Part shown: positions 1-64,000 of the stretch, piece by piece | Position numbering within the stretch: the first letter of the stretch is position 1 | How the letters are laid out: every line of letters starts with the position of its first letter | DNA from: Aquila chrysaetos chrysaetos | Taxonomy: Eukaryota > Chordata > Aves > Accipitriformes > Accipitridae | Direction: 5' to 3' | Length of the DNA: 64,000 nucleotides | NCBI RefSeq assembly: GCF_900496995.4 | Contig: NC_044024.1 | Coordinates: forward strand, 310,001 to 374,000 | Program-made: the position numbers and the translations under genes | The notes under the pieces: generated by a model | Seen by the model: only the letters and a program-made list of their open reading frames with translations | Database searches by the model: none | What the model was told of the DNA's origin: nothing

Positions 1-59
1 CAAACATGAAACTCTGATTAGATATAAAGAATATTTTTTTTCACTGTTAGGATAAGTCA

Positions 60-234
60 AACACAGACAAGGTTACCCAAAGAGGTTGTGGAATCTCCAT
101 CCTTGGAGGTATTCAAAGCTTGACTGAACAAGGCCCTCAGTAATCTGATCTAGTTGCATCTACTTTGGGGGGCAGACTGGACTAGACGACCTCCAGAAGT
201 CCCTAACAACCTAAATTATTCTATGGTTCTGTGA
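60..234 (+). mobile_element. CR1 LINE 3' fragment
   Basis: The text runs from a segment resembling the end of CR1 ORF2 (aggttgtggaatctccatcc, then cttggaggtattcaaa) into the CR1 3' untranslated region and ends with the characteristic octamer-like tail attctatggttctgtga. It is a severely 5'-truncated, inactive copy, as is usual for CR1. The precise 5' limit is uncertain by some tens of bases. The same ORF2 segment is present in the opposite-strand copy at 680-1060. Confidence 0.85.
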
Positions 235-679
235 CACTGTGCCAATATTTCACACTGAATCTACAGGATCAACTCCTAGGGTTTATCCAGAGATTTAGCT
301 TCTGTTTAGTATAGCATTTTCTGAGCCTCACCATTTGTCTTATTTCTCCCATTGGTACTAGATGACAATCTGGGCTTCTGTAGGATTTTTGCTCTTAAGT
401 GTGCGGCCATTTCAAACTTGCTGAGCTACAGACACAGAAGTCAGACTGGGGAATACAGATCTGGATATCTGCATTCCTCACAATTTGGGGATGCACAAAG
501 CAAGCATTTTGGTTCATGTTCATGCTTAGAAGTATGTAAATGTGACCTTGGAAATCTGCGAACATAGCTGTTACCAGTCCCTGTGCTTGCCATACTTGGT
601 ACAACAGGGGCAAAACAGTGAATGGAGTCAGCAATCTTTACTGCAACATGAATATTAAATACTAAGACTGCTCATACAA
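235..679. other. Spacer between two CR1 fragments
   Basis: About 445 bases separate the 3' ends of two CR1 copies that point towards each other. I see no gene, RNA or clear repeat in it. The short open frames here lack any recognisable domain. Confidence 0.5.
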
Positions 680-1060
680 TCATTGAATCATAGAATCATT
701 TAAGTTGGAAGAGACCTTCAAGATCATCAAGTCCAACCATCAACCATGCCCACTAAACCGTGTCCTGAAGTTCCTTGTCTATGCGCTTTTTTAATACCTC
801 CAGGGATGGTGACTCAACCACTTCCCCGGGCAGCCCATTCCAATACCTGACAACCCTTTCAGTAAAGAAATTTTTCCTAATATCCAAACTAAACCTGCCC
901 TGCCGCAACTTGAGGCCATTTCCTCTCATCCTATCTCCAGCCACCTGACAGAAGAGACCAGCATCCACCTCACTACAACCCTCCTTCAGGTAGTTGTAGA
1001 GAGCTATAAGGTCTCCCCTCAGCCTCCTTTTCTCCAGACTAAACAACCCCAGTTCCATAG
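680..1060 (-). mobile_element. CR1 LINE fragment with the C-terminal end of ORF2
   Basis: Read on the minus strand, this begins near 1060 with the typical CR1 text (tggagaaaaggaggctgagg and onwards) and ends near 680 in the repeated tail tcatagaatca/attgaatca. It keeps an open frame (1058 to 753) whose residues [16 protein letters not shown], then [20 protein letters not shown], then [20 protein letters not shown] match the C-terminal part of the CR1 ORF2 reverse-transcriptase polyprotein. Only the last 100 or so codons remain, so the copy is 5'-truncated and cannot move on its own. The intact frame suggests it is younger than the copy at 60-234. Confidence 0.92.
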
Positions 1061-2214
1061 AATCAACTAACAGAAGTCACCTGTAAGTACAGACATGTAG
1101 CTTTCGGCACATATTTCTCTTTCCTATACTGCCTGAGGATAGGTGGGAGCAGATGAGCTGGGCAAGGCCTGTGGGCCTCGGAATCTGTGGTCAACCTGGA
1201 AAACTGGACCCTGAGGAACACCCTCCGTCTTGTTGGAAGTGGATTAATTATGAGGAGCACAGCAAAGTTCAGATGGCTTACCCAGAACTGATTTTAACGT
1301 GAAATAAGAGAAATAAAAACTGGGAATAGTCCCCCATCTGGGATCTAGGACCATGAACTGCACAGGAGACAGCTGTACTGCACAGCACGGGTTACAAGCT
1401 GATGAGCTCATTTGAGCATTTGAGTGGTGTGTTGGAGCACCTGAGCTGTATGATAAATAACAACGACAAGTTGACTATGACTGCAGACCCCATATTTTCT
1501 ATGAGGAGCATATGTGAGTTTATGTGAGACACATGATGTGTGTATTTGTGACTTTATGCAGCATGTGTTTTTGGACGGGTGTGTTTACAGATGGTTTTGG
1601 CCCACTTAAAGTATCTTTGGCAAGAGGCAGTTCTGTGAATTGAACCAAGCCAAACACACCTCTGAGGTCATTGCTGCCATGAGATCACCACCTAGGCATA
1701 ATGTTCAGGACCTTTGAAGACTCCTTTTGTGTTTTTTTAACATTTTCCCTCCTATTTGAAGCTGATCCAGAGCAATTACAATCCACCAAGGGAACAAACA
1801 GAAACCCTTTGCAAACCAGAGCCATAACAGCTAGGCATGCAGATCACATGCAGGGGCTAAGACAAAATGTGTGTTGCTGTGGTCTGATTTTTCAGAAGGA
1901 CTCCAAACTCATGAAGTCAGTGTAAATATCAGATTACCATGATCCTCTGGAATTTTGAGTACAGCCTCCTACTATTTCTATGTTTTCACTCTCTGCAGAA
2001 TATTTATGAAAAACCTTGATTTTTTTTCTCTATTTTGGCTTCAAATGAGTTACTTTTATTTATCAATCTACGTGGCACATGCCAACAGCTGTTCAGGAAA
2101 CTGGCTTAGAGGGGGGTCCAATCTTAAACATCAGATGTTAGCACCCCAGCATGTTGGGGGTCAGCTGCATCCTGGTCTAAGCCATGTAGGCTGGGGCAGT
2201 CTCCAAACCAAGCC

Positions 2215-2234
2215 TTTTTTTTTTTTTTTTTTTT
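2215..2234. repeat. T20 homopolymer
   Basis: Uninterrupted run of 20 T, preceded by agcc and followed by aaacc. It could be the poly(A) trace of an old minus-strand retrocopy, but I recognise no source gene next to it. Confidence 0.9.
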
Positions 2235-5200
2235 AAACCAGAACAAACAAAGCCTTGAACTGCAAAGTGTCAAAGTCATAGGGAAGAGTGTGGCTGGAAG
2301 GCTACTGCAATGAAGGAGGGAGCTTTTGTTTTCCCTGTGGTAACACTGACACATGTGAATACATTTGGTATGAAGATGACTCATTGACTCAAAAATCAGG
2401 AGAAACATTTCTGGAGAGGTTGTTCCATAATGAACCTCAAACCACCAGCACTACAGTGTCTCTGAAGTCTCTCTGTCCGCTCAAAGAAGCTTTGAAAAGA
2501 TGAAATGTTTATTTGTTTGAAGGGATGGACAGCTCTTGCTGAACCTTGGCACCCTCCCCAGGCTGTAATACCACAAATTTTCTGCTTCACAAAAGGACAC
2601 TGGATATAGAGTGTTAACAGGGTAAAATAACGGTGTAGTCCATGGGATTGGAAAAGGCAGGCAGAGCATCCGGGATGGAGTGTTCTCTTTGGCAGCGTGG
2701 TGCAGGCGCTGCAACCATCTCTGTGCCACCCACAGACATTCTGCCTCACATCTCCTCTTTGCAATCCTCTCACACACACCCTGCTACCCATCCTTTTCAA
2801 GCAGCCCCTCTCTTTATAGCCATACACAGCCTCTTTCGTCCTGTTCCCACTCCCTTGCTCCCCGCCCCTCCCCACTCTCTCTCAAATACTTTCTTCTCCT
2901 CTGGTTTTCATGCAGACGCCTCCCCTCCATACCCTGTCTCGCACAACATCCCCTCTTGCCCGACACACAGACACCCTCCCTCTCCAGAGCATATGCAGAG
3001 CAGAGGCATTTCCTTTTATTGTCCATACAGCCCCTGCAACCCCACCCATCTCCCGTTTATTCACTGTAATAACACATTTGGAGTGGAAGTAGTCCTGCTG
3101 AGAGCAGCCACACAGACAACGCAGGAGAGCCAAGTCTTCACCCAAAATTGCTCCTACTTGTAGACTACTGCTTCCTGCCTGTGCATCCAGAGGAAGAGGC
3201 ATGCTCAGGCTTGGGAAATGTGGTGGAAAAATGTCCTTTACTGCTCAAGGACTGTGAAAATGTTTGCAAAGCCCCCCTCTTCTTTGCCAGAGCAAATCTG
3301 GCACAAGCAGCTTCAACAATGAGTTTTCCAGCACACGCTTTCCTGTGACATCCACCTTGTCTGCAAAAATGCAAGAGCATGGAGGGGAACAGAACAATAT
3401 GGGAGTGTCTTCATGGTTGGCACAGCACTTGATTGCCATGTTGAAGATGATGGCAAAAGGGCTGGAGAGGACCAGTGGTGAGAGAGACCATCTGAGACCA
3501 CCAGCTTATGTTACACAGGTCACAGGCAGAACAGCTTCAGTGCAGTCAAAGAAATAACACCAGCTTGTGTGAGCCAAGGAACTGACCTCAAAAAGCAAAT
3601 CTTATGGGGGGCTAGATGACAACAGCCCCCAAATAAGATCATAAGCAAGACACTGCCCATATACACCATCTCTTCCTTAGAAAAGCAAATTTGGAGGCAC
3701 ATAGTGTTCCTGTATTATGATAAGGTGCAGCCTACAGGACCATACTGGACTAGAAGAGATTTCCAACAGTGTCTCTGAGCTCTTTCCTCAGGACTCCCCC
3801 ATGAAGAGCTCCTGTGTCAGTCATCAGCTGGGAACACTTGGCTCTCCAACACTGTCCACTCATAAGCAGACAAACACAAACTGGGGACCACTATAACAGA
3901 GCTCCTCAGCCCTCTCACAGCAGATCCACATTTTCCCTTACTCCTCCTCATCCCCAATGGCCCCAGACCTTGCCACTGCAGTGCCAGCTCCATACAGAGC
4001 CCAAGTGAATGTGTTATAAAGCACTTAAGACCTAGCGGTCCTTGCTTTACCTTTAGTGTTGGTGTATTTTATTAGCAAGATGCACCTTGCCATTGAAGGA
4101 TTGGTGATGCTGTACAGGGTCCAAGGACCCACTGAAATCAATGCTTCATCATGTTAGGGGCTGTATACACAGTTAGTGAAACATAGTCCCTATCCCAAAT
4201 TGTTCAGACCGTAGCATGGTGAGACCAAGAGATGCCGTGGTAGCACAGTCACTGTGAGCTGGCTTACACAGCCACTTACAGACCTGATCTCAGAGTAAAG
4301 TATATATGCTTTTCTGCTGAGTTAAGTTGAGTTGGGATAAGATCCCCCACTGGGAGCACCATGCAAATCCTGTGTCAGGACCAATTCTTCTGGCGGTGAA
4401 GCCAGCTTATGCCAGTTTAACGAGACTGAAAATACAGGCAAAGGGTAGGATGGGAACCAAACCCCTCTGGCAGTCAGTGCCAGAGCTGGGAGTGTAACAG
4501 CCCTTGCTGCTAACTCCTCATCCAGGACCATAGCCACTCACCCAAGCTTGCTATAGAAATACAGAAGAAAAATAAATGCAGCAGGGCAGCTGCAGAATTT
4601 GAAGACACCACATGTCTATCTCACTAGCCTCTTCCCCTTCTCATTTGGCTTGATACATTTGGCAAGGGATTAACTGCCAGATGAGATAAAGAAAGATGCA
4701 CCCCCCACCCCTTCATCTTTCTTTCATTGTTTACAGCCCTTCCTGAACTTGGGGACAGCAGCAGCAGGAGCAAAAGGCACAGAATGAAACCAGCCCCAAT
4801 CCTTGATAATGCTGTGACTGCCTGAGAGTGATGAGGACAATAGACATGTGGCAAACTTGATGCTTGGAGATGGTTTTAATAGAGAAACTTGGCGTCAAGA
4901 TCACTTCTGGAACATTAACATCTCTTTGAGCTGCCCACAGCAATGAAAGATGAAAAGGGGCTGGTGGGTGGTGGGGAGCAGAAGAAGCAGGAGGAGTGGT
5001 CATGAACTTTGAGAGATGCTTGATGCTGTTTTCTGGAAATGCCTGACAACCCCAGTCCAGTTAGAACTGCTGACTTTCTTTGCCAGGGACTATCATTGCC
5101 AGAACTTCATTCAAAGTTTTATTAATTAGGAGCTTAATTACTTTTGGGTTACATGTTAAAAGAAACCCTGCTAGCAAGGACTTTTCCCACACACACAGAT

Positions 5201-8200
5201 GGAGGCCAACATTTGTCCAGCCAAAACCAATGAATCTAATGAAAATTTGATGAAAATTTTCAAGTACTCAGATGTAAGACCGCCCAGTGCCTAGACCTCA
5301 TTTCAACTTATGGCTTGCCAGACTTCGTCCACAACACTTTCCTTCCCGCTCCATTATTTGAGGCGTGAATAAATGTAGCTCTGAACAAAGAAAGTGTTAA
5401 GAAAAGTTGCTCTTGCAGCATTTCTGGCTGTAATAACTGCAGGAAAACTTCAAGAACTCACGGCAGAGCTTTTGACTCTCATGAGCTTTTTTGTCCAGTT
5501 CTTCACACTCACATCTTTCTGAAGGTCTGGAGTTGGCCATGGAGTGGGTCCATCTTCAGATAAAGCTCCCTCTGGCCCTGGGGTTCAACTCAGTCTTCAA
5601 AAGCCCTCTCTGGGGCTATTGGTTTGTCCCTTATCTAGGAGGACCTCTCAGCTTTGCTGAGAGCTGTTCCACTTTGAATAAATAATGAACTGCCTATTAA
5701 GGTGGGGGGTCCTGTATCCATTTTTTTATATCATCTTTAGTATTAACAATGTAACTACAAAAGGCCACAGGAACTCTCTTTTTAAGTGTGACGACATGCA
5801 AGTCCACTGGCCTTGGAGTCTGACTAGGTATAATTCCATTAAAATTAATTAAAAGCACCATTTCCAGGTTAATGAAAGCTTTCTGTTTTGTGTTGTAATG
5901 GAATTGTGTGCTTTTCATGCTCAAAATAAGCAAAGCTATCTCTTTACAGCCCCTCCCATCTCACATAAAGATATATTTAGGCTTTATTGTGAAGTGCTTT
6001 GCAATTCTTGGGTGAAAAGTTCAAAGTACCAAGTACCACATTGCTACTATTATCAGTTTGGTCCCCTAACAAGGATGTTGTGATGTGCATATTTGAGTGG
6101 GTAATCTTATCATAAGGATGAACTGGTCTCAATCTTTTCTTTTGGCATGTTCGACTCCAGACTTCCCTTCAACATCTGACATATGGGTTTTATTGTTCAA
6201 TTGACTTTCTTCTTTGTACAAACATCCTGACTGAAGCACATGCAAAGGGAGGAGGGGAGACATTCCTCTCCATATATGTTTGAGCTTCTCTGTCTTCTTG
6301 CTATGTGGTCTGAGGAACACATGGAGGTCCCTGCATATTTATAAGCTCTTTGTTTCACAGTTTCCAAGGCCAGATGGCACATTCTGATGTTTTACAGCAC
6401 TTTTACCTCTAGGCCCTGAACTTGTTACAAACTGGGATGAGATGTCCTCACCATAGGAGCGTGCAGCTAAGGAATGTCTTACTAGTTACAGCTTTGGTAA
6501 TAGAACAAGTAGCACCAGAAACAAAGGAAGAACTGATTCTGGCAAGGCACTTGCACTAGTCTGTCACAGAGTGCTTTTCTAGTCATCTGGCCATTAGATC
6601 TGGTAATATGCATCTCGCTTACAGTTATGGCAAAACTAATGGATTCGTTGGTTAAGGTCAAGTTCATTGGACTGCATATATGTTCACAGCTGCTTTCCAC
6701 TGGACATTGGACTTGGTCCTTTGTGCCCTTGTTAGCTAAACAAATTGTCAGGTGATCCCATCTGTTTTGGACATCACCTTTATTATTAATCTGTTTATTA
6801 CTAATTGGATTGTTATAATACCACAGTGTTAAATTTTACTTGAGCACAAAGCAAGAGATGGTCCCTCATAATCTCATGCAAGACAAAGAGGGGGACTAGA
6901 AGAGGCAGAGTTCATTCAGTTCATGGACAATCCTTTTCTTTTCTTATTCTTTCTGGAAAAATTGCTGCAAACTGCGTATGATCAAGAGCATGAGTTTGGC
7001 TGGAGTTTATGAAGTGGATTAGATTTCTGCTAATGTCAAGGAAGTAGGAAAAGGAATCCACTTGTCAGCACAAGGTCTTTGCCTAAGATTGTAAAGTATT
7101 GTTATCAGTACATTTTTTTTTAAGAAGACAATAAGATCCATGATCCACAGGGCAAGTTTCTCTTTCAGTCACAATCTGCTATGTTTTCTATTATGTCAAA
7201 TAAGGGATCAACTAGATTAATATACCCTTTTCTGAAATGTAAACAGCATTAAGATCTCCCTGTTCAACCCAGGTCCTCATGTTTTTAAAACCTGTAGAAA
7301 CTTCATTACCTTAAAATGACAAAACTCCAGAAAAGGCTGGCTGAAACTTTTCCAAAGCTTAAAAAAAAATTAACATATTTGGGTTTATAGTAAAAGCTTT
7401 GTTTTACTACAAAACAAAGCTAAGAATACATTTGAGGTCTCTAAGGAACAATGGACGAGATGCCTTTTACCACTCAAGAAAGACAAACTCTGTGGGATAT
7501 CTGTTAGGTGTCTCTGCATGAAATAGTTCCCCGCTGGTTTCTTTCATCTGGGTCTTATTGAAGTTTCCCTAGGAGTAAGACCCATGGAGAGAGAATATTC
7601 AATTTATAGTTTTTGGCCATGTTTTATGATGTGCTACAATTTCAGAGCATTTAATCTCTATGAGAAGCCTGATCTTCTTTACTGCCTAAGTGCTCCAAGA
7701 GTACATACTATATAGGCTATACTAGAGTACATTGCTGGCATGGTGGAACTGATGCATCTTTGCAAGTGTAATCGGTTCCACAGTTATTGCCAATGTGGCT
7801 TTGTCAGTCAGGGTCTGTATTCATGCTCATCACAGCTGGGTTGCCACAACAAGCCCAAGCATGAGAACTGGAAACCACTCAAACCCTAGTGGAAAGAGAG
7901 CATATGCAGACTTTAGCCACCTTTCTCCTAGCATCTAGTTCTTGTTGCTACCATGGGACACAGGTCTACATAAACTGATGTGGTACAGGAGTTGGGTGGG
8001 AAAGCCAGTGCTGACACTGGTGATCAGTTACCTAAGAAAAAGCTATATTATCGTCAAACCTGGACCAGGTGTGGACATAGATAAGCAAACCACTTTGAAA
8101 TGGCAAACAGCTAGTGAGCTTATTTACACAGAGAATGGCACTTTTGCATCTTCAAATTCAGGGACAGATAAAGATCATGAAGTTCTCTTCACCAAGCAGA

Positions 8201-11200
8201 TATAAAGGCGGCACTTTCTAGAGTCCTACTTGGCCTGTACCCGTGATACAGGTAGTGTGACATTTATTTGAAATGATCTGGATTATCATTCCAATTTTAC
8301 AAAGGGAATTTGTTGCTTGTCGTGTATTACTATATAAGCTCTGAAGATGCTAAGGCTCTTCCTGGCACTCATGCAGCAATTACAGTGGAAGGATATGTCA
8401 GGACATATCTTCTCATGTGTTGAAGACTGAAAATGTGAACTATGGAACAAATCTGACTGAGATTAATAATCGTGCTCATATCTACCACAGGGCTAAGATC
8501 TTGGGATATATTTTTTTTTCTTTTTGAGTTGTCTGTCCCCCGTGAAAGGGCACGGTGAGATTCAATGCTATTGGTTTAGAAGCTAAAGAAACAAAATTAA
8601 AGGAAGGCAGTGCTGCCAAAAATTAATAATTCAAAGTGTTCAAAGTCTAAATGTTTTGGCAAAAGCCTTTCTTACTACTCATTTGCTGTTCGAGCTGTTG
8701 AAAAAGTTGTCCTGGAAATGAACATGTTAGTATTAGCATCAATAACTGCTTAGTAGGCATCCTTCCTATCTCCCAATAGCTGGTGATTTTCTTCCAACTG
8801 GGAAAGTTCACACTGCTGGTGAATGATTCTCAGAATACAGCTGCAATGGTCCAGTGTACTCTTGGAGTGACACTATTGATGCTTTCTGCCTTTCATGTGG
8901 TCCAGATGTTTTGCGACATCAGACTGCTGCTAGTAATGATTGGGGTACTGCAGGAGTTTTTCCAGGAAGCATTTGAAGAGCTAGTGCCTAATGATTTGCA
9001 ACATGTGTGCTGCAATGCCTGTAACACCTCACATATATGATCACCTAAGGATGGTCTCTGAAGCTCAACTCCACTGTCAAATGCTTTCCAATGTCGGCTG
9101 GCCAGCTATATTCTGCCCTTGCATGTGCAGATTCATCACGTGGCCCTACTGACTGAGCCATCACTACCCAACACACGCATTACAAATTCATCAAGCCTGA
9201 ATTTCGATCAGTAACAACCACCATTGTGGAACATCAGGCAAGCAGTAATAAGGCTGCTGGTTTGCAAGCTATGTACAAGCCTGCAATAAATTTTCTAATC
9301 AAGTGTTGCCTGCAAGACAGAAAGAGACATATATGTCCCTCTGGGTCACTAAATGACTCTGGTGATTCCTTATTGCAAGGACTCTCCTGTACCTCCCAAG
9401 CCTTCCACGTGCTAAAAGCCCTGATCATTCCTTGCTCAACAGCCAACAATCTCATCCTCTTTTGGATAATTTCTGAGATGGCACTGAGATGGACAATTTC
9501 TGTTCTGCACCTGCAGAACAAAATGTGCAATCCCGTGAACAGTCAGGGAGGCTGCGGGAAGGGCACGGATGTGAGAGGTATGTGGTGTGGTGGCTGGTGG
9601 TGGTTGTTTCTGTTGTTCTTCTAGCTCAGAATTGGGCTGCGTTTCCTGATCCTCTTGCTCTAAGCAATCAGCAGTTTATTTCCAAGCTTTGTCATTGATT
9701 CCAGCTGGAAACCTGCTGGCATGGCGGCCCATGAAAAAGTAATTTCACAGCTGTCCAGCAGTCTCTTCCAGGAGAGAGAGGTAAGTGATGGCTGGGATAA
9801 AAAGCATCCTTTAGATCTCTTAACTCTATGAATTCAGCCAACTTACATTCTAGAGGGTTAATGAGTTGAGAAGGCTAAAATGATGTTTTTATGGGCATGT
9901 CAAATGGCTGGAATGTGACAATATTCTAGTGGAAAATAACACTGTTGAAGCAAAAAGCATAAGTGCAGCAAGTCAGAATGGAGTCAATCATTTGAATGGC
10001 ACTTGTGACGCAGGCCTTTGGTTCATCCCGATCACACAATACCTTTGCAAGTCCTAGGGCAGCAACATCAGTGCCTTCGGTGACAGCTTGTTGCTACAGA
10101 CTTCAGCCCCACAGTCCTTGCCTGGGAATTCAACCCAGTACAGAACAGCTCTTCCTCCCAGAGCTGAGCTGGGGTGTGCAGTCACTGCACACTTAACTGG
10201 TCTGTTCCTCCCAGCTCAACGCCTTTTACTGGTAGGTAAAAGGGGTCCTGAACAGGTTTTTTTACCCAGCTGCTGGAACAATTACTGAATTGGCACTGCA
10301 AAGACTTGCTAGGATCAAACCAGGAGGCCCTAGTACTCCTACACTGTGCATTTTTGGACAGTTTAAATCCTGAGATAGAATCGTATTTCTAAGAATTTCC
10401 AAGTTTTTTTGAGATGACAAGGAAGCAACATGAAAAAAGCATCAGGAAGGTTTAAAGACAGAGAGGGGAAATATTTTGGTCCTGTGCCGGTTCAATATGA
10501 TTAATGCATTCTTCTAGAACATCTTTCCAAGATCTCTTTTGCCACAGAAGTGGTGGAGATGAATTCTTGCATGAATAAATGCTAAGTAATTATCAAAGTA
10601 TTGCTTACTGTCAGTTTTAGGCACTACTTGTAATACCCAGGCCCTAAACTGTACTTTTCACCAAATATTCGAGAAGGAGGCAAGAATCGTTACCCATGCT
10701 TCACAGAGCAGGGTGCCTAAGGGTCAGGGAGCTGAAATGCTGGGGGGTGGTCGCCAAGGAAGCTGGGGGCACGCTGGCTCCCAGGGCAGCGCTGCTTTCC
10801 TTGGGCTGCAGGGAAGGCACCCCTGATGTGTGCTTATCTGTGGTCCTCAGCACACAGGCATACGCACATGCACGTGCACACTGCATGCTGCCCTGTCTGC
10901 AAGCAGCTACCTACTAGTGACTCAGGTGCCCAGTCCTCCCTGAAAGAGCTCATTTAACATCCAGGCAAGAGAGTACAGAGAAGGCATGGAAGTGAATACA
11001 CCGAAGCCAGGCTTTCAGCTTTCCACCCTTTAAAGGATGAAAACATAAGGGAAGGTGTCAGAAGTCAATTTGCTTTGGCAGAGAGAGGAGGGAAAAAAAG
11101 AAAAAAAACCTGTGGCCTGGCTGGGAGCCAGGGGATTTGTGCCGGCTACAGCCAAGATGACGCTGTGGACCAAGGAACAGAAAAACATTTGTGCATGGTC

Positions 11201-13024
11201 CCAGTGACCTGGCGCTCAGTGTGGCTGGGGAGGGTTGAAGGTGGTGCTGGCGTGGGGGCATGGTGGGAGAAGGACACACCAGCTTGTGGTGTCACCGGAG
11301 GTCCTAGCACATGTCCCACCATCCGGCTGCACAGGGAATTCCTTTCCTCTTGCTTCAGGATGTGTATGTGTGCGAGACTCTGTGTGTGTTGGGGGTGGAA
11401 TGGGGGGTGGAGGAGAAAAAAAAGACAACATTCAGCTAAATAACCTCGTTGGCATTAACCCTTACCTTCCTGGCTTTTTCTGCCCAGCTGGACAAAGGAG
11501 CTCTCTGAGAGATGGGCAAGGGAAAATCCCATTCCTCCATGCAGGGAAGCACACAGACCTCTTTGGATGGAAGTTCTTAGTAAGCCCTCAGTCCCACTTT
11601 CTTAGTTCGTGTCCACTCCTTGGTTTCACTCTGTTTATGAATTTCCACATTCTGGACAGTCCTGAAAAAGCCTGTACACCAAAACTCGCCATCCTGGCGG
11701 AGACTGTCAAAGTTTTAATCTAAACTAGAAGTTAAAGGTGCATCTGTCCAGGCTCCTTAATCAGTAAAATATGATCATGGTGTTGAGACTTCAGTCCATG
11801 CCAGCCCCTCCCCACCCCAAACCTGCAGCAAAAATTCCAGCTCTGCTCACTGCCATATCTGTCTTCAGCTGATTTTCTTTTGGTGGGGTGATGGAGACCA
11901 GAATAGAAAACAGGATAGATCTTATTTTAGAGGAGATGGAAATCCTGCTCTCATCTAACAAGCTGGAGAAGGCATCTCCTGACCTGTAGTTCTTGTTTTT
12001 GGGTCCTACATATGGAAATTGTTACTCTGAGTTATTACAAATAATTACTTAGTGACACTGGAATTCCTGGGCAGGGTATCACACCCATGTTAACACTCCT
12101 TCCGCCATGCTGCACTGAACTGGTTGTATTGAGGACATCACTCAGGCATGACCAGTCTCCTGTCGGAAGGTTTTGTCTGCTGTCTGCAGCCTGTGATTGC
12201 TGTTTTGAGGAAACGCGCTGTATGCAGGAGAATTAGTCACAGTGCTTTGAATTGGGTGGAGGAGTTTTGCAAAGCTGTCTAACCCTTAGAAGCATCACTG
12301 GGGACCGGATTGCCCAAAGTGTGATCAAAGTATTTCCCTCAACTGGCTCCTGCCTCGGACAGTCGCTTATTGGGGTAGTAAAAAACCCTTGTAGGAAAAT
12401 TATAGATGTTTAGAAACAGTCCTGATCTCCTTCCAACCACCTGCTAATTTGCCTGTGACCTCACTCACTGTGTAAAAAGCATGCAGGCGTTCCAAGATTT
12501 TAATCTTGCCCTCTAATACCATTGTCCTGCACGCTTCCAAAGGTGGAGCAGCTTTGAGAGCTCTCCAGGAAGCCAAAAATCCCCAGAAGATTTCTACAAA
12601 GATGCAGAAATGCCCACTTACAAATGATTGCCATCATCCCTCCTTGAACAGTGAGGCTTATTGCACTATTAGGAAATAAAAGTCCATCCCTGCACAAGTC
12701 TTGGGGCACAGTGAGGCACAGAGTATGCTTATCAGACAGGGAAGAGCATCAGGGCTAATCAGCAATGTAACTGAGTTTGGGGTAAGATGGTTGTGTTCAC
12801 ACCGTTCCTCATCGTGTTGGCATTTGGATAGAATGAGCAGCTTTTCTGCTTCCATATTCCCAAGGATTTTATGGGATCATTGTGGGACACTGTAGAGTTA
12901 ATAGACATTAGTTAGGAATAAAACAATCTCAGCAATGGATTTTTGTGGCTCCCATGACAAATTAACAAAAACAATAACATATTTGTTTCTGTTTTCTTAC
13001 TTTTTTGTACCAAGGCCAAATCAT

Positions 13025-13115
13025 TTCAGAAATGAAACAAAATCAAATGAAACCAAACCAAACCAAATTTCTTTTTCTTCTGATTTGTTTACAATTAAAA
13101 CCAAACAAAAAACCC
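13025..13115. repeat. Degenerate AAACC/AAATG-type A-rich simple repeat
   Basis: Imperfect pentamer and hexamer repeats, for example aaaccaaaccaaaccaaatt, on the plus strand. This is low-complexity sequence with no coding meaning. Confidence 0.7.
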
Positions 13116-16100
13116 CTATCATATGTTTCTATTGATTTTTTTTTTCCAAATTAACCTTAGGTAGCTTGAAATCAAACAATTAAAAAAAAACCAAACTACC
13201 ATCTTTTGACTTCTCACAGTTTTTCAGGTTTTCTGGATAAATAAGCTGGATACAGATGGCTTTGGTTGCTGGAAATATTGGAGGCATTGGGTCTGAACAA
13301 GTGTTCCTAGTTTGCTCAGGATTGCTGATGCCTTCTGCCTGTTTTCACTGGCAAACCGAAGTTTGCTGATAAAGGAGGAAAACAGAGGAGAAAACAGACT
13401 TTGGCTTCCATTTGGCCTTTAGGGCTTGGGCTGGAGATGCTCAGCACCTTGGCAAATATAGCTCACATCCAACACTTGGAAAGAAATGGTGAGGAGAGGG
13501 ACAGTAGAGCCCAGGAGCTCAGCGCTGAGTTGGGCTGCGCAGGCAGCTCTAACAGGAGCACAATTTGTTCAAGGGACAAGATGACATGAGAATCTCTCTG
13601 AAACCCTCCCACTCTCCATCCCTGAGTCAATGGGCATGAGAATAAAGACATCTGACGGCAGTGCGTGCATGGGTGTGGGGGCACTGGGGAGGGGGAAACT
13701 TCTGAGGAGAAGCAAATGTTTATTCTGTTCTGTTGTTTAAAGCCCATACACTGGATGGCCAAGACTGCCTACGAGGCTCGGAAGGGAGACTGTATTGCCC
13801 AAGGAGTTGCTGGGGAACAATGGAAGGAAATACGGACTTGGAGAATGACAAAATGGGGGAGTTGTGGCGAGAGGATGTGAGCAGGATGGTGTTGGGAAAG
13901 CGGATGTGAGAAACTGCACGCTGCTGCTGGACCCAGCTTTCTGCCTCCTGGTTTTGCTCTCTCAGCAACCTCTAGAAAGATTGTGAGGGCCGTATCCAGG
14001 CCCTCTCCCAGCAGAGAGCTCCCAGAGTGGCTTATTCACAAGGGGTTCAGTGGGATCCCATCCCTGCTGAACCATCCTGCGGTTACGCTGTCAGCATCAA
14101 TATGCCTCTGAGGACAAGTTACCCACTCTCTGCAACAGAGAGCAGTTTCTCATGTGCTCCAAAATACGCATGAGAAACGTGTTTTACTGGAGCCAGTTCT
14201 GCAAAGTCCTCCTGAAGAAACTGTCCATTTCCAGGCTGCCTGGGCTTGCTGACGATGCATTTATGTTACTGATGTCACAAAGCCTGAGAGGGCAAGGCTT
14301 CAGGCAGCAAAGGCACGAGGTGCACATTGCACTGCCTTGTCCTCACTGGCTGACTGAGAGAGACAGGCGTCCTGGGTTCTTCACCAGCTCCTGTCTGTGG
14401 TTTGCACCTGACCTTGGGGAATGCGCTCATCTGCCTATTTCCTCGCCTGCCACTTGGAGGAAATGGCACTCACCTGCCTGCTCAAAGGATGATTCACATC
14501 ACTATCAGTCTCAAAAAATGAGATAGGAGGTTATTCACTGCTTCATCTGGAAGAAAGAGCTATGGCCACCAGTCTGTGGGCAGCTGGCACACCCATTCTC
14601 TACCGTTTACCCTGCAGACTTTGCTATTGGGAAGTGCCCAGTGCTGATCTTTTCTATGAAAGCCCCAGCAAGGTTTCCTGAGCTTGGAGAATGGTGGGAG
14701 CATCTCTAGGAGTGACAGGAAAAGATGCAGTCTGCAGAGGCTACAGTTTCTTTTCCACTTGAATCAATAATTTTCCACTATGATTCCATTTATCAAAACC
14801 ATAAATAAACAGAAAAGGATAATAAAAACCCCTCAGAAATGAGGGAATGCAATAGCAGCCATGATTTTGGACTGTCTTCCTGATGGAAAGGCTTATGTTA
14901 ACAGATCAAGGTAGAAATCGGGTATATGGGTTTCCAGCTTAGGGTTGATCCAGTTTTAATATCTCTGTGAAGAGACCAAAGCAATCTGGCCAGATTAGGA
15001 ATTGCTACTGCGTTTCTAGGAAGTGCAAAGGAGAATGAACACATCTTTAGCACTTGAAAGTACATACAAGTGTGGTTCACTGTATGAATATAAAACCAAC
15101 CTTAATTGTACGAGAACTGCCAAAATGTTTATAAACTTCTAGTGAAGTGACATGAATCCTACTGAAGAAGCCTCGGATTCTCCTGTACACATAATAAAGA
15201 TATGTTAGGCTAAACAAATCAATAAAGAGGGCACAGAAAATGTTAAACAGACTCAACATATATTCCTGGCTGCAGTCAGTCTTGGGCTTGTTTATCACTT
15301 CTCGCGCACCTCAATATTTGGGTGTCAGGGCTGCACTGACCTGCAGTCCCATGAGTCCTGCTTTATTCCCCTTTGTTCCTTCCTGCAAACTGTCCATGGA
15401 AGGGAGTGCCAGACATGAAGAATTTGGGAGAGGACAAAGTTTATTCTCAGAAGATATAAAAACTGCCCCCATCAGGCAAATTCGTGTAACTTCACTCTAC
15501 AGTATTTTAGCACCCGTCATCAGACACAGCAGCAGCAGCAGACCCGAGTGGAACTGAATAATCGCTTTCACTGTTCCACTCGTGTTTGGTGAGGGAACAA
15601 AAGGCAACAGACTTCCTTCAGTGGTGTTTTTAATCTTAAAATTATTTCCTCAGAAATAGCATTTTTGCATTTTATTTACATACATGCAAATAGCATTTGA
15701 TTTTCCAAATTAAATCACACTTTTCATTTGCAGATCACAGCACTTAACAAAGAATGGAGTACATCTCACAGTTTGCATTGTACAGGTGAGAAACTAGACA
15801 AGTGCCTGTCTTGAGAAAAGAGATGAATGACACTGTCTTTGAGGTCTCAGAAAGTCTTCCCCTGAAATGTAAAAATTTCCAAGTGTTCTCCACCAGAGCC
15901 ATCCTTAACTCATTCATGCTCTGACTGCAGTCCTGACTGCTCACAGAGCCGTGTTTAAACGGTGCCACTCTCTCTCAGCTCTAAAACCCACTGATGAATG
16001 TGGTCCTGGTCAACAGTATTGTAATCTCAGGTCCTGGCTCACCTGCTCTCTTCAACTGTGGCACTTAACTGCTGCTCCATTTCTAGATCCTGACCCAGCA

Positions 16101-19100
16101 CTTCTGCCAGCACACCGTGTTCCAGAGCTACAGTGCTAACTTTTATCCACCATGCCAAATTAAAGAGTGGCTAAATGCCATGAGTAAGCTTTCCACCAAC
16201 ACCAAGATGAGACCTACATTATGCATTGAACTTGAACAAAACAAGTACTGAAGAGGAGCTTGTGCTCTAGTTGCTAAAGACTTGGCATACATTCCAATGC
16301 TAAAAACTGTACTTGTGGTTGAAGATAAAACAAATGCTGAAATGATTGACAGCTCAGGAACATACAGGGTATTACAGCGCATGAAAAACTACAGCACACT
16401 CATTCTAAGGAAGCCAAAATGCTTAATACTGAATGCTGTGTCCTGTGCTTGTGAGACTTTCATCCATCCATTTCACCATTTTGCTGAAAAAGCAGTGATC
16501 TAACCAGGGAGAATCTAGAAAAGAAAAATTTGCTGATTGAGGATTTTACAGGAAAAGCTTATGTGAAGGAATAGAAAAGGATTGAACTGGGAAATCACCA
16601 TATGTATAATCCTGTCCTCTGCCTAGGTCATGCGGCACACCAGAAAAATTTGAAAGTGTAAGCACTCAGGTGGAAAGGAAATTATTTATAACAGTAATGC
16701 CAGTAGGACATACCTAGGAGCTGTACGTTGCAAAAATAAAAAAAAATTGGAAGAATCTCAGAAAAATTTCTTGACACTGAGATGTGTTAGGCTGTTAATT
16801 GTTTCCTGAAAAGAATTGATGAAAGCTTCATCACCTAGGAAATTTTAAACTTTTCTCAAGCAAACAATGCAGACTGTCCCATAGGAACCAATTCTGTGCT
16901 ATCCAAGCAAAATGGATTAGACCTATCAACAGGTCTTTTCTATATTTAATTTCTGTGATACATTTATGGAATGCTGCCCATGTGCCAAACCACAGGAAAG
17001 TCTTCACACTTTCCTAATTTAAAGACTCCTTGCTGCAAAGCCCCAAAGCCTCATGCTGTCCAATTTAGATTCCAGCAACAGCATAGGCTTTGCTCAGTGT
17101 TGAAAACTGCTCCATGGCTATTTTCCATTCAGCTGCATCATTGCTTGAGTAAAAAAATCCCATGTAGAGGTACAGTTTGGAGAGAAAAATGGGTGTTGGC
17201 CTTGTTGGATTGACTTCCACAGGACAGATGAAACCTGGTTAAAGGCTGAAAGAAGAAAATTGACAGGTATCTGATGCACACATAGAAAATATGTAGCTCA
17301 GTTTCCCTTGTGGACTGTCTTCCTTTATTACTCAAGAAGGACTGCAGTTATGCATGAAAATACCTGTGAATAAGCCAGAACCTGAAAATTACAAAGGGCT
17401 AAGGCATTCAAAAAAAATCAAAGTCTCATCATGGGCAATTAACTCATCATTAAAGTAGGCTGAAAGAGGGTGATGATTAGAGCGGTCTGATTTTATCAAA
17501 CTCCCTGAGCATGTTAAAGTTGATAAACTCCTTCAACAATTTGCATATAAGCTCAAGAGAAGGTGGAGTGGAGCCATGTGGCCATCCCCAATGAATCTAA
17601 AGCCTTTTGCACTATTTTTCTCTTTTTATGTGTTTTCCCTTTATGCTGGGCACATGTGTGTGTATAAGCACAAGCACATATCACTTTTCTAAGGCCACTA
17701 TTTCCAATCCTGAAAAAAATTGTACACCACACTTGTATTTTCAGCCCTATGCCTCCACTGGTGTTTTAATCACTTTTAGTACAAGTACAGTATCCTCTAA
17801 GAATATGCTCCAGGGACTTACCTAGCAAAGGGTTGAAGGGCCTGAGAAATGGATTTAAAATTGATTGGGGTTGCAACAGTGTAAAAAATGCACAGGTAAA
17901 ATACAAAGGCTTTTGCTATTTCTCTTGGGACCTTACATCTCACTATAAGGTTGTTTTACTTTTTATGGTTACTGGTTAGCTTAATGTCCTCTTCACACAA
18001 TTTTCATATTCCTCTCAGCTGTAGACTTGCAAGCAAAATATGTAATTTGTCCCCAGTCTTCATATCTCCAGGTGTGTGCCTGTGCTATCTCTGTGCTCCT
18101 CTGGTTACTCTTTGCCTAATATGCAAGGGCCGCACAGTGCTTATCTCAGTGTAGAAGTCAGCCACGTCATTTTATTTCCTGGATTAGGATCTATAAAAAG
18201 TCACATTCCTGGAATCAGAAACCTCCCAAACCCATCCTGTGTCCAGTGCGACACAGATGCCTTGCTGCAAGCAAACCCCTCCGCCCTCCTTTTGTAAGAT
18301 CAGGAACAACAGTGTGTGAGTCCAACAGCCCATGTTAAAAATAAATGACAAGTCCTAAATGGAGTGATTTCCTTGTCCCAGAGCAGGGCAATTGGCCACT
18401 GTGAATATTTCCCTTTTCCACTGCTCATGTCCTTCCCTCTCGCAGGATCCCAGCATGGAGCCCAGGCACAGCCCAGCAGCAGAAGGGTCCGAATCCTCGT
18501 GGGGCTGCTGAGATTGTCCACTGCCCTAGTCTCTGCCTCCTTCCTTGTCCCTTTCCCCTCTTCATCCACGCAGAGATGTGTGCTCAGGGGGCTGCCAAGA
18601 GACAAACCCCTCCCCACTTTGCTTCGACCCTGCTCCAGGTCCCCAGCGCCTTGCGGGTCTGGCCCTCCCTGGGGTTTGCTGCAAGGACAGAGGGGAGCTG
18701 GAGGAAGCTGGCTGCCCGGCACCCCGGCAGGAGGAAGAGGGGACCTCTGTCTCTGTCACCCTCTCCGTTCCTTTGAATTGCCACGCTCACCTTGGGAACT
18801 GTAGCAGAAAGCAACATTTCTGGCCATTCGTGTGAGGGGCTACAGTTTTACTATCTCAAAGAAAATATGCTGTTTGCATTGGTGCTTGCCTGTCACAGCC
18901 TGCCGAGGAGGCTTGTTGGGGACCTGGAGGGGAGAGGGAACCTCGCTGGGTCAGAGGCAGAGCCCAGCACTGACATCGCACTGTGGATGTAGACATTTCT
19001 TTTCCTTCTTTCCTCACACTTTTATTTAATCATTAAACCTTTGCAAAAGAGTAAAGACACCCCTCTCACATCTTGTCTGTTTTTTGCAGTGGCTGCATTA

Positions 19101-22100
19101 CATGGAGCTGGATGGTGGCACCACTCACACATCCAGAGAGACAGATTTGTGTAGGGTTAAGGTAAAACTTAGGTGTCGGTGAGCTCTGCTGGATTTCAGC
19201 TCTCATTGCCCCAGCTTTGCTAGCATTACCTTCTGTGACAACTCCACAGTGGCTTTGTAGATCTGCACAGTGGAAAATATTTCAGGCTCTTGGATGGCTG
19301 ATGCATGTACACCGCTTGCTGGCATGGGTTTCTTCTTAAAAGGCATTGTTTTGAAATGCCGTTGAGAATTATCTTGATTCTTGCAGAAGCTGGAGGGCCC
19401 CCATCCTGTGCCACTGCCTATTTGGGGAGGAAAGAAGAAAAACAACAACTCAAAGTATTCACTTTTTCTTAAGAAGCCCTACATATCCCAGTGCCCTTTG
19501 CAGAGCTTTGGGCCTTGGTATGTGTCAGAGCTAGGGGGGGACCATGAGATCTGGAGGAGGTCCTCAGGGCCTAGAAACATGGCTTGGCAAACTACAACCC
19601 TTGATTTTCATGCCCTGCTCCATCCAAACACATTCAACACCTTGTTCTGCCCTGGTCAAGACTCTCCCATCATGTCTCATGTAGAGAAGCCAGTTATACA
19701 CAAAAAAGTAAAACAGTACATCTCTCAGAGAAGGCAGAGCTATAATACAGCACTTCATGAATTACCTTTTATTCTAAACATTGAAATAGTTTTCACTGTT
19801 TGCCGTGGTGAGCAATTGCACTTACCTAATCTGCTCCTGAATTTATTCAATATCAAAGGCTCAGAGGACCTGCTTATCTTCTAAGCTTTTAGTATTCCTT
19901 GATGGAGGTGAGTCTGCATCCTAAGACACTCTCTCTTGCTTTACTACCCATTCCAGTAAATGGTAGCAGCAAGTTTTGAAGTATGGCTATGTCCTGAAGT
20001 TATCCTTTTGTGTTGATGGGGAAGGCTGAATAGTTCACAGTCTAGCTACAGTGGATGTGTTTAGTGCCAATAAAGAGGGTCTCCACAAACTGTAGAAGGT
20101 GATGGTTTCTGCTTAGCTGTAGTATAGGTACATGGTTATACCTGTGCAGCAGAGGAGGACCTGACAAACACTCATCTATTTTATATATATTGACTGGTTA
20201 TGCTGACTTTGGATTGACTTGAGCAGGTGATGAACTGCATTAAAGCTGTAGCTGCAGTCAAAAGTCTTCTGGAGAAAGTAAAAGATCACTTACTGATATG
20301 CTCATCCCAGTACAGGATTGCAAGGGATACACCTTCACTATCAACACACTACCTTTGTTCCTTAGCTTCTTTATAAGTACAGCTTCAGGTGTTATTTCAC
20401 ATCCCTCGTGAGCCACATCCTGTATCCCAGTAGTGATATGGCCAGTCTTTCCTCCCGGAGGGTGTACTTGGTTAGAGGCAGGGAGAAGCAGCGGAGGGCA
20501 GGGGACACAGCCAGCAAGAGGAGGGGTGCTAACATCCATCAGGGTGTAGAAAAGCAGCCAAAGAGCTGTCAGGGTGTAAGGTGGCTTTGTGAGGGTGTTT
20601 GTGAAGGTGGTTTCCAAAGACAAAACGTACTGAGCTTTGTGCTCCCTTTTTATGGGCTAGTTTAATCCACCAGGGACTCACTGAAGGGAGCAAAAATAAG
20701 ATAAGATCTGATCCTCTCAGGGAATTAAGAAAGCAGAATTCCTCCTGAGCTTTACTCAATACTTTACTGACCTCCTGCTCTAACACATCCCTCATTAAGA
20801 TTGCTGGTCTTAAGTCAAAGGCCTTGACACTGGCGACAAGTTCTGCACAGACAGAGGTGTCCCTGCTCCTTGCAGGGCTGGGGCTTAAATTTGCAAATTT
20901 TGTAAAATTACATTTCTGCGAATCGTTGGACTTCTGAGGCTCCCTGTTCTGTGAAATGGGAGTTGAGAGACATTGTGTAACATCTGCCCTTTGATTTGCA
21001 TGAAATATTAATTGCAGGCAGACTCCCACCCAGACCCAGAGGTACAGGCGCACCCCTCCAGGCATAACCGGAACTACAGTGTTTGATTAAGAATTCATGT
21101 CCTAAGGCTTTTAAAATGTTTTTGTTTTTTGTCAGTTTTTCCCCTCCCGTCTTTGCACTAGTGCCACGCACTTCCTAGGATAGGAATTAGTAGGAGAAAA
21201 AAATGATGATGGAGACAGACGAGCAGAAACATCTGTCAGCCAAATGGTCTCTGAAGACTGAAGCTCCAATTTTCAGTCTATGAACGGCACTTTTTGTCTC
21301 CTGCCAGAGGGTGAGTATGGATGGGTGCCCAGGAGTCAAACAAGAGCTGAGCAGAGAAAGCATCAGCACAGCCAGTAATACAGGAAAAGGCGGAATTTTT
21401 GTGGAATCTTCTCTCTTTCCTGCTGGTTTCCTGCTTACTCCATGTGAGCAACAGAGACAGCTTTTGTATTGGAAACTGAAGCACAGCAGCTATTCTGGGA
21501 TGACCAGACTGAGGAAAATAGCCTGTGGATAACCCACTGCCACTAACCTGACTTCAACCTTTGTTGTGATGTATGATTTGGCTAACAACTGCTCAGATTT
21601 CCAGGAGTTTGGTCAAAGTTCTCATTCTTTTTCTTTTTATGTCTCTCATTCCTTTGGTGAAAGCCTGTCAGCCATCCAGCATCAGGGAGGATGGGCACAC
21701 TGGAAGTCAGCCCCGTTACCAGACCTACTGATCTCACACACATGCACAAGCAGTTCCGCCTACATAGGTTCTCCCTCTCACTGTCCTAAGAGTTTCTGTT
21801 TATTAATATATGTTGATCTATGTGGTCTATTAATTCAGGAAAACCTTTATCTGGAGATCTCACAAGCTTTTTTTGGTGTAAGGACTAATAAAACCCTTTC
21901 ACTTGAGTTTCCTGCTGTTGAAGAACAAAAATTAAGATGGACATTCACCAAGATGTTTCTTTCATTGTGTTTTAGACTTGGTATGGCAGTGAGGTGGTGT
22001 GATTTATGGCGAACACTACATCCAGTACCAGGCTGGTGTAAGCTACGTAACCATGTGTTTTTATAAATAGATTACATTTATCTCAAAGGCAGAAGGCTGG

Positions 22101-25100
22101 TGGAGGAACTTTCCCAGGGTCCTGACAGTATTTTGCATAAAAAGGAGGAAAAAAACCAACACAAAACCTTACAAAAATATATCATACTGCAGTTTTTGAA
22201 TGGCTTATACTACAAAAGCCTGACCTACCTGAGAATAAATCTCAATCAGACTAAATGAGTCTGCTTCTTTTGAAAGAAAAGCTTGCTTTCTTTTAAAAGA
22301 AAACAGTCCATGCCCCATCCCAAGAACCTGGCCTACAAGCAAGTGCTGGAGGGATGGGAGGCTTGAGAGATAATTCGCTAACCAACACTCTGTTATCATT
22401 ATGGCTCAAACGTGATTAATTCCTGTGGAATTTGTTGTAATAATATTAGTCTTGGTGACCTCATTTGTTATGCATGTTGCTGCCATTAGGACTCCTATGT
22501 GTTACCTAAAAGATACGGAGCTCGTAGCCACCTGTGCTGTACCTGCGGTGAGGATATCTGGATCTCCTCATCTGCAGTTGCTGCCCAATCCTTCCCCCTT
22601 GGCAGCTGAAGCTGTCAAAGGAGAACCACTGGCAGTGATTTAGATGGTTTGGGCTTCAGGACTGGTTCAATGTCCCAGCATGTTTAAGACTTTGCTTTGC
22701 TACTGCTCCACTCTGGAGCGGAGAAATCCCCTCTTTGTTTAATTTGTCTTTGTTGAGTTTTGGCATTCACTTTTTTGTCATATTTCATCAACCTGGTCAA
22801 ATCTCTCCTCTTTATCCATCTTCTTACTTCTCTCTCCTGACAGATACTGAGGTCTGCTGGCCCGGACTGTTCCTTCCATCCGCAGCATGACTGTTATCTG
22901 AACTTGATTACAAAAAGCAGGAAAGATTAAATCAGTTTAAAATCCTCTTTTGTTTGCAAAATGTATGTGGGACAATCACAACTACTGTCAGAGGTTGCTG
23001 GACTCAGATCATCTACCCAGGGTTTAGAATACTAATCCATTTTCAATGAAGTGACCGCTGCAATTCCCTCTATGCTGTTTAACTCTCATACAATTAAACA
23101 AGGTTTATCTGATACTTAGAGTCAGATTAATGTAATTTTCTTGAGTTCGAGCCCTGCTCCTAAAAGTTACCCACATGCTGTGTGCATCCAGCAAGCCAGC
23201 AGGTCCAGAAGATTCCTGTGTGGGTGCCCAGCGCTGGAGAAGACCTTCTGACCATGCAGTGGCAGGACTCAGGGCTGCTCAGTGCTTCACAAGATCTAGA
23301 CACACACCCTGTAATCTTGTACCTTGAGCTACCTTGATCCCTATGCTCACTTTGCAGGTCTGCCCTATAAGGTTAATAAACACTGACTTCACAGCAGCTG
23401 TAAAACTTCTTTGGTGTCTGCACCATGAGATATATTATTAACGATCAATTTCTTTGTCCTCCCAAGGACATTTTGTCCTGTTCTCTCAATGTGCTCTGCA
23501 AACATGAGTTAATGCATTTCCCTTGGCTTCATTTCATGTCGTTCTTTTTAATTTTAGCTTGTATCTGAAACCAATGGGATGAAACTGTGCAAAAGGACAT
23601 TTAAGATTGAAACCCCGTTAGAAAAATGTCCTAGCAGCAAGATCTGTAAAACCTTGGCAGCATTTCCCAAGGTGAGGGGATGGAAGCCCAGCCGCTTAAA
23701 TCATGTTAATCTGGGCTTGGTATGCAGCTTGGAAATGTGCTGCAGGGAACCAAATTATGCTGGGCTAAAGTGCCTTTCCACTCGTATGAATCTTCCCACC
23801 CCAGATGTGAGGCTTGAAACAGATGCCATGGAGGGCAGACATCTCTTTGTAGTCTCCCTTTTTGAAAATAAAAGACAGTTTGGTTTTCTTCTGCCCTCAC
23901 TTCCCATGAACAACCCCTGGAAGAACTGACTGGTAGAAATATCTAAGAAAACACGAACTAATGTCAAAGCTTGCTGAGAACAAATAATAAATTAGGGAAC
24001 AGCAGCAGAAAAGACAGTCCCTTCCTAATGGCCATCTCCTTGGGAACAGACTCACCCTGTATGAGCCAGGTGTATTCATCAGGAAGGTCAGGTTCTGACT
24101 ACTGCATCTGAGCTGGGAGCTGCCAGCAAAGTGACTGCACACAGAGGATGTGTTCTCAGACTGGAACAAGCAAATAGTTTTAAATAGTGAGTCAAATAGA
24201 GAAAAGGGGGGGGGGCAGGGAACAGAAAACTTGCAGAGTGTGAACTGTATTGAATAAATTACTATGAGTAATTCCTGCTGCACACAAGAGAAGAAAATGA
24301 GCTGTTTAAAAGATTCTAATGTCCTTCAAAACACATAAAAAGTCTTTGTTCTTAAATGCTTTTTCTTTTAGCTTAACAACCCTGAAATGTTTTTACTACT
24401 TTTCCACCAAGTGTGGACCACCCTGGATTTCAGGAATAGTCAGCAATGATTCCTTCCCAATCCCAATACTGCTCCCATGGTATTTGTGTTCCCTACTAAT
24501 AGTGGGAGCAAAGTAGCTTCCTGGGCATTTGAAGAAGAACAACCAAGGCAGCCCTTCAAAACCATTTCATCATCGTATGCAGCCCTGATCCCAGTTGCTT
24601 TAATATCTACAATACTTGAGCATGGCACCACTGATGCTACCTGTGATGCTCGAATGTTGTCACTCTTCTTGGAGAAAAGACTCCTCCTGCTCTCCAGGTG
24701 GCAATCCTTTGCTTGCTGCAGAGACCTAGGATGTCCACCACATCCCATTCCTGCCTGACCTCCTCACACAATGTGCAGTACTTCATCTCTCATGTTCTTG
24801 CTCTTTTGTATCAAAACAACCTTCATAGCAGAACTGATTTTGTGATGATTTAGGCAAGGATATAAATATTACAGTGCTTGAATCATTGTATAGCAGCTGA
24901 TGGTCACTGAAAAAGAAGAAAAAAAGAGCAGCGTAGGAACGCCCAAGTTTTCCTGATGCTTTGGGATGTCCCAGTTGGCAGAGCAGTGTATAAACTACAT
25001 ACTTCCCAGATCACATCCCTCCAGCTTCAGCTGATTCCCAGGCTATGTCTACGCTGCTGAACAAAACATTGCCAGCTTGAGAGCTTAAGCACTGGACTGG

Positions 25101-26479
25101 TGATTGTCTGTCCTGCTTAATTATTAGTTTGCACCCTGGCACTATTTTAGCCTTCGCTAACAATACTCTCCAAAATGATGCCTGAACATTGTTTGGACAG
25201 TATCATAAATCAGGAGCCATTGCCAATAGGCAGCATGGGCAAGCATACAGTTTCATGGTATGAAAACACTGCTCTGATGTATTGCAGCACAGGATGTGTG
25301 TTCTTTCATGTGCTTTGAACTGAAAAAAAGGGCATGAAAAATTGAGGCTTAAGCCCTACGACCACAAGGCTTCCACATGCTGGAGACAAAGGACCAAGAG
25401 CTTTGTAATGTGGACACAACCAATCCGCACTGTTTGACCCCAGGACTCATGGAATGGCCTGTTCTATTCAGCGCTGTCGGCAGCGCTGGGTGGTCTTTAC
25501 GGAAACTGAGTTTGGTCCTGGTGAAAGCAACGCGATGGGGTAGGGTCGTGCCCTGCTCCAACCGGGCGAGCCGCCCTGTGCTGTGGACATGGGCGACTGC
25601 TGGGTGGGGAGGTGCTGCCTCCCCCTCCTCTTCTCCAAGCTGCAAGGTGGGATGGCTGGCACATTGCCTCCTGCCCGTCAGTGCCGGGCTGTGCCGGCTG
25701 GACCACATCCGACTGCAGGCACCCAGGCTGTCCGGTCAACCCTGTGCAATCCGGGGCTCCCCAGGGCACTGCTGTGCTGCGCTATGGGCTACAGGTTAGG
25801 AGGGAGGAAGCTTTTCTTTTGGAAGAAAAACCTCTCCTTTAAAGCCTGATAAGGGCCAGCCAGGAATGAAAGAAAATGGGAAGCAGTGCCACTGTGCCAC
25901 TTCAGCCTTTACTGGACCTTGTCAGACTTTATTGCTAATACATTTAAATCAGGCCCACAGCTGAAATGCAGAAGGTTTTTAAGGGTGTTCCTCTTTCAAG
26001 TTCTCCCTGCCAGAAAGAGTTTTCACCACAGTGATCCCTGGGACCTCTTTTCTGACCAGACGGGCGGGAGAGCAGCTTGCCAGCAGCAACAGCAGCCCCA
26101 GCCACCCTGGTAGCAGCTCCCATGGCCACCACAGCTCCTGCCCTCTCTCCAGCCTCTCTGGCCCTGGAGGACTGAAGCCCCTTTAGACTTGCCATCTGCC
26201 TCAGCCCCTGCATCTCTCTCTGCTGCACAGCACAGAGGGAGGGAGAGGAGAGCTGCACGTTAGCTCTGAGGCTGATGGCCAGTTCTGCCTGGCAGGTACC
26301 CACCAAAAGTGGCAGGTCTAGGGAAGGTACGATCTAACTGGGCAAACGTTTTCAGTGTGTGGCAAGCTCAAGAGAGATGCTAAAGCCAGGATTTTGACAG
26401 AAGTAAAATGCTTCTAATCTTTTTTATGTGAGCTAAAAAAATAGTGGAAGACAAACGTGCCTTCAAGCTATGGTCACTC

Positions 26480-26512
26480 TCTGTGTGTGTGTGTATAAGT
26501 GTGTGTGTCTGT
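26480..26512. repeat. (GT)n microsatellite, interrupted
   Basis: Alternating TG run broken once by ataa and once by c. It is a typical dinucleotide microsatellite and probably polymorphic. Confidence 0.9.
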
Positions 26513-28590
26513 ATAAAGTGAGAAAAGGTTTAAAAGACAAAGAACCCCAAACTCTTGGGTCACGTGAAGTAAGAAATGTTTTTTATTTTTCTCATGGGAA
26601 CATGATGCAAAAGGCGAAGAACCAATAGCTGAAAGAAAAAAGTATCTGAAATATGCATTTATTTTATTCTTCCCATGTTTTAGCAAGTGAAAAAATGTTA
26701 TATATGGGAAGAAACCGGAGAACCCTTTCACTTTATCAAATAAATGAAAGGAAATATGAGGAAGACCATGCCCCCACTCAGTATCCATATACATTTTTAT
26801 TGATCTCCAAAAGATTGATTAAAGTGAAAAAATGTGGCCCTGAATAGAGAAACAAAATGTTTCAGTCCCTGAGACTGAAATGCCCTGAGAAAATGACATT
26901 GCAGAACACATTTTCATTGACAAATTGCACCAGTGACAGTGTGACTTGGGAGCTGCTCAAAGGGGATGAATGACCTCCGGGTAGCTGTGAGCAGGAAAGC
27001 TCGTAGGACCCCAGGAACGGGAGCCAGAGCCCCACACAGATCTGCAGGGGAGCTCCAGGTCTGCTGCAGGAGCAAGGTGCATTGGCACGGCCGTGCAGCT
27101 TACAGAACAGGCACTGCCATTTTGTCTGCATTGTCCTTTTCTCTCCCTCCCCACGTGCTCATGGGAGCTCTGATCCCCACTCTGAAGTGCAGATACTCTT
27201 GATGATTCAGCTCAGGTGTCCTTGCAGAGTAATAATGTCTTTTTGCCCCTGCTCCACTGTGATCTGCAGCTGCTGTCACTCTCCGCAGTCCAGCCAAACC
27301 CACCTGTTTGCACTTACTTATAGAGTCAAATGCCAGCCCTGCTTTCCCTGGAGGCTGGCTTCCCTCCCTCAGGGTGCGAGCAGCCTGTGGGTCAGCTCAG
27401 TTTCTCACCTTGTTTGATGTCCTCTCAGCCCGGACACTGTCACCGGCCCCTTTCCTGCAGGACATTCCAGTGGTGAGTACTCACACTGTGGCTGATGTGT
27501 GATCTGCGTGCCCAGTGCTGGCTGCGTGGCGTGGTCTTTCGCTCACCTGTCCCTTTTGTTCCTCAAGTTTCCCCTGTCTTAAGGCATTAGTAGCATAAAA
27601 CTTGTTACAGTGCTCATCCCAACTGGAAACACCTGCAAAACTTGTGGGACTGTAACTGCCAGATAGCAAGAAGGAACTTTGCGAGGGTCAGGCTGAAGGA
27701 TGCAAAGCTATGCCAATGGAAGAAAGATGGTAGAGCTGATTTCTGTGCCTTGACAGTCAAAGCTGCTATGCCTCTGTGTGCTGGAAGTCTGCTTTGCCAC
27801 TGCAGAGTGGATCCTGTACCTGTCCTTGTGAAGAGTCTACTTGTTGTCACTTGCTTCTGACCCCTAATATAAGTTGGGAAGGTTGGGTGTGCATCTCCAG
27901 GTCTTGGGGTGTAAAAATCATACAGGGATTCCTGCACGTGTCTTCCATTAAGGCAATGATGGGGAGTATAGACCACCTTTGGACATCACACAAAGCATAA
28001 TTCTAGAGAAGCTGTGCATGAGCTCCCAAAGGGGCCCAAGAAGGAGCCACCCAAATATGATATGGGCAGTTTGGAATATTTTAAACAGGAAACAGAAGGA
28101 GTGTAGTTAAACTACATAATGCAGGCATCTCCAATGGAACCAAAGTTGGAAGCCTTGACTCTCTCTGTGGTCCGTGCAGGAGGGAAGGTCTCTCCAGAGG
28201 CCAGCATAGGACAGGCAGCAGTTATGGTGCATCTGCTGGAGGCGCTTCTAGGCAAAATGGGATCTACATTTCCACATCAATGATGTGCCTAGCAAGGGAG
28301 ATAGGCTCTTAACTTGGGAAGTTAAATTAAGTGCCTGGCATCAGACTGTGGCGACAGTAGGAGTAATAAGTTTTAGGTGTCTTAAATAGGAGCTGAGCAA
28401 TTTAAAAATCATCACTCTATTTAAGATGCACTTTGCCTTGGGGGTCTGAGGCTGTCATCAACAGTTCAGGGGTTGAACTTGAGGATCACTCGTGTGATCC
28501 TGTACCTGGTACTTCAATCACGGTGGTTGCTGCCGCCTCAGTTTTGTCCGTGCTCCGTAGTCTGCAAGTCCTCTGAGGCAGAAGTTGCCT

Positions 28591-28604
28591 CCCCCCCCCC
28601 CCCC
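28591..28604. repeat. C14 homopolymer
   Basis: Fourteen uninterrupted C on the plus strand within otherwise mixed sequence. It is prone to length errors in sequencing. Confidence 0.9.
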
Positions 28605-29219
28605 GTCTGTTTATAGGCCCTGGTAGAGTCGGGTCCTCGCCTCTCACACATGCCCTGTGGTCAGGCATCAGACCCAGCACCTCTGCCATGGACACTCCCA
28701 TGGGATGTTGTTGCTGATGGTCTCTGAAAGCACGCCGTGCTTTAGGGAGAAGTGTTGGAATGAGGCAGGCAGTGGCTGTGATGGTTTTGATCGTTGCTTG
28801 CTTTGGAGGTCGACAGGAACCAGGATCTTGTGATCGCTGTAATTAGCAGACCCTTCTTTGCTTTCTTTTCTTAATCTGGTCCTAGCAGAATGCTGTAGCT
28901 GACATAATGATACCAAAGGTCGCATTTTAGCTGGCAGGAAGGCGATTCCCAGGGTGAAGAATTCAGTAGTGCTGCTTTTGCTTCAGCAGAAGCAGTTATT
29001 CAGCCGGACTGCTGGAAGCTGCCTGGGAAAATGCCTCCGCTCCTGCTCCACCGCCCCATCTGCCGGGCCCGCAAGCAGGCACAGATCTTTCCTTGCATTA
29101 TTTTTTTTACATGGACTTTAAAACCAAAATCCAGCCCCCGGACCGAGAAGTCCTCCTCGTATTTTTCTGACCAGCAGCTCTTTCCCTGGAGAGGTCGCAA
29201 GCCTCGGATCTCAAAGAAT

Positions 29220-29645
29220 GTTCCCACGCAGCTTCCGCAGCAGCAGCGCCCGTCACGGAACACGGGCAGCTGCCAGCTCTCGGGCCCGCGGAGCAGCTGC
29301 GAGGGCAACCCGGGCTCCCCCCCCGGGGCTCCCCCCCCCGGCCCTGGCGGGCCGAGAGCCGCTCCCCTGCCTCAGCCGCGCTCCAGCACCGGCGGCGCCG
29401 CGGGCCCGCAGCTCCTCCGGACCCGGAGCCGGAGCCCGGGCGGCGGGGCGGGCGGCCCCGGGAGCGGAGCGGCAGCGACGCCCGGCGGCGGCGGCGGGGA
29501 AGGCCCCGCTCGGCCGGGGCGGGCGGCGGGCGGTGCTCTCCGGGCAGGGGGATGCGCCCGCCTCGCAGGTCCCCTCCCGCGGGTGTTCTGTGGGGCGGGT
29601 CCGGCCACGGCGCCGGGACCTCCGGTCCTGGGCAAAGTGAGTGGC
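29220..29645 (+). promoter_or_regulatory. CpG island, candidate promoter and first exon
   Basis: An abrupt block of very high G+C with many CpG dinucleotides, set in AT-rich flanks. That is the usual signature of a CpG-island promoter. On the plus strand it ends in a good splice donor, CTGGGCAAA|GTGAGTGG, with GT at 29,637-29,638. This would fit an untranslated first exon running towards MIR223. The open frames across it (up to 294 codons) are rich in Ala, Gly, Pro and Arg, have no domain, and are best explained by the scarcity of stop codons in GC-rich DNA. Direction and transcript are inferred. Confidence 0.5.
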
Positions 29646-29649
29646 TTTT

Positions 29650-32600
29650 CCCTCGGGGGTCCCAGCGACCACCTCGACGAGCAAGGGCACGGCTATGGAC
29701 CCTGCGTGCGTGTTTTAACAGCTATGTTATCTGGGCGTGCAGTGAGCAGATTGTTTTGGGTGTGGAGAGGGAAGGAGGACAATGCAAACTCGATTCTAGA
29801 GGAGGCAAGGCTGGAGCAGCAAATAATGGGAGCGCTGAGCAGTGACTTGGGGTTTTGGGTGCATGGCGTGTTCCCTGCCATGTTTCTCTCCCCTTTCTTA
29901 CATCAGTCGCCCTAAATTTGGCTTTCTATCCACTAGACAGTTGCAAATCCTTAGGTAAAACCTTAATATGGCATATGGAAGTGATACCCAGTGGAACAGT
30001 TCTTAAAATATTTATGCCCATCTCTGGGCCCTACTGCATTCTACGCTGAGGTTTCCCTATACAACACTGCTAGCGCAGCTTTGTTTTGCTTGAGAACACC
30101 GCATGTGCAAAGCCTACTCATCACACTAGAAATTTACCTGCTTAGAAAAATTACCCTGTCTCACAAAGTTACCCTGTCTGCTCCAATTTTAAGATTCAAC
30201 ATGCATATTTACTCAGCCTTTGACAGGAAGCTCTGAGAACAGCCCTGACCCTATCAAGACTGCCAATCTGCCCTGCAGGCAGCCTAGAGATGGCCTGCCG
30301 GCTTGCCTGCTGGCTTTTTAACCTGCTCAGCAGGGTAATCGGTGCTCTGACACTAATACCCTGCTCAAGCAATGTGCTCTGAGGGGCAATTCCTTGTCTC
30401 TCTTGGTGCCAAGTGTAAGTTCACTGTCTGGATAAGGCTGGGGTGCTGCTTAAAATACACTTTTTATGTGCCTCGTTGGATTTGTGCAATGTTCCATAAG
30501 CTGCTCTGAAAAGAGACATTTGTTTATATATTTGAACTTTTCAGACTGAGGGTTTTCAAAGCTCATTGGCATTCACATCCTGTGATAAGATTAAGCCATT
30601 AGGTTCAATAAAACCTCTTTCCTTTCTTATTTTTCCATGCCCTTGCCTGAAGGAGTCTCGGATTCATACCTGACTGAGTAAAGGATATCAAACAACTCGG
30701 ATGCTCTGGGAAAGGGGGAGAAATCCCCAATTACTACATGCTGGCATTTCAGCCTGCCTCACTGCTTTAGGCAGTATCATGTGAAGGATTGCAGTGGGAA
30801 GAGGTGCGCTGATGGAATTTCACTAGAGTGGAAAATGCCCTGGAATGTCTCAAGAGCTCCATCACAAGAGGCAGGATGTGCTGGAAATAGATACTGGGTG
30901 TTGGAGATACTCTGGTCTGTTTGGTGGGTCCATTCCCGTTCAGCTATAGTGTGGAGGCATATGATTTAATGAATACTCCCTTAAGATTCTCAGAAGAAGA
31001 GAAAGGGCTACCCAGGTTATGAGGACTGCGATCTTCTTTCAAAGTATAGTTTTCCTCTTGGGAAGGGTGGGAAACATTGCAGGCAGTCAAGGCAATGCTT
31101 ACGAAAAACAGGGCTCCCGCTTTTACAAAACTTGTTGGCAATTGTACCAACCCATGCAATTTTGTTTGGGCTTTTCTTGTCCTACTGTGAAGGGGTCTGA
31201 TGAAGCAGGTGATCCTGCTATGAGAGGTGGGTTTTGGGGACAACAGCTACAAAGATCTTCTGTGTCCAAACAGGAGAGGTTTGATGCAATGGTTACAAGG
31301 AGGCCCAGCAGCATGATACCTCATGGACTGAGAGACAGATGTATGTTGTAGAGTAAAACCCCCTTTTGTTCTGTTACAATGGTTTCTGCAGCTGAAGAGC
31401 AGCTCTGGTCTTGGGGAAGCACTTCATTGCCACAGAGGATGATGGCTGATGTAAACCCAACTGTCACTTGTTGAGCAACACAGCACACTAGCTGCGAGCT
31501 GGAGCCCAGTGGTCACATACTTCCCTACGACAATGACTGTGCAAGCAAAGGCAGCAGTGTTGAAATGCCCTCTGCGTGCTAAAAAGTGGGGTGAGTGATA
31601 AGCTACACATCTGCCTCCTCCCGGAAGCCCAAAGTGAAGGATCTGAGAACACAAATGCTAACATCTTGGTGACGCTGCCTGTGGGAGTGCAGGACTGATA
31701 AACACAACATTTTGGTATTATAGGTATTCCTGGTACTGTTGGTCCCATGTTGTTTCTGCAGTCGTTTCTGAGGCTTAACCGAAGAGCAGAACATCTGCCC
31801 AGGGTCAGACAAGGGGCTGGCCAACCCGGCACCCTATCACTTGGGGTTCGCCAGCAGCAGATGCCAAGGGAAGAATGGAAGAACAGGGCAACTGGTATCT
31901 CTCTAGTGCAGTCCCAGTTCCCAGTTATCTGTGACTCAGGAGCATTTCAGAAGCAGTATCTCTGAACTTAAAAGGCCTGATGTGTTTTTCTTCCCTGGCT
32001 TTTCCAATTGCCTTTGCCAGCAATGGCCCCTTGAGCAACAGGAGGGGAGCAGTCTGAGACCATCACCTCAGAAGACCACTCTGCAAAGCTGCTTTTTGTG
32101 ATGCATTCCCATCTCTCCCATGTAGGAGAGAGCTTGTCATAGTTCAGAGACTGTAGTTGCAGAGCAAACAGTGAGTTTAACATAGGCCTTTGCTTGTTAT
32201 GCCATGTAGTAATCAGCAGGGCTTTGTACCCAGGATGTTCATTTGATAAGATCTCCAGAAAATGGCAGCAGAGAAACTTGGCTAACACGCAGTTTCTGAA
32301 AGTAATATGCAAAGAAAAGTAATTTAGCATGTTCAGTAAAAGACAACAATTAGCATCAGAAGTGCAGTCACTCTCTGCCTTCATTGTCTGTGAAAAAGAA
32401 TCAGCAAAAGTCTGTCTTTGACAACTTAAATGCTTGTTAAAAAAATTTTATGTTAAAAAAGGGAAAAAAAAGTGAATCTGAATCCGTGGCTGTCTTTCTA
32501 GTATTCCAGGGCTGGATTCTGTTCTCAGGGATAATGTGTATGGAGTAACTGTATTGACATCAGCAGTGAATAAAGTGCAGCTCCATAGCTCCTAATTTCT

Positions 32601-35600
32601 TTGAGATAAAGTCTATCCATCTTTCACACCCAGAGTAAGACTTTACTCTTCACCTAGCCACATAACAAGATTACTACAAGAGAAGAGATAGTCCTTTGAG
32701 GGAGTAAATATGGCAAAATATGGCTTTATTTTTCAATGATGTGCTGGAATTAAGGAGATAGATGGCTGCAATATGAGCTTATTTTGAGGCAAAACCTCTA
32801 GGCAAGGTTGTGATTCTTACTCGGCACCTGTGAACAGAGGACTGGTCTTGACTGAACAGGGATGGCAGACTTGGGGAAAACAAAAGGAAGTCTGGTTTTC
32901 CTCCACTTGTATAAAAATCTAGATGTGCTAATTAAGATGGAGTAAGAATGAATCCAAGCTACCTGAACCCACTTGACCTCTGGCTGGTGCTATTTTTCTG
33001 CTTCTTCAGAATTACAGTATTAACATTACTATTATTCATTGTATACTATTATTATTATTAGTGTATGCTGTACAGGATATCTTTTGGGTCATCCAATGGC
33101 TGTGACAGTTAATGGGGTTTTCTTATCTGTCGCCGTCCATCTGAAAAACAGCTTTGAACCTCCTGGTTTTTGTCTGTCTTGTTCTTGCACTCTCTTTTTT
33201 TCTTAACCAGAGGTCTAAAATAAAAGTGACATGCATAATCAACCATGAACAGAAACATCCTCCGTTTGCTGAAGTCCAGCCTGTGACTCTCACTGCTGTG
33301 TGCCCGCCTGAAAAGTGGGCAGGAAGGGAGGGAGATATCACTTTCAGCAAAACTGGAAGGTCCACGAGGTGTGTTGATTTGTTTTTTCTTTTCTGAATGA
33401 GGTAAAGAATGGAAATGGAAACAAGGTGTTCATGTGACTCAAAGCCCAGGTTAGCCAGTGAGGCAGGGTTCGGCCAAGCATGCTTTTTGCTGAGGGAACT
33501 AGTAAGCAGGCATACTAGTGATGAAGTCTTGTGCCCGCAGGCAGACTGGTGGGGAGGATGTAATGTCTCTGACCTAGCTTGCTGGCTGAAGAGATTTCTC
33601 CCCAGTGCCCAGCTGCAGGGGTTAAAGGCCAGGCTTGCAGGAGGATCTCCCCAGTGAGTTCCTCCATCATGCACAGCTCAGCCTTCAAGGAATAGTTGTC
33701 ATTTTTTCCTGCATCGTTGTAGGGGTTTTTTTAGTGCCTAGAGCTAAGCTGTGGCTTCATGAACCATCTTCTGGAGGGAAGGAACTGTGACAACACTTAC
33801 CCCGTCTTGCTCCCTGGAGAATCCAACACCATGAGTGCTTCCAGATGTAAGGCTCAGGACTGCTCCCGGTCTCCCATTTCTTCCTCCCCTTGTTCCACTG
33901 TGGTCACTCATAAAAGACCTTCTTTGTACTGTTTTTCACCTGTGTGTATTCATGCTAGGCTCACACTGGACCCCTCAGCTTTGCCCGAAGAGTACCTGTA
34001 ATGCTTAGAAGTGTCAGAGTTCAGCAACATCTAGACAAATTGCCAAGGGCGGTGTTTGGAGCTGACTGCTGGAGGATTTGCTGCTGGCTGCTTCAGAGCC
34101 CGGGGCACTGACACTGTTCTGCAGGGCAAGTCAGCAACCGCTGTTCACAGAGACAGCCTGGGAGAAAGTCTGGTAGCAAGCGGCTCTTTGAGATTTAATC
34201 TGAAAACTCTCCAAGACCCAAGGATGGAGGAAAATAACTTGAAAATGATACTTAAAACAGTTAGCCAATGCAGGAGTAAATAGTATTCTTCACCTGGGAG
34301 GAGAACCTGAGGGAGAGTGGTTTAGTATTTTTGAGTTTGATGTAAGTCATTTGTATTTGCGTCTCTCCATATGGTGGCTTCAAAACCGGTGGTCTCAATT
34401 CTGAGTGCTGCTGGATGGCAGAACTAGGTTGACTGAGCAAACTGAAATGGAAGACAGTCACCGATGGCTGGAATCAGGCCTGACTTGGTAACACACAGCT
34501 TTAATTCCTTCATCAGGAGGAGTATGTTGCCTTTGAAGATATTTTTGCAATGAACTGTCCCAAGTAAAAATCTCCTGGCATCCTGTGAAGATATGCTGAC
34601 CAATGGACCAAACTCTGCATTCACCTGGCATTGGCTAAGCTGGAATGGATTAATCAGTGCAGAGCAGCACGGATGCAGTATAAGCCCCAATTTGTCTGTC
34701 CAGTACAAACCTGCTAAACCTTCACACCTTACTCCATGGCAGGTAAAAAGTATAAGAACTTGAAACTACAATGTGAAAGAACTTGCTGCACGCTAATCAA
34801 ATGGACTGTGTGACTCATTTTAGCTGCTTTTTTTCAAGTTGTTTTCCAAGAAAATTTTGTGGTTTGGGGAACAGTATGCAGAAGCCTCTGAGACAGTATT
34901 TGTTGGCAGTCTGTAATCCCCCCAGCTTCTCTACCTCCTTTCTTCCTCTTCCCAGAGCAAGCCACAGAGCTGCATGCTGCAAACGTACTGAAAAAACTAG
35001 CTTGATTAGGAAATGTTGAGTGCAATTCAAGGCTATTGCACAGAGTGGGGTAGTGTGGTGACATTTGCAAACTATGGAGGAAATCGGCTTCGCTGTGAAA
35101 CATCCACCTCGGACATCAATATTGGCCTATAGGACTGTGCAGCATTTGGGTGCAGTGCAAAGCTGGGTGTCCTGGCTGGAGGGAGACACTTGATCTCCTA
35201 CTGTCCCAGTTAACGAGTCTCAGGTTTGTGGTGGCATGTTGGCTAAAAAGTCTTCATTGACTGAAGGTCATTCTGGCATACATACATAAAGTTTAAGCTA
35301 GCTGGTTTGGATAGTGCCATGTGATGGAGGCAAGGGATTCAATGCAGGTTGACAGTGAAGAATCTCAGCTTCTAATGGGAGGTTTGCAGACATGCCCTTA
35401 GGCCTTTTTATTGAGTGTGCAAGGGTCTTGCTGCTTTTCACACTGATTCAGCTTCATTACTGTTTTTTTGGTTGTTTTTTTTTTTTTTTTTAATTAGTCT
35501 GTTTTTTGCCCTGGACATGTAAAGTCAATAATAATTTGTGCAACCACCCAAGGGGAGCATGAAATATCCAAAGATCATTTTTCCACATGACTCAGATCCC

Positions 35601-37700
35601 AGATTCACAAGGCTTGCTACCAGGTGTGGCCAGATGCCACAAAAATGAGCAGGACAAAATCACCAACCTTGTAAAGAGTCTCCTAAACTTCTGAGATCCA
35701 AAGGACCTGATCTGCAGGAGTCTGCAGTTTGGAGGCCAGGGGTCCACAACCTTTGCCAGAGGGCTCTTTTTACCTACCAGCCTATCTGTAGATTTAATAC
35801 CCTATGTTTGGGCATCCAAGTTTGATGCTTTTCACAATTCATTTTTGAGATGCAGTGGCCAAAAAAGATAATTTTCATGAGCTGGTCTGACCTCCTGAGT
35901 AACAAATGCGGTGCATTTCAACAGTTAACTTTAGAGCAGTATGGGGATGTTTGCCGTGAAGATGAAGCCAATCTTGCTCTGAGCATTGCAGTTCATTCAG
36001 GGCAATTTAATTTGTGGAGGAGTATGTCAACACTGCTCTTGTTCTCCTAATGAAAGCACTTGAACAGTCTATGCATTCTGCATACATATACGTAGTCCTG
36101 AGTTTGTTTCTTTGCCTGGAGGCCTGAATCAATTCTGATCTACACTGTTGTGCATCAGAACTCATCCCAGTAAAGTGCAGGGAGTCCCACAGATGTAAAT
36201 GACATGTAAGCAAGATCAGAAATAAGCTGTGGTATTTTATCAATCATGTTGCAAACTTGATGTAGAAACTAGCAAAAAGGAGTAATTGCTTCAAATCTTC
36301 TGTTCATGTAGCAGAAAACGGAGGTGCATAGTTAACTGCTGCTGTTTGAGAAGATAATTGGGAAGATCTCTAGCAGAGATGGATGTGGACTGAGATGGAT
36401 TTGGAACTGAATTTAGGTCTGGGCTTTTAGAAATTAAAAAACGTGGTGGTATTTGCTTTGGGTGTTCTCAGTCACTCATGATTTTTTTTTTTTTTAATTC
36501 GGCACTGACTTACATTCCAGTGAGAGCAACCAAACATTTTGTTTTTCAGTACTTTCTTTGCTCTGAGTCCCCACAAAGAATGGAAATAAAGTATCTGCCC
36601 TTTTTTTTTTTTCTATAGACCTTGACCTCAGAGTTCACCCATTTCAAAGCCTTTTGGGTACAAGGAGGAGAAAGAGAGTGAAGAAGAAAGCCTAGAAAAA
36701 ACCTGCACAAACTACATGAACAAACCTACTTCTTTGCCCCAATTAAAACCAAAGTAAAAACAAAACAAAACCACCCAGACTTTTCCATTCCTCTTTTATT
36801 GTATATTTTAAAACACAGGCAGATGAAAGAGGAACTGGACAGTAACTGTATTCCTCATCATCTAACTATCCCTCAGGCACAAGTGCCAGGTTTTACTTTT
36901 AGCAGGAAGGTTGGCCTCACTAGTGTTGGCATGCAGGCTCAGGAGTAGCTTGTGAGCACTCCCAGGGAGCTCAGTGTGCATAGTTACTTGGAGGCATAAT
37001 AAGTGTTTTCCAGATCAGGGGTTTAGACAGAGCTGCAGGAACATAATAAAATATGTGGCTGCAGCCCAAGCGTGCTGATAACATAACTGAAAGCTGCTGA
37101 ATTAATGCAGACCCAGGCAGCAAGCACAAGAGGATCTCCATGCAGTTTGGCTGCAGAGCTGGACAGCAGTGGGGAGGCAATGAAAGGAAAACCTGAGAGG
37201 CAAAAACTGTAAAGGAAGGGCACCAGCTGAGTGCTGGTTGCGAGAAAACTGATCCTATGAGAAGGATCCCAAAGTCTCCATAACACTGGCATGGCTAGCT
37301 CATGGCAAACATGCTTGGGATAATGCAGACACAGAGTGACATATTTTTAATGAGTCCTGGCCTTACAAAATATGCTATATAACTTACTGGCCTAGAGAGA
37401 CTAGGAACGTCTCTCTAAAGTTCATGGTTTTGCTTGAATCGGTTTGGCTTTTGCATCGCTAGTTGTCCTGCTAGCTGGAGCACAGACAGATTGTTGGTCT
37501 CTGTTTCCAGGGCTGCATTGACTAGTCTTGCTCCCAGCTGGGTTGGATGAAAATAGCACTAAGAGACGATGGGGTGCGTACCTTAGAGCACCTTGTATTG
37601 CAGGCAGTCCAGGAGAGGACAGGAGGTTGAGAAACAGTGGAATTTGCTTTGGTTATAACTCTAAACACTGGTGTTTACTTTTCTGTGCGGGTGCTGTGGG
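29650..37700. other. Gene-poor region, no recognised genes
   Basis: Mostly AT-rich spacer with no open frame that I can assign. It contains a TTA-type microsatellite at about 33,040-33,062 and T-runs near 35,475, 36,482 and 36,601. If the CpG island at 29.2 kb is a first exon for a transcript covering MIR223, this would be intron. Confidence 0.45.
35475..35491. repeat. T17 homopolymer
   Basis: Seventeen T in a row, preceded by shorter T runs (tgtttttttggttg). Low-complexity sequence only. Confidence 0.85.
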
Positions 37701-37899
37701 TGTCGAGCTGCTCCAGAGACAAGGACCTCAGCTGACACTGGCAGGTATGCGGAGGGACTGGCAGTGGCAGGGGCACAGGACCAGTGCTGGCCTTCTGTCA
37801 GGCGCTGCGACTGTGAAAGCAAAGCCTGTCTGCCCACGTGAGTGCAGGGGAACAGAGGCACTGCAGCCCGCATCTGTGCATTCAAAAAGGAGATGAGCC

Positions 37900-40150
37900 C
37901 TGCGGGAGCCTTTTGGAGCAAAACCGCCTGCAGTGGCTGGAGAGTCGGCTCTCCCCAGTGAGCAGAGCCTTGCTTCCCTGCTCCTTACGCAGCTGGAGGG
38001 GTAAGAGATCCCTCTGGGCAAAGCACGGGCATGAGCCCGTCTCCCCAGCCAAAGCCTTTCTGGTGGTCTCTGCCTCCACAGCCCTCCACCGCGGCCCTCC
38101 CCATGGCTCCTCCGGTCCTCCGCAGCCGGAGGCGCCAGGTCTGACTGCCACAGGCCGGGTGGCCGTGAGCCGGCTAGGCTTGGGACAGCCAGCGCGGCTG
38201 CTGGCACAGCTTCCCTGGCGACCTGCCCTGTGTTGCCTTCAGCTGGGGTGCGAGGAGGGTGGCCACCAGCTCCGTGCGACCCAGGCCCGCCGAGGTGACG
38301 CGGTTGCGCGGGACGCAGGCATGAGGTGTTTGCCCTCCCCCAGCCGCCTCTCGCCCCGCTCGTGAGCTTTGCGCCCCAGCGGCAGGATGGGGAGAGCTGC
38401 TTTCACAACCTGGACGTGTTGTCACTCACATCCAGACATTTCCTGTTATCTAACCTCAGCCTTATCTTCCCCATTCGCAGCTTCCTCTCGAAGGAGGAGC
38501 AGCCCCTTCAAAAACGAGCTGTGTGCCTGGGCTGTGCCCCCACCGTGCTCCTCCTGCGCGGCCCCCGGTGCCGGCCCCGCTCGCCTCGGGCCAGGCTGGC
38601 TCAGCACGGTAGGTGCCAGCTCCCTGTCCTGCCTGGCGGAAGGGGTGGCTGGGGACGGGAGGATAGGTCCTTTAGGGGTGACCTCCCGTTTCTCCTCCAG
38701 GAGGTCCCAAAGGACCACGGGGGTTGGGACTCCAAAACCCGCATGGTGTCCATGTTCCTGGCAACGCAGAAAGCTGTCCTCCCACCCCACGTTACACCTC
38801 GAGCTTCGGGGGAACTAAGCCAGCTTGGGTTTGGACTGCCTCCCCTTGGTGTCGGGAGTGCGTCTGCCTGAGCCCGAAGAGCTTTTTTGCATCTTCCTTC
38901 AGGGGAAAAGCGGTGGTGTCGGGCCGGGTGTACTCTGTTAAGGGTAGGCTAGTGGATGTGAACGCCACTGGTCCTAGCCAGGGAGCACTGCTCTCTGGAC
39001 CGTGATTCATTGATGAGGATGAATTACAATTAATAGCAATAGCGACGTGTATGTCGTCCTACTTGGTACTGGGATGTATGTGCGCGTGCTCCCCCCAGCT
39101 CGCACGCACGCACATGCTGCAGATGAGTTGCTGGCAGTAGGGAGATTTTGATCTAAATTAGTCATAGATGAGACAGCGCACAAAGAGCAGGGGAAGTTGC
39201 GGGATGGAGGAGGGTTTTACCAGGCAGAGACGGTGTCCCAGCCGGGCACAAGAGCGCTCTTCAGCTCCTTTTCTTGCTGTCCCGATGGCTTCAGGACAGT
39301 GGACGAAGGTTTACCATGCACCCCTCTTCCCTCCCCTCAGGTGTCGGGGGCACAAGCAGCCACGGGGGCACAGTCTGGCGCGCTGGGGTGGGGGCCGCAG
39401 CGCTCAGGTGAGTGCAGGGGCTGTGGGAGGGCGTGCGGCCAGCAGCCTCCAGGTAACGGGGGGCTTATTGGACCCTTCCCGCATGCTTTTGGGCGAGCCA
39501 CGAGGCGCTGGTTGCAGCGTTTCTGGGTCCCAGCCTTGCGAGCCGTTCCCACAGCTGTCACCAAAACCCACAACCTCCTCGCTGAAGCGTTTGCCGGCTG
39601 TCGGAATGGCACCTTGCGTGCGCGACGGGCTCTGTGCCCCCAGCCGTGGGGCAGCCGGGACCGTGGCCGGTGCCTTGCCTTTCTGTCCCGTAGAGCCAGC
39701 CCGGGCCTGGAGTTTGGATCCGGCTTTGGAGCACCCCCAGCCTCAGCGGCACGTCTGCCGCCAGAGTGGGTCCACCTGCTCCTGGAGGTTGACCCAGTGG
39801 GGTCAGCCCGTCTGCCGTGGGGCAGGTTTTTGCCGCCAATGGCTGCCTGCTGGGTTTGCTCCTGGGCGCTCCGGGACGATCTCCCCAGGACTGGGGACAG
39901 CTGTGGGAGCGTCAGCCGCACGGCTCTGGAGACCGGGTGAAAGGAGGGCACTTGCGCGGCGGCAGCGGTGTTTTCCTCGCGGCGCAGGCGGAGGGGAGTC
40001 CAGCGTTCGGCTGCCCGCGGCCGCGCGGTCAGTGGTGCCGGGGGAGCCCGCCAGCGACGCTGAGGCGCCGGCAGTGGGAGGGCGTGGTGGGGGGGGGTGT
40101 CGAGGTACGAGGCACAAAACCGCATGGTTTCTTGTGAGTAGCGGGGCATA
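37900..40150. promoter_or_regulatory. CpG-rich block about 5 kb upstream of MIR223
   Basis: Roughly 2.2 kb of G+C-rich, CpG-containing sequence with overlapping long open frames on both strands (up to 367 codons). Simultaneous openness in several frames argues against real coding. The density is patchy, highest around 38.0-38.3 and 39.3-40.1 kb. It could be one or two CpG-island promoters for a non-coding transcript, possibly the MIR223 primary transcript. It could equally be a GC-biased segment with no promoter role. Confidence 0.4.
39341..39407 (+). other. Candidate untranslated exon (splice-site pair)
   Basis: A pyrimidine-rich acceptor (ctcttccctcccctcag, ending at 39,340) is followed 67 bases later by a consensus donor CAG|GTGAGT, with GT at 39,408-39,409. 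The pair defines a possible internal plus-strand exon inside the CpG-rich block. No reading frame in it resembles a known protein. If real, it would belong to a non-coding RNA reading towards MIR223. Splice-like pairs also occur by chance in GC-rich DNA, so this is tentative. Confidence 0.22.
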
Positions 40151-42025
40151 TTTCTCTGCGAGGGAGAGTGCTGAATTATGTTTTTTCACTTTTTGGAATG
40201 GATTTGAAGGGGAAGTTGGGACTTGTGGGACAAGGTGGAGTAGAAGTTTATCGGGAAGCAGGGCTAGGTAGGGGGGATGTCCAGCTTGAGCTGAGCAAGG
40301 AGGGGTTGCTTTTAGTCTTATAACAAAAACAAGGAAAAAAATCGGCATACACAGGGCTGCGGGGTTGTTGGGGTGACAGGGTAGTACAGATGGTGGCAGT
40401 GGGAACATGTGGCTGGTTTTATGCTTCCCACAGTTGCTTGGGGCCAGTCCTCACTGGAGCACTGTAGGGTCTCTGTCACCTAGATCCTCTCCAGAGCTGG
40501 GACAGCTGCTGTACTTACCAAATGAGAGTTTCCAGGAGCTTTCCTTAGGACGGGGCAGTTGCTCACCACACTGCCCAGTAAACTGCAGCCCAAAGACAGC
40601 TGGAAGCCTGGGGTGAGGTGGCAAGGGACCTCCCAGTCACTCCAGAGCCAGAGGGAGAGGGCATCACCTCCTGCCTGACACCTCCTGGTTTTAATGAGGG
40701 CAGGGACAAGGGTGTCACAAAAGGTGTTGCCCTGCGCTGTTGTTGCACAGCTCGTGCTGGGGAACAAGTGATTTGTATACCACTAAGAAGGCTCCCCCTT
40801 TGCCCACACAAGCCCTCTTGGAAAGCGGAGCCTGGCCTCGTTGGCAGCAATAGCATCCTTAGCCTGGCGTTGCTCCCTGCAGCAGAGCAGGCAGCCATGG
40901 AGCTGCTTTGGCACCTGCCAGCTAAGGAGCAAGAGTTACTAATTAACTGTCTGCACCATTTGGCCTCTTGCTCTGCTTTTGTATTGTTAACTGTCTCATC
41001 CAAGTCAGCAGATGTGCTACAGAGAACTATGCTTGGGTGTATGGCCTGGCCTGCCTGTGATGAAGCAAGCCCTTTGGGCTGTGGCTCCAGGCTTTGCTGG
41101 AGCCTGCCTGATAGATGAGATTCACTTTACTGAGCCAATATTCCAACGTTTGTCAGACAAAGCTCCCAGCAGTGTCAGCTGCTGGGCTGGGAGCACAGGA
41201 AGATCCTGTATGGAGCAGGACGGCACCCAGTGGAAGTCTGCCATGAGCAAAGCCTCATTTGAGTTTGACTAACAAAGGCTTCCAGCCCCTAGGAGAAGCA
41301 TGCCCCAAGGTTGCTGATGGCCAGGGGTTCAGCAGACCCTGTTGCCCACAGATCTGTGGGGATGCTTGCTTTCAATCCAGGCTACGGTTTGGGTTTCGCT
41401 AAGTGGAAAACAGAGATGACCTTGATTGCAGTTCAAATCCTGCATAAGTGCCTGTCTTGAAATGGCTGCAGCCTACATCTTGGGGTACTGCTACTCAGCA
41501 TGTCAAAACCACGCAGCAACACTTTTATGCATGCTGTTATTGGGTTTAGAGTCAAGTCTATCAAATAATTTTACTTTCCATTTGTTTTCATCAAGAGGTG
41601 CAGAGCAGTCTGACAGCCCTGTAAAAATACCTGAGAGATGAGATGCAGCTTGGAGGGACTTCTTGTGGCTTTGATAAGGGACTGACTGAAGAATGCGGGA
41701 AGAAGAACTCTTTCTGTTTTCCCCTCAGAGTATGCAGTTGATTGCTCAGTTGGTTTTATAACACTGAGCTTTTACTTGGAAATACCCACTTCAGCTTGAA
41801 AGCAGAAGCTCTGGCAATGACAAATCCATTCAGATCAGATACTATCATTACGGGGTGGGGTAGCGAGCTCCATTCCCATCTGCTGATAGAATTATCTCCA
41901 CTGTGTAACCTCCTCTTATCTGTCGCTCACAGCAACATTTCGAGTGGCTGTTTTTCCCCTCAGAAAGCCACAATGGGGGATTATTTTAAGCTGCAATTGC
42001 AGAAGCAGTGCTAAGCAGTGCTCTC

Positions 42026-42050
42026 TTTTTTTTTTCTTTTTTTTTTTTTT
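42026..42050. repeat. T-rich homopolymer tract
   Basis: A T10 run and a T14 run separated by a single C. It lies just before a C-rich patch. Low-complexity sequence. Confidence 0.85.
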
Positions 42051-43999
42051 CCCCTCCCTCTCAAGGCCAGATCTTCCACTGTTAGAGATCAGCAATGAAG
42101 TTGAGGGAGGTCTGGTCACTGATACCTGCTGAAGATCCCACTCAGTCTTTCTTCGTGTGGCCTCCCTGTCACGCTTTGATATGGCTGAGAGTCCTTTTGG
42201 GGACGACAGGTTCATTTTTCTTTTACCCCTGTGCTGTCATTAGTGTGCGGTGTCTAACTCTCACTGAAAATCATTTTTACACAGAGAGAGCACATCCCTG
42301 CTTTATTAACATCAGCAACAACAATGCAAACCATTCAGAGCTTGTTAAAAAAACTTTTACTTTTCATGGTACAGCAGAATTTGATGTGGAAGGAGAGTAA
42401 TTGGACCAACCGCACAGACAAGGACCCAGGTGTCTTTATGACTGGTCTGTTGCTAAAACCCACAGATCAGAGTATTTTGGATTAAGAAATGTTAACTCAG
42501 AGCCCTGGCTACATTAAAACTTTTTCACAAGGGTGACAAAATGCTAGGAAGGCCCAGGTCCCTGAACACAGCCTGGCATCCCTCTCTCACGGCTGGTGCC
42601 TGGCTGCTTCATACTGCAGTGGTGCAAGAGCTTGATAGGGATAACAGAAATTGGTTTTAATTGTGTTTAAACCAGTATGTCTTTTGCTAGGTTGATCTTA
42701 AATCAGCTTATTAACACTGTTTTCTAATGCTCAGAAAATACACATGCTTCTTTTATCCATTGCAACATGCTTAGTTTATCTACCATGGTTGAAATTCATT
42801 CTGAATTAGGAGCCAGAACAAAGAACTGTTCACTATCTACATCTCACCAAAGGCCTAATGTGGAGGGCAGAGGGAATATAAGAATTGCAAAGCCTTTGTA
42901 GTAACCCAGTCTAGAAACTGATTTTATCTTTAAAGCTGTAGCTGTTCCCTTGCTGTTAAATCTTATTTCACTCTCTACTGGTTTCAGAGCACGTATATAA
43001 TGTATTTGACATTACCATTTTTTATTTTGTGTTTTTGCATGAAAAATCCTTGCCCTTTCCAGGTATGTTTCTATGTGTGTAATGTTAGATTGGATCCTAT
43101 GACCATCTGTGTAAAAAAGTCACAGAAGTTAGAAATGGAAAAGGATTAATAAATTGCCCACTGTATGATGCTGTTAATATACTTCAGCTGAATTCTACTT
43201 TTCTGTCTGTAATGGTCTACCTTCCAAAATGTAATTAACAAACATATCCATTTTAGTTTTTCATTCTGATACTAAAAATAGCACAGCTGCTTTCTCACAA
43301 ACTAGTGCTGCTGGTCTTGTGAAATTAAAATCAGAGGACTGGGAAGAAATCTAAAAGCACTGTGCTTAAAACACAGCTGTGTCTGGACCTGGCCACAGAG
43401 AGTATGAATGACATTAAAATAGTGTTATGCAGAAGGGGTGTGGTTTAGGAGCCATGATGAATTTTTCTGGGAAAGTTGCATGGTATCAGAATTTCAAATC
43501 TCTTTTTACACTGAAGATCTGAATGGTCAACATCTGAGAAGGACACAGAGCACAGTATTACTTAGCAATACCTTCTCTTGTGTATGTTTTGTTATTTAGT
43601 TTTCTTTAAGTGCATTTCTGCATTTAATGCACACTCTTGTTAAAAGAGTATGGGAACCAATGGCACCTTTTGGTCTTTGTGCAAAAGAATAGTGTGTGTG
43701 TGTGGGGGGATACGTTCACCCTTAAAGGCTGGATTATGCCAGCGTGTGGGAGTGGAAAGCTCTATTTATTGCAGGAGAGGCTTTTTCCGTCTGCTGGAAA
43801 TGAAGCAGAAGGGGGTTAGTTTGACAACAGAAGGGAAAGTTTCACTTCATTCCCTAAGAAGTTCATTGTTTCCCTATGTGGAGTTTGGTTTTCATTTAGC
43901 ATCACGATCCTTACAGTGATTCTGCCTAACAGTGAGCTTTCTGCTGGCAGGCAGAGGTGGGAACTGAAGTTTGCAGGGACAAGAGGCTGCTATGGCTGC

Positions 44000-44016
44000 T
44001 TTTTTTTTTTTTTTTT
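44000..44016. repeat. T17 homopolymer
   Basis: Seventeen uninterrupted T followed by gcaaaagcg. It sits about 1 kb upstream of the MIR223 hairpin. Confidence 0.85.
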
Positions 44017-45027
44017 GCAAAAGCGAACACGTACGGCACTGGACTTTGAGCCAGTGCTGGTGGCTGACCTTGTCTCCAACAGAGTCAACGATGAATCCCT
44101 ACATGTATGCCCAGGGGCAGAATTGTACCTCTTTTTCAGACAGGCTTGAAGAGGTGCCTCTTCAGATCTTAGGTCTAGGTAAAAAAAAAATTTATTTTAG
44201 CTATTAGTGGTACAGTAAGAGGTAAAGCCCTGAGCCTATTCTTGCCAATAGAAATTTTGTCTTTGGCATGCACGCAGCCACCAACCTGTGTTAAACAGAG
44301 AGGCCCCGTCCCATGTTCTTTGGGATCTGTCAGACCAGTTACAACTGAAATACTCACATATCTAGAATTAGGCTTTTAGCTGAAGTACCTTACAACACAA
44401 GGACATTAGGGCGTACGTGACTGCTTAAATGCAAAATTACCACAGGGACCCAAATAGAAGGAATTAAATGTGAGGAGCCTGAATAACTTGTTTAAATTTA
44501 GGAGGTTAAAAATGAAAGCTGTGAAGTCTGTTAAATTATCACGCCCTTATCTCTGTCCAATGCAAAATTGCTCCCCTTGCAATGTGTTCTGTGGGTCTTT
44601 GTCTAGAGTTTGTGTGTCTAGAGGGACATCGGTCTTCATGATGTTGTACCAAAATGGCACGGCTAAGTGTTTGCATGGACATTTTGTCAATATTTCAAGC
44701 TACCAATGTAGCTGTATAGCTAAGGCAGAAGGTTAGTCTGAAGCTCTCGGCATCATTTTCAGGTCCACAGAGCTTCAGCCTTTGAATTAATATAGTGGAC
44801 ATTTTCCTCAGCAGAAGGCAGTGCCTTGCTTGTGTGGTTCTCTCTCACCCAAAGAAAAGTGTTGGAGAGGGAAATACAGGAGGGATAATGATGTTTTTTG
44901 CTAACTGGATAAAGCCTCTGAAATTAACAGCAGCTTCAGCCCTTCTTTTCCCTTTTCATTTGCCCAGGATGATGGCACCCCAGCGAAGACATCTGCAACC
45001 CCCGCTGAGAGCTGCAGTGCAGCACTG

Positions 45028-45049
45028 CGTGTATTTGACAAGCTGAGTT
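45028..45049 (+). ncRNA. MIR223: mature miR-223-5p (passenger arm)
   Basis: The 22-nt segment starting cgtgtatttgac and ending gctgagtt agrees with the annotated miR-223-5p of other vertebrates. It lies on the 5' side of the stem. The exact ends follow the known mature form and are not provable from DNA. Confidence 0.9.
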
Positions 45050-45068
45050 CGACACTCAGTGTGCAGAG

Positions 45069-45090
45069 TGTCAGTTTGTCAAATACCCCA
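45069..45090 (+). ncRNA. MIR223: mature miR-223-3p (guide arm)
   Basis: The 22-nt segment starts tgtcagtttgtc and ends aatacccca. Its seed, nucleotides 2-8, is GUCAGUU, the miR-223 seed. It agrees base for base with the mammalian guide strand as I know it, so the target set defined by the seed should be shared. Confidence 0.95.
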
Positions 45091-48000
45091 AGTGAGGCAT
45101 TTGCTGAGCAACGCGGCGGCACACCGAGGGGACCGGTTCCTTCCTCCCACTCGGGCAGGGGCCTTCCTGTCCATATTCTGCTCCTCTCCAAAAACCCAGC
45201 AAGGTATTGAACAACACATCCCATCATTACTGAACACTCGACTCTGATCCTGTGCTGTCAGACTTCCCTTCCACCCCAATTTTGGAAGCGCCTATCACGG
45301 TGGTATTCCTAATGGCAAATCTGTACAGAAGTGGTGCTGGCACAGTTTCTGGGCATTGTAAAGGCAGACAATTGGGCCCTGGCTCCTTATTCTTTGCAGC
45401 CAAAGACAATGCTGTTCTCTTCCACAGCATTAACTAGCCAGCTGTTAATCAATAATCTTGCTCACTTAACAAGGATTCTGGCAACTGTAATCACAACATC
45501 ATGGGTAAGGGCAGCATTATCCATAATACAGAATCTTTTCTTTGGACATGTAGGAATCTTTTTTTTTTTTATTTGAAGTTGGAGGACAAACTAATAAGGC
45601 TGCTGATTAACTTCCCTCTATCCCATTAGCCAGTGAAAAATGCATATTTGCTCAATCTGTTTTTGAATTAGGCCATGGAGTCCATCACTTCTCCTTGAAG
45701 CCTTGTTATTTGGAGAAGACTCCTTGTTTTGGGACAGTTATTCCTAGTCAGCACTTGCAGCAAGGTTGCTTATTGCTTTTCTTGCCTTTCTGCTATTTAG
45801 TTAAAGTAATTCCATGTAAATCATCCCACTTGAAGATCTAATGATTGGTAAGCATTTTTAGTCACTGACTTGTAGCACATCAGATCTGCAACTTGAGGTA
45901 TCTCAGGGTGGGGGGTAATGACAGAGGGAGAGTGCCCAACCCAGTTTGACAAATCAAACTCTCTGAAAGCATTTAGCATTGAAAACTCAGAAACTAAGAA
46001 AAAATCTCAAGACCCTACTGACTTGTTTTAGGACAGTACCACCAGCAAATTTTGCAATGTTTGACAATATTGATAAACTTTAATACTAAGCTTTTGGGCT
46101 TTTTGTTGCAACTATTTCTTGCTAAATATTTTGAAGAAGTTGGAGTTTGTACAAAGCTGGGACTAATGAATGTATAACATTGCCTAAGCAAATTGTGTTC
46201 TGCTTTTTGAATAGGTCCTATCAGTAGGGCTTACTGTGCACTTCTGGACAAACACAGTCCTACTCGTTATGACTCACACTCCCGTGGTCTCTGTCAAGCA
46301 CCTACTTATGACTCACAGACATCACCCTGATCTTTATCACTAAGGTCAGCTTCAAAAGAGAACAAAGTCTATTATTTCAGGGATTGTTTTGTCCCCAGTG
46401 GATCCTAAATGTAGCAGGCAGCTGTGTCAACCCCAGCCCTTTCTGCCATGACAGGCCTCGAGGTTGCAACAGACCCAAACTCTTCTGCACCACAACTAGC
46501 ACCACAGTGCTGGTTTATGCTCTTCATCATTGTTTTCTCATGCATTTCCAGTTCTTGCTTTCAGTAGAGTTTGCGCCTCTGCTTTTTAGATAACTCCACA
46601 CCCCCTGTTCCTTCGAGATGGCTGGGGGGAAGGGGAAGAACATTAACTCCTTCCTCTCTTACAAGCAGAAATACCAAACTATGGTGGGACAAATTTCTCT
46701 GAGACTTCCTCCCCCTTCTCCCTGCTGAGAACAGCAGGTTCAGAAGGGCTCTGAAGGCCAGGGCAAGCCTGGCAAGTGTAAAAGCCAACAGGTCCCTTCC
46801 GTTGTATGTGCACTTCAGTTACTCTGAAGCAAGGGGAGCTGCAAGTCTCATGACATTGTGCTGGACACTAGAAATAGCGTGTTTTTTGGAGGCAGTGTAG
46901 TTTCAGAGCGGAAGCTGAGGTTTCCCTTCTGTGCTGGAGCAGAGCTGGCGCTCGGCAGATGAGTCACATCACTGGGTGAGTGACCAGCGCAAGGAAAGGA
47001 GAAGTTCTCTTGTTTGGCGGTGATACAACAAAGCAAAGCCCTCTGTGACTGTCAGAGGAAAGATGTTCTGTTTCCAACAGGTTTTACTACAAACATGCCA
47101 AAAATATAAATAAAAAAATTATTGCATACTTGCTGCATAGGGAGAAACAACAACCTTGGCACTAGAGAGATGCTTTTGTGTTTCCACTGTTCTGCTGCTT
47201 ATGATCAAAGCTGTTTTGCTGCCCAAACTAGAGGCAGTGCCAATATGGGGTACGTAGCATCTGCTCCAACTGGGACATCTGCTACCCCTGTCTTAACTCC
47301 TGTTGCCTTCTTCCTCTGCAGCTTCTCCCAGGCTTCAGGTCTTCTGAGGAAGTTGCCCAGACCTCCTCAGAGCAGACCAGCGCTGGGAGGAATTGAAAGT
47401 TGGAAAAATCATGGTGTTACATAGTCAGTGAGGGAACTTGGAGCTGAGAGCTTATAATGGCAGCAAATCTTGCATAAAACATTAGGCTAATTGAAAATGA
47501 AGGAAGATGGCACTTGTGGGGCAGGGGGAGGGAGTGCCATGCCCTGTGTTTTGGGCCTGGATCTGCTGATGTGAGGCTGGGGAAGCTGAGAAGTTTTCAG
47601 TTCCCTTCCCACACAGCATCGACCTTGCACCACACGCTTCTGCCCTGCATGAGGATGGTTGCAGCTCCCTGTTCCCCTCATTTCTTTTGTTTTGCACCAC
47701 CTCTGAGATCACTGACACCAGCAGCTGCTGCTCCAGCCCGGTGTCTCCAAGGCCAGCTTCTGGGAGGGTATGCACTAGCTACAGCAAATGCACTGCTGTG
47801 TGGGGTGGATTACCTCACCCCAGGTGCAAAGCAGGAGAGACCCTCACACACACTTCTAATGGTCCCCGCGCTTCTTGCCCTTGGTCAGGGCACAGCTCCC
47901 CTCCTCTCCATCTGGGACGGGGGAGCTGGCCAGGTCTGGGAGCTAAGACACCAGTGCTTGGAGTGGGGCCTGGGACTGCCATCGTCCCTGCGAGGACAGG

Positions 48001-49300
48001 CAGGCCCTGCTGGCTGCTGCCTGCCTCCCCTGGGAAGCGCAGCAGCCTGATGCTGCAGCACAACCATCCCTGCGCATCCATTGCTGTGTTTATGAAACCT
48101 TCATAGTACAGACAGGAGACATTCCTCTCTGATCTTGCCTGATCATCACCTGACATCCCAAAGAAGTGTCATTGTAATTCAGAGCACTAAAGGCAAAAGT
48201 GAGGCTCTTCTTCCCAGTGCTCAGGCCATAAAAAGCTACGTGAACCTGCTGTTAGGCTGCTGACCTGGGAAGGGAAGATCCATGGCAGCTGAGACAAAAG
48301 CCATGTGGGTCCAAGTCAATAGAGGCCTGTACTGATTTAATAAAAGCCAATAACTCTTCCTACAAATTTGCCTTGCTAAAGCCAGGTGGCATGCCCCCTC
48401 CCTGCCCCTGGTCTGCCTGCCAAGCCTGTAGGACAGAGGGATGCTGGCTGTAGGTCTCCGACAGACAGGGAAGGCAGAGCATGGCAGCAGCACCCCGGCA
48501 CATGTAAGATGCAAGTGATTAATACTGAGGAAGCAAACTAGGCTGTTGAGTAACAGAGCGTATTGCAGGAAATCCAGGCACAGCTAAGCACGCAGCCTTG
48601 CTGCTTTTGTAAAAAGGAATTTTTCTTCTATTTTATTTTTGCCAGGGATCCAGGAATGCCCTGGGGTGGGTTTAAGCAGCAGTGACAGATGCCATACTCC
48701 ACAGAAAAGCCTGCACCCCATTAGCACAGGGCTCAGAGTCTGGGGGCTCCTCATCAGGACTGCACAAAATCCAGCGTTAGTGAAAGTGATGGGGTTTGCA
48801 TTACAGACAGTACAGTTCAGCCCTCCTGCTTGAGATGAAGATCTTAGAAATGCAAAGTATGGCCTTGTAGCTCAGGACCCACTTGGCATAAAAGGAGAAG
48901 CCAAAATGCACATTAGGTCATGCGGGCTGCTTATTTTTAAGCTGATCTCATGATTTTTAGAGCAGTCAGCAACAGAAGTACGGCTGATCTAAAAGACACA
49001 TGGGCCAAACAGCTCCAAAGCCTGCAAGCATCAGAAGATGAGGAAGATAATGGCCCCCCCCCCTCTCCAATTTCTTCAGCATACATCTGCAGTGCTTTGT
49101 CACTTCTCCTGCCTTACAGAGGGCTCCTTCAGCTTCAGACACCCTCTTTCAGAGTTGGTATCTCGCTGTGAGCCCTGACGTGCTTCAGCTGAGCAGAGGT
49201 ATTTCTTTCCCCACAGGAGTTCCAGTGCCACTAATGGACCTGGACCCCATCTCTCACCCCTCTGTTCACAAAGCACCCCCCATTGCTCCTGGAGGATTAG

Positions 49301-49319
49301 CCTCCTCCTCCTCCTCCTC
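49301..49319. repeat. (CCT)n trinucleotide repeat
   Basis: About six perfect CCT units on the plus strand. It is a short microsatellite between MIR223 and VSIG4. Confidence 0.85.
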
Positions 49320-50026
49320 TCCGAGGCTGCAACTGCGGCATGCCCAGCTGTCGCCCAGGTTGGCCACAGAACTATTTTCCACTTGGAAGGGAATATTTGA
49401 TTTGAGTGTCTGAGAGCCAATATATAGGGAGTTGCAGAACTTTTTTTTTTTTTAAATAACTAACTGCTTTTTAGAGCAAACCAATGTGTTAAGCAATGGC
49501 ATAAAATTAAAGAAGTCACGGATTTTTAACTCCTGAGCTAAATCACATGCAAGTTTGTAACATCATTTAGATGACCTCTCTTCTCAGGCTCTTGAGCATA
49601 CTTTAGCCTTCTGCTGGCAGTGATGGAAGACTCAGTAATAAGCATCCCCAGAATCCTTCTAACCTCTGTCAGTGATTTAGTAGCACAACACTTTACACCC
49701 TGCTGTGAGTGATAAATTCCTAAAAAACCCCTAGAACTAGATGAAGCATCTGGAGGAAAGGTGCTAATGGCAAACCTTCCGCCCTAAATATGCCCAGCTC
49801 AAGCACTGATGCTGCTAACCAGCTCACTAAAATGAGAGTTTTCCCATTGACTCCAGGCCTCAGCCTGATGTCATCAGTGTTTGGAGCACTGTGCCTTACC
49901 AGGCTTTCACTGCAGTAGTAGGTGGCTGCAGGTTTGTGACTTTGCACACCATGACCCTAACAACTAGCTTTGGGGGCTCTGGTGACATGTAGTCATGCAA
50001 GGAGTCTGGGGTGGGCTGACTTGATG

Positions 50027-50043
50027 CCCCCCCCCCCCCCCCC
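50027..50043. repeat. C17 homopolymer
   Basis: Seventeen C on the plus strand, so a G17 run in any minus-strand transcript. It lies 1.2 kb beyond the VSIG4 stop codon. Confidence 0.9.
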
Positions 50044-50668
50044 TCCTGTCGTCTCCTCTTTAAAAGGGAAACCCAAGTCAAACTTCCAAGTCAACCTGTG
50101 GCCACGACTGTACCCCTGCCTGTTCTGCAGAATTAAATCAGAAGACTGAGAAAAAGCATAAATTTGCAAGCAACAGAAGAATGATAGTGCTGGATGGTGA
50201 AGTACCAAGGAAGTCAGAATCCATATGCAACAAAATCCTTTGAAGCCTTTTGTATTTGCCCTGGGAAAGAAAATACATTGTGCTAATAAAGCACTTTTCA
50301 AGGCATTTTTACAAACATGACCACTCACAGCATCCCCGTGACATAGGTCAGCATTAATATCTCTGTTGTAATCAGACAGATTGACTGGTGTCCCACAGAG
50401 TGAATCAGTGTCAGTCTGTAGCATCCAGGGAGGCTCCTTGCTCAATCATTATTCCAAATGCCTCAAATTTCTCTCTATTTTGTTACACCTCTGGCCCCTA
50501 CCCTGTAAAAATAAAATGCTAGCATTTCCTTCAACACCGGTTCTGCTTTTCCAGGAGAAAACCAGAGGGTGGCAGTTAGGAGGCTCAACGCCTACAGGGC
50601 CATTCCTTCTTCCTCTAAGCAATGAGCTCCAGTCCGATAGCAAAAATTACATTCCTGGGACATCACCA

Positions 50669-50691
50669 CCCCCCCCCCCCCCCCCCCCCCC
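50669..50691. repeat. C23 homopolymer
   Basis: Twenty-three uninterrupted C on the plus strand, about 540 bases beyond the VSIG4 stop codon. It may lie in the 3' UTR as a G23 tract in the RNA. Confidence 0.92.
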
Positions 50692-51233
50692 TGCTTTGTT
50701 GTCCTTTTGCCATGCTCTAACAAAAAAGACTCAAGGACAAGCAGGATGTACAAGCAGTATTTGTTGAGCTGTAAAAGCCAGAGGATGCCCATTTCCAGCA
50801 CGATCGATCCCTGGCTCCTCGCAGTCTGGGATGTCCTAACAGGGGAGCATGCACGTGCTAGTACACCTTGCTAGTGTTATAGGCTAGCAGCATTGCACCC
50901 AGCTACACCTTGATTTGCACGCTAAAGGCATTTGTGTTTCCACTCCTTCAGATCCTCTCTTCCTCACTTTGGTCCTTCAGGCTGCTCAGAAATTATTTGC
51001 TCTATAAAAGTAGATAGATGACCACTTGGCTGAGAGTTTCTGCACCAATGGGCAGGCCCTCATTTGCCAAAGCCCAAGAAGGTTATGCAGTTCCTCTGCA
51101 TTAAAGAAAGCAGTGAGGCTGGTATATTTATCAGAGCAGAAGGCAGACAGGAAGAAGAGTTTCCTCTGGTAAAGTTTACCATCCAATATCTGCAGCTCTG
51201 CATGGCTGCTCATGTGGAAAAGCTGGTACTCTA

Positions 51234-51438
51234 CTAAATGCTTTCATATTCTGATTCCATTGCATTCACCAAGTTCTCATACTCAGGATTTTTCCTGATG
51301 CATATGCTGTCATGGCCGTTGTCTTTCATGGTGAAAGTGTCATTGGATGTTTCAGTCTTAGAATTTGTCTCCTTGTGTAGGTGCTTAACAGGGACTTCCA
51401 CATCAGTCTCCAGTCTTGTGACATCTGCAGTGCTATGG
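51234..51438 (-). CDS. VSIG4: VSIG4 exon 6, cytoplasmic tail and stop
   Basis: 205 nt, acceptor gtctctcttgtttcag, terminating with TAG at 51,236-51,234. It encodes residues 278-344. The tail is hydrophilic, rich in Thr, Ser, Glu and Asp, and ends NPEYENLVNAMESEYESI. The two tyrosines (codons at 51,279-51,281 and 51,246-51,248) sit in YxxL and YxxI, separated by 7 residues. The human long tail ends with similarly spaced tyrosines (NYARL...DYEFL) in my recollection, supporting homology. Confidence 0.86.
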
Positions 51439-54400
51439 CTGAAACAAGAGAGACACTATTGAGAAGAATGACTAAATCAGAAGTCATTTGATTTACATCT
51501 TAGTCAAAGACAAAATGTACCACATATAATCTGTGGAACAGCAAAATTTATATTAATCTAGTGAGGACCTGGGAGGCTCTGAAAGACACTAGAAAGTAAC
51601 ATTAAAAGAATTGCATACACAAAAAGAAGCAATAAACAGTTAACATTGGTACCATAAACTCTCATGGCATTAGCATATTATACTCAGAAGAGTTACCAGC
51701 AGACAGTCTAGCCTTTAGAAAGTAACTACCAGTAATAATTGGGGAAAATGGCAATGTGTGAAGCTACAGATGGCTAAGGTAGGTCTCTGAATAGGAAAGC
51801 AGTATGACAGGATTAAAGGTTGAGATTAGGACAGAGCAGAAGATGTGTTTGTATAATTGTAAGCAAATAGGAATTGCACAAAATAATGCTTGGATAAGCA
51901 CTGGGATGTGTTTCTTAAAAAGAAAGGCATGTATAGAAGGAACTTATCTCAAAAGAAGAGCTGGGAATTCCTGTCCTTTGCCTTGTGAAATAATGGTGGG
52001 AATTTACTACAGAGACCAGTTTTCCCACAGCACCTGCAAGGCAGAGTGAAGGACCCAGAATATCTTTCTTTCATTCTAACATATTAAAGAACAGACTCTT
52101 GCTACCTCCCTCCTGCACCAAAATGTTAATGTCCTCATGCTGCTAAGTAAATGGGCTGTCAAGGTATTCAGGTCCTCCCCCTGCCAAGTCAAAGAAATCT
52201 TTGGCTTTTCACTGAGCAAAGAGGCTTTTTGGAAACAGACATCAGCCCTCAAAGTCTTCTTAACGTCCCAGATGAAAAACTGTACTCACAAAGTGACTTC
52301 ATAGAGAGGTTCTGGGAAAAAAAAAGGGGAATCGAAGATGTGCATCGACATGTTTTATGTCTCACAGAAAAAAAACCCCAGCTGCTTCCAGGTATTCCCA
52401 CCTTCCGGAATCACCCTCCCAGCCTGCCTCTCCCCACAAGGGACGGGCTGGGGCCGATGGGGCCGGGGGGGACGGGGATGGGGACGTCGGGGATGGGGGA
52501 GGGTCGGTCCGTCCGTCCGTCCGTCCGTCCGTCCGTCCGTCCGCCCTGCCCTGCCCCCCCCCCCCCCCCCCCCCCCCCTCGGACCCGCCCCTCCCGCTCG
52601 CGACCCCCCTTTCTCGCCACCGCCCCCGCCCCCTCGGACCCGCCCCTCCCGCCCGCGACCCCCCTTTCTCGCCACCGCCCCGCCCCCGGCCCCGCCCGGC
52701 CCCGCCCGGCCCCGCCCCGGCCCGCCGCTCACCCTCCCGGTTTCGCCGCCGGCGCAGCAGCGCGGCCGGGAGCGCCACGAGCGCGGCCCCGCCCAGCGCG
52801 GCCGCCAGCGCGTAGAGGGACGGGGGCGGCGCGGCGGGCGGGGGACCTGCGGGTGGAGGAGAGAGCGCCGTGAGGGCGGCGGAGGCAGAGGCCCGCCGAG
52901 CCCCCCGCCCCCGGCCGCCCTCGGCGGAGCCCCGGGGCGGGGGGGGGCGTTCGATACCCGCGGGGAACCGGCAACTGCGGCCAAACCCCGGAGAAACCGC
53001 GCAGGCCGGAGCTGCGGTCAGCGGCGGCGCGCCCGGACCCTTTCGGGCAGAAGGGCAAAGCGAACCGCGGGCAGTCGTTGAGCTCCCGGGGGGCGGGGGG
53101 AGCACGGCGGCTCCCGCCCGGGGGAACCCCCGGTGTTTGACAGCCCCGGGGTTCGTTCCCGGCGGCGGCCGGGTTCGGGCCTTCGGTCTGCGGGCGGCGT
53201 TCGCCAACCTGGCCCTCGGCAGCACGGGTCCCCTCACCTGTGGCAACGGGCGGCCCCTCCGAAACGGCATCCCTCCCGGCGGCCTGCTTCGCGGCGGGCG
53301 CATCTGCCAAAGCGTGAGGGTGAATGAGTCGTAACGCTCCCCGGAGCTGCCCTGCGGCCTCGGCAGAGCCGGGGTTGCTCCGCCAAGCAGCAGCGGGGCG
53401 GGCAGCGGTCTCCCGGCTGCCCAGCGCTGGGGGTCACCGGCACAGCTCTCCTGAGCTGGAGGCGACCGCTGCCCTGAAGCTGCCTGCCCTGGTTTGACGA
53501 GTGATGCCGTGAAAAGCCAGGCTCAGGCTTCACAAGCACGCTGCTTTGATTCTCTTGGGTCTGAGGTGGATGGGAAGAAAACACCCACTGGACCTGCTCT
53601 CGGGGTGACGGGCCAGATTTTTATCCCTGACGTGTCATCCTGTGCGTGTTCTGCAGGCAGCCTGTGGCACCCACGTCCCCCCCTCCCCGGCCGTTGCCCC
53701 TGGGGCTCCCTGGCAGCCCTGGCTGACATGTCACGTCTCTGTGCACCAGCACTTGTGGCTGGCTACACCACGGCCAGGGAATGCTTTGGCTTTGTCTTGC
53801 TGGGACTGATCTGGGTTTCCACAGGATTTTCTCACTTCATCTCTCCTATGGTGACTCCCTGGCTGGTCTGGGGGGGGGGGGGGGGGGGGTGTTGCCATCG
53901 GCAGCTGCACCTTAAGGCTCCCTGACACATGGAGCCCCAAGCCAGGCTTCTTGCCCCAGGTGACCTCCCCCTGAAGCTGTGCAACCCCCAGGTTTCCCAG
54001 GCCGTGGTCCCTCTAGCACTGGCTCTGCTGCTGTCCCTGGGGTGGGGCTCTGACCCAGGTACCCACAGCTGAGCACCTGCACCCCGGGGATGGGGTGGAC
54101 TGTTTCTATCCCACCTGCAAAGAGGATCCACAGCCCAAAAGGAATGTCAAGTGGATTTGTCTCGCTCACCTTCTGTCACTCACAGAGTGCCAGGGTTTTG
54201 CACCCCTTCCCCTGCAGCCCAGGTCACTTACCCGTGGGCACTCGCTGGGGCGCACCGCCTCGGGGGGTGAATGGGGGTCTGGTGTGCCTGCTGGTCCCCG
54301 GGCTGGGCTGCTGTGTGACTGGGGACTCTGCGGGAAAGACTGGTCATCAGGCCATTTCCCCCACTCCCTGTCTGCAGTACAAGCCATGTAAGAGCAAGAT

Positions 54401-57400
54401 GTGCCAAGGGCAGGAGCCAGCCTCCTATCCTGCACAGTCCTGAGCCCAGAGGGACACAGGGGACATTTTCCTGACCCCTTCTGAAGCAGGGAGGATGCCA
54501 GCCCCTGTGGTTTCTTCTCTAGGTAGGAAACAAAACGCAGTTCATATTTGGCATTATGTGTCTGATCCTGCTATGAAAGAGGAAACTCCCTGCCTCACTC
54601 CTGTGCAGCAGAGATGAGGAGCTCTAAGCTGTGGACTCACCTCTCACCGTCAGCTGAACGGCATCGCTCTGCTGCACAGCCCTGGCCCCAACCCTGTTTT
54701 CGGCCTCACAGTAGTACTTCCCGGTGTCGGAGGGCTGCAGGCTGTCCCACGCCAGCTCGGCCTGGCTGCTCAGGAGCAGGGCTTTCCCTCCCGGCACGCT
54801 CCTGAACCAGCGGTAGCTGATGGGGGGGGACCCGTTGGCCACACAGGTCAGGCTGGCCCTGGCTCCTGGCGGGAAAGTCAGTCCCGGCTCGCTGGCCCTG
54901 ATGACGGGCTTGGTCGCTGCAACTGGAAGACAAAGCAGATGGGGCCCAGGTCACGCTGGCCCTGGTCGCGGTGGGGAAGGTTCCTCCCCACCTGCCATGG
55001 CAGTTCTTGCTCTGGCTTTCAGTGCTTTCCCAGGAGGAAGAGGGGCACCGCTCTCACGACACCTCTCTGCACAGGTTAAGCTCAGTTAACCCGTGCCTAA
55101 AGCCAGGTTTACACCAGCTATGCCACCGTTGCTGCTGCCGATCACGCAAGTCCTGCTCTGTTGAGTGGGTGCCCCCCTTACAGAAGGACAGTTCTTTCTA
55201 GCGGACACTGAGGACGCTTGGGAAGGGGAGAAAGCAGATTTGGCTAGTACAACGCCCACTTGCTGTCCCACTTGCTACAAGAACCAGAGATGCTGGCTAC
55301 CTGCACAAAACCAAAACCAGATGTGGATGTTATCTCAAGCACCACAGGTTCAAGTGGCCCATGAGCAGATCCAGATTAGGGTGCGTACTAACTGATCCCC
55401 CTTCCCCAGTCCATCCCTACACCTCCATGAGTGGAGAAGAAGGGCTAACACAGCAAGGGAGGAGGATGCCTCAACACCCAGCCTGGATGTGGGTAGACAG
55501 TATGGTGTTAAAGAGTATTCCCACAAGCTGCTGCTTCTCCGGCATGCTCTGTGGATTAGACTGGCTACACAAGAGCAGGGCTTTATTGCTGGATTTACCT
55601 TTGACAACTTTAACCGTAGTGGTCACCTCCTTTGTTATCAAGCTGTTATTTTTAGACCTCCAGATGACTTGACAGGTGTAGTGTCCACTGTCGGGGATTT
55701 CAAGGTTCTCGATTAGGAGTGAGGCGTCCCCTGGGCTGTGCTTTGGGACGCTGACCCGGTCTCGGAACTGAGACAACAAGACATGGTCACCAGAATCGTC
55801 CCTCCGAAAGATGGTAGAGGTGCCATAGTCTCGCTCCATGCTCCAGATGAGCGTTTGCTGTGTGAAACCCTCTGAGGGCATGTAGGTACACGGTAAAGTG
55901 GTGGATCTCATCCATGTGCCCTTGATCTCTTGGACACCAGACAGATCCAGCAGGGCTGCAGGGAACAACAGTTGAAAGGAAGAAATAAGAACAGAGCAGA
56001 CAAGGAGAACATCCTTAGCATAGGTGGGAATCACTAGGAGGTGGAAGCCAGCATGCGGCCACATCTTAGATGTGCTGTAGACGACAGCCAGCTAAACCAG
56101 GGCCTGTCCCCACCTCACTGAGCATAGGGAAGTGAACAGTTGCTTCGACCTCATGGCTATTTTTATTGTTTCTCTCTGGACACTTGCCAGTTCTCAATTC
56201 CTTCTCAGTACAAAGAGGCACAAATCCTGCTCCTGGTGGCAGCATCACAGCTACAGTCTTCACAAAACCTTAAGGAGCATCTCTTATTCCTGCTCTCTAG
56301 CCCCAATCTTTACACCCTACTTCTGCTGCTTGGCTTTCTGCTTACACTTGCACATGATGAGTCAAACAGCAATGGCCTCCCCCCACTGACATGGGATGCT
56401 CTGACAACACGACTTGCAGTGTTGACTTCTACATTCTACATGGGAGGAAGGATGAACAAAGCAAGTTTACTGCTTCACTGCAATTAACAATGAATGCAAC
56501 ATGCTTGCATTCATTAACATCACTATTTTTTTATGCAACTTCCCTGGTGCTCACAGGACCCAGCAGTAGCTGTGTGGGCAGAAGCACTTCTCTTTGCAAC
56601 AGCCTGTCCCAGAGCTAACAGGAGGTGCCAGCTGGGGGAAGGCAAGTATCTGTGGATCTGTGTCCATGAGGACAGCCAAGGGGACTGCTGGGACTGAGCA
56701 TAGTGGAAGCTTGTTTCTGAAATGGAGCTTTGGTTTTCCTTTATCAGATGACTTTGAGAGGGCAGGCACAACTCCATTCTTCAAATCTCACATCCCATTC
56801 AAACACAGCTCCTTGATGTATAAGCTTTTAAAGGTTTTCCATTTCTTTTCTTCCTCTTTTCATAGACTCCCACCAAGAAAAACTAAGAAGGGCGAAAGCT
56901 ATTTAGAAAACTGCTCAGAAATACACTCAAGGCATTTGGTGTGCTCAAGTTCAAGTATGTTTGCTATGCATTGTATTCATCTGGACACAATTTTGTTTAA
57001 ACATCTCTCCTGTATTGTTTTGCATTGCTGTGTGCCGTGAAATAGCTGCCAGTTTCCACTGGTTGCCTGCAGAGCAGCTGCACTCTGTATGTGACCAATT
57101 TCAACATTAGCAGGGATGATTTCAAAGGAGGGCTGATTGGAAGGAATGGGAGAAACTCAGCATTTTTTAAAGAAATATTTCCTCCCAGTGACACTTCTTA
57201 AACTGGGATGTAGTCTTCTAGACAAACAATGTGAATTCTCCCACTGGAGGGAAATAGAGCTGGACCAGGCAAAAACCTGAGGGGCTGTGTTAGAGATTAG
57301 AAGACTGATCAGAAGGATTTGTATTATCTATAATGCATGCTAATGGAAAAAAAAGTTGAACTCTCATATTCTGGCCCATCTGCTAAAACAGCTGAGCATC

Positions 57401-58612
57401 TTCCTTCCTAGCCTGCCAGCACCAGCTGTCCTGGTGGCATGGAAGCACCATGCAGGCAGGAGCCTTTAGAGATCTGCTCTGAAGTACTGGACCTGGAACA
57501 GCAACAGTGGACCAAACACAATCTTTTTGCTTTAGCCTTAGAAGACTTCAGATCTGACCTAGATTTCTTGGATCATACCTGCTTCAACCAGATAAGCACC
57601 CTGCCAAGCACTCAAGTGGGCACAGGAGAAGAGGGGGTGGATTTTGTGGTACACAGCTCATTCTCACAATCTGCCCACTGAGACCACAGCTCCTCTGGGA
57701 AGTGCTTCTTGTAAGTAGCAAATTACCTGAATTTAGCTGGATTTGGCTCTACCCATACCCTCTTACCCCGCTCCCCCTTTCCCCTCCGCCCCAGAAAGGC
57801 ACTGGTTATGTTCAGCTGCATTAACTCACAAGAAGTCGCTTGAAAGACAGATCCCATAAATCTGCAAAGCTGTTTTTTTCTGATGAAATGGGGGACTTAC
57901 TTTAACCCATTTTTCTAAATGTCAGGAGCAATTCTGTGCTTCTGTGTGCAACTTGTTAAAGCACCTTTTTCCTGTCTCCCAAAACTTTCCTCTGCCGGTG
58001 TCAGTGTCGAAAGTGCCCTGGGAGGGGCCATATGCCTCATGGGCATATGAATCAAAGCAAAGATACCAGTGTCACCTCTCCTAATGCACCTAGAGAGTCA
58101 GCAGATCAGGAGAGACCAAACAGAATCATGTGTGTGCCCGCACTTAGTCTCACAATTACAGCTCCTCTTCTTCCCAGGACCACGCTAGCAGACAATGGTG
58201 ATGCATTATTAAACTCTAGAAGAATGCATATTCCAGCTTCACAAAGGCTGTTTTGGAAGCTAACTCACCAGAGCAGGTCCTCTCCAAGGGACTTGAACAA
58301 TCCTCTTTTGTTCTTGCTTTTGGGCATAGGAGCTGACCTTTTGCCCAATACTGGTCCGTTTGTACCAGTCTTAAAAGCACCTTTTTGTATCTGCTACCAA
58401 AAGAGACTTGTGAATTCTCAGGCTCTATTTTTCATACAAGAAACTAAAGACTTTCCACGCTTGACAATTTTTAAAAATTAAGACACTATAATTCAAAAGA
58501 TTTTCCCTACCCTCTTAGTAGTCTGATTTGTTCTTACACATTGAAGTGTTTACTCACCGTTGCAGCTGATGAAAGCCATCACAAACACCACTATCCGCAC
58601 AACTTCTCCCAT
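51234..58612 (-). CDS. VSIG4: VSIG4/CRIg: V-set and C2 immunoglobulin-domain complement receptor (six coding exons)
   Basis: Macrophage surface receptor; in mammals it binds C3b and iC3b, clears opsonised particles, inhibits the alternative-pathway convertase and dampens T cells. Coding exons, minus strand: 58612-58558, 55955-55599, 54922-54641, 52846-52733, 52311-52290, 51438-51234. All introns are GT-AG and phases agree, giving 1,035 nt (344 residues plus stop) against about 399 residues in human. Order: signal peptide (about 1-19); V-set domain with Cys41, Trp56, DSGHYTC at 107-113; C2-type domain with Cys164, Trp176, DTGKYYC at 203-209; short Pro-rich stalk; membrane helix about 241-262; RRRR stop-transfer at 263-266; cytoplasmic tail with Tyr273, Tyr330 and Tyr341. 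Family signature: LPCTY, SSGD-like DSGDH, PGDASL and SPPISYRW all have direct counterparts in mammalian VSIG4. The shorter length comes mainly from the stalk and tail. Neighbour MIR223 converges on it. Expression is not testable here; the gene appears intact. Confidence 0.93.
52290..52311 (-). CDS. VSIG4: VSIG4 exon 5, 22-nt microexon with a tyrosine motif
   Basis: The acceptor is a long pyrimidine run ending in cccag; the donor is ACTTT|GTGAGT. The 22 bases complete Glu270, then encode Pro-Leu-Tyr-Glu-Val-Thr (271-276) and two bases of Phe277. The resulting EPLYEVTF corresponds in position to the EHVYEAAR-type segment just after the basic stop-transfer in human VSIG4, as I recall it. Phase 2+18+2 is exactly what exons 4 and 6 require. 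It is far too short to appear in ordinary open-frame lists. Confidence 0.8.
52507..52542. repeat. (GTCC)9 microsatellite
   Basis: Nine perfect tetranucleotide units in VSIG4 intron 4. It is followed after 11 bases by a C25 run. Confidence 0.95.
52554..52578. repeat. C25 homopolymer
   Basis: Twenty-five uninterrupted C on the plus strand (G25 in the VSIG4 pre-mRNA). It lies in intron 4 between the microsatellite and a tandem duplication. Confidence 0.92.
52579..52683. repeat. Two-copy 55-bp tandem repeat
   Basis: The unit starting tcggacccgcccctcccg occurs at 52,579 and again at 52,634 with only a few differences (gctcgcgacc versus gcccgcgacc, and a length change in the C runs). It is followed by short ggccccgcccggccccgccc repeats up to the exon 4 donor. 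Confidence 0.9.
52733..52846 (-). CDS. VSIG4: VSIG4 exon 4, stalk, membrane helix and stop-transfer
   Basis: 114 nt, acceptor cctccacccgcag, donor GGGAGG|GTGAGC. It encodes Gly232 (completed) to Glu269. A Pro/Ala stalk is followed by the helix SLYALAAALGGAALVALPAA and RRRR. The helix has no charged residue and has a Pro near its cytoplasmic end. The exon is extremely GC-rich because it sits inside a CpG-dense block; the Ala-rich helix partly reflects that. Its phases fit exons 3 and 5 exactly. Confidence 0.88.
53870..53889. repeat. G20 homopolymer
   Basis: Twenty uninterrupted G on the plus strand, in VSIG4 intron 3. It has the opposite polarity to the C runs further left. Confidence 0.92.
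54641..54922 (-). CDS. VSIG4: VSIG4 exon 3, second (C2-type) immunoglobulin domain
   Basis: 282 nt, acceptor tttgtcttccag, donor AGAG|GTGAGT. It encodes residues 138-231 plus the first base of codon 232. Cys164 pairs with Cys209 and Trp176 is the core residue. SPPISYRW at 169-176 is nearly identical to the mammalian SPPISYIW. Presence of this exon means the locus can make the long, two-domain form of CRIg, the form primates have and mice lack. Confidence 0.94.
55599..55955 (-). CDS. VSIG4: VSIG4 exon 2, V-set immunoglobulin domain
   Basis: 357 nt, acceptor gttgttccctgcag, donor AAAG|GTAAAT. It encodes residues 19-137 plus the first base of codon 138. The disulfide pair is Cys41-Cys113. Landmarks include GTWMRSTTLPCTY, IFRRDDSGDH and PGDASLLIENLEI. 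Asn121 is a possible N-glycosylation site (NNS). In human VSIG4 this domain carries the C3b-binding face. Confidence 0.95.
58558..58612 (-). CDS. VSIG4: VSIG4 coding exon 1, signal peptide
   Basis: ATG at 58,612-58,610 in a reasonable context (gagaATGG) opens 18 codons, MGEVVRIVVFVMAFISCN, a hydrophobic signal peptide. One extra base G is completed by exon 2 (G|CC, Ala). The donor is CAACG|GTGAGT. I chose this start because the frame joins the V-set exon in phase and the hydrophobic core follows directly. Intron 1 is about 2.6 kb. Confidence 0.88.
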
Positions 58613-60329
58613 TCTCCCAGAACTGCAGGTCCGTCCTCCTTTCCCTGCACTTTGTGAGAGCCCCCCACACTCCTGGGACCAGAATGCAAGTGAAGGACAC
58701 TTCCCTTTCTTCTGTCCTTTGTCATCTAGGATCCTCTTTCTGAAATATCACGAGTCCATTTCACTGCTGAATTAGGTGGAGGGTAAAGGATGGACAAAGA
58801 CTATATGGATCTTCCCAGTTCCATTTCATATTCCCCTGTCCCCACCCACTTCTCTTACCATTGTCTTGACTTTTCTGACTAGTGCTCTTCTTTATTCTTC
58901 ATAATTGTGTGTTTCTTTTTTTCTTTCTTTTTTTCCTTTCTTCCACATTTGCATTCACTTCACAGTGAAAGAGCTTTATGATGACTACACAGTCAAGCAC
59001 TCGGTAGCAAGGGAAAGCAAACTTGAGGAGCTAGCTTGTGAAGCAAGAATTCAGTTCCCTCTGACTTGTGTGTGTGATGATATTGCTCAGCAGAGTGCTC
59101 AGCATCTCTTTCCATTGTACATGAGGGCTCAAAATGGGGCATCCAGAAATGGAAAAGCACAGGTCTGAGTACACTGACTCACCTAACACCACGCAGGAGC
59201 ATGAGGCAGAGACCAACTTGTTGATGCTCAATTCCATTTCCTTAGTGTCTTCTCCTGCTGATGGTACTCAGCTCTTCCACCATGCACATGTACCAACTTC
59301 TACAGCAACACACTGTCTGAGGGCAACCCCGTTCACCTTCTGAGTAGGTCAGTCTGTGACCTGAGTGAGGAAGAAAACCAGCCCTAGTTCCTTTGCCAAA
59401 GACTCTGAGCCTTTTAGACCAGAAAACTTAGCACGCCACTTCTACTGCTTTCTTCTGTTTTAACAGAAAATGTGTAGAGAAGAAGTATTAAAAAAACCAG
59501 CATCCTGCTCTTTACTATGATAGGAATTTCCCTGCAGAAGCTCCATTTTCTACCACCTGCCCAGAATCTGTGCCCTATTGCAGTGCAGCTACAGATGTAG
59601 TTATACCGACGAGGGCCATGGAGAAGATGCATGAGGAAACGAAAGGTTAACAAGCTAGAGTCAGCCACATTTAATGTTACACAAGATTTTACCATCTACC
59701 GGTGATCAGATGGTCACTGCCTGGTACTCTGATTTTCACAGCATCACAGACTATCTTGGTACACATTTCTGCTGCAATAGTCCAAGCTCATGGGCAAAAG
59801 TCAGCATGTTTCATGCCATGCAAGCACATGCAGTGTTTTCTAAGGAGGTGACTTATGGCTGGTGCCAGAGGGACTTTAATCCAGGAGACATTCTGGCTAT
59901 GCTCTGTAGGGGTATCTTTGAAAGTACATTCAGTTATCAATAGGTGTTATGCACAGGATTAGTATGTGCCTGCTCATTATTACCAAAAGGAGGAGGAATT
60001 ACAGAAGATAAGAAACATGTATAAAAGCAAATCTACTGACCTAGTGAATTCTGTTATAGGCTTTTAATCAGTCACTAAAGCAACTTTTTGGCATTTATTC
60101 AATAGACATGCCTTAGCATACAGTTTTAACAACTGCACCAGGAGAATAGTATCTTTGAGCAGGAGGCAGATGTGTCTGAAATACAGGGAGACATTTTCTG
60201 TTGGAGCTGGGAGGGAAAGGTAATTGGTGTACTTTTGCCACAGCTACATCCTGTCATGACAGATACCTGTTTGCTTTAGCTGACATGTTTACATTGCAGC
60301 TGAGCTCAGACTGTTCTCTGGACATGCTG
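58613..60329. other. VSIG4 5' flank and spacer
   Basis: Contains the VSIG4 5' UTR and proximal promoter next to 58,612, then AT-rich spacer. No CpG island and no recognised exon. Open frames here are short and lack domains. Confidence 0.45.
58698..58710 (-). promoter_or_regulatory. Possible PU.1/ETS site upstream of VSIG4
   Basis: On the minus strand the text AGAAAGGGAAGTG lies about 90 bases before the VSIG4 start codon. It resembles the purine-rich PU.1 element (AAAGAGGAAGTG). VSIG4 is macrophage-restricted and such promoters are commonly PU.1-driven and lack CpG islands, as here. The transcription start is not known, and an ETS core is common by chance. Confidence 0.3.
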
Positions 60330-60429
60330 CCATTCATCAATGATGGCTTGTTCCCTCTCTGCACAGGACAATGAAAACAAAGTCAGTAAACTCATGGGAA
60401 CTGTGCAGGTCTCGTTTCAGTCTTTGGGT

Positions 60430-60700
60430 GGAGGCACGTCCACACTTGGATGGCTTGCTGAGTGCGGTTTCAGTTGAGCTCTGCTTATTGCTGCAGTAAT
60501 ACTCGCCTGTGGCAAGCATGTGCAGCCTGGAGCAAAAAGCTGAATGTGGTGTGGCAAGACCTGGTACAACAAATTCATACGAGTTCCAGGCTAAGAGCTA
60601 CCACCAGCTGTCATCCTGCCCAGGAAGACAACGGAGGCAGCAGCAACCCCCTTTCTTGCAGAGCATGTCCTTGCTGGTGCAGCGGAAACTTGATTTTTAG
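60430..60700 (-). pseudogene. Degraded immunoglobulin-like domain
   Basis: On the minus strand one frame reads SAFCSRLHMLATGEYYCSNK with the Cys codon at 60,493-60,495. The motif LxMxxTGEYYC is the F-strand signature of immunoglobulin domains of the Fc-receptor-like type (compare L-R-L-E-D-T-G-E-Y-Y-C); the usual Asp is Ala. Upstream in the same direction is SSFRCTSKD, a possible B-strand Cys, but it is followed by an in-frame stop (tag), and the two halves are separated by frame breaks. No membrane segment follows. It is probably a decayed exon of an immunoglobulin-superfamily gene next to VSIG4. A chance resemblance is possible. Confidence 0.3.
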
Positions 60701-60817
60701 TGCCTTTTCTTCCTGACTTTGCTGAAGCTACCAGTGTGGTACTAGTTCATACTGCCTGTACCCCATCTGCCCACTATGCCACCAAGAAGCCATTAGCTGT
60801 GTTTAAATCCTGCCCAA

Positions 60818-60840
60818 AAGCAAGCAAGCAAGCAAGCAAA
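60818..60840. repeat. (AAGC)n microsatellite
   Basis: Five to six AAGC units on the plus strand, running into an A-rich stretch (aaacaaaaaag). Confidence 0.9.
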
Positions 60841-63206
60841 CAAAAAAGAACTTGTTAAAATTCAAGCAATGTCACTGAAAGAGTGAATATGACTCCATTT
60901 TCAAAGAGGTGATTTAAACCCAACCTTTTGCACAGCCTGGCCCATGACTGGCAATAGAAGCTTATCCCAACAATCTACCATCTCCTACACAAAAGACTTT
61001 AAAAGAGCTGGATTTTGGGGAACATGCCCTGGGACAAGCTGAAAACCCAAGCTAAAACTGCTGATATGACTACTTTCTGAACCAGACATGCAAGACTTCC
61101 TGAAGCTGTAATTATACATGATAAAAAATGACGATTTAGCTAAAACAAACACAAAGAACTGTAGTTCCTCAAATGTGATGTACATGACATCTTTCTCTCC
61201 CTGGGACAGAGATGTAGCTGCTAGTTTTCTTCTCCCCGAGTCATATAGTCAGCCCATTTCTTTCTTACCAGAGGGACTCCTCATAGTTTTGCATCTGAAC
61301 ACATGAAGAAAAAACCTTTAATGTCTCAGACATTATGGCTAGTTACCTGGTTTATTATAATGAAATACATTTATTTCAGTTTCTCTGCTTTGGATTGAAT
61401 CCATGGCTTTCTCCCTTGCAGTGCCAGGTGGGTAAGGCACCCTGCAGCCTTTCCCCCTGCAGGCACCCACCTTCCATCCACATACTGGACATGACATGCT
61501 GTCAAGCACGATTTCTTCAAGTATCGCAGCTCAGGCAGTGACCAGTATGACTCTTTGTTCTGCAAGTTCTGCTACTATATCTCGGGCTAATTAGAGGTGG
61601 CACAGTAAACTCCCCGTTTCCCCCAAAATGAGTGCAGATGAGACCTCAGACCCTGCTCATAGGGACAACATCTGCAGAGCTTCATGTTTTGACATAGTCT
61701 GCCAGAGGCTAGAGAAGTTTGCTATAATTTTCCTGGTGATGAAAGAAGATTTTTAGCCTGCAAGGGGGTGAAATTCAGTACCAAGCTTTGAGCAAACCAC
61801 CAAAAATGTAGGTAACTGAAGAAGGTCTCAAAGTGCTCTTTTTGAACCATTTGCACTCAGAAAAAAAGGTGATTTTTACTGCAAGACTTGAGACATTTGT
61901 ATTTGGTCCATCCATAGCCAACTCACAGATCTGACTAAACAGATTGTTGTGTACTAAGTATTTTTTGGATGTCACACAGAAGCTAATTGTATGAGCCCCT
62001 AGTCATGTACACCACAATTCTCTCACATGTATCAGACAATCGTACAGATAGTCATGAAAACTTGACCTTTGTTCCACCTTAAGAAACAGAAACTTAGTGT
62101 AAACGAGCGTCTCCTTCAAGGCCTGTGTGGCAGAAATGTGATATACAAGTGCTCTTTCTGAAAACCAGCTTCCCTTCCCAGGAAATCCCAGGTCAATCAC
62201 ATCAGTTCTGGGTTACCCATTATCTCGGCCAAATCCTTGTAAGTACTTCCTAGCACTAAGAAAGAGACCCATGTATATGATGTCATCTGAATATTCATTT
62301 CCTACTTGGTGCCACAGATGGGCTTCACAAATTCAGCTGTTAGAGCAATACAGATTTTACCTTTACCTGCAGTTATCACACGCACTAGCTACTGATGCTT
62401 TTGATAGCCTCACTGCTATCATAATACTTGCTGTTTGCAAGCTTCCCAGTTTCCCTTTTAGTGGCTCCATGAAGGCTGGTTGAGCTCTGGTTTTGGTAAA
62501 CACAAGTGCTGGTCTAGGAAAATTTGCCTTAACCTCAGCTTGTCTTCCTGGCATGCAGCTGTACACCACGGATGTGTTGCAAAAGATGCACAGCAACTGC
62601 CCTTTTTCCCAGAGATATCCCACACTGAATTAGGATCCAATGCCTGTCTTGCATTGTCCAGCTGTCCAACAGCGCATGCAGCCACAAAATGCACAGAGAA
62701 CCTAGTTCATGGATTCCTTTTCAGTTTCATGAGCTTGCCTTTTCCTGCTTGCCTTAAAACCATTTTATTTAGCATCACCAGCTCCTGGTTATGGTTGTCT
62801 AGCCAGTATAAAACTGCTATTTATCCATGTTTGTACAGCTACATTGCCTGTGGCTTTGCAGTGCAACTGAAATTGAATTGTTTTTTGATTTTGTGGCACA
62901 GCTGTGGGATACCCGATAGCAGTCATCCACAGAGTGTCAACAGTGAGAGTGCCTGATGTGCTCAGACCACGTTGTGACCAGCCTGCTCTTCCTTGGAAAG
63001 CCCTTTGTCTCCATACCTCTATCTTGCCTTAGTGCTCTCTTCTTCTGGGACTGGAGCTCTGGCCACATCACACCACCTCAGAGGAACAGCACTGCAAGTC
63101 ATCTCGGGCAGTCAGAGCCAAGTCCCTGTTTGGGGAGCCGTGGCAGTCATGCTGAGGTACTCTGAGTGTATCGAACGTTACCACACTCCCACCTGAGAAA
63201 ACACAC
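60841..63206. other. Spacer with no recognised gene
   Basis: AT-rich sequence without any open frame that I can link to a family. Hephaestin, the next gene beyond VSIG4 in human, was looked for and not found. Confidence 0.4.
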
Positions 63207-63325
63207 CTTGCAAACCCAGTGCTTTTACTGATGCAGTGGGTGTCTTTGTCCGACTGATGACACTTTGACTTCCCCAGAACCTTTAGGGGCGTTTCATCAT
63301 CAAGTGCAAAATCCACAATTTCTCT
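63207..63325 (-). other. Weak candidate exon, product unknown
   Basis: A good acceptor (ttttgtccttgttttcag) and a plausible donor (GCAAG|GTGTGT) bracket 119 bases, open in one frame for 39 codons that include EIVDFALDDETPLKVLGKSK and two Cys. I do not recognise the product. A 39-codon open stretch is not rare by chance, so splice-site quality is the only support. It could be joined in phase to the candidate at 63,604-63,833. Confidence 0.18.
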
Positions 63326-63603
63326 CTGAAAACAAGGACAAAAGGAGAAGGGAAAGCAAGCTAACTCCTGAGAGAACTGATAGCAGGGATGACATTGCTT
63401 AAAATAACTGCCTCAGCCTAGCACAGCACAGAGGGTCTTTCCCAGCTAGGTCAAGACCAGCAGTGGTGGAAATACAGGCAGGGAGGGAAGAGCTCATGGT
63501 GCTGGCTGCATTGCTGTTCTTTTGTTCATACAGAGCTCGGCTCTCTCCCCTTTGAAGACCCAAGGCTACTGGTCTGGATGGCTGTACCCATCACACCACT
63601 TAC

Positions 63604-63833
63604 AGAAAGGACAAGCTCTTTTCTTCTCATTCTCCAAGCAGCACATGTCATGTCCACCTCCTTGCTCAGAAGTTCACCCTGTCGCTTGAATTCTTTGGAG
63701 TATGTCTGCTTCCCAGTTGCTCCATATAGCACTGAAGCCCCATATTCCCATTGCAGTAGGTTTGTTTCTGGGGTGGAGCTCAGACAGGTGGGCTGCTTTC
63801 CAGTAACAGTGACATTCCCTTCCCACCCCCTCC
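63604..63833 (-). other. Weak candidate exon, product unknown
   Basis: Open for about 76 codons and ended by a strong donor, CTTTCT|GTAAGTGG. The acceptor side (tgtttggtag) is weak because its tract is a GT-type repeat. It reads, in part, TNLLQWEYGASVLYGATGKQ, then AAWRMRRKELVLS. A Trp and two Cys vaguely recall an immunoglobulin fold, but there is no DxGxYxC motif, so I make no family claim. Confidence 0.18.
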
Positions 63834-64000
63834 CTACCAAACACATGCACACATACACACACGCTTTTTTTAAACACCCTTTTTAAAGAATGAGAACATT
63901 ACCACAGGGCTCCAAAAACTGCAGCCTCATCTAGAATTGAAAGATTAAGAAAACATGACAGTTTCCCTGAAAATTTCAACATTGTCGCTTTGTCATCACA

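Follow-up and report, generated by a model that had tools for sequence, protein, structure and literature searches.

Tandem tyrosine motifs at the C terminus of VSIG4 and a sister VSIG4 copy with a diverged tail in Aquila chrysaetos chrysaetos

The cytoplasmic tail of a VSIG4/CRIg-type complement receptor in Aquila chrysaetos chrysaetos ends in 18 residues that hold NPEY, SEYESI and an ITAM-spaced tyrosine pair together. We do not class the pair as an ITAM, because the acidic positions of the ITAM are absent. The chances are about even, in our judgement, that these residues form a dual-use module, which would serve endocytic sorting when unphosphorylated and SH2 docking when phosphorylated. 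The window (the whole 64,000-nucleotide stretch that was analysed, C21:310001-374000) holds one VSIG4 gene. A sister copy lies just beyond it, and the genome searched comprised 1.23 Gb.

Results

Gene model and locus of VSIG4

The gene in the window is a VSIG4/CRIg-type complement receptor and its gene model is sound. Five minus-strand exons are joined by one open frame, with AG acceptors on all five and GT donors on the first four. The exons, a candidate signal-peptide exon and the neighbouring microRNA are as follows.

58558..58612, minus strand: candidate signal-peptide exon (MGEVVRIVVFVMAFISCN), donor score 8 of 9
55599..55955, minus strand: VSIG4 V-set exon, 357 nt, phase 1-1, AG acceptor and GT donor
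54641..54922, minus strand: VSIG4 C2-type Ig exon, 282 nt, phase 1-1, AG/GT, open frame
52733..52846, minus strand: stalk and membrane-helix exon, 114 nt, phase 1-1, AG/GT
52290..52311, minus strand: microexon with the membrane-proximal tyrosine (EPLYEVT), 22 nt, AG/GT, phase 1 to 2
51234..51438, minus strand: terminal tail exon including the stop, phase 2, AG acceptor, open to TAG
45004..45108, plus strand: mir-223 precursor, Rfam RF00664, 104.2 bits (cut-off 57)

The V exon matched PF07686 and the C2 exon matched Ig_3, both over the cut-off. When the V exon was searched against PDB, VSIG4 of human or mouse took the first eight places (E 1.4e-25 to 5e-21), ahead of the next protein at 4.2e-9; 41 of 113 aligned residues were identical to human. 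The V and C2 Ig exons, one membrane helix and a cytoplasmic tail make up the VSIG4/CRIg architecture. Two candidate signal exons came through the filters, of which 58612-58558 was the better, and a poly-A scan (AATAAA/ATTAAA, 2.7 kb) gave a single AATAAA at 48637.

The mir-223 precursor, the sole gathering-level Rfam match in the window, lies 6.1 kb past the VSIG4 stop on the opposite strand. A Cu-oxidase_2 match at C21:431698-431847, 57.7 kb beyond the window, is a candidate HEPH-type exon (a single exon; the search gave three genome matches, with 10 candidates scored). In human, miR-223 lies about 2868 bp from VSIG4 at Xq12 (PMC5133852, in the part available), and one 377-kb interval of Xq12 is given with HEPH, VSIG4 and mir223 (PMC3362572, likewise in part). 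The window gene thus has mir-223 and HEPH-type neighbours, as at human Xq12.

An earlier note, made from the letters of this DNA, had named the gene VSIG4, and both the V-exon matches in PDB and the mir-223 neighbour bear this out. Its description of an uncharged membrane helix also holds, since the best hydrophobic stretch of 20 residues in the membrane exon has no D, E, K, R or H. The tail exon that it drew, 51438-51234, is entered in phase 2 behind an AG acceptor, and the single open frame runs on through it to TAG.

The membrane exon 52733-52846 has a G+C content of 0.86 and encodes an Ala/Leu-rich helix; in the sister copy the G+C content of this exon is 0.465 and its helix is strongly hydrophobic. 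Within about 250 bases of the window exon there are tracts of poly-C and of TCCG repeats.

Tyrosine motifs of the tail

The terminal exon 51438-51234 (minus strand) translates as HSTADVTRLETDVEVPVKHLHKETNSKTETSNDTFTMKDNGHDSICIRKNPEYENLVNAMESEYESI, followed by the stop. At the tail end, NPEYENLVNAMESEYESI, a YxxL and a YxxI stand seven residues apart, and position -3 is Asn; minus 51281-51237 reads YENLVNAMESEYESI, with TAG directly after at 51236-51234. Three overlapping motifs were found by translation and pattern scan.

51237..51281, minus strand: YENL-x7-YESI, loose ITAM pattern
51279..51290, minus strand: NPEY, NPxY-type signal overlapping the first tyrosine
51237..51254, minus strand: SEYESI at the C-terminal end, exact ITIM consensus, also YxxPhi

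The spacing of exactly seven and the Asn three residues before the first tyrosine (NPEY) are as the earlier note had read them, and seven lies within the six to eight residues that an ITAM has between its two Yxx[LI]. Both tyrosines carry Glu at +1. The ITAM consensus D/Ex7D/ExxY has acidic residues at -3 and -11 (PMC7026191, in the part available); the window tail has Asn at -3 and His at -11. The cytoplasmic SEYESI fits the ITIM pattern [VLIS]xYxx[ILV].

With the Pfam ITAM model PF02189 included, no Pfam family was found on the tail at E up to 10. This model is insensitive here, because it gave one genome-wide match, below the cut-off, with 12 candidates scored, and its result was given no weight. 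The 24-residue C terminus had no match in PDB, and a protein search of the genome with the tail returned the tail itself and two chance-level matches only (E 3.4 and 4.7). Among relatives sought by pattern, none was confirmed of four matches to the tail exon in viral_contigs, nor of one in viral_contigs and 33 in genome_contigs to the V exon.

The membrane-proximal YEV tyrosine of the 22-nt microexon fits no ITAM, ITIM, NPxY or YxxPhi pattern. The window tail ends in ESI (51237-51245) and the sister tail in DTV (C21:377258-377266), both acidic-hydroxyl-aliphatic, which we take to be a possible class III PDZ ligand.

Chance expectation

The 82-residue tail was shuffled 200,000 times; the counts, here and in the six-frame scan, are uncorrected for the choice of the motif after 64 kb were read. 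The loose ITAM pattern appeared in 237 shuffles (0.0012), NPxY in 1,876, NPxYxx[LI] in 180, the ITIM in 19,855 (about 10%) and two YxxPhi in 20,674. The ITIM/ITSM pattern of PMC11460946 (source available in part) appeared in 29,267, below the limit of 0.25 used in that paper. A six-frame scan of the open stretches of at least 20 residues in the window, 97,315 residues in total, gave the ITAM pattern two times, NPxY four times and the ITIM 134 times, the VSIG4 tail site included. By both counts, the unusual features are the tandem spacing and NPEY, not the ITIM match by itself.

The other loose ITAM pattern of the window lies at 22178 (+), YIILQFLNGLYYKSL, and another NPxYxxL, NPKYSDL, at 42483 (-), each in an open stretch.

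Comparison with the human tail

The human long tail used here is a presumed sequence; its length of 399, S-311 and T-333 agree with print (PMC10518620 and PMC11172757, in the parts available), an indirect corroboration of the letters. At each of three gap costs a global alignment paired the window tyrosines with human YARL and YEFL; of 1000 shuffles, 22, 8 and 3 scored as high. When the window 18-mer was moved gap-free along this human tail, its score was 28 at YARL/YEFL and no higher than 8 elsewhere; with one gap allowed free of cost, the rival register YQII/YARL came to 20. A score of 28 was reached by 517 of 20,000 shuffles that kept the four motif residues fixed. These alignments suggest that the ITAM spacing of VSIG4 may be old, as judged from two sequences, one of them presumed. 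A local alignment in another register was set aside; its score was reached by 31 of 2000 shuffles and it was unsupported by the global alignments.

The presumed human long tail has two overlapping ITAM-spaced pairs, YQII-x6-YARL and YARL-x7-YEFL, and the idea that the spacing identifies one human pair was rejected on that count. LDYEFL, aligned with SEYESI of the window, presumably fits the ITIM consensus. We take the human tail to have no strict NPxY and NGNYARL to be its NxxYxx[LI] element.

Window and human VSIG4 share the V and C2 domains, one membrane helix, the membrane-proximal YE and the mir-223/HEPH neighbours. The presumed human tail also has a C-terminal YxxL-x7-YxxL pair and a last tyrosine in ITIM consensus, and differs in the extra YQII-x6-YARL, the lack of NPxY and eight residues past YEFL. 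A human isoform without the T-333 site is described in the available part of PMC11172757, so part of the human tail is optional.

A sister VSIG4 copy

When the genome was searched with the V exon (19 candidates scored), two matches had E no greater than 0.001. The second, at C21:384362-384715 on the same strand as the window VSIG4, is 60% identical and belongs to a sister VSIG4 at C21:377255-384718, minus strand, 3.3-10.7 kb beyond the window. Its exons were located by tblastn and scans.

C21:380667-380554, minus strand: sister membrane exon, 114 nt, length as in the window copy
C21:378608-378587, minus strand: sister microexon (VQVYEVK), 22 nt, length as in the window copy
C21:377447-377255, minus strand: sister terminal exon, phase 2, starts with His

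Both copies have V, C2, a 114-nt membrane exon, a 22-nt microexon (YEVxFH) and a phase-2 terminal exon with His first. This matching plan supports the window tail exon, and the view that the terminal exon is an accident was rejected, the sister having the 22-nt microexon and phase-2 terminal exon alike. The sister exons are support rather than proof, because the scans looked for such phases; the sister microexon was the top candidate of its scan, made without a tyrosine requirement. A signal-peptide exon scan of the sister copy gave no candidate.

Between the two V exons dS was 1.14 and dN 0.28 (ratio 0.24), so the VSIG4 duplication is old and under constraint. The sister V exon stands slightly closer to human, being identical to it at 47 of 113 residues vs 41 of 113 for the window copy, with 13 vs 7 exclusive matches (p 0.26). 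The C2 exon with flanking intron is identical at 463 of 470 nt (C21:383436-383906 vs window 54629-55098, that is C21:364629-365098). Beside a V-exon dS of 1.14, this identity marks a gene-conversion tract of recent date. Where the window C2 has eight C, the sister has nine, and the extra C breaks the frame; it may be real damage, an assembly error in the homopolymer, or go with skipping of the exon.

Four further weak Ig-type genome matches to the C2 exon were seen (E 9.5e-5 to 4.1e-4, 33-47% identity), at the following places.

C12:12904228-12904473: weak Ig-type match to the C2 exon
C6:27630240-27630921: weak Ig-type match to the C2 exon
C7:6822083-6822289: weak Ig-type match to the C2 exon

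Divergence of the two tails

The sister tail, CIRKPKDVQVYEVKFHNSRTAASSRCESTDHYEAPISSTENNYVMEPVENKRYEEINTKKNEYVGNTEESVYEVGDTV, has six tyrosines, including YEEI and YEAP, and a pattern scan of it found no ITAM, ITIM or NPxY. YEEI is the preferred Src-family SH2 sequence. The NxxYxx[LI] element of the sister is NKRYEEI, so that this element is in all three tails (window, sister and presumed human), whereas the ITAM spacing is in two. The spacing is therefore not a fixed property of VSIG4 in this genome.

In six of seven MAFFT settings both window tyrosines stood on columns with Tyr in the sister and the presumed human tail; in the seventh the first window tyrosine faced a gap in the sister, as it did in a pairwise MAFFT run of window and sister. 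Pairwise alignments at three gap costs paired the second tyrosine and the microexon tyrosine with sister tyrosines each time, and the first tyrosine at two of the three, with a gap at the other. In a shuffle control, both tyrosines came to stand on all-tyrosine columns for 13 of 300 window tails. Given these mixed outcomes and the shuffle control, the homology of the pair across the tails is likely but not secure on the alignments. The sister equivalents are five residues apart in ITAM terms and have Asn and Gly at +3. At none of three gap costs did any of 1000 shuffles reach the whole-tail global score of window and sister.

The steadiest aligned tail tyrosine was the membrane-proximal [LV]YE, paired in all seven MAFFT settings. 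NNYVMEP and YEEI of the sister aligned with NNYxxEP and YQII of the presumed human tail, and the window has no tyrosine there. In tyrosine layout the sister tail thus appears more like the presumed human one and the window tail more derived. NPEYENL aligned with sister NEYVGN or a gap and never with NKRYEEI, so that the shared NxxYxx[LI] may not be homologous position by position.

The earlier note had named the human pair YARL/YEFL and proposed that its spacing may be conserved. The alignments at three gap costs and six of seven MAFFT settings favour this match. The support is moderate, since 13 of 300 shuffled tails did equally well, the first tyrosine met a gap in some of the alignments with the sister alone, and the human sequence is a presumed one. 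Against the match, human also has YQII-x6-YARL, and the sister lacks the spacing and the +3 aliphatic residues.

Discussion

In the dual-use module that we propose, one tyrosine serves as NPxY, as YxxL and as half of an ITAM, which fits a switch between adaptor and SH2 binding. In the unphosphorylated tail NPEY with YENL and the C-terminal YESI would act as adaptor signals, YxxPhi for AP-2/AP-1 and NPxY for PTB adaptors. These would maintain the shuttling of the receptor between the cell surface and endosomes and bring it to phagosomes. Particle binding would cluster the receptor, and Src-family kinases would then phosphorylate one or both tyrosines. Phosphorylation blocks AP-2 binding in signals of the CTLA-4 type; here it would do likewise and open SH2 sites, pYENL perhaps docking Grb2/Nck-type and pYESI SHP- or Syk-type proteins. 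The tail would then work as an ITAM-like phagocytic tail, not as a consensus ITAM.

Two points speak for the dual-use module: chance seldom yields an NPxY fused to YxxL (180 of 200,000 shuffles), and NxxYxx[LI] is common to the three tails. Against it, the element is short, with its positional homology in doubt, two YxxPhi are common by chance and the presumed human tail lacks a strict NPxY. In reviews, CRIg is located on recycling endosomes from which the phagosome receives membrane, and the CRIg signalling mechanism is stated as not known (PMC7905230, in the part available). The alternative that the earlier note allowed, two separate YxxL/I sorting signals, fits this recycling biology at least as well. 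A further point against the module is that AP-2/clathrin endocytosis is size-limited, as noted for CEACAM3 (PMC7026191, in part); engulfing a bacterium would take more than sorting signals.

Precedents for the dual-use module are MEGF10/Draper and CEACAM3. MEGF10, Draper and CED-1 are like VSIG4 in having NPxY with YxxL or an ITAM in one tail, and MEGF10 and Draper have NPxY plus an ITAM in one phagocytic tail (PMC8092387, in the part available). They differ in an EGF/EMI-type ectodomain. To our knowledge, their NPxY and ITAM/YxxL motifs do not share one tyrosine. CEACAM3 and CEACAM4 are, like VSIG4, one-chain Ig phagocyte receptors with their own tandem tyrosine motif. The CEACAM3 motif is also off the ITAM consensus, in a C-terminal Met and not in the acidic positions as in VSIG4; both tyrosines matter for uptake, with SH2 proteins mainly on one. 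An imperfect ITAM can thus suffice for a one-chain Ig receptor to drive uptake. CEACAM3 differs in binding bacteria directly and not C3b, and the available part of the source mentions no NPxY for it (PMC7026191 for all these points).

The earlier note had thought of a built-in activation motif, and a one-chain ITAM, with both tyrosines phosphorylated by Src kinases, the tandem SH2 of Syk bound and uptake signalled by the receptor itself, now seems unlikely. The exact seven-residue spacing, Glu at +1 of both tyrosines, the rarity of the spacing in shuffles, the pairing with the presumed human seven-residue pair and a membrane helix without charge to recruit an adaptor all speak for it; the consensus acidic residues are nevertheless absent, the sister has no such pair, and a review describes the CRIg tail as having neither a canonical ITAM nor an ITIM (PMC13119966, in the part available). 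We hold ITIM-type inhibition, in which pYESI with or without pYENL would recruit SHP-1/SHP-2 or SHIP1 and dampen macrophage activation, to be improbable to the same degree. SEYESI fits the consensus with the presumed human LDYEFL at the aligned place, VSIG4 stands in a table of inhibitory receptors already described as bearing an ITIM (PMC11460946 Table 1), and the shuffle likelihood for the ITIM/ITSM pattern of that paper is under its limit, but a single ITIM pattern comes easily by chance and the sister has none. PMC13119966, for its part, denies a classical ITIM and allows ITIM-like motifs, so that the two papers, as far as available, disagree on an ITIM in the VSIG4 tail.

Still less probable is a pair without special role, its spacing a coincidence in a fast-evolving tail, for example because ancestral tyrosines that stood further apart lost residues between them. 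The tails of the two copies are highly diverged, the first tyrosine goes unpaired in one MAFFT setting, the pairwise MAFFT run and one gap cost, and shuffled tails sometimes reach the same tyrosine alignment; yet the ITAM pattern is rare in shuffles, and the whole tails are related, a result that does not single out the pair. Since the sister lacks the pattern, a flexible sorting-and-docking site, as in the dual-use module, is more likely than a dedicated on-switch.

Among the literature matches listed (titles and abstract starts, with subscription journals mostly outside) there was no study of VSIG4 tail evolution or of a duplicated VSIG4, and those on VSIG4 in chicken, fish (ITIM) and bird duplication held no tail comparison. 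Beyond the tandem spacing, the present analysis adds NPEY, SEYESI, a second ITAM-spaced pair in the presumed human tail and the sister VSIG4. The sister gene is the main gain; it makes the ITAM claim weaker but also open to test, since two sister receptors in one genome, with and without ITAM spacing, allow the signalling question to be put directly by swapping tails. With its recently homogenised C2 exon, the sister pair is also a clean gene-conversion case in an immune receptor. It is a rather doubtful but conceivable extension that the two copies form a CRIg pair, with common C3b-type recognition, gene conversion between the C2 exons and tails of ITAM-like plus NPxY vs SH2-docking YEEI type, giving different orders on the same opsonin. 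If true, these would be paired complement receptors, as activating/inhibitory receptor pairs are elsewhere.
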